Assembly (NCBI GenBank): GCA_003153505.1
Contig: PLZA01000074.1
Coordinates: 143,824-207,823, forward strand
Length of the DNA: 64,000 nucleotides
Reading direction: 5' to 3'
From: Candidatus Dormiibacterota bacterium
GTDB taxonomy: Bacteria > Chloroflexota > Dormibacteria > Aeolococcales > Aeolococcaceae
A program made the translations under genes and the position numbers. Below the pieces are notes generated by a model, which made no database searches, was not told where the DNA came from, and saw nothing but the letters and a program-made list of their open reading frames with translations. Position 1 is the first letter of the stretch. Each line of letters starts with the position of its first letter. Below are positions 1 to 64,000 of the stretch, in pieces.

Positions 1-1
1 C

Positions 2-175
2 ATGCTCTCGGCTCGCCTCACCGAACTCAAGGCAGCGGGTTTGGTGACCCGCGAAGTGATCGAAGGGCCGCCGATCGCGTCGTTGTACCGGCTGACCCCG
101 AGCGGTGAGGCGCTCCGTCCCGCGCTGGAAGCCCTCGGCGATTGGGCGCAGGCGCACCTCGGCGTGCCGGTTTGA
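2..175 (+). CDS. HxlR/winged-helix transcriptional regulator, C-terminal part (5' end may lie outside the window)
   Basis: Frame 2 reads MLSARLTELKAAGLVTREVIEGPPIASLYRLTPSGEALRPALEALGDWAQAHLGVPV*, the typical HxlR C-terminal pattern; stop overlaps the next start. Confidence 0.7.
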   Translation: MLSARLTELKAAGLVTREVIEGPPIASLYRLTPSGEALRPALEALGDWAQAHLGVPV

Positions 176-1107
176 GTCCGGAGGCAACAGCACTCGAGGG
201 TCGCATCGTCGCGAACGATCTGACCAAGGTCTTTGGTGAGGTCAAGGCCGTGGACGGCCTCTCGTTCAGCGTCGAGCCAGGGTCGGTCACCGGGTTCCTC
301 GGTCCGAACGGCGCCGGGAAGACGACGACCCTGCGCATGATCCTCGGGCTGGCCACTCCCACCTCGGGGACCGGGACCATCAGCGGACTCACCTACGCGC
401 ATCTGCCCCATCCGGGGCGAACGGTCGGCGCTGTCCTGGAAGCGACCAGCTTTCATCCCGGCCGCTCTGCCCGCAATCACCTTCGCGTCTTCTGCGCCGC
501 CGCAGGGCTTCCGGACAAGCGAGCCGACGAGGTGCTCGAATGGGTCGGGCTCACCCAGGCCGCGCGCTATTCGGTGCGCGGCTTCTCGCTCGGCATGCGC
601 CAGCGGCTCGGCCTGGCAACGGCGCTTCTCGGCAACCCGCGGGTCCTGCTCCTCGATGAGCCCGCCAACGGGCTCGACCCCGAGGGCATCGCCTGGCTGC
701 GGGGTCTGCTTCGTCACTTCGCTGACGTCGATGGACGGACGGTGCTGATCTCGAGCCACGTGCTGTCGGAGGTCGAGCAGACGGTCGACCGCGTCGTGAT
801 CATCGCGCGCGGCCGGCTCCTCTATGAGGGGAGGCTGGCCGACCTCGAAGGGGCGAACGGTGGTGTCGTGGTGCGGACGCCAAGCCCCGAACAGCTGAGC
901 GGCGCGTTGGCGCCGCTCAATGTCAAGGTCACGCCGCGAGCCGACGGGTCGCTCGGGGTTGTGGGCGCGACTCCTGAGGCCGTCGGCCACGCCGCGTGGG
1001 CAGCGCACGTCGAGCTGCACGAGCTGCGAGCGGGAAGCTCGAGCCTGGAGGAGACCTTCCTGCGATTGACCGCTGAGCCGAGCGCACCCACCGAGCCTGG
1101 CGCGTGA
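172..1107 (+). CDS. ABC transporter ATP-binding protein
   Basis: Walker A GPNGAGKTT, signature SLGMRQRLGLA, Walker B LLLDEPANGLDP; likely TTG start at 172 overlapping the upstream TGA (track ORF starts at 142). Confidence 0.9.
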   Translation: MSPEATALEGRIVANDLTKVFGEVKAVDGLSFSVEPGSVTGFLGPNGAGKTTTLRMILGLATPTSGTGTISGLTYAHLPHPGRTVGAVLEATSFHPGRSARNHLRVFCAAAGLPDKRADEVLEWVGLTQAARYSVRGFSLGMRQRLGLATALLGNPRVLLLDEPANGLDPEGIAWLRGLLRHFADVDGRTVLISSHVLSEVEQTVDRVVIIARGRLLYEGRLADLEGANGGVVVRTPSPEQLSGALAPLNVKVTPRADGSLGVVGATPEAVGHAAWAAHVELHELRAGSSSLEETFLRLTAEPSAPTEPGA

Positions 1108-1871
1108 TCAACCTGATCCGCGCCGAATGGCGAAAGGTGATCACCGTCAAGCTCGGCTGGGGCATGCTCCTCGGAGCCCTGGCGCTCGCGGCGCTGGGAG
1201 TTGTCGCGCAGATCGCCAGCAACGGCAATGGTGCCAACGGGAATTTCCTGCCGCCGCTGAGCGCGGCGGAGACGCAGCGGTCTATCGCCGCCTCGTCCGG
1301 GAGCGCCTATCTCTTCTCAGTCGTGGTCGGGATCATCCTGATCACCACCGAGTTCCGCCACTTCACGTCGCGGCCGACATTTCTCATCGAACCGCGACGC
1401 GGGTTGGTCGTGGTCGCCAAGTTGTTGGTGGCCGCGCTCGTCGGCATCATCTATGGAGTCGCGTGCGCCGCCCTGACGGCCGCGATCATGGCAATCTGGT
1501 TCGCCGCCCTGGGCGTCAACATCGGCTGGGTCAGCAACGGCATCCTGCTTTCGATGCTCGGCGACACCGCGGTCATCGCAATCTTCGCTGTCGTGGGCAT
1601 TGGCGTCGGCGTGCTCGTGCGGAATCAGATCGCGGCCATCATCGGCACTCTCGTGTATCTCTTCGTGCTGGAGCCGCTCACCGACATCATTCCGCTGGTG
1701 CAGAAGGCGTATCCATACCTCCCCGGCGCCGCTGCCGCGGCCGTCACGGGTGCAAACCGCGGGAGCCTTGCCCACCTCAACGCCGTTCAGGGCGGCCTGG
1801 TGCTGCTCGGCTACGGACTGCTCTTCGCGGTCGGCGGGTGGCTGTTCACCATCCGCCGCGACATTCCCTGA
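1104..1871 (+). CDS. ABC-2 type transporter permease
   Basis: Multiple hydrophobic helices, 4-nt overlap with the ATPase gene. Confidence 0.8.
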   Translation: MINLIRAEWRKVITVKLGWGMLLGALALAALGVVAQIASNGNGANGNFLPPLSAAETQRSIAASSGSAYLFSVVVGIILITTEFRHFTSRPTFLIEPRRGLVVVAKLLVAALVGIIYGVACAALTAAIMAIWFAALGVNIGWVSNGILLSMLGDTAVIAIFAVVGIGVGVLVRNQIAAIIGTLVYLFVLEPLTDIIPLVQKAYPYLPGAAAAAVTGANRGSLAHLNAVQGGLVLLGYGLLFAVGGWLFTIRRDIP

Positions 1872-1874
1872 AGC

Positions 1875-4487
1875 TCAGCTTCCGGACACGATTTCCGGTG
1901 CGGTTGCTCGCGGGGGTCGGCGGCGCGGGAGCGCGATGATCTTGGCTCCGCCACTCAACGGCGTCGCCCGGACCGAGCGATCCCGACCCTCATGCTTCGC
2001 GGAGTACATCGCGCGATCAGCAGCCCCCAGCAGCCGGTCGAGGGTGCCGCCATGAGCGGGATAGGTTGCGATCCCGATCGACGCGGTGAGTCCTCCGAGG
2101 CTGCATCCGTCGGGCATGACAACGTCGCGCACCGCGGCCCGCACCGCATCAGCGGCGATCCATGCGCCTTGCTCGGAGCAATCGTGGAGGAGGAGAACGA
2201 ACTCCTCGCCTCCAAGCCGCACCACGGCGTCGGCGCCGCGCACTGCTGTGCGCAGCTGCGTGGCCACGCGCTGGAGCACGACGTCGCCGATGGCGTGTCC
2301 GCTGCTGTCATTCACGGCCTTGAAATGATCGAGGTCGACGAGAAGCAGTGACAGCGGCTGGCTTTCGCGGGAGGCACGGGCGATGTCGCGTTCGCCGGCA
2401 TCCCGCAGCCAGCGGCTGTTGTACAGGCCCGTCAATGGGTCGGTCATGGCGGCGTTGACGAGCTCGACGTAGAGCTGAGCGTTCCGCCAGGCCGACGCGG
2501 CGACATGTGCGAACAGCGAGGCAGCCTCGAGCTCGTCGGCGCTGAACTGGTCGATCCCAAGACGCCAGCAGTTGATGATGCCGAGCTTGTGCTCGGTCGC
2601 CACGAGCGGCACGAGAAGCAGCGATTCCTGAACGTACGATGTTCCCGGGATCTGCCTCGCCAGCGGATGCATCGAGGTGTCGGGAATGTTCTGCGGCGTG
2701 CCCTTGGCGAAGGCCCAACCGGTGATCCCCGCGTCGAGGGCCATGCTGTTCGCCATGATCTCGTCACGTTCCGGGCCGGTCGCGAGCAGCGGGACCAGGC
2801 GGAAGGTCTCGTAGTCGGCTTCGTAGATCGCCATCTCGGTGACGGGCACGACGTGGCTCATCTGCTCCGCCATGACGCCAAGGATGCGCAAGGGATCGTG
2901 CTCGCTCTGCAGCGCCAGCGCCGCGTCGCTGAGCGACCGAGCCAATCCGCGTCGCGGCCGAGGACGTGCGACGGTGCTCTGCGCAGCGAAGATGTCCGAG
3001 CTTAAGGGTGCTGCCGCGGGCAGGGCGACGCGCGTGGGGGAGACCTTCCGCTGCGCAAACCAGGTTGCATCGACGACCTCCATCGAGGTGTCACCCTTGA
3101 GGCTGTGGGGCAGCACCGGCCGGCCGAGCAGCCATCCCTGTCCGAACTGCACGCCGAGTGACTGGAGTGTCTCCTGTTCGCGTTGGGTCTCAATGCCCTC
3201 GGCGATGACCCGTGCGCCGATGTGTCCGCTGAACGACAGGAGAGCGACCACCAGAGCGCGGCGCGCGCGGTCGGCGTCGATTGCGGTGATCAGCGACCGG
3301 TCCACCTTAATGAACTCCGGGCGCAGCTCTGCGATGACGCGCATGCTGGCGTGCCCCGCGCCGGCGTCGTCGACGGCGATCCGGAAGCCCCGGGCACGGA
3401 GCTCGGCGGCGATCCGCTGCAGCAGCGCGAGATCGGGAACCGGCTCGCGCTCACTGAACTCGAGGACCACCGCGGCCGGGTCGACCCGCGCGTCGTCGAT
3501 GGCCTTGTCGAGCGCGGCCACGCCGCTCTGATCGACGAGAGTGCCGATCAGCACGTTGACGAAGAGATCTGCCTCACCGATGTTCGAGGCGGCCTGCAAC
3601 GCTGCACGTACGCATGCGAGATCGACGGCTGACAGCATGTTGAGCGCGGCAGCCGCGCCGAACAGCTGGTCGGGAGTGCGGATCCGCGTCCGCGGTGGGA
3701 AGCGCGCCAGCGCTTCGTAGCCGATGACCGTGTCGTTGACGAGGCGGACGATCGGTTGCAGAGCCGAGACCATGGTGCCGCTGGTGAGCAGCGAGACGAC
3801 CGTGGCCCGAAGCCGGCGATCGGGGACCAGCGAGGCAGGAGCATCGAAGCGCTCGACTGCCGGTTCGACCCCGGCGGACCATGCCCCGGCGAGCATCGTC
3901 GCGACGACCTCGAGGGTCGGGATCAACGCCGGCGCGCAGCCCGGGCCCCAGGCGGAGACGACGGCGACGACCCGATCCCTGCACGTCACCGGGACGGCGA
4001 TGACGTCGCTCTCGTCGGCCGCATTCGGCAGGGCTTTGGCAAGCGCCGAATCCGTCGTCAGACGGCGCACGGTCTCGGAGGCGTCTGCCACGCCGAAGTA
4101 AGGGCGCCGAAGCCGGACGGGCTGGCGGAGCGATTCGACGCCGTCGAGGGGGATCCGCATGCCCACCATCGTTGACGCCAGGCGCGACGACAGCCGGGCG
4201 ACGAGTGAGGCTGGGACGTGCACGGCGAGCACGACTGCCATGTCCGACTCGACGGCGCTGACGATGCAGGCGACATCAAGGGCAGCGACGGTCGCGACGA
4301 CCTCGGCGGCCGCTTCCCCGGGACTTCGCATGCCTGGGAGCGCGTGGCCGAGGCGAGTGAGGACTTCGAGGCGCGGATCAGGAGACCGTGGAGCCACGAG
4401 CCGAGTGTGCTGCGTCGGATGGCGGCGACTGACAACGGAACGGTCGCGTTCCATCGGCAAATCGCCACATTTCGTGCGGCGGTCCAC
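1875..4487 (-). CDS. GAF-EAL-GAF-GGDEF signalling protein (c-di-GMP turnover)
   Basis: GYEALARF, LEFSERE, DDAGAG, AEGIE (EAL); RGADAVVRLGGEEF (I-site RxxD plus GGEEF). Start may be 4454. Confidence 0.85.
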   Translation of the reverse strand: MDRRTKCGDLPMERDRSVVSRRHPTQHTRLVAPRSPDPRLEVLTRLGHALPGMRSPGEAAAEVVATVAALDVACIVSAVESDMAVVLAVHVPASLVARLSSRLASTMVGMRIPLDGVESLRQPVRLRRPYFGVADASETVRRLTTDSALAKALPNAADESDVIAVPVTCRDRVVAVVSAWGPGCAPALIPTLEVVATMLAGAWSAGVEPAVERFDAPASLVPDRRLRATVVSLLTSGTMVSALQPIVRLVNDTVIGYEALARFPPRTRIRTPDQLFGAAAALNMLSAVDLACVRAALQAASNIGEADLFVNVLIGTLVDQSGVAALDKAIDDARVDPAAVVLEFSEREPVPDLALLQRIAAELRARGFRIAVDDAGAGHASMRVIAELRPEFIKVDRSLITAIDADRARRALVVALLSFSGHIGARVIAEGIETQREQETLQSLGVQFGQGWLLGRPVLPHSLKGDTSMEVVDATWFAQRKVSPTRVALPAAAPLSSDIFAAQSTVARPRPRRGLARSLSDAALALQSEHDPLRILGVMAEQMSHVVPVTEMAIYEADYETFRLVPLLATGPERDEIMANSMALDAGITGWAFAKGTPQNIPDTSMHPLARQIPGTSYVQESLLLVPLVATEHKLGIINCWRLGIDQFSADELEAASLFAHVAASAWRNAQLYVELVNAAMTDPLTGLYNSRWLRDAGERDIARASRESQPLSLLLVDLDHFKAVNDSSGHAIGDVVLQRVATQLRTAVRGADAVVRLGGEEFVLLLHDCSEQGAWIAADAVRAAVRDVVMPDGCSLGGLTASIGIATYPAHGGTLDRLLGAADRAMYSAKHEGRDRSVRATPLSGGAKIIALPRRRPPRATAPEIVSGS

Positions 4488-4618
4488 GTCGAGGCGCCGT
4501 TGGTGACGATCTGGTTACCTGCGATTCGGCCTCAGGCGGTGTCCCCCGCAGGAGAGCGGGGTACGCTTCGCGAGATGAGCGGCTGTCCAGCCTGTGGCCA
4601 TCGCAACCAGAAGAGAGC

Positions 4619-4996
4619 GTGAAACCGCCGGCCGAGCCCAATCCGTTCGCCGGCGCGCGTGCGGCACTCTCGAGCAAGCGCGCCGAGATCGTCTCCAAGG
4701 TCGACGAGCTGGGCACCCACGATCCGGCCGAGGTCGCCAGTCTCGGTTTCGGGAAGCGTGTCGGTGACGCCACCCTGTACGCGGTCGAGAGGATGACCGA
4801 CGCCTATCGGGCACGGACGATCTATGCGACGGTCGCGGACATCGACCACGCACTGGAGCGGATCGAAGCCGGCGCGTACGGACGGTGCGTCGCCTGTGCC
4901 GGTCCCATCCCCGTTGAACGTCTTCGCGCGGTGCCCTGGGCGGCCCTGTGCGTCCCCTGCAGCGCCAAACCCGTCAGGTCGAAACTGGTGCGCTGA
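4619..4996 (+). CDS. TraR/DksA-type C4 zinc finger protein
   Basis: GRCVACAGPIPVERLRAVPWAALCVPC zinc finger at C-terminus after helical N-terminus; GTG start. Confidence 0.8.
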   Translation: MKPPAEPNPFAGARAALSSKRAEIVSKVDELGTHDPAEVASLGFGKRVGDATLYAVERMTDAYRARTIYATVADIDHALERIEAGAYGRCVACAGPIPVERLRAVPWAALCVPCSAKPVRSKLVR

Positions 4997-5011
4997 CAGG
5001 AACTTTCGGCG

Positions 5012-5560
5012 TCAGCTGCCCCCGGTCACGGAAGGCGCGATCTCACCCCGGCCCGCCTGCTGGAGGTCGATGGGGAGAGCCACACCCAGCTTCCGTCCGA
5101 GGATCTCGAGCTGCACCCGCCACTCGATGATCGCGGCTCGCTGGTCCGACTGCGTGTTGGGGAGGTTCGAGACATTGTCGTCGGCCATCCCGCTCACGAG
5201 CGCATTGAGATAGGAGTCCTCGAAAATGAAGGTGTGCGCATACGGCGCGTTGATTGCGGCGAGCGCGGGATCCGAAGGCTGCAGCGCGTTCACGTCGACG
5301 GTGAAGTCTGCGAAGCGCAGCTCGAGCGCTCCCATCCTCGCAGCGGCTCGAGCATCGGTCAGGCTGTGGTTCTGGAAGCCTTGGATAATCGGGTCGGCGC
5401 CCTGGAGCAGGGCGTTCACCTCAAGCCGGATGGGTTCGACGGCGGCCAGGTATGCCTTGAGATCTGCGGCGGTCGTGCCGGTGTGAACGGCGGGACTCTG
5501 GCCGCACGCGCCTGCGGCGATCGCGGCACATCCGGCGGCCGCGAGCAGCTTCTGTTTCAG
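5012..5560 (-). CDS. Putative lipoprotein, hypothetical
   Basis: LLAAAGCAAIAAGACGQ lipoprotein-like signal; start uncertain (the 365-aa track ORF continues antisense to the WS/DGAT gene). Confidence 0.55.
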   Translation of the reverse strand: MKQKLLAAAGCAAIAAGACGQSPAVHTGTTAADLKAYLAAVEPIRLEVNALLQGADPIIQGFQNHSLTDARAAARMGALELRFADFTVDVNALQPSDPALAAINAPYAHTFIFEDSYLNALVSGMADDNVSNLPNTQSDQRAAIIEWRVQLEILGRKLGVALPIDLQQAGRGEIAPSVTGGS

Positions 5561-5679
5561 ACGGCCACCATGGCGCTCGACGTGCGCACAGCGTTCGCCC
5601 CTGTGATGCGTGATGATCGACCTGCTGCGGAGTATGGTCCGCGAACACGTGCCACCGCCGGGACCTGGAGGGACATGAC

Positions 5680-7170
5680 GTGGATGTGATGAGTGCGCAG
5701 GACGCGGCGTTCCTCCATATCGAGAACGGCAACAACCCCATGCATATCGGGTCGGTTGCCGTCCTCGAGGGGCCCGCACCCGCGTACGGAGACCTCGTGC
5801 GGCTGATCGCCGCCAAGTTGCCCCTGGTGCCGCGCTACCGGCAGAAGGTGCGCTTTGCGCCGGTCGGGCTCGCCCGGCCTGTGTGGGTCGACGATCCGCA
5901 TTTTCAAATCCTGTATCACATCCGGCACACGGCGCTGCCACCGCCGGGCGGGAGAGATGAGCTCCGGAATCTCGCCGGGCGCGTCTTCGCGCAGACCCTC
6001 GATCGAAGCAAGCCCCTCTGGGAACTGTGGATGGTCGAAGGACTCCAGGATGGGCGCTGGGCAGTGATCTCCAAGGTGCATCACTGCATGGTCGACGGGG
6101 TCTCGGCAACTGACCTCCTCACCGTCATGTTCGATGCCGCCGACGACGCAGTGCCGGCTCCGGCCCCAGCCATCGATTGGGATCCGGAACCGGAGCCTGG
6201 AACCTTCATGCTCGCGGCCCACGGCGTGGTCAGGACGCTCGCCGACCCGCTCGGCCGGCTGCGGGACTTCTCCGGAGGGCTCCGGATCACCGCCGGACCG
6301 CGAACGCGCCTCGCCGAGGGAGCCGAGCTCCTGCGCTCCCTCGCCGAATGGACCAGGCGTTCAGCGACCTCGCTCAACGGCTCGATCGGACCGCATCGAA
6401 GGTGGAGCTGGGCAGAAGCCGATCTCGACGACGTCAAGACCGTCCGTCAGGGCCTCGGCGGCACCGTCAACGATGTTGTCCTGGCGGCGATCACGGCCGG
6501 ATTCCGCAGTCTGCTCATCCACCGCGGTGAGGACGTGTCCAACCGGGTGGTGCGGACCCTGGTCCCGGTGTCCGTTCGGGCCGACTCGGAGCGGGGCGTC
6601 TACAACAACCGCGTATCGGGGATCTTTCCGGGGCTTCCCGTGTCGATCGCCGATCCGGGAGAGCGCCTCAATGCGATATCGAGCCAGCTCGCGATGCTCA
6701 AGGGATCGAAGCAGGCGGTCGCCGGCGACGCCCTGGTGAAGCTCGCGGGCTTCGCTCCGCCGATGCTCCTCTCGCTCGGCTCGCGGCTGGCGGCCCGGAC
6801 GCCGCAGCGCGCCCTCCAGACGGTGACCACCAACGTTCCCGGCCCCCAGTTTCCGCTCTACGTCGTCGGCCGGCGGATGGTCTACTCGTACCCCTACGTG
6901 CCGATCATGGGGAGCGTCCGGATCAGCATCGCGATCTTCTCGTACTGCGGCCGTCTCTTCTTCGGGATTACCGGCGACTACGACTCCGTGACCGACATCG
7001 ATGTCCTTCGCGACGGCATCGAGGAGGGGATGCGCGAGCTGGTCGCCGCCGCGGGCGGCTCGGCACCGGGGAGTGCACGCCGTCGCAGCAAGCGATCGCC
7101 TCGCGGATCGGGGTCCCGAACTGCCTCGCGCGACGGTCAGGCGGCCGCCGCGCGCACCGGAAAGAGGTAA
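5680..7170 (+). CDS. Wax ester synthase/diacylglycerol acyltransferase (WS/DGAT) family protein
   Basis: VHHCMVDGVS (HHxxxDG motif), N-terminal SAQDAAFLHIENGNNPMHIGSVAVLEG typical of WS/DGAT. Confidence 0.9.
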   Translation: MDVMSAQDAAFLHIENGNNPMHIGSVAVLEGPAPAYGDLVRLIAAKLPLVPRYRQKVRFAPVGLARPVWVDDPHFQILYHIRHTALPPPGGRDELRNLAGRVFAQTLDRSKPLWELWMVEGLQDGRWAVISKVHHCMVDGVSATDLLTVMFDAADDAVPAPAPAIDWDPEPEPGTFMLAAHGVVRTLADPLGRLRDFSGGLRITAGPRTRLAEGAELLRSLAEWTRRSATSLNGSIGPHRRWSWAEADLDDVKTVRQGLGGTVNDVVLAAITAGFRSLLIHRGEDVSNRVVRTLVPVSVRADSERGVYNNRVSGIFPGLPVSIADPGERLNAISSQLAMLKGSKQAVAGDALVKLAGFAPPMLLSLGSRLAARTPQRALQTVTTNVPGPQFPLYVVGRRMVYSYPYVPIMGSVRISIAIFSYCGRLFFGITGDYDSVTDIDVLRDGIEEGMRELVAAAGGSAPGSARRRSKRSPRGSGSRTASRDGQAAAARTGKR

Positions 7171-7937
7171 CGGGCGAGGGATGGTGGCCGGAAGAGCCGC
7201 CAGGCTCCCGCAGGTTGTGCAAGTCGATCCGCGATGATCCAGAGCACAGACGCGTTGTGGCCCATGCCGAGGTGACTGCTGTAGACGGCAACGTTCTCGT
7301 GCTGCCGTCCCGCTGTGTTCAGGCACGCCTGCCAGGGAACGACTCCGTCGAGCCGTGAGTAGACGGCGGTGGTGGGCACCGGGATCGGCAGTGACAGCCG
7401 CTCACGATCGGGAACCGAGCCCGGGCTGACGTGGAGCACCCCCAGGCGCCGGTAGGTCGCGTGTGCCCGGCTGTCGCTCGGGTCGCTGAGGCCGAACGGG
7501 CTCCCGAGCGTGATCACCTGACGGACGAGGGCCGGCCGCGAGCGGGCAAGCTCTCTCGCGAAGATCCCGCCCAGACTCCAGCCCACGAGGCTGACCGGCC
7601 GGCCCGAGGTGCGATGCAGCTCTTCGAGGCGTGTGGTCATGCCACTGAGAATCGCCGGTGTCGGGCCGAGGTTGCGGCCGAGCCGCCAGGGGTGCACGTC
7701 GTAGCCGAGCGAGCGAAGGTATGCCCGCATGGTGGCTGTCGACCTGTCCTCGCCCAGCAGGCCGGGCAGAACCAGCACCGTGTGGCCATCGCCCCGCGGC
7801 GCGCGAAGCAGCACCGGCGCCGCCGCCAGCAGGGCGCCGTAGTCGGCGATGGCCCGCCCCGGCTCGCTGATGAAGAGCGCGAGCGATGGACGCGACGTTG
7901 CGGTCACAACCGGTTCATACCACTCGAGGAGGAGCAA
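7137..7937 (-). CDS. Alpha/beta hydrolase (lipase/esterase-like)
   Basis: VSLVGWSLGGIFARELA nucleophile elbow (GWSLGG). Confidence 0.8.
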   Translation of the reverse strand: MLLLEWYEPVVTATSRPSLALFISEPGRAIADYGALLAAAPVLLRAPRGDGHTVLVLPGLLGEDRSTATMRAYLRSLGYDVHPWRLGRNLGPTPAILSGMTTRLEELHRTSGRPVSLVGWSLGGIFARELARSRPALVRQVITLGSPFGLSDPSDSRAHATYRRLGVLHVSPGSVPDRERLSLPIPVPTTAVYSRLDGVVPWQACLNTAGRQHENVAVYSSHLGMGHNASVLWIIADRLAQPAGAWRLFRPPSLARYLFPVRAAAA

Positions 7938-7949
7938 TGGGTGAGGACG

Positions 7950-8870
7950 CTAGAGCGGAGCGATTCCCCAGGTGCTGGAGTGCTCGTCACCGGGTTGCAG
8001 GACGACCAGCCCTGCGCCGGAGTTGAACGCGTCGGGAGCGCAGGTCATCGGCTCGATCGCGAGGCCACGGCGACGCCGATCAGCCTCCGCCAGCGTGTCA
8101 CCGCTGTAGACCATTGCGTAGGGGTGGCTGCCGTCCATCCACACGCAGACGCCGCGCTGGCCATCAGGCGCAGTCAGGGAGATCCGGGTGACGCCGTCGT
8201 CATCGGGGCCGAGCCCGGTGAAGGCGGTGTCCAGCACCAGGGATCCGATGGGACGCGGATCACGGAAGTCGAGGTCGGTACCTGCAACGGGATGTGTCTC
8301 GCCGGTGGGGATGCCGCGGTCATCCGCCTCCAGGGTCGCAGCCGCCGGGAGGCGCAGCCAGGCGTCGTCGATCACCCCGCCGCCGACCCGGACGTACGGG
8401 TGGGAACCGGCACCGAATGGGCACGACCTGTCGCCGAGGTTGGTCGCTATCACCCCCACGGTCAGGCCACGTTCGTCGAGCGCGTATGTTGCGACCAGGC
8501 CGAGGTGGAACGGGTAGCCCTCCTCGGGGAGGAGGTCGAGCGCGAGTGTCACCTTCGCCGTCGCCACGTCCAGGAGCCGCCACGATCTTGCCCGGGTGAG
8601 ACCGTGGATCGCGCACCCGGTCCTCGGTTCGTTGACCGCCAGGCGATTTTCGTGGCCCGCAAAACGATAAGCGGCGCCGGCGACACGGTTCGGCCACGGG
8701 AGGAGGAGATCTCCGCGGCTGCTGCCGTCCTCGTCGTCCCGTCCGTACCCGTCAATGATCGGGAGACCGCCCGCCTCATACTCCCGGAGTCCCGCACCCC
8801 GTTCGACCACGACGGCTCGCTGCCGGCCACTCGTCAGCTCGTACTGACGCCCTGACGGGGGCGCCGTCAC
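7950..8870 (-). CDS. Aldose 1-epimerase family protein
   Basis: LLPWPNRVAGAAYRFAG, AIHGLTR, GAGSHPYV motifs. Confidence 0.8.
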   Translation of the reverse strand: MTAPPSGRQYELTSGRQRAVVVERGAGLREYEAGGLPIIDGYGRDDEDGSSRGDLLLPWPNRVAGAAYRFAGHENRLAVNEPRTGCAIHGLTRARSWRLLDVATAKVTLALDLLPEEGYPFHLGLVATYALDERGLTVGVIATNLGDRSCPFGAGSHPYVRVGGGVIDDAWLRLPAAATLEADDRGIPTGETHPVAGTDLDFRDPRPIGSLVLDTAFTGLGPDDDGVTRISLTAPDGQRGVCVWMDGSHPYAMVYSGDTLAEADRRRRGLAIEPMTCAPDAFNSGAGLVVLQPGDEHSSTWGIAPL

Positions 8871-9631
8871 TGGGGCGAGCTAGGGTCGGACAGCGACCTC
8901 GGCGAGCGCAACTCCGGCTGGACCACCCGTTCCAGCTCGCTCCTGATGACCGAGTAGCACTCGCACGAGACAGCCTCGAGGCCGGCGCGATCGACGATCG
9001 TCACATGGCCTCGAACGTACCGGATCAGTCCGGCCCGTTGCAGGATTCCCGCCGACACCGAGACCGTCGACCGTCGGGCGCCGAGCATCTGACCGAGGAA
9101 TTCCTGGGTGATCATGAATTGGTCGGAACCGACGCGATCGTGGCTCATCAGCAGCCAGCGGCTGAGCCGCTCCTCGCTGGAGTGGAGTCGGTTGCATGCC
9201 GCAGCCTGAGAGATCTGACCGAAGAGCGCCTGGGTGTATTTGTCCACAAGTGACTGGAACGCCGGGCTGCGTTCGAACCATGTGAGGAACGACGCGGCAT
9301 CCATACGCAGGCTGTGACCGGCGACCTGCGAGATGGCCCGTACGGCAAGGCCACTGAGGGGCACCAGCGGTACCCCGACGATCCCCTCGTTGCCGATGGT
9401 TGCCACCTCGACGATGGCCCCGTCATGCAGCGGTGTGACCAGTGAGATGACGCCGTCGATGGGGAAGTAAAGGGACTCGATTGGGGCCCCAGGTTCAAAC
9501 AGAACCGTTTTCACGGGCATACTGACGTTTCTAACAAGACCGAACAGCTCGTTTCGCTCTGACGCCGGTAGGGCGGTGAGAATCCTGTTCTCACCCGCCG
9601 AGGCGACCGTTGGGGTCGCGTCGGCGCTCAT
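8867..9631 (-). CDS. Crp/Fnr family transcriptional regulator
   Basis: cNMP-binding-like N-terminal domain and HTH EFLGQMLGARRSTVSVSAGILQRAGLI. Confidence 0.8.
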   Translation of the reverse strand: MSADATPTVASAGENRILTALPASERNELFGLVRNVSMPVKTVLFEPGAPIESLYFPIDGVISLVTPLHDGAIVEVATIGNEGIVGVPLVPLSGLAVRAISQVAGHSLRMDAASFLTWFERSPAFQSLVDKYTQALFGQISQAAACNRLHSSEERLSRWLLMSHDRVGSDQFMITQEFLGQMLGARRSTVSVSAGILQRAGLIRYVRGHVTIVDRAGLEAVSCECYSVIRSELERVVQPELRSPRSLSDPSSPQ

Positions 9632-9765
9632 GCCTGGACTCGGTTTGACATCGACCTATGTGCGCTGCGGGACAGACGTTGTGGTCAGAGTGCTCCAGAT
9701 TATGCAGCACCAATCGGCACGATAACGGGCGCGCAGCTCGCTGCGATCAAAGGAGAGGCTGGCGC

Positions 9766-12546
9766 GTGGCTGCTGAACGCAGGTTTCCGGCGGAGGAGAT
9801 GCTGGATCCCGGCGATCGATTCTGGCTGGAGGCGATGGCCGACGCCGTGCTCATCCTTTCGCCCGTGCGCGCTCGCAACCAGCGGGTGACCGACTTTCGC
9901 GTCGACTACGCGAATGCGGCGGCGGACGAGCTCTCGGACGAGCAGGCACCGGACCCTCTGCGCCCGGGCGTACTCATCGGACGCCGTTTCCTCAACCTGG
10001 ACGACGAGGCCGCGGCGGCGGTGGTGGCGGCTCTCCACGACGTCCTCACCACGGATGTGCCTCGAGCCATCGACGGGCTTTGCTATCGGGTGGTGCGCGG
10101 AGGTATCCCAACCGACCAGGTGCGCGACCTGCGTGTCAGCAGGCACGGCGAGCGACTCCTGATGACGCTGCGCGATGTCACCGCGAGAGAGCAGTCCGAG
10201 CAGGGCGTGCTGCGCAGCGAAGAGAGCCTTCGCGCGCTCGTCGACGGCGTCTTCGACGAAGCGCTGATGATCGTCGACCCAAACGGAACCGTTCTCAGCT
10301 GGAACACCGGTGCGCTTCGGATCTTCGGCTATTCGGCCGAGGAGATGGTGGGGCAGCAGCGCTCGGTGCTCTATCCACCCGGCTGGCCCGTGGGCGGACC
10401 CGTCGATGACGTGGAACCTATTGCGACGGAGCGGCAGCACGAGACCTGGCAGCTTCGCAAGGATGGCAGCCGCTTCTGGGCCGGCGTTTCGATTACCGCC
10501 ATGTATGGCGATAACGGCGAGCGGCGTGGGTTCCTGTCGGTCACGCGCGATCTGACCGAGCAATCGGAGCAGCGACGCCGCGATCTGCAGTATTCGCTGG
10601 TGCGGGCGCTCGCCGATTGCACCGACATTGACGCTGCCGCTGACGCCGTCCTCACCCTCACAACCCTTACTCTCGGCGCGACGTTCAGCGAGATGTTCGT
10701 CGCGCGTCAGGAGCAGGGGCGGCTCGATGCAACGTCACGGCATGCCTTCCCACGAACCACGCTCGACGCGCTGGACGACGTCGCCGGCAGCGCAGCGGGA
10801 CCGCTCGACGCGCTGATCGCGCGCGTGCGCACCACCGGGACGATGGTCATCATGCCGGACCTCAACGAGTTGGGAACCTCGGTGCAGCTTGCCGCTGCCG
10901 TCTCCCTGGGCGTTCGAGCTGCCATCGCGTGCCCGCTGGTGTCCAGGTCGAGCATCGTCGGTGTGCTGGCGTACTTCTTCGAAACGCTGCCGAGCATCGA
11001 GACCCACACCACCGAGACGATCGTCGAGATCAGTGCCGAAGCCGCACTGGTCATCAACCGTATCTGCGCGCAGGGTGCGCTCCGCGACGAGGCCGTCCGG
11101 ATGGCCGAACTCGCGAGCACCGACCGGCTCACCGGCCTGAAGAACCGCCGCGAGTTCGACCGCATCCTCGGAACGATCCCCCGGCAGTCATTTGCGATCC
11201 TGGCCATCGACGTCGACCACCTGAAGCGTGTCAACGACGAGTTCGGACACGAGGCCGGCGACACGGTGCTGCGCACCGTCGCCACAACCCTCGCTCTGAT
11301 GCTGCGCGGTTGGGACGTCATCGCACGTGTCGGCGGGGATGAGTTCGCGGCGATTCTGCTCGACGTCGACCCCGCCGAAGCGGCGTCCGCCGCGCAACGA
11401 CTCCGGGCGGCGATGCACCTCGTGCCGACGCCGGGAGGCCGGTCGAACATCAGCCTCGGCTGGGCGTCCGCACCTGCCGGGACCGACCCGATGTCGGCGT
11501 GGCGACGCGCTGATGAATGCCTGTACGAGGCGAAGCGCAGTGGCCGTGATCGCGTCGTCGGCCGCCACGTCGACGGTGCCGAGCAGGTCACGCCGTCGGG
11601 TTCGTCGGTCACCGAGTTGATCGCGGAGCTGATGAACGGGATGCCGATCCATGCGGTCTATCAGCCGATTGTCGATCTCAACGATGGCCACGTCGTCGGC
11701 TATGAGGCCCTGGCGCGCCCTGCGGGGTTCGGACCTTCCGACAGCGTCGAGACGCTCTTCGAGGTCGCCCATCGCTCCGGGCACATCCGCGATCTCGACT
11801 GGCTCTGCCGCCGGGCCGCGCTCAGCCAGGCGGCGTCGTTGCCCGCGGAGATCCTGCTCTTCGTGAACGTGAGCGTGGCGGCCCTCCTGGATCCTCTCCA
11901 CGACGTCGACCAACTCATGCTGTTGCTCGAGTGGACCGGACGGTCGCCGCATCACCTGGTCCTCGAGATCGGCGAGCACGAGAGCGTCCGTGACCTCGAT
12001 CGCCTCCGGCTTGTGCTTGCCTCCTACCGGTCCGCAGGGATCCGCTTTGCCATCGACGACCTCGGCGAAGGGTTCGCGACCACCGAGCTGGTCGAGACCG
12101 CGCAGCCGGAGTTCGTCAAGCTGGCGCGGAGCCTGACCGTGAACTCGGCGCGCAAGAGCGCGCGCGCCGCCATCAGGACGGCGCTGACGTTTGCTCGGGT
12201 GCACGATTCGATCGTTATCGCCGAGGGTGTCGAAAACGAGCTGGTGAGTGACCGGATTCGCGCTTTCAACATACCGCTCGGCCAGGGCTTCGGCCTCGGG
12301 CGCCCCACCGCCGCGGAGGACCTGACGGACTCGGCGGCAGCCTGGCGAGCGCGCGACACGCTGCGTCCGCTCCGGCCTCGCAACGCTCAGATGCGCCTTC
12401 GAGTCGCGGCTTCCGGCCAGGAGCGAGAGGATGGCGCTGGCGTGGACCTCCGGGCGTCGCGGCAGACGCCGCGTCGTCTTGGCGAAGCGAAGCCCGACAG
12501 GCTGGTCAGGCGCTCCGACAGCACTTCAACGGGGAGGGCTTCATAG
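9766..12546 (+). CDS. PAS-GAF-GGDEF-EAL signalling protein
   Basis: RGWDVIARVGGDEF, GYEALARP, FAIDDLGEGFATTE, AEGVE; GTG start at 9766 preceded by AAAGGAGAGG. Confidence 0.85.
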   Translation: MAAERRFPAEEMLDPGDRFWLEAMADAVLILSPVRARNQRVTDFRVDYANAAADELSDEQAPDPLRPGVLIGRRFLNLDDEAAAAVVAALHDVLTTDVPRAIDGLCYRVVRGGIPTDQVRDLRVSRHGERLLMTLRDVTAREQSEQGVLRSEESLRALVDGVFDEALMIVDPNGTVLSWNTGALRIFGYSAEEMVGQQRSVLYPPGWPVGGPVDDVEPIATERQHETWQLRKDGSRFWAGVSITAMYGDNGERRGFLSVTRDLTEQSEQRRRDLQYSLVRALADCTDIDAAADAVLTLTTLTLGATFSEMFVARQEQGRLDATSRHAFPRTTLDALDDVAGSAAGPLDALIARVRTTGTMVIMPDLNELGTSVQLAAAVSLGVRAAIACPLVSRSSIVGVLAYFFETLPSIETHTTETIVEISAEAALVINRICAQGALRDEAVRMAELASTDRLTGLKNRREFDRILGTIPRQSFAILAIDVDHLKRVNDEFGHEAGDTVLRTVATTLALMLRGWDVIARVGGDEFAAILLDVDPAEAASAAQRLRAAMHLVPTPGGRSNISLGWASAPAGTDPMSAWRRADECLYEAKRSGRDRVVGRHVDGAEQVTPSGSSVTELIAELMNGMPIHAVYQPIVDLNDGHVVGYEALARPAGFGPSDSVETLFEVAHRSGHIRDLDWLCRRAALSQAASLPAEILLFVNVSVAALLDPLHDVDQLMLLLEWTGRSPHHLVLEIGEHESVRDLDRLRLVLASYRSAGIRFAIDDLGEGFATTELVETAQPEFVKLARSLTVNSARKSARAAIRTALTFARVHDSIVIAEGVENELVSDRIRAFNIPLGQGFGLGRPTAAEDLTDSAAAWRARDTLRPLRPRNAQMRLRVAASGQEREDGAGVDLRASRQTPRRLGEAKPDRLVRRSDSTSTGRAS

Positions 12547-12747
12547 ATGAGCGCTCGGTCGACATCGCGTCAGGATCCGCTCGGGCCCGACGAGACCTTC
12601 TATGCGCTGGTGACCCGGCTGATCATCACCAACCGATCCGAGCGCGCGAAGCGCGAGCGGGCGAGGCCGACGATCGTGTCAGACGTCGCCGAGCCGCGCC
12701 GCGATGGCCGCCGCCAGCCGGGCGACAGCTCCAGAGCCAAGTCCTAG
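12547..12747 (+). CDS. Small hypothetical protein (66 aa)
   Basis: ATG directly follows the upstream TAG; GGGGAGGG upstream; 3' part overlaps the convergent ATP-grasp gene. Confidence 0.45.
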   Translation: MSARSTSRQDPLGPDETFYALVTRLIITNRSERAKRERARPTIVSDVAEPRRDGRRQPGDSSRAKS

Positions 12748-13614
12748 GAACAACGAGGGTTCGGCCAGCTCGAGCTCGAGGAGCAAGGGCGCGCCGTCGT
12801 CGCCTCGAACCAGGTCGACACGCGCGTACAGCAACGTCGATCGCGGCCACGGGATGGCGTCGAGCGCCGCGTCGGCCAAGGTCAGCTCGTCAGCGTCCGC
12901 CTGGCGACGCGAGATGTCCTCGACGGCCCAGAGCTGACCCGTGGTCACGCCCGATGCGCGGAGCAGCGGGCCTTTCCGGATCGCATGTGAGAACTCGCCG
13001 TCGATGTAGATGAGCCCGGTCTCCCCCCCGGCGTCGATCGAGCTGATGTAGGGCTGCACCATCACATCCCTGCCGGCGCCGGCCAGCCGCTCGATATGGA
13101 GGCGTGCCGATGCACCGTCTTCGGGCCCGTATCGAGAGGTGTTCTGTGAACCCGAGGACACCGCTGGCTTCACGACGAGGTGCCCGCGGGGGAGGTCGAA
13201 CGAGCCGCCGTCCTTCCCGACCCATGTCGTCGGCACTGTTGGGACGCCGGATGCCGCAAGCGAGCGCAGGTAGGTCTTGTCCGTGTTCCAGCTCAGGACC
13301 GCGACACTGTTGAGCACCCTGGGAACGTTGGAAGCCCAGGCGAGAAAGGCCTCTCGACGGTCGGCGTAATCCCAGGTGGAGCGGACCACGACGAGGCGGA
13401 ACTCGTCCCAGCGAACGGAGGGGTCATCCCAGACGCGTGGCTCGGCGATGACGCCGAACTCGCGAAGTGCGGGGATCAGCTGGCGCTCGTCATCGTCGAG
13501 ATCAGGGAGCACGGCGCAGGTTGCGAGAGCGACGTCAGACAGGTCACGAGCCTCCTGGTGGACGGCCGAGGCGGCCGCAGGTGGCCGCGCCTGGGCGGGA
13601 ATCATGATCGCCAC
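12679..13614 (-). CDS. ATP-grasp (RimK/glutathione synthetase-like) protein
   Basis: VLSWNTDKTYLRSLAASGVPTVPT, LVVKPAVSSGSQNT, LLLELELAEPSLFL. Confidence 0.75.
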   Translation of the reverse strand: MAIMIPAQARPPAAASAVHQEARDLSDVALATCAVLPDLDDDERQLIPALREFGVIAEPRVWDDPSVRWDEFRLVVVRSTWDYADRREAFLAWASNVPRVLNSVAVLSWNTDKTYLRSLAASGVPTVPTTWVGKDGGSFDLPRGHLVVKPAVSSGSQNTSRYGPEDGASARLHIERLAGAGRDVMVQPYISSIDAGGETGLIYIDGEFSHAIRKGPLLRASGVTTGQLWAVEDISRRQADADELTLADAALDAIPWPRSTLLYARVDLVRGDDGAPLLLELELAEPSLFLGLGSGAVARLAAAIAARLGDV

Positions 13615-13754
13615 GGCGGAGGAAGGGCTTTGTACGCCAGCGGACCGCCGCAGCGACCCTTCTGCGGGTTTAATGAAGCCATTGATGCAAGGCGACCGGT
13701 CTTGACGCGCACCTGGCCGCCCGGGTTCCGTCGCAGCACCAGATTGGAAATCCG

Positions 13755-14687
13755 ATGATGGAAGAGCGGTTCACGACCGTCCGAGGTCAGCGACTCCGCT
13801 ACCTTATCGGCGGCAGGGGCAAACCGCTGGTCCTCTGCCACGGCTTCCTCAGCTCGGCGGAGGAGTTCGGCGGGCGCTTCAGCGAGCTCGGCGCCTACCG
13901 GACCCTGATCATTCCCGATCTCCCTGGCAACGGCGCCTCACCGGCACTCCCGGGGCGGCACACCTCCGGGGCGATGGCCGATCTTCTCTTCGACCTTCTC
14001 ACGGAGCTGGAGATCGACAAGTTCGACGTCGGAGGCCTGTGCCTCGGGGCCACAGTCGCCTGTGCGCTTGCGAAGCGGGCCGGCGATAGGGCCGAGCGTC
14101 TGGTGCTGCACACCCCGCTGCTGTCCCCCGACCTCATGCGGCGGCGGTACCGGGATCAGGTGCGGCTGCTGAGCCGACGACCCATGTGGGACGGCGTCGT
14201 CTGGCTGAGCCGTCAGCGCTGGGTGAGCGACCTCTACAAACGGTTCGTGATCGTCGAGGGTGATGTCGACGACCGAACCGCCAACATCAACTACGAGAAT
14301 CAGCGCCGCGCCGATCCCCGGGCGGCGAGGGAATGGCTCAACGATTGCCTGCGACGCGATGACGTCGAGGTCGTCGCGGGTCGAGCCGAGAGAACGCTCA
14401 TCATCGTGGCCCGTCACGATCGCCTGGTGAACGTCGACCGACTCAAGGAGTTGATTGCGACTCTGCCCGGCCTCCAGGTGTTCACGGACAGCGATCAGGG
14501 GCATGGCTGGAACGAGGCGGCGGTGCACCGCCAGCTCGAGGTGCTGAAGGCCTTCTTCGGCAACTGCGAGGGGGGCGCGCCGGTCGGAGGGCACAACCCA
14601 GCCCCCAGCCTGGTGACCAACGGCAGCGCGGCCCACGGGCGTCCCGCCCTCCGCGAGACGGTGACGATCCCGATGTCAACTGCCTGA
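13755..14687 (+). CDS. Alpha/beta hydrolase
   Basis: LVLCHGFLSS, FDVGGLCLGATVA, C-terminal DQGHGWNEA. Confidence 0.8.
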   Translation: MMEERFTTVRGQRLRYLIGGRGKPLVLCHGFLSSAEEFGGRFSELGAYRTLIIPDLPGNGASPALPGRHTSGAMADLLFDLLTELEIDKFDVGGLCLGATVACALAKRAGDRAERLVLHTPLLSPDLMRRRYRDQVRLLSRRPMWDGVVWLSRQRWVSDLYKRFVIVEGDVDDRTANINYENQRRADPRAAREWLNDCLRRDDVEVVAGRAERTLIIVARHDRLVNVDRLKELIATLPGLQVFTDSDQGHGWNEAAVHRQLEVLKAFFGNCEGGAPVGGHNPAPSLVTNGSAAHGRPALRETVTIPMSTA

Positions 14688-15203
14688 CAGCGCCCCCCGG
14701 CTCCTCGTGACCAGGTTGGCGCCTTCGAGTTCCAGAAGGCGCTGTTTGCGTTCCAGCCCCCAGCCATAGCCGGTCAGGCTTCCGTCGGCGCCGATCAGAC
14801 GGTGACACGGAACCACGATCGATATCGGGTTCTGGCCGTTGGCTGCGCCCACAGCGCGCGCCGCTCTCGGCCGGCCGATCCGCGCTGCGATCGTCGAGTA
14901 CGTCGATGTCTGCCCATAAGGGATGTCGAGGAGCGCGGACCATACGGTCACCTGAAAGGGCGTGCCCACGAGCCGGACTGGGAGTTCGAATCGCGGTCGG
15001 TTGCCCTCGAAATACTCACGCAACTGATCTCGAACCATGACCATCGGCTCATCGGAGCCGGCCTTCTGGTCCCGGATGCTCGGAGTCCGAGCGTGATTGG
15101 CGAAATGCAGCCCGACGAGGGCGCCCGCCGCGGTGACGATCAGCACCGGGCCGAGTGGGGTGGGCGCGTACCCGTACTGGCGTCCGATCACGGCCTCGCT
15201 CAT
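14676..15203 (-). CDS. ogt: Methylated-DNA-[protein]-cysteine S-methyltransferase
   Basis: IVVPCHRLIGADGSLTGYGWGLERKQRLLELEG active-site motif. Confidence 0.92.
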   Translation of the reverse strand: MSEAVIGRQYGYAPTPLGPVLIVTAAGALVGLHFANHARTPSIRDQKAGSDEPMVMVRDQLREYFEGNRPRFELPVRLVGTPFQVTVWSALLDIPYGQTSTYSTIAARIGRPRAARAVGAANGQNPISIVVPCHRLIGADGSLTGYGWGLERKQRLLELEGANLVTRSRGALSGS

Positions 15204-15315
15204 GGCGTCAGCATGGACCCGGCGGCCGGCTCACTCCGGCCAGATTCGGACAGATCAGGCAGGTGTCCGGAAATGGCCGGTGCCAGGCGCCGGGATCGCG
15301 CTACAAGTAACCCCG

Positions 15316-16743
15316 ATGACTGGATTCTCGGCGGTGGTCACGACTGGCATCTATTGCCGCCCCGGATGCTCAGCGCGGCCCGACCCCGCCAACGTTCGGC
15401 ATTTCGACCTCGCCGCTGCCGCGGAGGCCGCCGGGTACAGGGCCTGCATGCGATGCCGGCCGTACCGTACGGCCGGGCCGATCGATGGACTCGCATCCGA
15501 AGTTGTCTGTCGCGGAGTCCGGCTGGTCGTGGGGGGAGAGACAGGGAATGAGGGCGAGGATGCGGTTGCGCGGCGGCTTGGGCTCTCGGCACGCCACCTG
15601 CGCCGGCTCTTCCGGGAGCAGATCGGCGTGACCCCGGTGCAACTTGCGCGCTCGAGCCGCGCGCATTTCGCCCGCCGGCTCCTCGATGACACCGACCTGT
15701 CGATCACGGAGATCGCCTACGCGTCGGGATTCGGGAGCCTGCGCCAGTTCAATCGAACACTCAGCGCGATCTTTCGCGCGACGCCGCGAGAGCTGCGAGC
15801 CCGCCGCCGGATTGCCGATCGGTTGGTCGCCGATGGCGGTCTGCCATTGCGGTTGACCTTCGCCGGGCCGCTCGACTGGGAGGCGATGCTCGGCTACCTC
15901 GAGGCGCGTGCCATCCAGGGGGTCGAGCAGGTGTCCTCGGGGGTGTATCGCAGAACCATCCGCGTCGATGATGATCCCGGGGTCATCGAGGTGTCCACCG
16001 GAGGTACGGATCACCTCGTGGTCACCGCCCACCTGCCGCACTGGGGCGGCCTGATCCACGTGGTCCACCAGGTCCGGCGTCTCTTCAACCTCGACTTCGA
16101 CCCGGACGAGGCGAACCGAGCGCTCGGGCACGATCCCATCCTGCGAGGGCGGATCACATCGCTCCCGGGCCTGCGCGTGCCGGGCGCCTGGGACCCGTTC
16201 GAGGTGGGCGTTCGGGCGATCGTCGGCCAGCAGGTGACCGTCGCCGGCGCGGGCACGATCATCGCTCGACTGGTCGCCCGCCACGGCACGCTGATACCAG
16301 GGCTCGGCCAGTTCGGGCTGAGCCATCTGTTTCCCTCAGCCGAGGTCCTCGCCGGCGCCGATCTCGCCGGCACCGGCCTCACGGGGGCCCGGATCGCGGC
16401 GATCCACCGCTTCGCGGACGCGGTCATGAACGGGTCGGTGCGCCTCGATCGAAGCCGGACGCTCGACGACCAGCTGGCCTCGCTGGTCGCGGTTCCCGGG
16501 CTCGGGCCGTGGACCGCTGAGTACATCGCGTTGCGGATGGGCGAGCCCGATGCCTTCCCATCGACCGATCTCGGTCTGCGGCGCTCCGTCGAGGCCCTCG
16601 CCGGCGGCTCCGTCACCCCGCGGGCGATCGGTCAGATCGCCGAGCGCTGGCGGCCATGGCGGGCGCACGCCGCGATCCATCTCTGGCTGACCCCGCGACC
16701 GTCCGACCTGAGACGATTGACGCCTACGACGGGGGTTCCGTAG
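15316..16743 (+). CDS. alkA: DNA-3-methyladenine glycosylase with Ada-type Zn-binding and AraC HTH N-terminus
   Basis: IYCRPGC...CMRCRPYR (Ada Zn site), AraC-like HTH, VGQQVTVAGAGTI and VPGLGPWTAEYIALR (HhH-glycosylase). Confidence 0.88.
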   Translation: MTGFSAVVTTGIYCRPGCSARPDPANVRHFDLAAAAEAAGYRACMRCRPYRTAGPIDGLASEVVCRGVRLVVGGETGNEGEDAVARRLGLSARHLRRLFREQIGVTPVQLARSSRAHFARRLLDDTDLSITEIAYASGFGSLRQFNRTLSAIFRATPRELRARRRIADRLVADGGLPLRLTFAGPLDWEAMLGYLEARAIQGVEQVSSGVYRRTIRVDDDPGVIEVSTGGTDHLVVTAHLPHWGGLIHVVHQVRRLFNLDFDPDEANRALGHDPILRGRITSLPGLRVPGAWDPFEVGVRAIVGQQVTVAGAGTIIARLVARHGTLIPGLGQFGLSHLFPSAEVLAGADLAGTGLTGARIAAIHRFADAVMNGSVRLDRSRTLDDQLASLVAVPGLGPWTAEYIALRMGEPDAFPSTDLGLRRSVEALAGGSVTPRAIGQIAERWRPWRAHAAIHLWLTPRPSDLRRLTPTTGVP

Positions 16744-16797
16744 GATCCCGCCCAGTCTTCCGGGCAATCCGTCCGCAATCGAGGAGATTGCCTGATC

Positions 16798-17622
16798 ATG
16801 TGCGCCGTGGATTCGGAGCGTGACACCGCCGGCACGCGTGCCGGCCGGGACAACCGCGTGACCCCCGTCGATCTCCGCCATGGCAGCGCCGAGGAAATCC
16901 TCGCCTGGACCTACAAGCGTTTCCGTCGGGTTGCCCTCGTTGCCAGCTTCCAGGCCGAGTCGATGGTGCTGATCGACATGGCCTGTGCGCTCGCCCCCGA
17001 GCCGGAGGTCCTGACCCTGGACACGGGCCGGCTACACGAGGAGACCCACGACTTCATCGAGGACGTGCGCAGCCGGTACCCGATCCGCCTGCGCATCCTC
17101 GCTCCGGACTCGACCGAGCTCGACGCGATGACCGCGGAGCACGGGACCATGCAATTCCGGCGTTCGGTGCCGCTTCGCAACGAGTGCTGCGCGGTCCGCA
17201 AGGTGAACCCCCTGGCCCGGGCGCTGCATGGCTATGACGCCTGGATCACGGGGCTGCGCCGCGAACAGACCCCCACGCGCGCCGAGACGCCGGTCGTCGC
17301 CGCCGACCCCGGCCACGGCGACATCACCAAGGTGGTGCCGCTCGCGGGTTGGTCGCGCGCGCAGGTGTGGGACTACCTGACCTCGCACGGCATCGACCAC
17401 CACCCGCTGTACGACCGCGGGTACACCTCAATCGGCTGTGCCCCGTGCACGCGCGCCACTGAGCCAGGGGAGAGCGAGCGGGCCGGGCGCTGGTGGTGGG
17501 AGGGCGACTCAGACAAGGAGTGCCTCCTGCACCCGCCCCTCGAGCGTGACCTCGGGCTGAGCCTTCGAGGGAGCCCTGTCAGCGTCCCGCTGGGAGCAAC
17601 GCGCTCAACTTCGCGGTCATGA
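16798..17622 (+). CDS. cysH: Phosphoadenylyl/adenylyl-sulfate reductase
   Basis: ECCAVRKVNPL ... YTSIGCAPCTRATEPGESERAGRWWWE (CC...CxxC Fe-S type) and KECLLH near C-terminus. Confidence 0.9.
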   Translation: MCAVDSERDTAGTRAGRDNRVTPVDLRHGSAEEILAWTYKRFRRVALVASFQAESMVLIDMACALAPEPEVLTLDTGRLHEETHDFIEDVRSRYPIRLRILAPDSTELDAMTAEHGTMQFRRSVPLRNECCAVRKVNPLARALHGYDAWITGLRREQTPTRAETPVVAADPGHGDITKVVPLAGWSRAQVWDYLTSHGIDHHPLYDRGYTSIGCAPCTRATEPGESERAGRWWWEGDSDKECLLHPPLERDLGLSLRGSPVSVPLGATRSTSRS

Positions 17623-18064
17623 GCACCGAGATGGCGTCCCGTGCATCGTTGGCCAGACGCGTCGCCTGCGCCTGTGTGATCACGCCTTTGACCACGCCGA
17701 GCGAGAGCCCGGCTCGGACCTCGGTCAGCGCATCGGCCTCGACCTTGGCTGCGTGCACCCCGGCGATCTGATCGAGGGTCTCCCCACGGAGCAGGTCAGC
17801 CCCGACCTGCCGCCAGGTGAGCTTGGTGTCGGTGGTGAAGAAGCCGAAGATCTGGGACGCCTCGTTCTTGAAGTGCCCGGTGGCGGCAAACCCGCCTGAG
17901 GCCAGCAGCGACGATGCAGCGGTCGACGCAGCCGAAAGCGAGACGGTCTGCGCTTGTGGGGCGGGTGCCGCGATGTGGTCGACCACCACCACGGTCCCGA
18001 GTCCGACGACGGCGGCGGCGAGGACGGCGATGACGACATTCGCAGGACGGAGCATCGGGTGCAT
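17579..18064 (-). CDS. Hypothetical exported/membrane-anchored protein
   Basis: N-terminal hydrophobic segment VVIAVLAAAVVGLGTVVVV; no family recognised. Confidence 0.6.
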   Translation of the reverse strand: MHPMLRPANVVIAVLAAAVVGLGTVVVVDHIAAPAPQAQTVSLSAASTAASSLLASGGFAATGHFKNEASQIFGFFTTDTKLTWRQVGADLLRGETLDQIAGVHAAKVEADALTEVRAGLSLGVVKGVITQAQATRLANDARDAISVLMTAKLSALLPAGR

Positions 18065-18200
18065 GATGGGAGTTCCCCCGGGATTACGTTTGCTTGTCCA
18101 CAGCGTAATCCGAATCGCTCGACGAGGAGTTGGTGGCCGGGTACCGATCCGCTGGTGCCGATCTCGAAACGGTCCGCTCGGCGGGCCTCCTGATCTGTGG

Positions 18201-18236
18201 TAAACTGCACGCCGACCTAGCGCCGCTAGGTCTCTT
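18201..18236 (+). promoter_or_regulatory. Candidate promoter -10 (TGTGGTAAACT) and 5'-leader hairpin upstream of rpmG
   Basis: TAAACT at 18201-18206; perfect inverted repeat GACCTAGC-gcc-GCTAGGTC (18214-18232) followed by TCTTTT. Confidence 0.5.
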
Positions 18237-18258
18237 TTGTGTTTGAGGCATTTGACAC

Positions 18259-18426
18259 GTGGCCACAGCCAAGGGCGGTTCCGCGATCATCACGTTGCAA
18301 TGCAACGAGTGCAAGGAACGCAATTACACGACGGTCAAGAACAAGCGCAACGACCCGGATCGTCTGGAGCTGCGCAAGTTCTGCAGGCGTTGCCGCGTGC
18401 ACAGGCAGCATCGCGAGACCAAGTGA
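18259..18426 (+). CDS. rpmG: 50S ribosomal protein L33
   Basis: [58 protein letters not shown] start; absent from the ORF track because of length. Confidence 0.93.
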
Positions 18427-18430
18427 CCGA

Positions 18431-18506
18431 AGGGGCGTAGCTCAGCTGGTAGAGCATCGGTCTCCAAAACCGAGGGTCGCGCGTTCGAGTCGTGCCGCCC
18501 CTGCCA
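18431..18506 (+). tRNA. tRNA-Trp (anticodon CCA), CCA tail encoded
   Basis: 7-bp acceptor AGGGGCG/CGCCCCT, D-arm GCTCAGCTGGTAGAGC, anticodon loop CTCCAAA (CCA at 18464-18466), GTTCGAGTC T-loop. Confidence 0.95.
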
Positions 18507-18560
18507 TCACCCACCCAGCCCAGCCCGCCCCGGCATCACCACCAGGAGAGATCACCGCCA

Positions 18561-18926
18561 ATGGCCAAGGCTCGAATCGCACCGGGCAGCCCGCGTGCAC
18601 CCCGGCCGGCCTTGTCCGGAGCCGGGTCCGGCGGATCCGGCCGTGGAGGTCCGCTCGGGTATTTGCGCGGCGTCTGGGAGGAGCTGAAGAAGGTTGTCTG
18701 GCCTGGCCGCGACGAGTTGGCGCGCATGACCGGCATCGTGATTGCGACAGTCATCCTGTTCGCGGTGCTGGTGGGTTCGGCGGACTACCTGCTGAGCCTG
18801 GGTGTGCAGCGAGCGATCACGCAACAGGCCGCCGCCGCCACCGCCACAGCGGCGCCGACCACCGCCCCGATCCCAACCGCCGTACCGACCGCGGTCCCAA
18901 CCGCGGCGCCGACCGTGTCTCCGTAG
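18561..18926 (+). CDS. secE: Preprotein translocase subunit SecE
   Basis: YLRGVWEELKKVVWPGRDELARMTGIVIATVILFAVLVGSADYLL; position between tRNA-Trp and nusG. Confidence 0.93.
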   Translation: MAKARIAPGSPRAPRPALSGAGSGGSGRGGPLGYLRGVWEELKKVVWPGRDELARMTGIVIATVILFAVLVGSADYLLSLGVQRAITQQAAAATATAAPTTAPIPTAVPTAVPTAAPTVSP

Positions 18927-18939
18927 CCGTCGTGGGAGA

Positions 18940-19503
18940 ATGAACATCGCTGTGAGCAACGCCGTTTCCGCCAAAGACGCCCGCTGGTACGTGGTACACG
19001 CGTATTCCGGCCATGAAGAGAAGGTTCGCGCGAACCTTCTCAAGCGCGTCGAGTCAATGGACATGCACGATCAGATCTTCGACGTCCTGGTCCCGACCGA
19101 AGAGGTCATGGAGATCAAGGACGGACAGCGCCGCAAGGTGAGCAAGCGGATCTTCCCGGGCTACATCCTCGTCAACATGGTCATGTCGGACGAGTCCTGG
19201 TACGTGGTCCGCAATACGCCGGGCGTGACGTCCTTCGTCGGCTCGGGCAACAAGCCCGTACCGCTGCAGGAGCACGAGATTCGCGGCATCCAGAAGCAGG
19301 TCAAGGCGGAGGCCCCGACCAAGGTCAACGTTGAGTACGAAGTCGGCGAGAACGTGCGCGTCATCGATGGGCCGTTCACCGACTTCCACGGCAAGGTGAC
19401 CGAGATCAACGTCGAGAAGGGCAAGCTCAAGGTGCTCGTCAACATGTTCGGTCGCGAGACACCCGTCGAGCTCGACCTGCTCCAGGTCGAACGGCTCCGC
19501 TAG
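18940..19503 (+). CDS. nusG: Transcription termination/antitermination protein NusG
   Basis: RWYVVHAYSGHEEKVRANL, FPGYILVNM, VNMFGRETPVELDLLQVE. Confidence 0.96.
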   Translation: MNIAVSNAVSAKDARWYVVHAYSGHEEKVRANLLKRVESMDMHDQIFDVLVPTEEVMEIKDGQRRKVSKRIFPGYILVNMVMSDESWYVVRNTPGVTSFVGSGNKPVPLQEHEIRGIQKQVKAEAPTKVNVEYEVGENVRVIDGPFTDFHGKVTEINVEKGKLKVLVNMFGRETPVELDLLQVERLR

Positions 19504-19530
19504 GCGAGTTCCAAGAATTCAAGGACACCG

Positions 19531-19953
19531 ATGAGCAAGAAGAAGATCAAGACCGTCATCAAGCTGCAGCTCCAAGCGGGCAAAGCGACGCCCGCGCCGC
19601 CCGTCGGCACGGCCCTGGGTCCGCACGGCCTCAACATCATGGAGTTCTGCAAGGCGTACAACGAGCGCACCGCCAACCAGTCCGGGGTCATCCCCGCTCA
19701 GATCACCGTCTTCGAAGACCGGACCTTCAGCTTCATCACCAAGACGCCGCCCGCGTCGGAGCTGCTCAAGAAGGCCGCGGGGGTCGAGAAGGGATCGGGA
19801 AACCCGAACCGCGACAAGGTCGGATCGCTGTCCAAGCAGCAGGTCCGCGAAATCGCCGAGGTCAAGCAAGCCGACCTTAACGCCCACGACCTGGAGCACG
19901 CGACCAGGATCATCGAGGGCACGGCGCGATCCATGGGCCTGAACGTCAACTGA
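19531..19953 (+). CDS. rplK: 50S ribosomal protein L11
   Basis: [35 protein letters not shown]. Confidence 0.97.
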
Positions 19954-20008
19954 GCCACTGAGTGGGAGGGCGCCTCGACGCGCCCGCCAACACCACGGAG
20001 CACGTGAA

Positions 20009-20719
20009 ATGCCAAGACAACACGGCAAGAAGTACCGCGAGGCCGCGAGCGCCATCGAGGCCGGGAAGTTCTATCCCCCGGCCGAGGCCATGAGCCTGGT
20101 CCGCCAGACGGCGGTGACCGCGTTCGACTCGTCCATCGAGGTGCACATCCGCCTCGGTATCGACCCACGCCACGCCGACCAGGTGGTCCGGAGCACCGTG
20201 ACCCTGCCCCACGGCACCGGCAAGACCAGGAGAATCGCGGTCTTCGCGACCGGCGAGAAACTTCGCGAGGCCATCGAGGGCGGCGCCGACGTTGTCGGCG
20301 GCGAGGATCTGGTGAAGAAGGTGCAGGAAGGGGTGATCGACTTCGACGTCGCGCTGGCCACGCCCGAGGTGATGGGCATGGTCGGCCGCCTGGGCAAGAT
20401 CCTCGGCCCGCGCGGGTTGATGCCCAACCCCAAAGCCGGCACGGTCACGTTCGACATCGCCAAGGCGATCCAGGACGTCCAGGGCGGGCGCGTCGAGTTC
20501 CGTAATGACAGAACGGGCATCATTCACACCGCAATTGGTAAAGCCTCGTTCGACGACGACAAACTGCGCGACAATTTCGCCGCTTTGATGGATGCAATTG
20601 TTCGCGCGAAGCCGTCCGGCGCAAAGGGCACCTACGTGAAGACGGTCACGGTCGTCGCAACCATGGGCCCCGGCGTACCCGTCGACCCGGTGCAGGCAGC
20701 ACGACTGACGGTGGGCTGA
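20009..20719 (+). CDS. rplA: 50S ribosomal protein L1
   Basis: [20 protein letters not shown]. Confidence 0.97.
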
Positions 20720-20732
20720 GGTACCGATCGAC

Positions 20733-21968
20733 TTGATCCGGCTCCTCATCGTCGACGACATCGCGAGCACTCGGGACAACCTGCGCAAGCTGCTCGGGTT
20801 CGAAGAGGACATCGAGGTCATCGGCACTGCCGGCGACGGCAAGCAGGGCCTCGAAGAGGCGCACCGCCTGCTTCCCGACATCGTGCTCACCGACGTGAAC
20901 ATGCCGATCATGGACGGGATCCAGCTCACCGAGCGGCTGGCTCAGGAGTTGCCCGGATCCCCGGTGATCATCATGTCCGTCCAGGGGGAGCGCGACTACC
21001 TCCGGCGCGCGATGCAGGCGGGGGCCCGCGAGTACCTGATCAAACCCTTCAGTCACGACGAGCTCGTGGCGGCGATTCGCCGGGTGCATCAGCTCGAGGA
21101 GAAGAAGGGCACCTTCGCGAAAGCAGCAGCCCCAGACGGGACTGGCGCCCCGCGCCCGGCCGCCCTCGGCGAGGTGATCGTCCTGTTTTCGGGCAAGGGA
21201 GGCGTCGGCAAGACCCTGCTCGCGACCAACCTGTCGGTCGCGCTCGCCGTCGAGACCGAGTCCCGCGTGGCGCTGGTCGACCTCGACCTCCAGTTCGGGG
21301 ATATCGGCGTGATGCTCAACCTCGATCACAGCAGGAGCATCACCGACGTCGTGGACTCGGAGACCCTCGAGCCGGAGATGCTCAATGAGATCATGGCCCA
21401 GGGGCCGAACGGGGTTCGCGTCCTGCTCGCGCCGATCAGCCCCGAGCTCGCCGACCTGATCACCAGCGACCACGTTCGCATGGTCATGGCGGAGCTGCGC
21501 AAGACGTTCGATTACGTGGTGGTCGACACCTCGTCCCATCTCGCCGACTTCAACCTCGAGGTCATCGAGTCCGCACAACATGTTCTCGTGGTGACCGCGC
21601 TCACGATCCCGGCGATCAAGGACGCGAAGCTGGCGCTCAAGGTGCTGGAGTCACTCACGGTCGACCCGAGCGCCGTGCTCCTGGTGGTGGACCGCAGCGA
21701 CTCGCATTCCGACTTCAACAAGGACTCGATCGAGCAGAACCTCCGCCAGAGCGTCGGCGCCCAGATCCCCTACGACCCGCGCGTGGTCGGCGACTCGATC
21801 AACCGAGGGATTCCCTTCGTGATCTCGAGCCCTGAATCGGACATCAGCCGCTCCATCCGCGAGCTCGCCGGTGCGCTGGTTCCGGGCGGCGGTGGTCAGC
21901 CCGTGGGTGCCGGGGTCGGCGCCGCCAAGGCCGACGACAAGCGCAAGCGGCGGATTTTCGGCCGCTAG
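20733..21968 (+). CDS. Receiver domain + MinD/ParA-type ATPase (CpaE/TadZ-like), copy 1
   Basis: REC: LLIVDDIAS, VLTDVNMP, YLIKPF; ATPase: [20 protein letters not shown] start 13 nt after rplA. Confidence 0.87.
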   Translation: MIRLLIVDDIASTRDNLRKLLGFEEDIEVIGTAGDGKQGLEEAHRLLPDIVLTDVNMPIMDGIQLTERLAQELPGSPVIIMSVQGERDYLRRAMQAGAREYLIKPFSHDELVAAIRRVHQLEEKKGTFAKAAAPDGTGAPRPAALGEVIVLFSGKGGVGKTLLATNLSVALAVETESRVALVDLDLQFGDIGVMLNLDHSRSITDVVDSETLEPEMLNEIMAQGPNGVRVLLAPISPELADLITSDHVRMVMAELRKTFDYVVVDTSSHLADFNLEVIESAQHVLVVTALTIPAIKDAKLALKVLESLTVDPSAVLLVVDRSDSHSDFNKDSIEQNLRQSVGAQIPYDPRVVGDSINRGIPFVISSPESDISRSIRELAGALVPGGGGQPVGAGVGAAKADDKRKRRIFGR

Positions 21969-23218
21969 TCGCGAGCGAAGCCGAGCCGGCGCCGGCTCCG
22001 CTTCTTGCCGGGTTGTTCGGCGGAGGATTCCGGACCGGCGTCGCCGGTGAGCGCGGCGGCGAGACGCTCGAACGCGGCGGTGGCGGGGGAGGAGTGGCCA
22101 CCGATCACCACCGGGACACCCGAGCTCACCGAGCCACCGATCGCCATGGCGTCGTGGGGAATCTCCGCCGCGACCGGGTGACGCAGAAAGTCCTCGATCC
22201 GGGCTCGGTCCATCCCGCCCGCAAGTGGGGCATCACGGTGATTGGCGACCACGACAATGCGCTCGGGGTCCACCTGGAGCACGCCGATCACCGACATGAT
22301 CAGGCGCGTGTTCTTCACCGAGGTGACGCTGAAGTCGGTGACCAGCACGATGTGATCGGAGTTCTCGAGCGCCTCGAGGGTGATCTCCGACAGCTGCGAG
22401 GTCGTGTCCGCGACCACGAGCTCGAAGCTGGCGCGAAGCTCGGCCACGAGGGAGCGCAGGTGCGCGGTGGTCACGTAGTCGGCAAGCTCGGGGCTCGGCG
22501 GCGCCGCCAGCACGGTGAGCCCCTGTGGTCCCAGCGTGAGCGCCTGCTGGATCACGTGGCGATCGGTCATTCCCGCGTCACTTGCGGCGAACTCGGCGAT
22601 CGACCCGTCGGGAGTCATCGCGAGCAGCGCAGCCACATCGCCGAACTGGAGCGAGAGGTCCACGAGGACCACGCTGCCCGGGTGGGGACGGTTGAGCACC
22701 AGCGACAGGTTGGTCGCGATGATCGATTTGCCGACACCGCCCTTTCCCGAGACGATCGTGATCATCTTTCCTGCGCGACGCCGGGACCCGTCGACGGCTG
22801 GGGCGCCACCGTTCGACGGGTCTCGGACTGCCTGGGCGGCGCGCTTGCGCGCCTGGAAGGCATGAACGCGGTGGATCGCAGCGACGAGGTCATCGCCGGC
22901 GAACGGCTTCTGGAGGACCTCGCGGGCGCCGGCGAGCATCGCCCTCCGGAAGAGCTCGCTGCCACTTTCCATCGACATCAGGATCACGCCGGCCTGGGGG
23001 GCGTACTCCGCGAGCATCTCGGTGGTCTGAACGCCGTCGAGGCCGGAGAGCCCGGCGTCGAGCACCGCGATGTCCGGCACGAGGTGCAGGGCCTCCTGGA
23101 GCGCGTGCTCGCCGTCCTCGGCGGTGCCGCAGACAGTGATGTCCTCCTCGGCGGCGAGACGGCGTATGAGGTTGGCCCGAATCCGCTCACTCCCGTCGGC
23201 AACCAGCACGCGAATCAC
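21965..23218 (-). CDS. Receiver-like domain + MinD/ParA-type ATPase (CpaE/TadZ-like), copy 2
   Basis: [44 protein letters not shown]. Confidence 0.87.
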   Translation of the reverse strand: MIRVLVADGSERIRANLIRRLAAEEDITVCGTAEDGEHALQEALHLVPDIAVLDAGLSGLDGVQTTEMLAEYAPQAGVILMSMESGSELFRRAMLAGAREVLQKPFAGDDLVAAIHRVHAFQARKRAAQAVRDPSNGGAPAVDGSRRRAGKMITIVSGKGGVGKSIIATNLSLVLNRPHPGSVVLVDLSLQFGDVAALLAMTPDGSIAEFAASDAGMTDRHVIQQALTLGPQGLTVLAAPPSPELADYVTTAHLRSLVAELRASFELVVADTTSQLSEITLEALENSDHIVLVTDFSVTSVKNTRLIMSVIGVLQVDPERIVVVANHRDAPLAGGMDRARIEDFLRHPVAAEIPHDAMAIGGSVSSGVPVVIGGHSSPATAAFERLAAALTGDAGPESSAEQPGKKRSRRRLGFARD

Positions 23219-23227
23219 GGCGCCACC

Positions 23228-24493
23228 TTACCTCCGCCCCAGGCTGAATCGGCGCCGGTAGACGGGCGGCGCCGGCGCGGGCAGCTCGATCGCCGTCTCA
23301 TCTCGGGTGGCTCCATCACCCCTGACCAGCTGACTCAGGGCGACGAGCCGGCGGGCGAGCTCGGCACGCGGCTGCGCGAGCACGATCGGTGTGCCGGAGT
23401 CGAGTGAAGGGTCCACCCGCGGGTCGTACGGGAGATCGATGAGGATGGTTCTGCCGAGGATCTCCTCGATGTCCTCGCGGCGGTAGTTGGTCCGCGGGCG
23501 GGTGTGGTTCAGGACCACGTCGACTCGGTCCATGTCGACGCCGAGCGCCTCGAGGAGCAGCAGGGTCGCTTTGGTCCCGCGCACGGCACTCAGGTTGTAG
23601 CTGGTGACCAGCAGGATGCGATCGGCGAGCTCGAAGGCTTCCAGGACGCGCTCATCCAGATGCGAGGGCGTGTCGATGACGACGACCGCATGTGCCCGGG
23701 CGGTTGCCCTGACGATCGCGCGGAGGCCCGCGGCCGTGATCGTCTCGGCAAGCTCCGGGCTCGACGGGGCGCGCAGAACCCTCAGCTCGGCGGGGCCGGT
23801 GGCGAGGACGGCGTCCAGCAATGAGTTCTCGATGTCCTCGCCGTGCGCCGCCAGGTCGGCGATCGAGAGCAGGTGGTTGTCGACATGGAGCATGCCGGCG
23901 GCGTCGCCGAACTGGAGATCCGTGTCCAGGAGCGCCGCTCGTCCGCCGCCACCGTCGGCAAGGGCCGCGGCGAGGTTGATGGCGACCATCGAGGTGCCGG
24001 TCCCACCCTTCCCGGAAAAGGTCACCACCACCGCTGCCCGGCCCCGAGGCGTCCGCACCTCGCGACGGTCAGTGTCGATGTTGCCCTCTGCAGTGCCGTC
24101 TGCCGTCTCGCCGCCGCTGCCCGCGTTTCGCGGCGGGAGGACCCCGGCGGCGACGCGGATCGCATGGAGCAGCTCCGGGCCCTCCACCGTCTCGGCGACC
24201 GCTCCGACGGTCCAAGCCGGCCCGGCCCGGGCCGGACTGTCCCCGCCAGTCATGAGCAGCACGCGGGTTGCCGGCGACACCGATCCGAGGTGCGCCGCAA
24301 AGTCCGCCTGGGGCAGCTCGGTGAAACGCTCATGCAGCACCAGGACATCGGGCTGGCGCAGCCAGGCTTCCTCGATGACCGCGGACGCCTGGTGTGCAAC
24401 CCCGCACACGTCGATGACGTCGGCGTACGGCTTGAGCTTCTCGAGGTCGCCGACGATTCGAGCGATCTCGTCCGCGATGAGTACGCGGATCAC
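23228..24493 (-). CDS. Degenerate receiver + atypical MinD-like ATPase (CpaE/TadZ-like), copy 3
   Basis: GTG start (VIRVLIADEIARI); LVLHERF at phospho-Asp position; FSGKGGTGTSMVAINLA atypical Walker A. Confidence 0.82.
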   Translation of the reverse strand: MIRVLIADEIARIVGDLEKLKPYADVIDVCGVAHQASAVIEEAWLRQPDVLVLHERFTELPQADFAAHLGSVSPATRVLLMTGGDSPARAGPAWTVGAVAETVEGPELLHAIRVAAGVLPPRNAGSGGETADGTAEGNIDTDRREVRTPRGRAAVVVTFSGKGGTGTSMVAINLAAALADGGGGRAALLDTDLQFGDAAGMLHVDNHLLSIADLAAHGEDIENSLLDAVLATGPAELRVLRAPSSPELAETITAAGLRAIVRATARAHAVVVIDTPSHLDERVLEAFELADRILLVTSYNLSAVRGTKATLLLLEALGVDMDRVDVVLNHTRPRTNYRREDIEEILGRTILIDLPYDPRVDPSLDSGTPIVLAQPRAELARRLVALSQLVRGDGATRDETAIELPAPAPPVYRRRFSLGRR

Positions 24494-24594
24494 GGCCGCC
24501 CCCCGCGTGCCCAGTGCATCGTGCGCATGGTACGGCGAATCGTCCAGAGGTGGCTGGCGCGGACAATGATGCGACACGGCGTTCTCATCTGCAA

Positions 24595-24630
24595 TAAAAA
24601 GAGGAGCCGGCCCGATGGCCAACTCCTCTT
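24595..24630 (-). terminator. Rho-independent terminator downstream of flp pilin gene
   Basis: On the minus strand AAGAGGAGTTGGCC-ATCG-GGCCGGCTCCTCTT followed by TTT(TT)ATT; 14-bp stem with two G-U pairs. Confidence 0.88.
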
Positions 24631-24654
24631 GACTGTCCTGGTTGCTTGTGAAAG

Positions 24655-24855
24655 CTACGAGGCCAGGCCGTTGCTGATGTTCGAGAACACGTTGTTGACC
24701 TGCTTGCCGACGACTTGCAGGATAACGATAACGACGATGGCGATAAGGACGAGGATGAGCGCATACTCAACCATGCCCTGGCCTTCCTCAGCCTCCTCAC
24801 GCTTGCGAGCGATGAACTCTGTTGCGCGAAGGTACAGGGTGCTCAGCATATCCAT
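24655..24855 (-). CDS. Flp family type IVb pilin
   Basis: EEAEEGQGMVEYALILVLIAIVVIVILQVVGKQVNNVFSNI; ATG at 24855 preceded by AAAGGAGGTGA (track ORF starts at a GTG inside the SD). Confidence 0.92.
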   Translation of the reverse strand: MDMLSTLYLRATEFIARKREEAEEGQGMVEYALILVLIAIVVIVILQVVGKQVNNVFSNISNGLAS

Positions 24856-25089
24856 TCCGTTTTTCACCTCCTTTCGGGTTGTATTTTCGAGGCCGAGACG
24901 ATTGCTCGGACCCGACTGCTGCGAGTGTGGACCCCTGCTGCTGCAACGGAATGGCCTGCGTGCTAAATATTGGTAACGAAGGATCGGACACGCGGCGGAC
25001 GGTGCTCGGGCAACGAGAAATCGTGGTGATTCGATGACAACCGCGCTACGAGAGCGTCGCTCTGAATTGGCCTGACCTAGACTCCGGCC

Positions 25090-25809
25090 ATGGCCGAGGC
25101 GGTCGCGATTCCAGCACGCCGTGGCGACCTGGAGCGTCGCGTCGAAGAAATCCGATTCCTGGTCTTCGGGCGCTCACTTCCGGCTGTGCTCTTCGCCCTC
25201 CTGGGCTGGCGCGTGTTACTGAATCTTCTTTCGCAGGTACGAGGACTCCCTGTGCACGCAGGAGTCAGCGACTTCCTTGCCGGCCCTCTCACCACCGGCG
25301 TGTACCTCCTCTTCTGCGTCATCCCTGTCGGCATCTACCTGGTGCGGCCGAGGCCTCGCGCTCGTGACGGTCGCGCGATCGCTCGGACGGCAGGTCTCGT
25401 CGGAACGACGATGCTGCTCGTGGTCGGCGCGTTTCCGAACCCCGTCCTGTTCACGCCACCTGCCCTCATCCGGGATCTTTCGGCCCCGCTGGCGCTCGGA
25501 GCGTTCGCTCTCGGCGTGTGCGGCCTGCTCTTCCTTCGCCGCAGCCTGAGCATCATTCCCGAGGCTCGCCGCCTGGTCACGGGCGGCCCTTATCGGTTCA
25601 TCAGGCACCCCCTCTATGCGGCCGAGATCCTCGCAGCCGTCGCGCTGGTGCTTGCCCGTCCGGGACTGTGGGCGACACTGACGCTGGTGCCGTTCATCGC
25701 GGTGCAGATGCTGAGAGCGCGATTCGAGGAAGGGCTGCTCGCTCGCATCTTCCCCGAGTACAGGCCATATGCGATCCGGACCCGAAGGCTCATTCCCCTG
25801 GTGTGGTAG
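25090..25809 (+). CDS. Isoprenylcysteine carboxyl methyltransferase-like membrane protein
   Basis: LVTGGPYRFIRHPLYAAEIL ... FEEGLLARIFPEYRPYAIRTRRLIP. Confidence 0.8.
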   Translation: MAEAVAIPARRGDLERRVEEIRFLVFGRSLPAVLFALLGWRVLLNLLSQVRGLPVHAGVSDFLAGPLTTGVYLLFCVIPVGIYLVRPRPRARDGRAIARTAGLVGTTMLLVVGAFPNPVLFTPPALIRDLSAPLALGAFALGVCGLLFLRRSLSIIPEARRLVTGGPYRFIRHPLYAAEILAAVALVLARPGLWATLTLVPFIAVQMLRARFEEGLLARIFPEYRPYAIRTRRLIPLVW

Positions 25810-26547
25810 ATGGCAAAGCTTCGCGCCCAGCCGACCGATGCTAAGGTGGATGAGATGACGGTCACAGCGTCCACGCATCCCTGCACCCAGGGAGGCTGCA
25901 CGTCCCAGGACGGCGCACCGTGCGAGTACGTCGACCGTCGCGGTCGTGAGTGCCGCACCGCGTGGTGCATCGAGCACCGGGTCACCATCGAGGACCACGT
26001 CTACTGCCGCCGCCACGCTGGTGTCGTCAGCGCGCTGCCGAGCCTCGACAGCTCGCTCGCGGTGTCGCTCCCGGATCTCGACAACCGGGCGCCCTCACTG
26101 GTCGGCTGGGTATCCAGGCAGATCGACGGCGACGTCTGGCGTCTGCTCCTCAAAGAGCTCTCATCGGGCAGTGGTGGTCAGCTCGTGGCCGACCCGGTCA
26201 CGCTGATCTTCGTGGGCATCGGCCGGCAGCGCGCATGGGAGCGCGCCTGGCGCCTGGACAGCCACATCGGTATCGCCCACCGGGTGAGCATCGTCGTCGA
26301 GGAGCTCGATGACACGATGATTACCGTCAAGGTCGGCGGGAACACGGTCGAACAGCTGGTACCCCCGTGGATCCAGCACCGTGTGCGTGGCGAGACGGTC
26401 GCCCCCGAGGAGGACCGCAAGGAGCGCGAGGAGTTCTATCAGCGGGTGCTGGACTCGATCGAACGCGGCCTGGGGCACGAACGGGACCTCTCCCACTACA
26501 TGTCAGAGGGTCGCCTCAGCACCCCCCAGGGTGGAGCGGGGGCGTAA
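25810..26547 (+). CDS. Hypothetical protein with Cys/His-rich N-terminus
   Basis: CTQGGCTSQDGAPCEYVDRRGRECRTAWCIEHRVTIEDHVYCRRH; ATG immediately follows preceding TAG. Confidence 0.7.
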   Translation: MAKLRAQPTDAKVDEMTVTASTHPCTQGGCTSQDGAPCEYVDRRGRECRTAWCIEHRVTIEDHVYCRRHAGVVSALPSLDSSLAVSLPDLDNRAPSLVGWVSRQIDGDVWRLLLKELSSGSGGQLVADPVTLIFVGIGRQRAWERAWRLDSHIGIAHRVSIVVEELDDTMITVKVGGNTVEQLVPPWIQHRVRGETVAPEEDRKEREEFYQRVLDSIERGLGHERDLSHYMSEGRLSTPQGGAGA

Positions 26548-26549
26548 TC

Positions 26550-26939
26550 ATGACCCGGGGCAGCATTCTCATCGTCGACGACGACCCCAGGCTTCTGCAC
26601 ATCGTCGCGATGTACCTCGGTATCGAGGGGTACGACGTGTCCACGGCCGAGAACGGCGAGGACGGTCTCGCGCAGGTCGAGGCGCGTGCTCCCGACCTCG
26701 TGATCCTCGACATCATGATGCCCGGCATGGACGGTATCGAGACCTGCAAGCGCATCCGCAGCAACACACCGACCGCCGACGTGCCCATCGTGATGTTCAG
26801 CGCGCTTTCGAGTGACGACGACATCGAGCGTGCCCGGCTCGCCGGGGCCAATCACCTGATCACCAAACCGTTCAACCTCGTCGGGCTCGGTTCGGTGGTC
26901 AAGACCTTCTTCCCAGCGGACGTCGGCTCGGCCCGCTGA
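26550..26939 (+). CDS. Single-domain response regulator (receiver)
   Basis: ILIVDDDPR, LVILDIMMPGMDG, MFSALSS, HLITKPF. Confidence 0.88.
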   Translation: MTRGSILIVDDDPRLLHIVAMYLGIEGYDVSTAENGEDGLAQVEARAPDLVILDIMMPGMDGIETCKRIRSNTPTADVPIVMFSALSSDDDIERARLAGANHLITKPFNLVGLGSVVKTFFPADVGSAR

Positions 26940-26952
26940 GGCCAAGCGGTGG

Positions 26953-27531
26953 TCAGACCGGGGGAGTGACCACCACCGCGTTCTGCGCGAAATGGTCGCC
27001 GAGGTTGGACGGCAACACCGGCCCGAAGAGCGCCTTCACCTGTGGCTCGAGGCGCACCGCCTGGCCGCTGAGCGTTGCGGCATGAATGTCCTGCGACATC
27101 GTCGTGTGCACCGTCGAGGAGACAGCGCTCACCGAGATCGCCACGAGGAAGAGGATCAGCACCTCGGCGACACCGACGACGGCACCCGCCACCGCACCGC
27201 CGATGCGGTCGAATGCGGCAACGACGATCTTCTGCAGACGCTCGTTGAGCAACGTGCCGAGCACCTCGACCACGACGATCACGAACAGGAACACGGCTAC
27301 GAATGCCCAGGCGTTTGCCTCCTGGTTGTGGGAGTGGATCAGCGCCGCGATGGCGTTTCCCAGGTTGGACGCGGCAAAACACGCCAGAAAGACGCCGACC
27401 GCGGTGAAGAGGCGGCGGATCAGTCCGTGACTCCAACCCAGGTACACGTTCACTGCCACGGCAATGACCAGCAGTGCGTCTGCGAAAACCTGGCCCGGAG
27501 TGCTATCGATAGATGCGGCTATCGCGCCCAC
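26953..27531 (-). CDS. CvpA family membrane protein
   Basis: VYLGWSHGLIRRLFTAVGVFLACFAASNLG, DRIGGAVAGAVVGVAEVLILFLVAI. Confidence 0.75.
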   Translation of the reverse strand: MGAIAASIDSTPGQVFADALLVIAVAVNVYLGWSHGLIRRLFTAVGVFLACFAASNLGNAIAALIHSHNQEANAWAFVAVFLFVIVVVEVLGTLLNERLQKIVVAAFDRIGGAVAGAVVGVAEVLILFLVAISVSAVSSTVHTTMSQDIHAATLSGQAVRLEPQVKALFGPVLPSNLGDHFAQNAVVVTPPV

Positions 27532-27592
27532 GGTGTGACCGTAACATGCGTCTGCCACGCTGGAACGAGGGATTTCGTTACAGAATTGCTCT

Positions 27593-28420
27593 GTGCAACC
27601 ACTTCTGCGCACGTCCCGCAGCGACGTGTCCGCGCGCAAGACCTACGATCTGCTCGACGAGCCCACCGGCCCCGACTACGCCGGCCTGCTCGAATGCGCC
27701 CTGGTCCAGTGCACCACGGCGGTGCTGACCGTGCCCTCGGGAGAGATGGACCCGGAGGGTCAGGCGACGGTCGAGAGCCTGGCGCGCTTCCAGCAGGCGA
27801 AGAGCAGCACCTCGGCCGGCAGCCTGGTCCGCTACGCGTTGAGCCGTGAGAGCGTCACGGTGCTGCAGGAGGCGACCGCCGGCCTCTACGGCTGGCAGCA
27901 CCCCGGCCTGCCCGACAACCTCTGCCTGTACCGCGGCGACGGCAGCCCCTGGCTGGTGTCGAGCGCCGGCGCGCACATCGGCTACCTCGAGGTCTCGCCC
28001 TTCGAGAAGCTGCTGATCGGGCGCACGGCTCCCGGGCTGATCGCCGTGCTGGCGCATCAGAGCGCACGCGACGCGATCCTCGCCTACATGGAGCGGCGCT
28101 TCGAATCCAACGTGGCGACGCTCACCGACCAGCTCACCGAGTACGCGCGGATCGTGATCGGCGACGGCCGCGAGGGTCTCGTCGACGCGCTCGAGGACTG
28201 GATGCGCTCCGGCGAGGAGGCCCGGATCTCGGCGGCGCTCGAGGTCGCCCGCGCGCTCCGGCTCGTGGAGCTTCGCGAGACGGTCGAGAGCATGCTGCGC
28301 GGGTCGATGCGCGAGGACGCCGGGGCACCTGAGGTGTACCGATCCGTCCCGGCGCTCCGGTCGCGCTGGCGTATCGCCCGCCGGCGTCAGCTCGAACGCG
28401 TCCTCCGCCAGCTGTCCTGA
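27593..28420 (+). CDS. Conserved-looking hypothetical protein
   Basis: 275-aa ORF with protein-like composition; GTG start; no family recognised. Confidence 0.65.
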   Translation: MQPLLRTSRSDVSARKTYDLLDEPTGPDYAGLLECALVQCTTAVLTVPSGEMDPEGQATVESLARFQQAKSSTSAGSLVRYALSRESVTVLQEATAGLYGWQHPGLPDNLCLYRGDGSPWLVSSAGAHIGYLEVSPFEKLLIGRTAPGLIAVLAHQSARDAILAYMERRFESNVATLTDQLTEYARIVIGDGREGLVDALEDWMRSGEEARISAALEVARALRLVELRETVESMLRGSMREDAGAPEVYRSVPALRSRWRIARRRQLERVLRQLS

Positions 28421-28430
28421 CGGATCGGAC

Positions 28431-29375
28431 TCAGCCGCCGGAGCCGAACTGGTGGGCAACCTCGATGACCGCCGGGCCGAGCAGCACGATGAACAGGGTC
28501 GGGAAGATGCACCCGACCATCGGGAAGAGCATCTTGAGCGGCGCCTTCTGGCCCTGCTCCTCTGCGCGCTGACGGCGCTTGCGCCGGATCTCCTCTGACT
28601 GGATGCGGAGGACGTTGGCGACGCCAACCCCGAGCTGTTCGGACTGGATGATCGCCTGGATGAAGTTGCTCAGCTCCTCGACCTTGCACCGGCGTCCCAC
28701 ATCGTCGAGCGCCTCGAGACGTGGACGGCCGAGGCGCACCTCGTTGAGCATGATCGTGAGCTCTCGCGAGAATTCGTTGTTGTACTTGTCGACGACCCGA
28801 GTGAGCGCCGCATCGAAGCTGAGGCCAGCTTCCACGGAGATTGTCAGCAGGTCGAGCGCGCTCGGCAGGGCGAGCAGGATCTCCTTCTGACGCTTCTTGA
28901 TGCGTCGCGCGACCACCATCTGAGGCGCGAGGTAGCCGAGGATGAGGCCACCCAGCGGCACCACCGCGAAGAGCGGCATCGCAAGCGCGCCCAACAACGC
29001 CAGCGCGAGCCCGATCGCCGTGAAGAGCAGCATGGAGAGCAGCCGGAGAGCGAGGAACCCGGATGCGTTGAGCCCCCATGGGCGTCCCGCGAGGTTCAGC
29101 TTCTCCTGGAGGGCGTCGGTGCTCCCCTGACCCTGGTTGCGGTTGAGGCGATTGCCGACCTTGTCCAGGAATGGACGCACCACGCGGTCGAAGAGCGGGA
29201 GCGACATCTCGACTTCCGCGAGCGTTGCGGGCGCACGGCCGGCTTCGGCGAACTGGGCGAGGCGCGCTTCGAGCAGATCGCCCTGGCGCGGGGAGACCGA
29301 CATCGCCAGGCCGAAGGTGATGAGCAGAATGCCACCGCCGAGGGCGGCTGCAAGACCGATGGCAAGAAGGCTCAC
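28431..29375 (-). CDS. tadC: Type II secretion F-family protein, TadC-like
   Basis: LPSALDLLTISVEAGLSFDAALTRV...LGVGVANVLRIQSEEIRRKRRQRAEEQGQKAPLKMLFPM. Confidence 0.87.
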   Translation of the reverse strand: MSLLAIGLAAALGGGILLITFGLAMSVSPRQGDLLEARLAQFAEAGRAPATLAEVEMSLPLFDRVVRPFLDKVGNRLNRNQGQGSTDALQEKLNLAGRPWGLNASGFLALRLLSMLLFTAIGLALALLGALAMPLFAVVPLGGLILGYLAPQMVVARRIKKRQKEILLALPSALDLLTISVEAGLSFDAALTRVVDKYNNEFSRELTIMLNEVRLGRPRLEALDDVGRRCKVEELSNFIQAIIQSEQLGVGVANVLRIQSEEIRRKRRQRAEEQGQKAPLKMLFPMVGCIFPTLFIVLLGPAVIEVAHQFGSGG

Positions 29376-29376
29376 G

Positions 29377-30357
29377 TCAGACCTCGATCTTCACGATCTT
29401 CTGGATCGCGACCGCACCGACGGCGATCGAGAAGATCGCCATGCCGAGCATGATGTGACCGAGCGGGTCGGTGATCATCGGATCGAAATACGTCGGTGAG
29501 ATCAGCGCGAGAAAGCCCGCGAGCGCGATCGGCAGGATGGTGATGATCCAGCCCGACGCGCGCGCCTGCGCCGTCAGGGTCCTGATCTCGCCCTGGATGC
29601 GAACGCGTTCGCGAATCGTGAAGGCGATCGTGTCGAGGATCTCGGCCAGGTTGCCGCCGACCACGCGCTGGATCTGCACGGCGGTGACCATGAGGTCGAA
29701 GTCCTCGGACTTGTTGCGCACCACCATGTGGTTGAGCGCCTCGTCGACATTGATGCCGAGCGCGATCTCACGTGTCGCTCGGGCGAACTCTTCCGAAATC
29801 GGCGGGTTCGCGTTCTTCGCCACGGAGGCCAGCGCCTGCGCGAACGAGTGACCGGCTTTCAGCGCATTGCTCAGCAGCATCAGCGTGTCGCCGAGCTGAT
29901 TGTTGAACGCGCGGGTGCGCCGCTTCTGGCGGAACTTCAGGAAGAAGCCGCTGAGGAAGTACACGACGATGGGGCAGGGGATGAACGCGATCGGTGACCC
30001 GTAGCGGAAAGCGACGAGCAAGCCGACCAGGATGCCCAGACCGACGACGGCGAGGAGCCACTCCGACGACTTCAGCTTGAGGTCGGCCTTCTGGAGATCG
30101 TCCGCGAGCTTGCCGGTGTGCGACGTGCGCGAGAGCAGGGGGTTGAGGCCGCTGGTCAGCGCGTCGAGCAGGTCTCGCAGCGCGTTGCCCGTCTTGACCC
30201 GAGGAGGCGTGGTGACTACCACCGTATCGCCGCCGTACTGGTTCAGGCGCCGCGCCATCTCCCCAGCCTGGTTCTGCCCGCGGCTGAGGAGGAAGGCGAA
30301 GATCGAGAGGACTGCCGACGCGGCCAGGGCCGCTGCGACGACTGCGGCTGGCGTCAT
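29377..30357 (-). CDS. tadB: Type II secretion F-family protein, TadB-like
   Basis: LGDTLMLLSNALKAGHSFAQALASVAKNANPPISEEFARATREIALGINVDEALNHM; ATG at 30357. Confidence 0.87.
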   Translation of the reverse strand: MTPAAVVAAALAASAVLSIFAFLLSRGQNQAGEMARRLNQYGGDTVVVTTPPRVKTGNALRDLLDALTSGLNPLLSRTSHTGKLADDLQKADLKLKSSEWLLAVVGLGILVGLLVAFRYGSPIAFIPCPIVVYFLSGFFLKFRQKRRTRAFNNQLGDTLMLLSNALKAGHSFAQALASVAKNANPPISEEFARATREIALGINVDEALNHMVVRNKSEDFDLMVTAVQIQRVVGGNLAEILDTIAFTIRERVRIQGEIRTLTAQARASGWIITILPIALAGFLALISPTYFDPMITDPLGHIMLGMAIFSIAVGAVAIQKIVKIEV

Positions 30358-30362
30358 GTGTG

Positions 30363-31214
30363 TCAGCCGCCGAAGAGACTGTCCAGCGTGCCCGCGGTCA
30401 CGATGGTCTGCTTCACCGACGGGACGCTGATCGTTCCGGCCGGCTCGTAGTTCGGGGTGTAACCGGTTGCAGTGAGCTTGCCCCACTCAGACTGGGGACG
30501 AAGGACGTATTTGACAACGAACTCGTGGCCGTCGCCGATCACCAAACCGGAGAGCAACGGCGCCTCGGCGCGCGGGACTTCAACGAGGAGCACGTCCGAT
30601 GCGCCCGCACTGGTGGTCCCGGACGTCCCGACACGAAGCACGATGAGGTCCTGGAAGGTGTAGCGAATGCCCTGGGTGCCGTTGGTCGACATCACGAGCA
30701 TGTCGAGGTGGTCACCGGGCAGGATATAGAAGGCATCCGACACGAGCGCGCCCGTGAAGTTGTTCTGCTGCAAGGCGGTGAACGACGTCGGGATGGACGC
30801 GTTGGTGGGGATGGCCACTGCAACATAGCCCTTGGTGATCTGCGTCTCCACCGAGACGGCCGCCGAACCGGCCGCGCTGCTCGACGTGATCGAGAGCGCC
30901 GGAGTCGAGAAGAAGCCAGGAACCAGCGGAGTGTTGTTGGCGAGCGCGACCTGCGTGACCTTGCCGACAACGGCGACAGGATCGGTGTATGCATCGCCCG
31001 GCTTTGCCGCAGCCGGTACCTGGGTCACGAGGACCATCGCGGGTGTCAAGGTGGTGCCGGCGGGAATGCTGGTATCGGACACGACAACGCTGACTTCGTT
31101 CGCAGGTGCGTTCGAGCGCACCAGCAGCAGCACGGCAACCGCCGCCGCCGCAGCCAGCACGACTCCAAGAAGCAAGAAGATTCGGCTGTTCGGTTTGTTC
31201 GCCTGGATGGCCAC
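30363..31214 (-). CDS. cpaB: Flp pilus assembly protein CpaB (RcpC)
   Basis: SAF-like VSVVVSDTSIPAGTTLTPAMV...VTQVALANNTPLVPGFF. Confidence 0.83.
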   Translation of the reverse strand: MAIQANKPNSRIFLLLGVVLAAAAAVAVLLLVRSNAPANEVSVVVSDTSIPAGTTLTPAMVLVTQVPAAAKPGDAYTDPVAVVGKVTQVALANNTPLVPGFFSTPALSITSSSAAGSAAVSVETQITKGYVAVAIPTNASIPTSFTALQQNNFTGALVSDAFYILPGDHLDMLVMSTNGTQGIRYTFQDLIVLRVGTSGTTSAGASDVLLVEVPRAEAPLLSGLVIGDGHEFVVKYVLRPQSEWGKLTATGYTPNYEPAGTISVPSVKQTIVTAGTLDSLFGG

Positions 31215-31419
31215 CTGTTCTCCTCGGTTGTTCTCAGTGGGTGTCGGTCACGCTGTTGCGGCTACGCTGCATCCAGCTCAGCGATGCTGGCTCGGATGAC
31301 GGCCGCACTCGAGTGTGGATCGAATCGGCCCTGCCGTTCATCGCCTTTCGGTAACAAACGCATCGCACAGCGGACGAGCTTGGCGACGCAACATGTGACC
31401 AGGCGTTGTCCATGAACTG

Positions 31420-32979
31420 TTATTCGTCGAAACGACCATTGGCCTGAGCGCGCATCAACATCGCGAGAATGTCGTCTCGATATGGTGCGATGGTCACGAT
31501 CTTGCGGTACAGCTTGAGCGCGCCCTTGTCGTCATTGCGCAACCTGCGCAGCCTCGTGACGCGCTCCAGGTAGGAGACGGCAAGGTCGATGTCGTGATCG
31601 TCGATGCAGATGTCAGCGAGTCGCAGCAGCGGCGTCTCGTGCACGGGATCCGCGCGCGAGGCCGCGAGGTAGCAGCTCAACGCCGCGTTGCCCTTGCCAA
31701 GGGCGCGGCAGCGGTCGCCGGCGTCGAGCGCCAGCTCCGCGAGCGCGCGGCCGCCGACGTCGTTGGCGAGGCGCTGCAGCAGTGCTGCCGCCTCGTCGCA
31801 GCGCCGCCGCCGGAGCCGATCGTTGATCTCGAGGCGAGCCTCGACCACCTCAGGGTCGGTTTCGAATCGACTGTCCTCGGAGTCCGTGTCCGAGCTCAGC
31901 TCATGCGCCTGATCGGCATCGTCATCACGAAGGCGCCAGCCGCGCGCAGCAGCACCGCCGGGCGACTCGGGCACGATCGGTGCCGGGGCGGCAACTGACT
32001 CGGGTTCGGGCTCCGCGAACTCGGTGGTTTCGACCTCGTCGTTGGCGGCGTCGTCGATATCGAGCTGGGACGTGGCGTCGGCGTGCGCCGCGGGCTCGGA
32101 CGCCGACCGCTGGACCACCGCGAAATCAGCGAGGTCGCTCAGGTGAAAGCCGTCCTTCGGCTTGACGAACGAATCGGCGTCGTCGCCACTCGTCTCCGTG
32201 TGAGACGCATCGGATCCGTTCGAGCCCGGCGTCGCCGGTGCGGCGGCACCGTGGCCGTTGCTTTCGGACGCCGCCTTGTCGGCCTTTGACGCCGCGGCGC
32301 CGGTCCGCCGGAAGAGCGTGAACGCCGGCCGGGTCGCCGGTTCGGGGGAGGCTGCCGGCGCCGGATCCGTGTCGACGACTGCTTCCATGTCAGGCTCGGG
32401 GATGGGCGCAGCGTCGAAGTCCGCCGACTCGTCGGGCGACAGCTGGGCGTCGAGCTCTGCAAGCCCGGCCTCGACCCGATTGGCGGCCGCGGACGCCGCG
32501 GCGGGGTCGATCGCTGCCTGGGGAACGACTTCGGGCGCCGGTTCGCCCTCGGGCTCCGGCGCAGTCGTGGTCACCGAGGTGGGCTCGGCGACCGTCTTGA
32601 CATGGCCGTTACGTCCGAGCGCAGCGACCTCCTCCGCGCCGATGAGCGCGGTGTCGCTCTGCGGGTGCCCGTTGGCCCCGTCGCGGCGGAGAGGCGGCTC
32701 GGGCAGGGCGTCGAGCGAGAGCAGGTACTCGTACACCGCCCGCTGGAGGCGTCTCGTCAGAAAGTACAGCTCCTCAGCCGGAAGCGAATCCGCTGCGGCC
32801 GCCGTGACCTCGCTGACCACTCTCAGAAGGGACTGCTCGTCGAGGCGTTCGTCGATCACGGCAGCTTCGAGACCGTTCTCGAGGAATTCCGGGAGTGAGT
32901 CGAGGCCAGGCGCCAGGGCGGACGCGGCGTCGAGCCAGCCCTGACGCAGGATCTCCACGTTGGTTGTAGTCATGGTCAT
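31420..32979 (-). CDS. Acidic, disordered hypothetical protein with C-terminal TPR-like helices
   Basis: Central Ala/Pro/Glu-rich region; C-terminal CDEAAALLQRLANDVG...NAALSCYLAASRADPVHETPLLRLADI; ATG at 32979. Confidence 0.7.
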   Translation of the reverse strand: MTMTTTNVEILRQGWLDAASALAPGLDSLPEFLENGLEAAVIDERLDEQSLLRVVSEVTAAAADSLPAEELYFLTRRLQRAVYEYLLSLDALPEPPLRRDGANGHPQSDTALIGAEEVAALGRNGHVKTVAEPTSVTTTAPEPEGEPAPEVVPQAAIDPAAASAAANRVEAGLAELDAQLSPDESADFDAAPIPEPDMEAVVDTDPAPAASPEPATRPAFTLFRRTGAAASKADKAASESNGHGAAAPATPGSNGSDASHTETSGDDADSFVKPKDGFHLSDLADFAVVQRSASEPAAHADATSQLDIDDAANDEVETTEFAEPEPESVAAPAPIVPESPGGAAARGWRLRDDDADQAHELSSDTDSEDSRFETDPEVVEARLEINDRLRRRRCDEAAALLQRLANDVGGRALAELALDAGDRCRALGKGNAALSCYLAASRADPVHETPLLRLADICIDDHDIDLAVSYLERVTRLRRLRNDDKGALKLYRKIVTIAPYRDDILAMLMRAQANGRFDE

Positions 32980-33074
32980 GCGCTGCGGCCAATTGTGGTC
33001 GGCACTGACCCCGGTCTCTGGCACCATGGCGCAACGACTCTGTGACCGCTCGTCATACAGGGGAGACACTTTCG

Positions 33075-33965
33075 GTGACAGCCATCGTGGTCGACGGTTT
33101 GCGCAAGTCCTACGGCTCGGTCGACGCCGTCCGCGGGATCAGTTTCACGGTGGAGGAGGGTGAGGTCTTCGGGCTCCTCGGTCCGAACGGCGCGGGCAAG
33201 ACCACCACCATCGAGATCCTCGAGGGCTACCGCACTCGCGATGCGGGAGACGTCACGGTGCTCGGGATCGACCCGCATGGGGGAGGCAGGAAGCTCCGCG
33301 AACGTGTCGGTCTCGTGCTCCAGGAGGCGGCGGTGCCGCCGATGCTCTCGGTCACCGAGCTTGTCGAGCTGTATCGCGGCTACTACCCCGCGCCGCGCCC
33401 GGCAGCCGAGATCATCGCGCTGGTCGGGTTGACGGAGAAGGCCGGTGAACGAGTCCGAAAGCTCTCGGGGGGCCAGCAGCGCCGCCTTGACGTTGCCCTG
33501 GGCCTGGTCGGCGACCCGGAGCTGATCTTCCTCGACGAGCCGACGACGGGCTTCGATCCGTCCGCTCGCCGCGCCGCCTGGGAGGTGGTGCGCAACATGC
33601 GAACACTGGGGAAGACGATCGTGCTCACCACCCATTACATGGATGAGGCGCAATACCTCGCCGACCGCATCTGCGTCATCGCGGCAGGAAAGGTGGTCGC
33701 TCAGGGCACGCCGGAGACGCTCCGGGCCGGGACCGATCAGCTGACCCACATCCGCTTCGAGCTCCCCGACGGCGTGGCGGCCACTGCGCTGCCACTCAAG
33801 GTGAGCATGGATGAGGGTTTCGTGTTGATCGAGACGGCGACTCCGACCCGGACGCTCAGCGATCTGACCACCTGGGCGGTGGCGCAGGGACTCGAGCTGC
33901 CCAATCTCGAGGTCACCCGCCCGTCACTCGAAGATGTCTACCTGGAGCTGACCAAAATTGAGTAG
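33075..33965 (+). CDS. ABC transporter ATP-binding protein
   Basis: GLLGPNGAGKTTTIEIL, LSGGQQRRLDVALGLVGDPELIFLDEPTTGFDP; GTG start at 33075. Confidence 0.92.
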   Translation: MTAIVVDGLRKSYGSVDAVRGISFTVEEGEVFGLLGPNGAGKTTTIEILEGYRTRDAGDVTVLGIDPHGGGRKLRERVGLVLQEAAVPPMLSVTELVELYRGYYPAPRPAAEIIALVGLTEKAGERVRKLSGGQQRRLDVALGLVGDPELIFLDEPTTGFDPSARRAAWEVVRNMRTLGKTIVLTTHYMDEAQYLADRICVIAAGKVVAQGTPETLRAGTDQLTHIRFELPDGVAATALPLKVSMDEGFVLIETATPTRTLSDLTTWAVAQGLELPNLEVTRPSLEDVYLELTKIE

Positions 33966-34731
33966 CACCGGCATCGCGTTGCGCCAGGTCGGGTTCGAGC
34001 AGCGGTCGTTCTGGCGCAACCCCGCAAGTGCCTTCTTCGCGTTCCTCTTCCCGATCATCTTCCTGGTCGTGTTTGCAACGCTGTTCAAGGGTCAGACGGT
34101 GCAGATCGGCGCGGTGAAGACGTCGTACGACGACTACTACATCCCGGCGCTCGTCGCCTTCGGTGTCATGGGCGCGTGCTTCACCAACATCTCGATCACG
34201 CTCTCGCTGCGCCGCGACAACGGCATCCTCAAGCGCCTTCGCGGGACGCCCCTCCCACCGTGGGCGTTCATCGCGGGTGTCGTCGGCTCATCGATCATCG
34301 TCAGCATCGTGCTGGCGTTGCTCACCACGGGGTTCGGCATCCTCGTCTATGGGGTCCATGTTCCTCAGCACATCGGCGCAGCAGCCGCCTCCATCGGAGT
34401 TGGTGCGCTCGCGTTCTGTGCGCTCGGTATGGCGATGACCATCGCGATTCCCAATGCGGAGGCCGCGCCCGCGATCGTCAACGGCGTGTTTCTGCCGATC
34501 GTCTTCATCTCGGGAACCTTCTTTCCCGTCCCCTCGTCATCGGTGCTCGCGCAGATCGCCGAGTGGTTTCCCGTGCGCCATTTCATCGACGCGATGTTCA
34601 CCGCTTTCGACCCGGCGCACCAATCCGCGAGTGGCTTCAACGGCACGGATCTCCTCATTATGGCGGCGTGGGGTGCCGGCGCCGTGGTGCTCTCGGTGTT
34701 GCGCTTCCGCTGGGAGCCGCGCAAGAGCTGA
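33958..34731 (+). CDS. ABC-2 type transporter permease
   Basis: Polytopic; LRRDNGILKRLRGTPLPPWAFIAG; overlaps ATPase gene. Confidence 0.88.
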   Translation: MSSTGIALRQVGFEQRSFWRNPASAFFAFLFPIIFLVVFATLFKGQTVQIGAVKTSYDDYYIPALVAFGVMGACFTNISITLSLRRDNGILKRLRGTPLPPWAFIAGVVGSSIIVSIVLALLTTGFGILVYGVHVPQHIGAAAASIGVGALAFCALGMAMTIAIPNAEAAPAIVNGVFLPIVFISGTFFPVPSSSVLAQIAEWFPVRHFIDAMFTAFDPAHQSASGFNGTDLLIMAAWGAGAVVLSVLRFRWEPRKS

Positions 34732-34745
34732 GCTCAGCGACGACG

Positions 34746-35372
34746 CTAGGCCACGCCCGGCGGCAGCTCATTCTTCGTTTGCAGAGCGGCCAGGACGAGC
34801 GCGTCGTCGAGCCGCGTCCCGCCATAACGACCGCGCGCGACGATGATGTTCACAAGGTTGCCGACGCGCCATACCACGGTGATCTCCACCGCCTGCAGCC
34901 CACCCGCCGTGGTGCGGATCACGCTGATCGAGTGGGCCTCGTCGCCGAGCGGACCGGTGGACGCCGCGACCGCTCCGACAATCGCGTCGAGCTGCCGGAC
35001 GTTTGCGCTGTAAGCGCTCGAGGCTCCGCTCACCCCGGCAAAGCGCTCGGCTGTCGCCACGACGTCAATCGGCCCATTGCTGGTGCTGAAATCGACATCG
35101 CGCTGATACTCGACGCGGGCGGCGCTCTGCAGGCCGTCATGCGCGAGAGCGGACGCAATCGCAGGGTCGCCGGCCGCAAGGCCGGCCGCACTGACGTGCG
35201 TTGCGGGAGTCGTCACGGTGAAATCCGGTGCGACCAGCTGATCGATCGTGATCAGGGCGTTGAGCGGGTCAGCCGACGACAGGAACTGCGAGTCGATGCC
35301 GCACCCGGTGAGCGCGACCACCATCGCCACCGGGGCGAGAATGCGGGGCATCCACACGGCAACGCGACGCAT
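34746..35372 (-). CDS. Putative lipoprotein, hypothetical
   Basis: MRRVAVWMPRILAPVAMVVALTGCGIDSQ lipobox-like LTGC. Confidence 0.75.
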   Translation of the reverse strand: MRRVAVWMPRILAPVAMVVALTGCGIDSQFLSSADPLNALITIDQLVAPDFTVTTPATHVSAAGLAAGDPAIASALAHDGLQSAARVEYQRDVDFSTSNGPIDVVATAERFAGVSGASSAYSANVRQLDAIVGAVAASTGPLGDEAHSISVIRTTAGGLQAVEITVVWRVGNLVNIIVARGRYGGTRLDDALVLAALQTKNELPPGVA

Positions 35373-35378
35373 CGAGCG

Positions 35379-37864
35379 CTACTCGTGTCGCAGAGCGCTG
35401 AGCACCGAGGTTCGCACCGCTCTGCGAGCTGGACCGATGGTTGCGACGACCGCCGCCAGGACCACCACGAGGACGAGCAAGAGAACCGTCTCGAGTGGAA
35501 ACACGAATCCTGGGGCGAAGGTGGACGTGGTGCTGGCCTGCAGCATCGGTACTGCGATGAGACACCCTGCGGCCACGCCGATCAGTGTTGCCGCGCCGGC
35601 CAGAAGACCGGCTTCGGTGAGCACCCTGCGCATCGCCTGGCGGCTGCCGAGGCCGACCGCGCGCAGCAGCGCCAGCTCGCGGGTCCCCTGGCGGACGTTG
35701 ACGAGCAGCGTGTTGACGACCGCGAGCATGGCGATGATCACCGAGATGATCGCGATCGCGATCACGAGCCCGATCGAATGCTGGAGTGCGTCGCGGGCAT
35801 CGCCTTCGATGACGCTCACCGGAACCGCCTGCATGCCGTAGCTCGCAGCGGTCGCGGCGACCGCGGTCGCGGATCCGTGCGTGGTGAGCACGAGATCGTC
35901 GAACCCGTCGGCGGTGGTGCCGAAGTACGTTCGCGCGAGATCGTCCGCCATGACCAGGCTCTCGCCACCATCGCCGGCAGGGAAGGAGTGACTGACCACC
36001 CCCACAACCGTGAAGTACACGACGCCCTTCTGCGTCTGGACCGGCAGCTGCGACCCGACGACCCAACCGGTCGCCGTTGCCAGTCCCGCGGGCTCGAGGA
36101 AGCTCGGCCCGTTCTCGAGGGCGTGCAGTGCCGCTGTGCGATCGCCGGAGACGACGTCGAGGCCGCCGAGCGACGCGTAGACGCCAGGGTCGATCGCCGC
36201 GACACCCTCGGCCGCGCCGGCGACGTTTTCAGAGAGCAAGCGCAGCGGGGTCGCCTGAGCGACGCCCGGGCTACGCCCGATTGCAGCCATCACCTGGTCG
36301 TTCTGAGTCACGGGGCTCGTCACGACGGTATCCCCGGCGAAGAGCTGGGAGACCCAAGTGTCGCTCGCGGACAGCGCGCCGGCGCTCAGAACGCTGACCC
36401 CGACGGCGGTTGCCACCGCGAGCGCCAGGCCGGCGGTTGTCATCGCGGTTCGGTTGCGGGCCCGAATGAGATGTGCGGCTCCGGGTTGCGCGCCGGTGAC
36501 GAACGGTGAGATGGCGAGCGCGATCAGGCTGATGACCAGCGGGGCGATCAGCGGCAGGGCGACCACGAGCCCGAGCAGCAGCGCGACGACGCCGGCGGCA
36601 ACCAGCCCGCTTGCGGTGCTGAGGAAGCAGAGGGCCGCGATCACCAGGAGGACGGGGCTCGCCGTGCGCAGCAGGACACTCGCTCGCTGATGTTCCCCGA
36701 TCGGATGGGGTCGCAAGGCATCGAGGATGGGGAGGCGCGCCGCGGCGAACAGCGGCAGGAGTCCACCGACCAGCGCCGCTCCGAGCCCAGCGACGATGGC
36801 GGCGATCACCTCGCCGGCCTGCGGCATGAGGGATGGAGCGGCGAGGTCCGCGGGTGACAGGCCGTTGTTGAAAAGTGTGCCCAGGATGAGGCCGGCGGCA
36901 ACGCCGACCGGGACGGCTGCGACGGCGACGGTCGCAACCTCCGCCCCGAACAGCCGGAAGACCTGGCGCGACGACGCCCCGGCGGCCCTGAGCAGGCCGA
37001 TCTCGCGGCGGCGCTCATAGGCTGCCAGGGCGGCGCTGTTGGCCGTGACCCCCGCGCCGACGATGAGGCTCAGCACCGTCGCGAGCGCGAGGAGCGGCTG
37101 GAGGTCCTGAAGCGGCGCCGCCGCGCCTGCGCGCGGGTCGTACGTCGTGACCGCCGAGCCGAGCTTGGCATGGACCTCGCTCGCGACGGCGGAGACCGTC
37201 GCGCCGGGGCCGAAGCGCAGCGCCACCAAGGGCGTGCGCAGCCCCAGGCCGAATGGCCCGAGCATCGCCGCGTCATCCACGAATACCGCGTCGTGGGTGA
37301 AGGACGGTCCTGCGCCCGTGCCCGACGTGAAGCCGACGACGGCGAAGAGGTCCGGCCCGGTCGCGGTGATCATCTGAATCTGCTGGCCGATTGCGATCGG
37401 GAAGGTGCGGCCGCTCGTCAGCGCCGTGCTCAAACCCTTGTCGATGGCCACCTCCGAGGTGCTGCCCGGATGCGGCAGGCGGCCTGCGATGACCGAGACG
37501 CTCCGCAGTGCCGCGCTCGAGTCCTGGAGGCCGACCAAGGTTACGGTGTCTCCCTCGAGCCCACTCCCTGCGGGCCCGGCGGTCACCTGCTTCTCATAGA
37601 GCGGCACCGCCTGCACGACGCCTGGGAGATCCGCGAGGGTGGTGACCTGCGCGGGGGCCAGACCGGAGCCGCTGTCCACACGGACGTCGAGCGATGACGC
37701 GCCGGCCTGCTGCAGCTGGGCTTCGCTTGCCTGCACCGTCAGACCCTGGATCGCGATCTGGACGGCGAGCACCACGGCGATACCGAGCGCAACCGCGCAC
37801 GAGGTGAGCGCGCTGCGTAGCGGACGTGCCCGGATGGCGCGAAGCGCCATGAGCCAGAGGTCGC

Positions 37865-37868
<4 letters not shown>
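35379..37868 (-). CDS. FtsX-like/MacB-type ABC transporter permease
   Basis: 829 aa; two FtsX-like blocks (GLLRAAGASSRQVFRLFGAEV; LALLRAVGLGSRQAMRRVLTEAGLL). Confidence 0.88.
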
Positions 37869-38575
<707 letters not shown>

Positions 38576-38723
38576 GCCTCGAATTGCTTCGCGCGGCGGC
38601 CGGCTGACCCGGTAGACCTTGTGGAGGCCTGTGGCGACAAGGATGCTGCCATCGAGGTCGCCCGCAGACGCTTCGACGGTGCTGAGCTGAGTCAGAGTGC
38701 TGGGCCCTTGAGAAAGTGTGGGA

Positions 38724-39644
38724 TTAGAGCGTCAGGAACGCTTCGAGGACGGATTCGATCGTGTTCGGGAACAGACCTTCGTACTGATTCACGGGTGGGG
38801 CAGGAACGTTCTGCGGCAGGCTGCCAACCGGGATTACCAACGGCGTCTGCAGCGGGGTGGTTGGGAGCGGTGCCGCGGTTGCGGGACCAACGCCCGGGGC
38901 GGCCGGCGCGGGGGAGTTGCGGGTCGGCGGCTTTGGGGATGGCGTGCGTCGCGGTGGCGATGAGACGCCGACCTGCGCGAACTCCTCGCTGAACATCCAG
39001 ACGTTTGGCTCGCTGCCGACACCAGTCCAGTTCACACCGGGCGCGCTCTCATCGGAGCCGACACCCATCTCGGTGTAGCTGCTGCCGAGGATGTTGGATC
39101 GATGGTCGCTGCTGTTCATGAAGGCGCTGTTGATGTAGCTGGCAGGGCTGGAAGAGCCGGTTTCCCATCCGATGTTCTCACCCGCCGACTGGTAGCGAAC
39201 GCCGAATGCCTGCATCATCGAGAAGACAAGTTCGCCGCAGCCGAGGATCGGATGCGCGAAGTAGTTGCGCCTGATCATGTCATCGGACCGCCCGTATACC
39301 TGGACGCCCCTGCAGTTGTAGGGGGCGCCCTCACCGATGTTCTGGAGCGTCCCGCTGGCGATCAGCGAATGCACGCCGTTGCTGGTCCGGTCCTGGTTGG
39401 TCAGCGAAAACAGCTGCGAGTCCTCACTGGCGTTGGCGCTCGCGACGCCGGTGGTGCCGGCGAGATGGAGCACCGCCAGCCCGCATGCCGCGACGAGCCC
39501 GGCAGTCATCACGATGGGGCGGATCGCCCGCCGGAGGCGCCGGCTGGGCTGGCGCGCCGCGGTCGCCAGGTCGATCGTGGTCCGCACCGCAGCGGCAGTC
39601 CGGAGCACGTCGTCCCACGCCAAGGGCAGCGGCCGACGTTCCAT
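38724..39644 (-). CDS. CAP/SCP-domain protein, membrane-anchored
   Basis: LFSLTNQDRTSNGVHSL...SAGENIGW...AFMNSSDHRSNILGSSYTEMGVG; hydrophobic N-terminal segment. Confidence 0.85.
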   Translation of the reverse strand: MERRPLPLAWDDVLRTAAAVRTTIDLATAARQPSRRLRRAIRPIVMTAGLVAACGLAVLHLAGTTGVASANASEDSQLFSLTNQDRTSNGVHSLIASGTLQNIGEGAPYNCRGVQVYGRSDDMIRRNYFAHPILGCGELVFSMMQAFGVRYQSAGENIGWETGSSSPASYINSAFMNSSDHRSNILGSSYTEMGVGSDESAPGVNWTGVGSEPNVWMFSEEFAQVGVSSPPRRTPSPKPPTRNSPAPAAPGVGPATAAPLPTTPLQTPLVIPVGSLPQNVPAPPVNQYEGLFPNTIESVLEAFLTL

Positions 39645-39838
39645 ACGGCGTTCCTTCAGGTGAAATCGCAGCTGACTATGATCGACCCGTTCCGGCCGGT
39701 CCCTATCAAACCCCCTCAGAGCCCCTGGGACGCTGCTTCGACAGGATCGTTGCACCGTTCACGGTTCATCCCGGGGATGCTTGATCCAGCCTCCGAGCAG
39801 GTATTCCAACGCGATCACACGAGGTGGTTTGAGCTCTC

Positions 39839-41440
39839 ATGTCGTTGCTCGACCGAGTGCAGCGGAAAGCAGAGGGAACTCCCCCGTCTTCCGCACCCAG
39901 CGCGCCGTCGCCGTCTGCTCCCCCCGGGGCGCCGGATCGCCCCTCTGACGACGGAGCTGAACCGTTCCCTCCGGCCGGCTGGCAGAATCGCCCCGGTGGC
40001 GTCTCGCCGGCGCCGGTGCCGGCAACTCCCGCGCCCGCGGCGCGGCCGTTCGAGGTCGAGCGACCGGCGCCCGCCCCTGAACCGCAGCGCGCCCCGACCC
40101 TGCTGAACCGCGCCGGCGGTATGCGCCCCGGACTGAGCAAGATGGGTGGCCACGTCAACACTCACGTGGCGTTGCGTGGCAAGGTGCACCAGCGCCTCGT
40201 CGAGGAGCTCGCCCAGGGCACCGACTCCGTACCACCCGAGGTCGTCCGCCAGCGTATCGCCGAGCTGCTCAACGACGTGATCACCGAGCAGAACATCACG
40301 ATGAGCCGGCCCGATCGTCTCCGCCTCGTCGAGATCCTCATCAATGACGTGCTCGGTCTCGGACCGCTCGAGGAGCTGCTCGCGAGCGAGGACATCACCG
40401 AAATCATGATCAACAGCTACAAGCAGATCTACGTCGAGCAACACGGCAAGCTGACGCTGAGCCCGGTGACGTTCGAGAGCGACCAGCAGCTGATGCAGGT
40501 CATCGACCGGATCGTCAGCAGCATCGGCCGCCGCGTCGATGAGTCGTCGCCGATGGTCGACGCGCGCCTCAAGGATGGGTCCCGCGTCAACGTGATCATT
40601 CCGCCGCTCGCGCTGCGTGGACCGACGATGACCATCCGAAAGTTCGCCAAAGAGGCGCTGACCATCGATGACCTGATCAAATACGGATCGATCACGGAGG
40701 ACATGGTTCGCTTTCTTCGCGCATGTGTGCGCGGGAAGATGAACGTCGTGGTCAGCGGCGGCACCGGCTCGGGAAAGACGACCACGCTCAACATCCTGAG
40801 CGGCTTCATCCCCGAGGACGAACGCATCGTCACCATCGAGGATGCGGCCGAGCTCCAGCTTCGCCAGGATCATGTGGTCACGCTGGAGACACGTCCCGCG
40901 AACGTCGAGGGCCGTGGCCGCGTGTCGATTCGCGACCTGGTGATCAACTCCCTGCGCATGCGGCCGGACCGCATCGTCGTCGGAGAATGTCGTGGTGGTG
41001 AAGCGCTGGACATGCTCCAGGCGATGAACACCGGCCATGATGGATCGCTGACGACGCTCCATGCGAACAATGCGCACGACTGCATCAGCCGTCTGGAAAC
41101 GCTGGTCCTGATGGCGGGCGCGGAGCTGCCGTCGCGCGCCATCCGCGAGCAGATCGGCTCGGCGGTCAACGTCGTTGTGCAGCAGTCCCGCCTCCGCGAC
41201 GGAACGCGCAAGATCGTCAGCATCACCGAGGTGCTCGGCTGCGTCAACAACGAGGTCAAGCTCCAGGACATCTTCACCTACAAGCAGGTTGGCGTCGACG
41301 AGGATGGCAAGGTGGTCGGGTCCTACATGCCGACCGGGGTCATCCCGACGTTCCTCGATCATCTGAGCACCTCCGGCGAGCAGCTCTCCGAGGACATCTT
41401 CCAGCCGATCCACGTGATGGACGGGGTCGGCTCGGCCTGA
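39839..41440 (+). CDS. cpaF: Type II/IV secretion ATPase, CpaF/TadA (copy 1, long form)
   Basis: VVVSGGTGSGKTTTLNILSGFIPEDERIVTIEDAAELQL...RMRPDRIVVGECRGGEALDMLQAMNTGHDGSLTTLHAN. Confidence 0.94.
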   Translation: MSLLDRVQRKAEGTPPSSAPSAPSPSAPPGAPDRPSDDGAEPFPPAGWQNRPGGVSPAPVPATPAPAARPFEVERPAPAPEPQRAPTLLNRAGGMRPGLSKMGGHVNTHVALRGKVHQRLVEELAQGTDSVPPEVVRQRIAELLNDVITEQNITMSRPDRLRLVEILINDVLGLGPLEELLASEDITEIMINSYKQIYVEQHGKLTLSPVTFESDQQLMQVIDRIVSSIGRRVDESSPMVDARLKDGSRVNVIIPPLALRGPTMTIRKFAKEALTIDDLIKYGSITEDMVRFLRACVRGKMNVVVSGGTGSGKTTTLNILSGFIPEDERIVTIEDAAELQLRQDHVVTLETRPANVEGRGRVSIRDLVINSLRMRPDRIVVGECRGGEALDMLQAMNTGHDGSLTTLHANNAHDCISRLETLVLMAGAELPSRAIREQIGSAVNVVVQQSRLRDGTRKIVSITEVLGCVNNEVKLQDIFTYKQVGVDEDGKVVGSYMPTGVIPTFLDHLSTSGEQLSEDIFQPIHVMDGVGSA

Positions 41441-41523
41441 TCCCGTCGCGTTTCCGGCGGTCCAGGGTCCCATACGTTCGCAGGCGTACAGCCGTTTGCC
41501 CCGAAGAGGCGCAGGGTGGGGCC

Positions 41524-41718
41524 ATGAAAGCCGCCGAACACCGCCTCGCCCTCTGCCCGAACTGCAACGGTTCCGGAGATAGCAATCGGAAAGTTGAGTT
41601 CCGCCGGGGTACGGTCGGTGCCTGGGCGTCGAAGGCGACGGCGGCCGACGAATGTGGCTGGTGCTCCGGCGAAGGCCTCATCTACGAGCCCGTGAACCTC
41701 CCGCCACCGGCGAGCTGA
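41524..41718 (+). CDS. Small Cys-rich protein (DnaJ-type zinc-motif-like)
   Basis: LCPNCNGSGDS...ECGWCSGEGLIYE (two CxxCxGxG-like motifs). Confidence 0.55.
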   Translation: MKAAEHRLALCPNCNGSGDSNRKVEFRRGTVGAWASKATAADECGWCSGEGLIYEPVNLPPPAS

Positions 41719-41784
41719 TCTCCGGGCCCCAGCCCCACCCGAGTCCTCTGGTGGACCATGGGACGGCCGGCAACGCAGTGCTTG

Positions 41785-42954
41785 CTAGGCGACGCCGCTG
41801 AGGTGACCGTTCTTCTCGGTCGCGACCCCGACCTGCCGGCGGTCGGGGAAGATCTGCGCGAGGCGAGGCGGCAGCGGGATGCCCATGTCGAACAGCCTGT
41901 CGATGATTCGCGGCCGGATGCCCGTCGGCTCGAAGTCGCCGATGATCTTGCCGGTCGACGGATCTGCGCCTCGGGACTCGAACTTGAAGATCTCCTGCAC
42001 GGTGATCATCTCGCCCTCCATCCCGATGACTTCGGTGATGGACACCACCTTGCGCGACCCGTCCTTGAGGCGGTTCAGCTGGATGATGAGGTTGATCGCG
42101 CCGGCGATCTGCTGACGGATCGCCTTGAGCGGCAGATCCAGACCGGCCATGAGCACGAGCGTCTCGAGCCTCGACAGAGTCTCGCGTGGGCTGTTCGCAT
42201 GGATCGTGGTCAGAGAGCCGTCATGGCCGGTGTTCATCGCCTGGAGCATGTCGAGGGCTTCACCGCCACGGCACTCTCCGACGACGATGCGATCGGGTCG
42301 CATGCGCAGGGAGTTGATGACCAATTCGCGGATCGCGATGCGGCCTTCGCCGTTGACATCGGCGGGACGAGCTTCGAGACGGCAGACGTGCTCCTGGTGC
42401 AGCTGCAATTCCGCCGCGTCCTCGATGGTGACGATGCGTTCGTCGATGGGGATGAACCCCGAGCAGACGTTGAGCAGCGTCGTCTTTCCAGTGCCGGTTC
42501 CGCCCGACACCAGGATGTTGGCGCGGGCGAGCACGCAGGCCTGGATGAAGGCTGCGGCTTCCTGGGTCATCGTTCCGAACCCGATGAGATCGGAGACCTG
42601 GTACGGGTCCTTGCTGAACTTTCGAATCGTGAGAATTGGACCGTCGAGCGCAACCGGCGGAATGGCCGCGTTCACGCGGGATCCGTCGAGCAGACGCGCA
42701 TCCATGAGCGGTGTGCGCGAATCGATGCGGCGGCCGACCGCTGCGCCGATAGTGTCGATCACGCGCATCAGGTGCGCCTCGTCGTCGAACCTGATGTCCG
42801 TGAGGAGAATCTTGCCCTTGCGCTCCACGTAAACCATCTCTGGTCCGTTGACCATGATTTCGGTGAGGCTGTCGTCATCGACCAGTGGACGCAGTGGGCC
42901 CAAAGCCTCGAGATACCGGCTGTCGAGCTTCTGCGAGACGGCTGCCATGCTCAC
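41785..42954 (-). CDS. cpaF: Type II/IV secretion ATPase, CpaF/TadA (copy 2, short form)
   Basis: ILVSGGTGTGKTTLLNVCSGFIPIDERIVTIEDAAELQL...VVGECRGGEALDMLQAMNTGHDGSLTTIHAN. Confidence 0.94.
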   Translation of the reverse strand: MSMAAVSQKLDSRYLEALGPLRPLVDDDSLTEIMVNGPEMVYVERKGKILLTDIRFDDEAHLMRVIDTIGAAVGRRIDSRTPLMDARLLDGSRVNAAIPPVALDGPILTIRKFSKDPYQVSDLIGFGTMTQEAAAFIQACVLARANILVSGGTGTGKTTLLNVCSGFIPIDERIVTIEDAAELQLHQEHVCRLEARPADVNGEGRIAIRELVINSLRMRPDRIVVGECRGGEALDMLQAMNTGHDGSLTTIHANSPRETLSRLETLVLMAGLDLPLKAIRQQIAGAINLIIQLNRLKDGSRKVVSITEVIGMEGEMITVQEIFKFESRGADPSTGKIIGDFEPTGIRPRIIDRLFDMGIPLPPRLAQIFPDRRQVGVATEKNGHLSGVA

Positions 42955-43117
42955 GTGAAGATGCTCCTTGGGTTTCGGACGGAAGGCGGTTCCGCGCCGA
43001 TTGTGTGCGCCGCGACCGCGCGTTCTGCCGGGAGCAACCGGTTCGATACACGTTCGATTCCTGCAGCGTTCCAGACATCCACGACTCGTTAACTCGTCCG
43101 GGTACGATCACCTCGCT

Positions 43118-43627
43118 GTGATAAGTGCAGGGACGGTGGCGGCGGCTGGGGCAGCCTCCATCCAGGACGACGAGTGGTTCGGAGAGGGGAGTGCCTTCGA
43201 CTCCGGCGAAGACCTCGCCGCCGCGCTCTTCGCGCTTGCCGGCACGACTCCGAGCGATGTCGCCATACCGGCAGAGGTCGCCTGGCCGATTGCGATCCCA
43301 GAGGACGACCCGGTCTTTGTCGAGGTGCAGCGGCCCGGTGCCCTCGAGGGAGCCCGCCGCCCAGGATCCCAGTACAGCAGTGCGAGACCATCGAGCAGAC
43401 CATCGGCGAATTGGTCGGTCCGCTCGCCCGGCGAGCAGTTGCTCCCGCCGAAGGTTTCCGGACGGTCCGGGTGGACGATCCGCAACAGCGTTGCCGTGCT
43501 CCACAGGACCGAGGACGCGATCGCCCGGCTTCGCGAGGAAGCGGTCGCGATGGCATTCCTCGCCGCGGCCGAGGCGTGCGGGCGAGGACGTCCGTCGTCG
43601 CTCGAGCGGCGCAGCCACCCTCGGTAG
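43118..43627 (+). CDS. Hypothetical protein
   Basis: GTG-initiated 170-aa ORF, acidic N-terminal half; divergent from cpaF copy 2. Confidence 0.5.
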   Translation: MISAGTVAAAGAASIQDDEWFGEGSAFDSGEDLAAALFALAGTTPSDVAIPAEVAWPIAIPEDDPVFVEVQRPGALEGARRPGSQYSSARPSSRPSANWSVRSPGEQLLPPKVSGRSGWTIRNSVAVLHRTEDAIARLREEAVAMAFLAAAEACGRGRPSSLERRSHPR

Positions 43628-43634
43628 CGCCTGC

Positions 43635-44072
43635 TCAGCGTTCGTACTGGCGGAGCCGTTCCTCGACCTGTGAGCTCGTGAGCGAGATGGCTCCCGCAGG
43701 AGTCCCCCGGGTGGGAGCGCCGGCGCCAGCGGGTGCGTCCGCCGAGGCTCTACCCGAGCCCGGGCCATCGTCGTCCGGCTTGTCAGCTCCCTCGCGCTCC
43801 CGCCGCCGCATCATCGCGTAGACGTTGTCGAGAGTCGGGGCGTGGCCCTGGCGGAGCAGCGCAAGCACTGCCTCTGGATCGATCGCGCCGGGAGCAGCGA
43901 GTGCCGCCGCACGGGCGGACTCGAGTGCCGCTGCCTGCGCCGCCTTCATCTCGTGGCGTGCGTGGCGTGCGATCCGGAGCAACCCGAGACAGATGATGCC
44001 CTCCACAACGGCGAGGCCGGCCAGGATGAGTACTGAGTGATCCTGGATCCAGCTCACCAACTGGTTGGTCAC
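43635..44072 (-). CDS. Single-TM protein with coiled-coil-like region
   Basis: HSVLILAGLAVVEGIICLGLLRIARHARHEMKAAQAAALESARAAAL; GTG start 4 nt after upstream stop. Confidence 0.65.
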   Translation of the reverse strand: MTNQLVSWIQDHSVLILAGLAVVEGIICLGLLRIARHARHEMKAAQAAALESARAAALAAPGAIDPEAVLALLRQGHAPTLDNVYAMMRRREREGADKPDDDGPGSGRASADAPAGAGAPTRGTPAGAISLTSSQVEERLRQYER

Positions 44073-44076
44073 CGGG

Positions 44077-46731
44077 TCATGCCCCGCACAATCGCTCGGC
44101 AGCCTGCTGGTGCATCTCGCGCGCCATCGCCTGAATGGACGCGGAATCCTGGCCGTCCACGTGGAGACCGCGAATCGTGTCGATGGTTGCCACGAAGTCA
44201 TCGATCGTCGATCGTGTGCTGCTCAGCAGCTGCGTTACCTGCACCGCGTTGGTCTCACCGAGCCACACGATCCCGATCTGCACGAGCTCGTTGCGCACCT
44301 CGTCGAAGTCCACGTATTGAGAGCCCACCGGCTCGTCGCGGTGGAAGAAGCCGGCCTCCACGTCACTCTCTGCAGCTGCCTCGTTCCCCACGCGGTCAGG
44401 GACCGCAACGGCGGCGGCCTGCAGTTCAGGCGCATCGGGATCGCCGGGTGACTCATCCGGTGAGCCCGCCGGCGTTCCAGCCGCATGAGGCTCCTCGTCA
44501 GGCTCCGCAAGCGGCCAGCTCCACGGACCGGGCGTCCTGACGATCGTCGACGGCTTGGTCATCACGTCGGGGTCATGGAGATCATCCGCCCCTTCGACGG
44601 CATCCGCGGGCTCGTCGGGTTCGGTCTCACCATGCACGACGTCGTCGAGCCACGATGTCGAGCGCCACGGGTCGGCAGCCACCTCCGGTGCCGCGTCAGG
44701 CGCGGTTTCGTCGAGGGAGTTGAACTCGAACGACTGACTGTGCTCGTCGCGATCCGCGGCGGGGTCTTCAGGAGCGTCCGTCGAGCCTTCATCGGCCCAC
44801 CCGGGAGCGACCCCGGGCTCCGACGCCGCCGGGGGTGCCGCTGCATCCTCACCCGCGGCCGACGTCGTGAATGCGAAGAACGGCTCGGTCGCGGCGGTGG
44901 CGCTTGCGCCGACCCAGGCGTCTACGGGCTGGTCATTCGTTTCAGCGACTGGCGGCTCGCCTTCGTCCGTTGCCGGCACATCGCCCGGTGCCGGAGACTC
45001 CTCGGAGATCGGAATGTCGGTTGGAGCCGCGTTTTCGTCAGCGACCGGCGCCTCCGCACCGGCTGCGGGCTCGTCAGCGGGCGGTGCGAGCGACCACGTT
45101 GGAAGAGCCTCGTCGTCCGGCCCTGACTCGGCATTGGCTGCAGTCTCATCGGTGGGCTGCGCAAGCGACCATGTTGGAACAGTCTCACCGGCCTGGCCTG
45201 CCTCGTCATCCGGGGGCGGCGGCGCGGCCGCAGTGTCTTGAGAGCGCTGCCACACAGGCTGCGGGTCGGCATTTGGCTGACGCACGCTCCAGCCCGCGAA
45301 CGCGGCTGCCTCTGAATCAGCGGATTGGATCGACGCATCGATGCTGGAAGCGGCCGCCTCCTCGGCGGCGTGGCGCTCGGCTCGAGATTTGCGGGATCGA
45401 CCGAATCCCCACCGCGACCGTTTCTGCTTGTGCTCGGGCTTCGCAGCCTCTGGCGCCGGAGGTGGTGGCGCGCCAGCGGCCGCGCCCGAGGCCTCCTCAT
45501 CGGGGGGCGGAGGAGGGGGTGCGAAATCCGCCTCCACAGGCGCGTCGGGCATCGTGGCTTCGAGCTCACTCGACTCGGTGGTGCCCGGGGCAGCGGTCAA
45601 ATCAGCGACCGGCCCGTCAGCGTCGACTTCTGCCACGAGCGGCTCCGCGGCGCCCGCTTCGACAGCGTCCGCCGTCGCAGACGGGGCAACAGGCTCGGCA
45701 CCGACCGGCTCCGGGCTTGCGACCTCGAAGTAGTCGCGCGCGCTCGCCGGCTGAGAGGACGCGTCGGCAGCCAGTGGGCGAGGCTTGCGCTCCATTACGG
45801 TCAGCCGCCCTCTGGCCTGGGAGAGGAGCGAGCGCAGCCGCTCCGGCGATGCGACCGCCGAGCGTTGGGTCTCCGAATAGACGGCGACGAGTCCACCGCG
45901 GCTGAAGAGCGCGATGCCGCGCACGGGGGCATCGATGACGAGCACCCGATCCAGGCCGTCGGCTCGGAACGCCGCCAGCATCGATGCGGGGTCCAGCCAC
46001 GAGAGCTCGACTCCGCTGACGGCCACCGGGAGACGCCAGAGCATCGTCAACGCCTCGGCCACCCGTGGGTCGTCGAGCGCGTAGCCGGCAAGCGAGCCCT
46101 TGGTCGCCCCGAGCAGGGCCAGGCCGGCGCTCTCGCCGCGGGCGTGGTCGTCGGCATCGATCCAGACCGCGTCGATGAGGTCCCCGCCGCTCACCACCGC
46201 CGCAGCGCGCAGTTTTGCGCCGGTCAGGATGAGGATCGACGGCGGGAGATCGGCCAGGCGATCGGAGAGATGCACCTCATCGGGCGAGGTCTCGATCCAG
46301 AGCGGGCGTCCGCCGGGCATCAGAGGGAAGTCCGCGAGCCCGAAGGGCAGGTCGGGTGAGTCGTCGACCGCACTCCACCACTCCGGACTTTCCTCGGTGA
46401 CCGGGTCATCAGCGTACGAGCCGGCCAGGCGTACGAAGGGTCCGGCGAGTTCGTCGATGGTGATCGACAGCGTCTCGTGCGGGGACATCGCGCGCCGCCA
46501 GTCGGAGACGGTGAAGACCCTCGGGAGTGCGGCAAGCAACGCGTCGATCGCTGCTTCCCCTTCGATCTGTGCTTGATCCGTTTCGAACACAGCGTGGCTC
46601 GGCCGTCCGAACACGAGGTAGAGCGTCGCCTTGGCGCCATCCCAGGAAATGTCGAACGCGCCACTCAGATAATCATCTTTGGCGCTGGCAAGCTGTCGCA
46701 GTAGCTTGACATGGGGCGCCGCGGTGGCCAT
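44077..46731 (-). CDS. Large acidic, repeat-containing, mostly disordered protein with DUF4388-like N-terminus
   Basis: N-terminal YLSGAFDISWDGAKATLYLVFGRPSHAVFETDQAQIEGEAAIDALLAALPRVFTV resembles DUF4388; Ala/Pro/Glu/Asp-rich middle; folded C-terminal helical segment; ATG 46731. Confidence 0.72.
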   Translation of the reverse strand: MATAAPHVKLLRQLASAKDDYLSGAFDISWDGAKATLYLVFGRPSHAVFETDQAQIEGEAAIDALLAALPRVFTVSDWRRAMSPHETLSITIDELAGPFVRLAGSYADDPVTEESPEWWSAVDDSPDLPFGLADFPLMPGGRPLWIETSPDEVHLSDRLADLPPSILILTGAKLRAAAVVSGGDLIDAVWIDADDHARGESAGLALLGATKGSLAGYALDDPRVAEALTMLWRLPVAVSGVELSWLDPASMLAAFRADGLDRVLVIDAPVRGIALFSRGGLVAVYSETQRSAVASPERLRSLLSQARGRLTVMERKPRPLAADASSQPASARDYFEVASPEPVGAEPVAPSATADAVEAGAAEPLVAEVDADGPVADLTAAPGTTESSELEATMPDAPVEADFAPPPPPPDEEASGAAAGAPPPPAPEAAKPEHKQKRSRWGFGRSRKSRAERHAAEEAAASSIDASIQSADSEAAAFAGWSVRQPNADPQPVWQRSQDTAAAPPPPDDEAGQAGETVPTWSLAQPTDETAANAESGPDDEALPTWSLAPPADEPAAGAEAPVADENAAPTDIPISEESPAPGDVPATDEGEPPVAETNDQPVDAWVGASATAATEPFFAFTTSAAGEDAAAPPAASEPGVAPGWADEGSTDAPEDPAADRDEHSQSFEFNSLDETAPDAAPEVAADPWRSTSWLDDVVHGETEPDEPADAVEGADDLHDPDVMTKPSTIVRTPGPWSWPLAEPDEEPHAAGTPAGSPDESPGDPDAPELQAAAVAVPDRVGNEAAAESDVEAGFFHRDEPVGSQYVDFDEVRNELVQIGIVWLGETNAVQVTQLLSSTRSTIDDFVATIDTIRGLHVDGQDSASIQAMAREMHQQAAERLCGA
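45091..45190 (+). repeat. Degenerate 75-bp repeat coding for a 25-aa unit (PTWSLA.P.DE...)
   Basis: Protein VPTWSLAQPTDETAANAESGPDDEA followed by LPTWSLAPPADEPAAGAEAPVADEN; CGACCACGTTGGAAGAG vs CGACCATGTTGGAACAG spaced 75 bp. Confidence 0.75.
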
Positions 46732-46750
46732 GTGCGGATATTCTACGGAC

Positions 46751-47533
46751 GTGCCTGCAGAAGTCATCACGATTGCGTCGCTAAAGGGTGGTGTCGGAAA
46801 GACAACCAGCAGCTATGCGCTGTGCGCGGCGGCTGCCGCTGCTGGTCTCAAAGTCATCGCGATCGACCTCGATCCGACGGGCGGATTGAGCAATGCTCTG
46901 GAGCGGGCCAAACGCAGCGTTACGGTCATTGACGTCCTCCACGGGCGGGTCACTTTGCGAGATGCGTTGATCGATCATCCTCTCGGAATCCGCACCGTGG
47001 TGTCACATCGCAGCCTCAATGACGAGTCACCTTCGAAAGAGCAGCTCGACGAGATGCTCGCCGACGTTCGTGACGACTGCGACATCATCCTGCTGGACAC
47101 GCACCCCCACGAACCTTCCCTGGTCGGACCGATGGGGGCTGCGGACCGGATCGTCATCCCGACCGCGCTCGACATCCTCTCGTTGCGGGCCGCAGCCCTG
47201 ACCGTGGGACTGGCACAGCAGATCGACGTGCTCGACCGGATTCGGGGCATCGTTGTCACGAACGCGAAACGGCCCCTCTCGCGGATCACCGATTCGCTCC
47301 TCAACGGGCTGACCCTCAGCGGCCTGGCGTTCGAGACCGTGCTCTGGTATTCGCCTGGCTGGGTCGTGGCCACCTCGGGTCGCGGCGAGCTGCCGGACCC
47401 CGAGCTGCTCACCGAGAGCAAGCTGCTCCTCCGCGAGGTGGCGACCCGCCCTTCGCCCACCGAGGCGCTGCGTCAGTTCGTGGGTATGGCGCAGGGGAGG
47501 CGGCCGAAACCTGCGGGGGCGGTCACTCCCTGA
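46751..47533 (+). CDS. MinD/ParA-family ATPase
   Basis: [46 protein letters not shown] start. Confidence 0.87.
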   Translation: MPAEVITIASLKGGVGKTTSSYALCAAAAAAGLKVIAIDLDPTGGLSNALERAKRSVTVIDVLHGRVTLRDALIDHPLGIRTVVSHRSLNDESPSKEQLDEMLADVRDDCDIILLDTHPHEPSLVGPMGAADRIVIPTALDILSLRAAALTVGLAQQIDVLDRIRGIVVTNAKRPLSRITDSLLNGLTLSGLAFETVLWYSPGWVVATSGRGELPDPELLTESKLLLREVATRPSPTEALRQFVGMAQGRRPKPAGAVTP

Positions 47534-48050
47534 TCCGCTGCCACCAACTCTTGCGACGCGGCTTCGGGGGCGAGGTTCTGGGGGAGGCCGCTCCCCGCTG
47601 ACTCGGGATGCCGCTGACTGCTGGCGGCACGGGCGAGGCAGGCCGAGCGGCGGGCGCCGGGGAGACGGGCACCTTCTGCGGCGACGCGGCCTCCGGATGC
47701 ACGTCGGGTTGCGGCCGGGATCGTTCCTCGGCAAGGGCTCGCTCGGCAGCCTCGCGAGCGGCCTCGGCCGCGGCTCGAGCCGACTCCGCCGCCATCCGCG
47801 CCTGCTCGGCGAGGTCGATGCGCCGGAGCAGTGCCGTCCGTTCGTCCTCGAGCGTCGACACCCGTTGGGTGAGGGTCGCGATCTCCTCGAGGTAGGCCGG
47901 CGCGGCGGCGACCATCGGAAGGGTCGCGTCGTCCTCCTCGGGATCCTGCACGCCGGATTTCAGGCTGGCGGCTTGCCGGTCGACGAGTGCATCCAGGAAC
48001 GCCCATTGCTGGCGGAGCTCCTCCTCGGAGTGGCGGGGGACAGCGCTCAC
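47523..48050 (-). CDS. Coiled-coil hypothetical protein in parAB operon
   Basis: EEIATLTQRVSTLEDERTALLRRIDLAEQARMAAESARAAAEAAREAAERALAEE; 4-nt overlap with parB-like gene. Confidence 0.65.
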   Translation of the reverse strand: MSAVPRHSEEELRQQWAFLDALVDRQAASLKSGVQDPEEDDATLPMVAAAPAYLEEIATLTQRVSTLEDERTALLRRIDLAEQARMAAESARAAAEAAREAAERALAEERSRPQPDVHPEAASPQKVPVSPAPAARPASPVPPAVSGIPSQRGAASPRTSPPKPRRKSWWQRIRE

Positions 48051-48724
48051 CGCACCAGAGCGACCAGGCTCACACCGTCGAGGGCGGTGAGCGCGGCGGT
48101 CAGCGCCTCCGGCGCCATCGAGGGGAGAACCTCGGCGTGGGGGAGTTCAAATGCGATGTCCGCGGCAAAACGACGCGGCCGCGAAAGCGGATCGGCGCGG
48201 AGCACGAATGCCGGCGCGTTTGCCTGCGCAGCCGGTTGCGCGGCCGTGAGCGTCGGCTGGTCCGCCAGGACGCGGGTCTCCTCCTGGGTGAAGCCGGCAG
48301 CCAGCAGGCGCTCGCTGAGCGCCGTCCGGTCACCCGTGTGCTGGCGGCGCTCGACGGTTGTCCAGGCAGCGACGAGGAGCGCCTCGCGCTCGGAGAGCTC
48401 GCGCACGATGGCGGGGATGTGCGACTGCCCGAGGTCGCGGGCGGCACGGAGGCGTCGCGAGCCGCAGACCACCTCGAACCGGTCGGCGCCCCGGCGGCGG
48501 AGGAGCAGCGGTTCGATGATCCCGCGCGATGCGATGCTCGCCCGGAGCGCCGCGAGCGTGGCAGCGTCGACGTCGCTTCCCGGCCACCAGGGTCGGTCGT
48601 GCACCGCCGCGATCGCGATGCGCTCGACGCGTGATTCCGACGTCGGAGCCAGCCAGCGCGCCATCGGTCCGGAGAGCGAGGGTCCGTTGGCTGGCTGCGC
48701 GGAACGCTCGCCGATCTCAGACAT
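48047..48724 (-). CDS. ParB N-terminal-domain-like protein (short, atypical)
   Basis: [59 protein letters not shown] at 48724 overlaps parA 3' end. Confidence 0.8.
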
Positions 48725-49514
48725 CGGCCGGCACCTCGTCGCCGATGATCTCGCCCGCGAGCTCGCGGTATGCGGCCGCCGCCTTGGACGAGGATGCGTA
48801 CGCGGTGATCGGTATCCCGGCAAGCGAGGTCTCCTGGAGCTTCACCGTCGGCGTGATCACGGTCGCGAACACCCGGATGTTGGCAAGCTCGCATAGCCCG
48901 TCAAGGAGCTGACGGCTGAAGCGGGTGCGCAGGTTGACGAAGGTGGGCACGATCCCGAGGATGGCGAGGTCCGGGTTGAGCCGCCCCCGCACCAGATGGA
49001 CGGTGCGGAGCACCTCCTTCAGGCCACGGATGGCGAACCCCGACATCTGCACCGGGATCAGCACCTCCCCGGCCGCGGCGAGCGCGCTGATGGTCTGGAA
49101 GCCGAAGCTGGGCGGGGTGTCGAAGAGCACGTAGTCGAAGGAGGCGCGAGCGCCGTCGCGGCGGAGCGCGTCGCGGCGGAGCGCGTCGCGGAGCACCAGC
49201 TCTCTGTCGATCGAGGATGCCAGCTCGCCTTCCACAGCCGACAGGTCCGGCGACGCCGGCAGCACCCAGAGGTTCGGCCAGTTCGTCTCGGTGATGGCCG
49301 CGCTCGCGTCGACGTGGCCGCCGATCACCGAGGCGACGCCGGGTCGCTCGTCGTACGGGTCGAGGCCGACGCCGCTGGTTAGGTTCGATTGCGGGTCGCA
49401 ATCGACGAGGAGCACGCGCTTATCTCGCTCGGCGAGCGCGGCGCCGAGGTTGATGACGGTCGTGGTCTTGCCCACGCCGCCCTTGCCGGAAACGCATGCG
49501 ATGGATACGGTCAC
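48717..49514 (-). CDS. ParA family ATPase
   Basis: [47 protein letters not shown] start at 49514. Confidence 0.9.
49155..49190 (+). repeat. 15-bp tandem repeat (two exact copies plus partial third) inside parA
   Basis: GTCGCGGCGGAGCGC at 49155-49169 and 49170-49184, then GTCGCG. Confidence 0.9.
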
Positions 49515-49663
49515 CTGTAACCTGCACGATAGTCTGCACTGCCACTCGATAGCCAACGCGGATCGAGGGGGGAGAAGGCTCCGAGGAGACGATGGCGGTC
49601 TGTCACCTCGGCGTCACGCGCGGTCCGAGGCCATCGCGCAGAACGCGTCAATACTTGCAAACG

Positions 49664-50035
49664 ATGATGAATGCACAGAGTGCAGGGCATCACGGAGAGG
49701 TGGAACGTTTCCAGTTGCGGCGGGGGGAGATGTATCGAATCTCGTACACCGTGAGAACTCCGCAGCAGCGGCGAGTCACCCGGAGCCTCGCGGTCTACGC
49801 GGGCGCTTCGAAACGTCGGCTGTGGGACGGCCGCGAAGCGGTGTGCTTCGAGTTCCAGCGGCCCCACGGACGGCCACTCTCACTGCTTCGCGGTCAGATC
49901 GTGGAGGCGCGTCCCGCCACGTTGAATGACCGCGGCCAGCTCGTGCTCGTCGATGATGCTGGTCAGCGGCGACCGCAGGCGCGCAGCCTCTCCACGCGAA
50001 GCCGGTTGTCGCCACCGCCGTGGTCAGCTGGCTAG
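49664..50035 (+). CDS. Hypothetical protein (small beta-rich?)
   Basis: MMNAQSAGHHGEVERFQLRRGEMYRISYTVRTPQQRRVTRSLAVYAGASKRRLWDGREAVCFEFQ; start uncertain. Confidence 0.5.
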   Translation: MMNAQSAGHHGEVERFQLRRGEMYRISYTVRTPQQRRVTRSLAVYAGASKRRLWDGREAVCFEFQRPHGRPLSLLRGQIVEARPATLNDRGQLVLVDDAGQRRPQARSLSTRSRLSPPPWSAG

Positions 50036-50836
50036 GCCGGTCTCGTCGCTCCCGGTCGCGCTGCGCGACAGTCGCTCATTGAGACCACGCCGCTCGAATC
50101 GGTAGCCGATGCCCGGCACGGCGTGAATGTATGTCGGTCGCGGACCTGTCGGCTCGATCTTGCGTCGGAGGCGGTACACGTGGGCGTCCACGCTGCGGAG
50201 GTCGAGGTCGGCGCCCTGGCCCCAGACCTTCTGGATCATCTCGGATCGCGAGATCACCCGTCCGGGCGAGGCCGAGAGAAGGGCGAGCAGGTCGAACTCG
50301 GTCGGTGTGAGGTTGACCGACTCCCCGTCGCGGAGCACCTCATGACGGCCGATATCGACGATCAGGCCGGGGAACTTCAATCGGCCGGGGCGCACCTGTG
50401 ACTGCGTGGTCCGCTGGCGGCGCAGCTTGGCGTTGACGCGCGCCGCGAGCTCGCGGATCTCGAACGGTTTGGCGATGTAGTCGTCAGCACCGATCTCGAG
50501 CGCGACGACGACATCGACGGTGTCGGTGCTCGCCGACAGGATGATGATCGGCACCTCGACGCCGGCCCCCCGAAGGCGTCGGCACACGTCGAGCCCGGGC
50601 ATGCCGGGCAGGCTCAGGTCGAGGAGGATGAGGTCGACATCGCTCTGCTCGGCGAGGCGCAGGCCCTCGGCGCCGTCCTCGGCGAACTGGAGGCCGAACC
50701 CGTGCTGCTGCGCGACGGTGGAGAGGATGTCCCGCATGGCAGGGTCGTCGTCGATGACGAGCACCGTCGCCTCGGCCGGCGCGCGGACGACGCCGTGACC
50801 CAGGGGCGCGAGGATCGATTCCGTGAATGTTGTCAT
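50024..50836 (-). CDS. OmpR-family response regulator
   Basis: VLVIDDDPAM, LILLDLSLPGMPG, YIAKPF; winged helix LTPTEFDLLALLSASPGRVISRSEMIQKVWG. Confidence 0.92.
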   Translation of the reverse strand: MTTFTESILAPLGHGVVRAPAEATVLVIDDDPAMRDILSTVAQQHGFGLQFAEDGAEGLRLAEQSDVDLILLDLSLPGMPGLDVCRRLRGAGVEVPIIILSASTDTVDVVVALEIGADDYIAKPFEIRELAARVNAKLRRQRTTQSQVRPGRLKFPGLIVDIGRHEVLRDGESVNLTPTEFDLLALLSASPGRVISRSEMIQKVWGQGADLDLRSVDAHVYRLRRKIEPTGPRPTYIHAVPGIGYRFERRGLNERLSRSATGSDETGLAS

Positions 50837-50975
50837 CGGTTCCTCAAGTTGGATCGACCGCACCAAACGTGCCCATTGGCGCAACGTAGCACCGCGGTCG
50901 TGGCGGGTCTGTCGTGGTTACCGACGCGTTGCCCGCTTTTACGCAACTGCAACCGCAGACGCAGGGCGACGTCCA

Positions 50976-52361
50976 TCAGACGTGCACCGGGAGCGCCACG
51001 ACAAACGTGTTGCCGCGCGCGCGTGAATTGTCGATCCAGATCCTGCCTCCCATCCGCTCGACCAGCTGCCGCGCGAGATAGAGACCGACCCCGAATCCGC
51101 CACGCTGGCGGAGCAGCGGGGACTCGACCTGGTAGAAGGACGCGAAAACGCGGTCGACGTCGCTGTCGGGAATCCGGCGGCCGTTGTCGCGAACCTCGAC
51201 GTGCACCTTGTTGACTGCTCGGTAGGTGGTCACGCGCACCGGCTCCGAATCGGGTGAGAACTTCAGGGCGTTGTCGATGAGGCAGGCGACGACCAGCGCG
51301 AGGCGCTCATGATCGGCCAGCACGCGCTGCGCGTCCGGCGCAACCGTGATCGCAAAGCGGTCGTGGTCAGCCGATTCCACGAAGCGCGCGATGACTTCGC
51401 GGAAGACATTCTCGAGGTCCACGGCCGCGGTCTTGAGGCGGATCTCACCGGACTCGAGCTGGGCGATGCAGAGCAGATTGTCGGTGAGACGCGCCAGGTG
51501 CTCGGCTTCGAGACGCAACTCATGGAGGCCCTCGTCACGCGCATCCTGCGGCAGACGGTCGCCGGCGTCGTGCATGAGCGTGAGCCACGCCTTGATCTTG
51601 GTCAATGGTGTCCGCAACTCGTGCGATGCCAGCATCATGAACTCGCTCTTGATGCGGTCGACCTCGCGCAACTCGGCGAATGCCGCGTGCTCCAGCTCGA
51701 TGGACCGGCGCACCTGGGCGTCGCGCTCACCGACGAGCTCGCGACTGAGCAGGTTGCTGCTCAGGGCGACGACGAAGAGCAGGAACAGGCGCGACACCAG
51801 CGCGTCGATCAGGGCGACGTCGAGATGGTGATTGGCGACGTAGAAGCCGACCACGAAATACGCCGCCCCGGCGACGAAGGCGCAGGCCATGCTGCCCACG
51901 AGCCCGAAGCGGAGGCTGCTGGCGATCACCACGATGAAGAAGGTGACCGCGAGGTCGGAGTTGTACCCGCCGGTGAGATAGACGAGCCCGCTCGCGACCG
52001 CGAGGTCGAGCACGATCGTCGCCACCTGGAGGCGCCGGCCGGGGATCCGGTTTGCGAGCAGCATCACCGTTGCCGCGAGGTTGAACACGCCCCAGGCGCC
52101 GAGCACGAGGTTGACCGCGGCGGTCGACTGGCCGGTGGCGAGCCCGGGGAAGTTGTTGGCGACGGCCGCGAAGATCAGTACCATCCAGCGGCTCAGCTCG
52201 ATGGTTCGTTCGACACCCGCTCTTCGGTCCCGGGCCGGCATCGCCGTCGACTCACTGCGGGGCCGCTTGGTCGGCAGGCGACCGGCCGGACGATCCGCGG
52301 AGTTGGTCATCGGACGTGCGGGAGCGGACTGTGTGAGCTCCCGGCTCACGGCTTCAGCCAT
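50976..52361 (-). CDS. Membrane sensor histidine kinase
   Basis: MLASHELRTPLTKIKAWL H-box, N-terminal TM helices, GGFGVGLYLARQLVERMGGRIW. Confidence 0.9.
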   Translation of the reverse strand: MAEAVSRELTQSAPARPMTNSADRPAGRLPTKRPRSESTAMPARDRRAGVERTIELSRWMVLIFAAVANNFPGLATGQSTAAVNLVLGAWGVFNLAATVMLLANRIPGRRLQVATIVLDLAVASGLVYLTGGYNSDLAVTFFIVVIASSLRFGLVGSMACAFVAGAAYFVVGFYVANHHLDVALIDALVSRLFLLFVVALSSNLLSRELVGERDAQVRRSIELEHAAFAELREVDRIKSEFMMLASHELRTPLTKIKAWLTLMHDAGDRLPQDARDEGLHELRLEAEHLARLTDNLLCIAQLESGEIRLKTAAVDLENVFREVIARFVESADHDRFAITVAPDAQRVLADHERLALVVACLIDNALKFSPDSEPVRVTTYRAVNKVHVEVRDNGRRIPDSDVDRVFASFYQVESPLLRQRGGFGVGLYLARQLVERMGGRIWIDNSRARGNTFVVALPVHV

Positions 52362-52522
52362 ACAGGTCAGGCACGCACGGACGGTTGCGGATGGCCTCGC
52401 TCACTCTGGTGAGCCTAGCGGCGCTTCACGTTTGCCAGACGAAGGTCTCGTAACGATGCCGCACCACCCACTGTTACAGGCGAACGCATGCATGCCTCGG
52501 TCCTGGAAACTTCAGGTCAGCC

Positions 52523-53875
52523 GTGTCACTCCCATCGATCGCCGCTCTGCACCCGGATCGTCCGGATGAACTCGCCGCCGGCGCGGCCGCCCTTCGAGAC
52601 GGCCGTGTTGCCGACGCGGTCTCCGCATACGACCGTGCGCTCGAACACCTCTCCCCGGATGGGCACCCCGAGCAGCGCGGCGCCGCGCTGCTCGCGCGCG
52701 GCCTCGCCCACCAGCTCCTCGGGGACACCTCGCGGGCCACGGCGGACGTCCTCGCGGCGCTGAACGCATGGTCGCTCGCGCGCGCCGACTGGGCGTCGAG
52801 CGCCATGTCCGATCTCGCGGCAGCCCTGTCGGGCGCCGGCAACGTGGCGGCGGACGCGTACTGGCAGGCGGCACTCCGCCTTGCCGAGCGGAGCGGGGAC
52901 GTCGCGCTCCAGGCCGCCGTGGCGGGGGAGTGGGGACGGCACGCTGCGCGTGCGGGCGAAGCTGTCACCGCGGTGGCCTTGCTCGAGAAGTCGGCGGAGC
53001 TCGGCAGGCGGGCCGGCGATGACGCCATTGTCGCCAAGGCACTCGTCAACCTCGCGCGGGTCGAACTCGACGCCGGGCGCGGGGGGCATGCCATGCGCAA
53101 CATCGGCGAGGCACTCGCCCGCGACCAGCGCGGCGACCTCCGCGCCGCCACTGCCGGACTCCTCATCGACGTCGCCGCAGGTGCATTCAACGCCGGGGAC
53201 ACGGCCCACGCCGAGCTCTGTCTTGAGCAGGCGCTGTCGCTGAGCGGCGGCAATGACCGGCAGATCCGCGAGCGGACTCTCGCCGCACTCGGCGGTCTGG
53301 CCAGGGCTCGCAACGATTACGCGGCGGCTGCTCGCTACGGCGAGGAACTTTTGGACAGCGCGCGTCGTGGCGGAGATCTCACCGTGGCCGCCGAAGCGCT
53401 CCACGACCTCGGCCGGATCGCCCTGCTCGCCGGTATCTTCGATGCTGCCGCCGGTCGCCTGACCGAGAGTGTCGTGATCGCGCGCAGTCTCGGGCTCGAC
53501 TCGCTCGCGGCCTCGGGATCCCGAGCGCTCGCCGAGGTCGCGCTCCAGCGCGGGGCATTCCTGCGTGCGCTTGGGTACGCCGAACAGGCGGTGGTCCTCT
53601 CCATCGGCCAGGACGATCTCGAGGCCTGCGCCGCAACCCTGCTCCTGGTCGGCGCCGAGGCCGGGAGAGCCGGCCTGGACGACGTTGCACGACCGGCACA
53701 CGATGGCGCGGCGGAGATCTACCGGCTGCTCGAGCGCGATGACCTCGCCCAGATCCTCGCCGGCGGTTCCCCGCTGCCCGCCGACGTCAACGACACCCGC
53801 ACCGACCGGCTCGAAGCCGGCCTCGAGGCCGCGAGGTCAGTGGTCAACCCGGCACGGCCCGGCGAGGGGCGCTGA
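52523..53875 (+). CDS. TPR-like repeat protein, hypothetical
   Basis: Repeated Ala-rich helical hairpins over 450 aa (AELGRRAGDDAIVAKALVNLARVELDAG etc.). Confidence 0.75.
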   Translation: MSLPSIAALHPDRPDELAAGAAALRDGRVADAVSAYDRALEHLSPDGHPEQRGAALLARGLAHQLLGDTSRATADVLAALNAWSLARADWASSAMSDLAAALSGAGNVAADAYWQAALRLAERSGDVALQAAVAGEWGRHAARAGEAVTAVALLEKSAELGRRAGDDAIVAKALVNLARVELDAGRGGHAMRNIGEALARDQRGDLRAATAGLLIDVAAGAFNAGDTAHAELCLEQALSLSGGNDRQIRERTLAALGGLARARNDYAAAARYGEELLDSARRGGDLTVAAEALHDLGRIALLAGIFDAAAGRLTESVVIARSLGLDSLAASGSRALAEVALQRGAFLRALGYAEQAVVLSIGQDDLEACAATLLLVGAEAGRAGLDDVARPAHDGAAEIYRLLERDDLAQILAGGSPLPADVNDTRTDRLEAGLEAARSVVNPARPGEGR

Positions 53876-53883
53876 CCCAGCGG

Positions 53884-55437
53884 TCAGCAATCCGGGACCC
53901 CGGGTGGTGCGATGGACAGACCGCTCAGTGGCGCTGGGGTGCCGCTCGGCGGGGAGGACATGACGAGCGTGCTGCTCACGGGGTCGTAGCAGTTGACGGT
54001 CCATCCCAGCACGTGCAGCGCTGCAGCTTCGCGAGCATTCGAGGGCAGGATTGCGTGATGGATTCCCTCACCGGTGAGCACGTGGACCCAGTTGGGATCG
54101 AGCTGATCGATGTCGTCATAGAGCTGGAGCGCGTCGTTGCCAAAGACCGCCGGCTCGTCATAGAGGAAGACGACGCGCCCCGCCGGGAAGCGGTACGCCA
54201 GGTACCCGCCCCACGAGTCGAGCGTGTAGATGCGCTGGCCCGGGAACGTCGCGCCGGCATAGGTCGCGGCAGCCTCGGGATACGTGGCCGCCTGGTATGA
54301 CGCCGCTGCGGATGCGCTGAGCCTCGGGACCAGGAAAGCCGCCATCGCAGCAGCCATCGCGAGCAGGATCGCGCTGGTCGCGACCGGGTGCAGGTGGCGG
54401 CCGGCGGTCTGCGATTCCCGGGCCACGCGGGGCGCGACATGCAGCGCCCATGCCCGCGATCCATGCACAGCCAACTGGGCGGTCACGAAGACGGCGAACA
54501 ACCCGACGTTCTCCTGCGCGAAGAGTGCGGCGATGAGCAATCCGAATCCGGTGATGGCGCTGAATCGATCGGGGCCCCCGGACACCGTCCAGAGCACGAT
54601 GACCAGCACGACCTCGCCTTCGAACAACCGGGCCCACCAGTCGTGAAAGTTCGGGGAACCGAATCCGGCGAGGCTCTGGGCGACCCCGGGGTCGAAGAGC
54701 CCCGCGAGCACTGACGCGTAGATGCCCGGCCCCACGGGATTGGCGAGGGCCGCAATCGTGCTCAGCACGAGCACGATCCCGAGTTGCCGCCGGTTTCCGC
54801 TGCGTGATGCGGCGTGGGGGCGAACCAGCAGCAGCGCCGCCAGCAGGATCAGCAACCCCGCGGCGAACCCCGCGTCCATGTTGGCCCAGAGCAGGAAAAG
54901 GGGCGGCAATCCCCAGACCGCGGCGGTCCGACCCTCGCGCCACCGGCTGATCACGAAGAGCACGATTGCGACGCCGAGCATCGAGATCACTCCGCTGGTG
55001 ACGCCGGCCACGCTGTTCAGCACGAGTCCGGTGATCACCATCGAGATCGCGAGCCACGGACCCGACACGCGCGCGGATCTCGGTACCGAGAGCGCTGCGA
55101 GCACTACCGCCGCAACCGCGGCCAAGCCCATGACCAGCGACGCGAGGCCGGCGCCGCCTGCGCCGACCAGTCCCGCGAGTGTGACCTCATAGAGCCACTG
55201 CTGGCCGACCCACGCGTGGGCGGCGGGGATGAAGCTGAACGGCTCATGGACAGGGATCCCGCTGGTGGTGATCAGCCGTCCCAGCGCGAGGTGCCACCAC
55301 ACATCGGTGTTCGTGAAGGGCTGAACGGTGAGCAGGAGTACAACGATCGCCGCGGCAGCGATCCATGCGATCCGGCTCGCCGTTGCTCGACGTTCCTGCT
55401 CCGCGCCGGCGATCACCAGGAGACCCGGCTGTTTCAC
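53884..55437 (-). CDS. Polytopic membrane protein, possibly GT-C-like (paralog A)
   Basis: FTNTDVWWHLALGRLITTSGIPVHEPFSF...HAWVGQQWLYEV; many TM segments. Confidence 0.75.
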   Translation of the reverse strand: MKQPGLLVIAGAEQERRATASRIAWIAAAAIVVLLLTVQPFTNTDVWWHLALGRLITTSGIPVHEPFSFIPAAHAWVGQQWLYEVTLAGLVGAGGAGLASLVMGLAAVAAVVLAALSVPRSARVSGPWLAISMVITGLVLNSVAGVTSGVISMLGVAIVLFVISRWREGRTAAVWGLPPLFLLWANMDAGFAAGLLILLAALLLVRPHAASRSGNRRQLGIVLVLSTIAALANPVGPGIYASVLAGLFDPGVAQSLAGFGSPNFHDWWARLFEGEVVLVIVLWTVSGGPDRFSAITGFGLLIAALFAQENVGLFAVFVTAQLAVHGSRAWALHVAPRVARESQTAGRHLHPVATSAILLAMAAAMAAFLVPRLSASAAASYQAATYPEAAATYAGATFPGQRIYTLDSWGGYLAYRFPAGRVVFLYDEPAVFGNDALQLYDDIDQLDPNWVHVLTGEGIHHAILPSNAREAAALHVLGWTVNCYDPVSSTLVMSSPPSGTPAPLSGLSIAPPGVPDC

Positions 55438-57107
55438 TGGTTCTGCGCTCCGGCATTCGCGGCCGCTTTGGCCTGCTGCGCGCAGACGCTGCCCGGTGCC
55501 CAGTCGGGCACCGCGGGCAGGCGCAGCGTCGAGAGCTTCTCGGTCGGGACGAACGCAACACTGAGGCCGTCCTGGTACACCTTGGTCCAGTCGGCCGCAT
55601 GCTCCATCACATCGGCGAGCGGGGTCTTCACGTCGTAGAGAACGATGTCGGTGCCGAACCGACGGATGGTCGAATCCCAGCTCGGCGTCACCGTCTCGAC
55701 GCCGGCATAGGTCTCGAGCATCTGATCGCCCATCAGCGCGGCATCTCCGAAGATGAACACCTTGTCACCGCGTGCTGAGAGCGCGTACGCAAGGTACCCG
55801 CCCTCGCCGTACTGGTTGAAGATCTTGAGCGGTTCCGGTGCGGCGGAGAGCCATTGCGCGGCGCATACCGGGAACTCCTGCGCGTAGGCAAGGGAGTACG
55901 GCTGCAACTGCATCTTCGGCACCAACCACGCGATGTACACACCGCCGAGGCCCGCCAAGAGGAGGGCGCACGCGGTGAGCCGGAAGAGCAGTGGCGGTTG
56001 CACGCGCGCCCGAGCTCCAGCGGACGACGGCACCCGGCGCAGACGCCGCCATGCGGCGCGCATCCGTGGTGTCGCCATGGCGAGCTGATCGATGTACACA
56101 GGGGTTGACGCGGCAACGAACAGCTCGATGTGCCGCGCCGACTGCAGCGAGAGGACTGTCGTCACGAGCACGAGTGCGACATCCCTTGCACGGATGCGCC
56201 GGTTGAACACGATCAGCATCGCGAGACTCAGCAGCATCGCACCGTAGACGAGCACCTCCCAGTCGTGGAAGCTCGGTGAGAACCACTCCTCGATGAGCGA
56301 CTGCTGAGCACCCGACGCCTGCGTGCCGGCCGCATAGAACAGGATCGTGGGCCCGTTCAGGTTGATCATGCTCACCGCGGTGCATGCCAGGAGCACATAC
56401 AGCACTGGGAGTAGACGAGAACGCGGTGCAGGATCGGGCATGTGGAGGCGCTGCCCAACGAGCTCCGCGATCAGGATCAGCGCCATGAACCCAAGTCCGA
56501 TCACGAACTCGCCGTGCAGGTTGCTCCAGAGAACGAATAACGGGACGAGCAGCCACATGGCCTTTCCGCCCTTGACGAGGTGGCGTTCGACCAGCAGCAG
56601 CGTCAACGCCGAGAACGCGAAGGTGATCATCTGGACTCGCGGCCCCCAGATCGGGAATCCCGCGATCACCGCAATGAGCATGCCGAGACCGAGGACGCCG
56701 CGACCTGGATGGCGGAGACGCGCCTTCTGCATCACCGCGAGCAATCCGAGCCAGGTCACAGCGGAGAGGATCAGCACGATGAGGCCGAGGCCGCCGATTG
56801 CGTACTCGACGGCGAAGAACACCTCGTTCAGCCACTCGTGCATCGTCCAGTGATGGTTCACGACTGTGTAGGTGAAGGGATCGTTGCCGAGCAGGCCGCC
56901 GTGCTGGATGATCAACTGACCGGCGCGGAGATGCCACCAGAAGTCCGGATCCTGAATGGTTCGCGTCACCGGCAGCGCCATGATGACGAGCACTGCGGCG
57001 ATGAACAGGCCGCTCGGTGCGGTCAACGAATCCAAGCGCTCGCGGAATCCGCTCCGACGCTCGTGCACCGCCTCAGCCGCCACGCTGCTCATTACGCCGC
57101 CCGCCAC
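55434..57107 (-). CDS. Polytopic membrane protein, possibly GT-C-like (paralog B)
   Basis: IQDPDFWWHLRAGQLIIQHGGLLGNDPFTYTVVNHHWTMHEWLNEV; 4-nt overlap with paralog A. Confidence 0.75.
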   Translation of the reverse strand: MAGGVMSSVAAEAVHERRSGFRERLDSLTAPSGLFIAAVLVIMALPVTRTIQDPDFWWHLRAGQLIIQHGGLLGNDPFTYTVVNHHWTMHEWLNEVFFAVEYAIGGLGLIVLILSAVTWLGLLAVMQKARLRHPGRGVLGLGMLIAVIAGFPIWGPRVQMITFAFSALTLLLVERHLVKGGKAMWLLVPLFVLWSNLHGEFVIGLGFMALILIAELVGQRLHMPDPAPRSRLLPVLYVLLACTAVSMINLNGPTILFYAAGTQASGAQQSLIEEWFSPSFHDWEVLVYGAMLLSLAMLIVFNRRIRARDVALVLVTTVLSLQSARHIELFVAASTPVYIDQLAMATPRMRAAWRRLRRVPSSAGARARVQPPLLFRLTACALLLAGLGGVYIAWLVPKMQLQPYSLAYAQEFPVCAAQWLSAAPEPLKIFNQYGEGGYLAYALSARGDKVFIFGDAALMGDQMLETYAGVETVTPSWDSTIRRFGTDIVLYDVKTPLADVMEHAADWTKVYQDGLSVAFVPTEKLSTLRLPAVPDWAPGSVCAQQAKAAANAGAQNQ

Positions 57108-57114
57108 CTGTCCG

Positions 57115-57564
57115 TCAGCTCTGCGATGCTCCCGAGATCACGCGGGCTGCTGCTGCATTGCCCGGTTGTTCGAGCCCGACCGACGACCAGAGCATCTTGA
57201 GCAGATGCGCAAACTCGAACGGCTTGCCCATGTATGTGATCCCGCCGAGATCCATGACCGCTTGAATGTCCTCGTCGAAGCATCGCGCCGTGAGCAGGAT
57301 GATCGGGCACGTCGCGGTCTTTGCCTGAGCACGGAGCTCACGACACACCGAGAGCCCGCTCAATCGCGGCATCATCACGTCGCAGACCACCGCATCCGGA
57401 AGCCAGCCTTTGATCACGATCTCCAGCGCCTCCATGCCATCCTCCGCGCAGCGGACGTCGAACCCGTCACTGGCGAGCCGCAGCTCGAGCAGACGGCGCA
57501 GCGAGTCGTCATCTTCTGCGATGAGAATCCGAGGTGGGTCGCCCTGCGTCATAAGCCTCTGCAT
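57115..57564 (-). CDS. Single-domain response regulator
   Basis: ILIAEDDDSLR, AVVCDVMMPRLSG, LLTARCF, YMGKPFEF. Confidence 0.85.
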   Translation of the reverse strand: MQRLMTQGDPPRILIAEDDDSLRRLLELRLASDGFDVRCAEDGMEALEIVIKGWLPDAVVCDVMMPRLSGLSVCRELRAQAKTATCPIILLTARCFDEDIQAVMDLGGITYMGKPFEFAHLLKMLWSSVGLEQPGNAAAARVISGASQS

Positions 57565-57667
57565 TCCCTGGAGCGGTGGTTCAACTGCGAACTGGTTATA
57601 CGCTGGGCGCAAGTTGCGGCTCGTCGTGCAACAGGCCTGTCACAGCCATTTGTGAACTACAGGCAGG

Positions 57668-58759
57668 GTGCGACTCTGCGGTGACATGATGACCACGGTG
57701 AGCGAAGTCGAAGCTGCCCCCACCATGAACCCATCGGCACTATCCGGTGTTCGATTCCTGGTGACCAAGCGCATCGAAGATCTCGATGCGACCGCCGCAT
57801 CGCTCGACGATGAGCTGTCGGCCGTGGCTGTTCGGCTGCAGGGGCTGCGGACGGCCCAGCACGAGGCCGAAGGCCGCTGGGGCGCGCTCCTCAGCGTTCT
57901 GCCCGCCGGCGACGTCGACGAGATCGACAGCGCCTTTCGAACGCTTGCCAAGATCCGTGCCGATCTCGCTGCGACCGAGGAGCGCCAGGTCGAGCTCGGC
58001 ACCCGCTTGACCGGCGTCCGCGCAGAGCAGGAGGTGCTCCGTGCCGTCTATCGCAGCCTCGACGACCTTCTCGCCGCCAACGCAGGCCCGACCAACGGCA
58101 CGGCCCGGCTCCGCGACGCCTCGCGGCAGACCTTTCAGATCATCGAGGAAGAGCGGATGCGCATCGCCCGCGACATGCACGATGGGCCTGCGCAGTCGAT
58201 GGCCAACCTCGTCCTCCAGGCGGAGATCATTGAGCGCCTGATCGCGCGCGATCCCAAGATGGTGGTGAGCGAGCTCGCCGACTTCAAGAACGGGGTCCGC
58301 AGCGTCCTGGATGACACCCGGCGACTGATCTTCGACCTCCGGCCCATGACCCTCGACGACCTCGGACTTGTGCCGACACTCCGAAAGTTCGTCGCCGAGT
58401 TCGGCGAGCGCAACTCGGTGAACGCCCATCTGCGCGTCGTCGGTGAGGAGATCCGAATGGGCGGCGGCCTCGAGCAGACGCTGTTCCGGATCGTCCAGGA
58501 AGCCCTGACCAACACCCGCAAGCACGCCAAGGCATCCAACGTGGAGGTGGTGATCACCTTCCTTCCCAAGCAGGTCAGCGCGGTGATCCGCGACGACGGC
58601 GTCGGCATGGATGTCGAGGCAACCGAGGCAACCGTGGATCGCACGCGTCACTTCGGCCTCCTGACCATGCGCGAGCGCGCCGATGGTGACCAGGGAAGGC
58701 TCGAGATCAGGTCCCAGCTCGGCAAGGGCACGGAGGTTCGCGCGACATTCGATCTCTGA
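57668..58759 (+). CDS. NarL/DesK-type sensor histidine kinase (HisKA_3)
   Basis: EEERMRIARDMHDGPAQSMANLVLQAEII, FRIVQEALTNTRKHAKASNVEVVI, IRDDGVGMD. Confidence 0.9.
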   Translation: MRLCGDMMTTVSEVEAAPTMNPSALSGVRFLVTKRIEDLDATAASLDDELSAVAVRLQGLRTAQHEAEGRWGALLSVLPAGDVDEIDSAFRTLAKIRADLAATEERQVELGTRLTGVRAEQEVLRAVYRSLDDLLAANAGPTNGTARLRDASRQTFQIIEEERMRIARDMHDGPAQSMANLVLQAEIIERLIARDPKMVVSELADFKNGVRSVLDDTRRLIFDLRPMTLDDLGLVPTLRKFVAEFGERNSVNAHLRVVGEEIRMGGGLEQTLFRIVQEALTNTRKHAKASNVEVVITFLPKQVSAVIRDDGVGMDVEATEATVDRTRHFGLLTMRERADGDQGRLEIRSQLGKGTEVRATFDL

Positions 58760-58809
58760 GAGCTCCGTCCTCGGAGCTTCGAAGCCTGGATCGGTACGTC
58801 CCGCCGACA

Positions 58810-59520
58810 ATGGAGAGGATGCGGCATCGCGTTCTGGCATGCGACTTCGACGGCACACTCGCCACCGAAGGAGTGTGCTCGGAGGCAACGGTCGAGGCCC
58901 TGGGGCGCGTCGCCGCCACCGGCATCCATCTCGTTCTGGTGACCGGGCGCACCCGCGAGGAGTTGGAGGACGTCTTCGATCCCGGCAGTCTCTTCGAGGC
59001 GATCGTGCTCGAGAACGGCGCAGTCGTCCTCGACGCAGCGACGGGTCAGGAGCAGCTCCTGGCCCCACGGGTGCCGAACGGCCTCGTCGCCGAGCTGCAG
59101 CGCGCCGGCGTGGTCCCGCTCGTGGTGGGCCGCGTGCTCTGCTCGACGTCCTGGAGCCAGGAGGCGAAGCTCTCGGCTGCGATTGCCAGGTTGGGCGTCG
59201 ATCGTCTGGTCGTCCGCAACCGTGCCTCGGCGATGGTCATGCCGCAGGGCATCAACAAGCGCACCGGCATCGAGGCGGCGCTGCGCGCCATCGGTGAGCC
59301 GCCGAGCGCCACCGTTGCCGTGGGTGACGGAGAGAACGACATCCCGCTCTTCGCGGTCGCCGGGGTGTCCGTTGCAGTCGCCAATGCGATCGATGCTGTG
59401 AAGGCTCGTGCTGATGTCGTGCTCACCGAGCCGAACGGCAAGGGCATCCAGGCGCTGGCCGCTGCGCTGGTCGCAGGCGACCTCGGAGCTCTGACTGCGC
59501 TGAGCCCTCTCGCGGGGTAG
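58810..59520 (+). CDS. HAD superfamily (Cof-like) hydrolase
   Basis: VLACDFDGTLATEG, LVTGRT, VAVGDGENDIPLFAVAGVSVAVANA. Confidence 0.88.
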   Translation: MERMRHRVLACDFDGTLATEGVCSEATVEALGRVAATGIHLVLVTGRTREELEDVFDPGSLFEAIVLENGAVVLDAATGQEQLLAPRVPNGLVAELQRAGVVPLVVGRVLCSTSWSQEAKLSAAIARLGVDRLVVRNRASAMVMPQGINKRTGIEAALRAIGEPPSATVAVGDGENDIPLFAVAGVSVAVANAIDAVKARADVVLTEPNGKGIQALAAALVAGDLGALTALSPLAG

Positions 59521-59525
59521 CGACC

Positions 59526-60623
59526 TCAGGCGGGGAGGGTCGGGGTGCGCACCGCCGTGGTGTCCCCCCGCAGCCACGCCGCGATAGCCATGTCGTTCTG
59601 GCGGCGACCCACCGCGGCTCGGCGCGCGGGCTGGAGGTCGAGTGGCGGCACCGCGATGGTCGTGCCCTCGGTGGGCATGACCGCGATCAGCGCGGCGACC
59701 AGTTCCGGATCGAACTGACCGCCACTCTCGCGCTGCAGCTCCTCGAGGATCCAGTCGTACGAGCGCGCCGGCTGGTACGGACGCCCGGTGCGCATGACGT
59801 CGAAGGCATCGACCACCGAGACGATGCGCGCGCCCAGTGGGATCTGATCGCCGCGCAGCCCATCCGGGTATCCGCCACCATCGAAATGCTCGTGGTGATG
59901 CTTGACGATCAGCCGGACGTCTTCCCAGGTGTCGATGTCGGCGAGAATCGCAGCGCCGACGTCGGGGTGCGTGCGGATGACCGCGCGCTCCTCGGGGGTC
60001 AGCGCATCGGGTTTGCGGAGCAACGCTTCGGGAATTGCCACCTTGCCGATGTCGTGGAGGCAGGCGCCGAATCGGATCATGCTGCGCATGCCATCGCCGA
60101 TGCCGAGGTGACGCGCGATGGCGTCGGACATGCCGACGAGTCGCGTCGAGTGCTCCTGGGTTTCGTAGTCCTTGGACTCGAGCGCGTTGGCGAGGACCAT
60201 GGTGAACCGCTCGAGCATGGGTGCGAGGAAGCGCAGGCGGAGCGCCTCGTCGGCGAGCTCGCGGCGCTCGAGTGCGCGGTCGAGCACGGTGAGCAGGTGC
60301 ATCGACTTGAACGGCTTGGGGATGAATGCAACGGCGCCGGCCTGCATCGCCTGCATGGCGAGATCCAGGTCGCGAAAGGCGGTCACGACGATGCACGAGA
60401 TCATCGGGTCCAGGCGTTGTGCGTGGGCGATGAGATCGACGCCGGTCGCCTCCGGCATTGCGTAGTCGGTGATCACGGCGTCGAAGCAACCGGGGGAGTC
60501 GACGGCGCAGATGGCCTCGGCGCCGTTGCAGGCACTGGTCACCTCGTGGCCGGCGTACTCGAGCGTCTCCTCGATGAACCGGCGTGTGAGGCCGTCATCT
60601 TCAGCGACGAGTACACGAGCCAA
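59526..60623 (-). CDS. Receiver + HD-GYP domain protein
   Basis: VLVAEDDGLTR, AVITDYAMP; HDIGKVAIPEALL...HHHEHFDGGGYPDGL. Confidence 0.92.
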   Translation of the reverse strand: MARVLVAEDDGLTRRFIEETLEYAGHEVTSACNGAEAICAVDSPGCFDAVITDYAMPEATGVDLIAHAQRLDPMISCIVVTAFRDLDLAMQAMQAGAVAFIPKPFKSMHLLTVLDRALERRELADEALRLRFLAPMLERFTMVLANALESKDYETQEHSTRLVGMSDAIARHLGIGDGMRSMIRFGACLHDIGKVAIPEALLRKPDALTPEERAVIRTHPDVGAAILADIDTWEDVRLIVKHHHEHFDGGGYPDGLRGDQIPLGARIVSVVDAFDVMRTGRPYQPARSYDWILEELQRESGGQFDPELVAALIAVMPTEGTTIAVPPLDLQPARRAAVGRRQNDMAIAAWLRGDTTAVRTPTLPA

Positions 60624-60739
60624 CTGGTGATTACCTCCGCGTCATGCCCTTCCGAGCACGTGGATCGACCGCGACAAGACGGACATCGTCTCTGATCCGA
60701 TCCTTGCGGAGGTCCCCGTCACACGCCTGTGCGAGACCG

Positions 60740-61060
60740 CTACAGCTGCGGTCTCGCCTCTGATGCCGTCCCGAACGGCAGCCGGAGCGTGTGCCGCCAA
60801 TGCGCGCGCACGGCGCGCTGCACCTGGAGATCGGTCCACCAGATCGGCACCTCGGCACTCTGATCGTGGTCGACGCGGAGGTGTTTGCAGAGCAGGCGGC
60901 GCTTGACTGGCATGCCGAAGTCCTTGCGGCCGGTCATGACGACCTTGTAGACGAGATAGACCACGACCCAGCAGACGAGTGCTCCGGTGGCGGCGAGGTA
61001 GACGTCGCCCGGGATCGAGGATTTCGTGGCGTGCGCGGCGGCTGCGAGGAGAAGGAGCAT
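60740..61060 (-). CDS. Small membrane protein, hypothetical
   Basis: VYLAATGALVCWVVVYLVYKVVMTGRK TM; ATG at 61060 with GGAG-type context. Confidence 0.55.
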   Translation of the reverse strand: MLLLLAAAAHATKSSIPGDVYLAATGALVCWVVVYLVYKVVMTGRKDFGMPVKRRLLCKHLRVDHDQSAEVPIWWTDLQVQRAVRAHWRHTLRLPFGTASEARPQL

Positions 61061-61099
61061 CGGACACAGCCTAGCCCTCGCCTGCAACGCAACAGTTCA

Positions 61100-61139
61100 C
61101 GATCCGGTAACAGCCGTGAAGCCGTCACCGGATCGTGCG
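61100..61139 (-). terminator. Candidate hairpin/terminator downstream of rpoC
   Basis: Perfect 11-bp inverted repeat CACGATCCGGT ... ACCGGATCGTG with 18-nt loop, ~25 nt past the rpoC stop; no strong T-run. Confidence 0.5.
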
Positions 61140-61163
61140 TGCTGCTGCTTGGGGCAGCCCCGT

Positions 61164-64000
<2,837 letters not shown>

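Follow-up and report, generated by a model that had tools for sequence, protein, structure and literature searches.

The closest described relatives of the proteins considered here are CpaE of Caulobacter and TadZ of Eubacterium rectale (PDB 3fkq), the docking ATPases of Tad pili, which also position the pili. Caulobacter CpaE has been modelled as six dimers placed around the CpaF hexamer, with dimer-dimer contacts that probably run from one receiver (REC) domain to another, and the protein carries a C-terminal amphipathic helix (PMC13170226). What the receiver of CpaE does in Tad pili has yet to be settled; recent tomography goes no further than to suggest that the ring of CpaE is held together by its receivers. 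A Tad machine normally has one CpaE or TadZ protein, whereas the locus described here has three paralogs side by side, of which one adjoins the rplKA genes.

The locus lies in a 64,000-nt stretch of a Candidatus Dormiibacterota genome (contig PLZA01000074.1), which is referred to throughout as the window. A preliminary description had placed three CpaE/TadZ-like receiver-MinD paralogs between positions 20733 and 24493, and both the Pfam matches and the alignment bear this out; the motifs quoted for copies 1, 2, and 3 also proved correct when aligned. Searches of the PDB and Pfam returned MinD and TadZ, with 3fkq aligned over both domains, and four features expected of the family are present: a MinD domain with a deviant Walker A motif, a receiver or receiver-like N-terminus, a tad/cpa gene context, and the characteristic pattern of the C-terminal tail. 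The CpaE family itself is ordinary; it is the multiplicity that is unusual. We think it probable that the copies are three specialised paralogs of the Tad docking ATPase CpaE/TadZ, serving what is apparently one Tad machine.

The three genes and their Tad neighbours

Copy 1 (20733..21968, + strand) has a TTG start and encodes 411 aa, and its assignment draws on Pfam, alignment, its ortholog group, its single-copy counterpart in sister families, and a structural model. Copies 2 (21965..23218, - strand, 417 aa) and 3 (23228..24493, - strand, 421 aa) both begin with GTG and are assigned by Pfam, alignment, and membership of clades with support of 100, to which a structural model is added for copy 3. 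The N-terminal start MIR(L/V)L is common to all three CpaE proteins, and in the alignment copies 2 and 3 are 41% and 33% identical to copy 1, respectively. The trio is adjacent, as had been stated, but the earlier account missed the strands: copy 1 converges on copies 2 and 3, and the genes do not form one co-oriented row. Copies 1 and 2 have stop codons that overlap as CTAG (21965..21968), a palindrome assigned to neither strand.

Each side of the trio is attached to a different set of genes. Copy 1 begins 13 nt after rplA (ribosomal protein L1; 20009..20719, + strand; Pfam Ribosomal_L1, E 1.6e-65; same order in relatives), the last gene of secE-nusG-rplK-rplA. The usual rplKA-rplJL cluster is split in this genome, with rplJ (L10) located about 50 kb from rplK-rplA (G000:C23:213621-213899), and the place after rplA is occupied by a pilus gene, cpaE copy 1. 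On the - strand, copies 3 and 2 are arranged in tandem, 9 nt apart, downstream of a Flp pilin gene (24655..24867, - strand; Pfam Flp_Fap, E 1.2e-9, above cut-off). Between the pilin gene and copy 3 lies a strong intrinsic terminator (24599..24630, - strand) with a 14-pair stem and a T tail. Most loci of the family have this terminator too, with stem changes compensated between genera, and it is likely a means of producing pilin in quantity and CpaE sparingly. Expression of copy 1 probably differs from that of the pair, since copy 1 would ride with the ribosomal genes while copies 3 and 2 would depend on read-through of the Flp terminator.

The tad locus of the window is dispersed. The Flp pilin gene shares the - strand with genes for a TadC-like platform protein (28431..29375), a TadB-like platform protein (29377..30486), both assigned by Pfam T2SSF and a genome search, and a CpaB-like protein with a SAF domain (30363..31214; Pfam SAF, TIGR03177 below cut-off). 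Two CpaF-type ATPases are encoded further along. The first, a CpaF/TadA motor ATPase (39839..41440, + strand; Pfam T2SSE, E 4.3e-65), is orthologous to TadA of the tad operons of sister families, and the second, CpaF/TadA-like (41785..42954, - strand; Pfam T2SSE, E 1.8e-61), is orthologous to the second TadA of those operons. Two ATPases of the CpaF/TadA type are thus found near one TadB/TadC set, and since the tad operon of the sister families also has a TadA pair, possession of two motors may be the ancestral state of the Tad system in the class. Flp pilin genes number 8-9 in the genome, on different contigs, despite the one TadB/TadC set. In most of the family's genera, two further genes accompany the Flp/CpaE cluster: the first (25810-26547, + strand) encodes a protein of 245 aa whose start is rich in Cys and His and which has no Pfam match, and the second, adjoining it (26421-26939, + strand), a single-domain response regulator.

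A genome search found exactly two T2SSF genes, one TadB and one TadC, in the source genome, a draft that is 92% complete and from which a second TadB/TadC set could be missing. With this single set, all three CpaE copies likely act on one platform, and a single Tad machine is probably served by all three, to judge from a genome of that completeness. This count also bears on a rather doubtful alternative, in which the copies do not mix and each is used singly, at a different time, with a different pilin or at a different site, copy 1 being expressed constitutively alongside the ribosomal genes, and copies 2 and 3 together with pilin. Such separate use would suit the different transcription units (copy 1 just after rplA, copies 3 and 2 after pilin and terminator) and the 8-9 Flp pilins of the genome. 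It sits poorly with the only TadB/TadC set, and independent roles would not have needed the three genes to stay adjacent through the family.

Conservation and descent of the triplet

Gene order was compared across 61 related genomes. Conservation of the triplet in relatives, which the preliminary description had left to be checked, is found in the family, where the copies make up three ortholog groups: copy-3-like, copy-2-like, and copy-1-like genes occur together in the same order and orientation, with all three on one contig in six genera (g1, g6, g10, g12, g13, and g14) and two of the three adjacent, at contig ends, in g2 and g7. Copy 2 is present in 8 genera, in 22 of the 32 genomes of the family. 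Similar adjacent triplets were not found elsewhere in the phylum, where the 22 genomes with 3-4 strong matches carry them on separate contigs or at distances of tens of kb.

In sister families there is mostly a single CpaE gene, which lies in a tad operon of the ordinary kind. In sister families f2 and f3, and also in the basal genera of the family itself (g8 and g11), the copy 1 ortholog occupies the cpaE place of an Flp-CpaB-CpaE-TadA-TadB-TadC operon, while in the derived genera it sits behind secE-nusG-rplK-rplA instead of in the tad operon. In a phylogenetic tree, copies 2 and 3 each form one clade with support of 100, and both clades fall inside the CpaE proteins of the class. On this tree, whose branches are long, the paralogs would have arisen by duplication within this bacterial class. 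In genus g9, copy 1 is at its new position without copies 2 and 3, and the Flp gene directly faces it; on the copy 1 tree, the absence of the other two is best read as loss.

Receiver and MinD domains

The HMM search that had been suggested earlier was run, and Response_reg matched copies 1 and 2, with AAA_31/ParA/CbiA above the Pfam cut-off in all three copies; copy 3 has the ParA/AAA_31 match only. At the key positions of the receiver the alignment reads DD/D54/S82/K104 in copy 1, D-G/D/S/K in copy 2, and D-E/H/T/E in copy 3. The residue set of two-component receivers is therefore complete in copy 1 (D8, D9, D54, S82, and K104), whose receiver is nearly frozen, being 99.8% identical within the genus, with a dN/dS of 0.004 and all five key residues kept. 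The receiver of copy 2 is 95.9% identical within the genus and retains D8 and the Asp, Ser, and Lys, lacking the second acid in the window's genus, where that residue is G (as in copy 2 itself) or A; it is E in most other genera. Copy 2, whose acidic pair was earlier called partly eroded, is accordingly hardly eroded.

Copy 3 is different. His occupies its phospho-Asp position and Glu its Lys site, and neither residue needed for a phosphorylatable receiver was found among the copy-3 proteins: the phospho-Asp is absent from 19 of 19, across every genus, with H, Y, S, N, G, or R in its place, and the switch-position Lys is absent from all. Judged on these alignments, copy 3 is a true pseudo-receiver protein, clade-wide. 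The predicted structure keeps the strand order of a receiver and aligns with 3fkq over both domains, though helix alpha4, seen in the model of copy 1, is missing. The stepwise loss proposed for the trio thus holds for signalling, in copy 3 and in every genus; for the ATPase motifs it does not, as the Walker A survey below makes plain.

All three receivers are under purifying selection (dN/dS 0.004, 0.05, and 0.19 for copies 1, 2, and 3), as are the MinD domains (0.03, 0.04, and 0.13). Copy 3 is the fastest-evolving copy, its receiver being 79% identical within the genus versus 99.8% for copy 1. Taken together with the loss of copies 2 and 3 from g9 and the highly degenerate Walker A of copy 3 in g3 (SGGAGTS), this rate gives some encouragement to the idea that copy 3, and perhaps copy 2, is a degenerating duplicate of little function. 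We consider such decay improbable, given that the copy 3 reading frame is open in every genus, that its receiver fold is still predicted, that dN/dS is 0.13-0.19 in its two domains, and that within the genus the first 60 residues of its receiver, where purifying selection is strongest, show 83-100% identity. In two assemblies (G001 and G006) copy 3 is split; real domain fission was considered and rejected, the break being an NN in these assemblies.

The linker of copy 3 is variable. A long, low-complexity insert rich in Pro, Ala, and Glu separates pseudo-receiver from MinD domain in g6, g12, and g13 (loci L052, L059, and L066) and is absent in the window's genus. These inserts suggest new partners, and many cargos are positioned by ParA/MinD proteins, so copies 2 and 3 might be imagined to work off the pilus, positioning other cargo as orphan ParA/MinD proteins do, with an adjacency that is historical only. 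This is highly improbable, since in all complete loci of the family copies 2 and 3 lie directly behind the Flp gene and less than 7 kb from TadB/TadC.

The Walker A motifs of copies 1, 2, and 3 (KGGVGKT, KGGVGKS, and KGGTGTS) all fit KGGxGxS/T, and that of copy 3 keeps the signature lysine and has lost the Walker lysine. A sequencing error at GGTGTS, which had been raised as a possibility, is excluded by the presence of KGGTGTS in 5 of 5 complete copy-3 orthologs of the genus; the MinD halves of the two others read KGGTGTS and KGGTGAS. The Walker A motif was also surveyed in 40 CpaE proteins, each taken from a genome of the phylum that has a single strong match. At the Walker position, 14 of them have R, 12 have C, 8 have T, 2 have S, and only 4 have K, so that the lysine is lost in 36 of 40, and the signature lysine is kept in 40 of 40. 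Similar motifs are found further afield: the Walker lysine is likewise absent from Chlorobium 3ea0 (KGGDGGS), Liberibacter crescens CpaE has KGGVGSS, also without it (PMC8513845), and PMC10482377 reports that E. rectale TadZ hydrolyses ATP without either lysine.

Since loss of the Walker lysine is common in CpaE of the phylum, the motif of copy 3 is no ground for calling it a pseudo-ATPase, and that label was rejected, the same substitution being found in 36 of the 40 proteins from single-CpaE genomes. Loss of the Walker lysine with retention of the signature lysine is in fact what CpaE proteins of this phylum usually show, a caution against pseudo-ATPase calls made from the motif alone. Within the family the Walker lysine is lost from copy 1 in g7, g13, and g14 and from copy 3 in g1, g13, and genome G020; falling on one copy or the other by genus, the loss does not track the pseudo-receiver. 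In copy 2 of g14, Q replaces the signature lysine. A rule that the Walker lysine is lost only beside another, intact copy was suggested by the class, where the single-copy proteins of f2 and f3 all keep K, but the phylum survey contradicted it.

The proteins of all three groups terminate in a tail that is basic and hydrophobic (KRRIFGR, RRRLGFAR, and RRRFSLGR), which in the window reads KRKRRIFGR in copy 1, KKRSRRRLGFARD in copy 2, and YRRRFSLGRR in copy 3. The tail resembles the membrane anchor of MinD. Its pattern is matched in 73 of 75 proteins, versus 0-7% of internal windows, and it agrees with the amphipathic helix reported at the C-terminus of Caulobacter CpaE (PMC13170226). All three copies, then, retain the signature lysine and the basic, hydrophobic tail, and copy 3 has permanently lost the phospho-acceptor.

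Assembly on the Tad machine and known relatives

If the three paralogs do serve one machine, all of them would be expected to dimerise through an ATP sandwich, to bind the membrane through the C-terminal tail, and to dock on CpaF in a ring like that described for Caulobacter. A response to phosphorylation would be expected of copy 1 and, probably, of copy 2, and copy 3 would act as a constitutive subunit or as a partner in receiver-receiver contact. Mixed-copy assembly is plausible because there is a single TadB/TadC set, and it is possible, though we put it forward only tentatively, that a mixed CpaE ring forms around CpaF in which copies 1 and 2 give phosphorylation control and copy 3 a constitutive contact, the composition of the ring setting pilus placement or motor state. 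Several points tell against a shared machine. Genus g9 has copy 1 and Flp without copies 2 and 3, so that a Tad locus can persist in their absence; copy 3, as the fastest-evolving copy, could be drifting; and with 8-9 Flp pilins the genome could also make other filaments.

What merits specialist attention is the conservation of the triplet and the pseudo-receiver found clade-wide, and not the loss of ATPase motifs. Copies that are switchable, nearly switchable, and permanently unswitchable, apparently in one machine, amount to natural variants with which phospho-signalling could be separated from structural contact. Because one copy is without its phosphorylation switch in all genera examined, the parts played by mixed copies can be put to the test.

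MinD and FleN/FlhG have the MinD fold, the ATP-sandwich dimer, and a C-terminal amphipathic tail as the copies do, but are without a receiver domain and handle other cargo. Ssd, the actinobacterial CpaE homolog (TIGR03815), combines a receiver-like N-terminus with a MinD domain in a pilus-linked gene context; all three copies score far under its curated cut-off (57-61 versus 154.45 bits). The ParA-family ATPase 3ea0 of Chlorobium tepidum gives the best match by sequence and one of the best by fold, and resembles copy 3 in keeping the signature lysine in the absence of the Walker lysine, though its solved chain, unlike the copies, has no receiver domain. Caulobacter CpaE and E. rectale TadZ share with the copies both the tad gene context and the C-terminal membrane tail; the receiver of E. 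rectale TadZ is atypical, whereas those of copies 1 and 2 look phosphorylatable.
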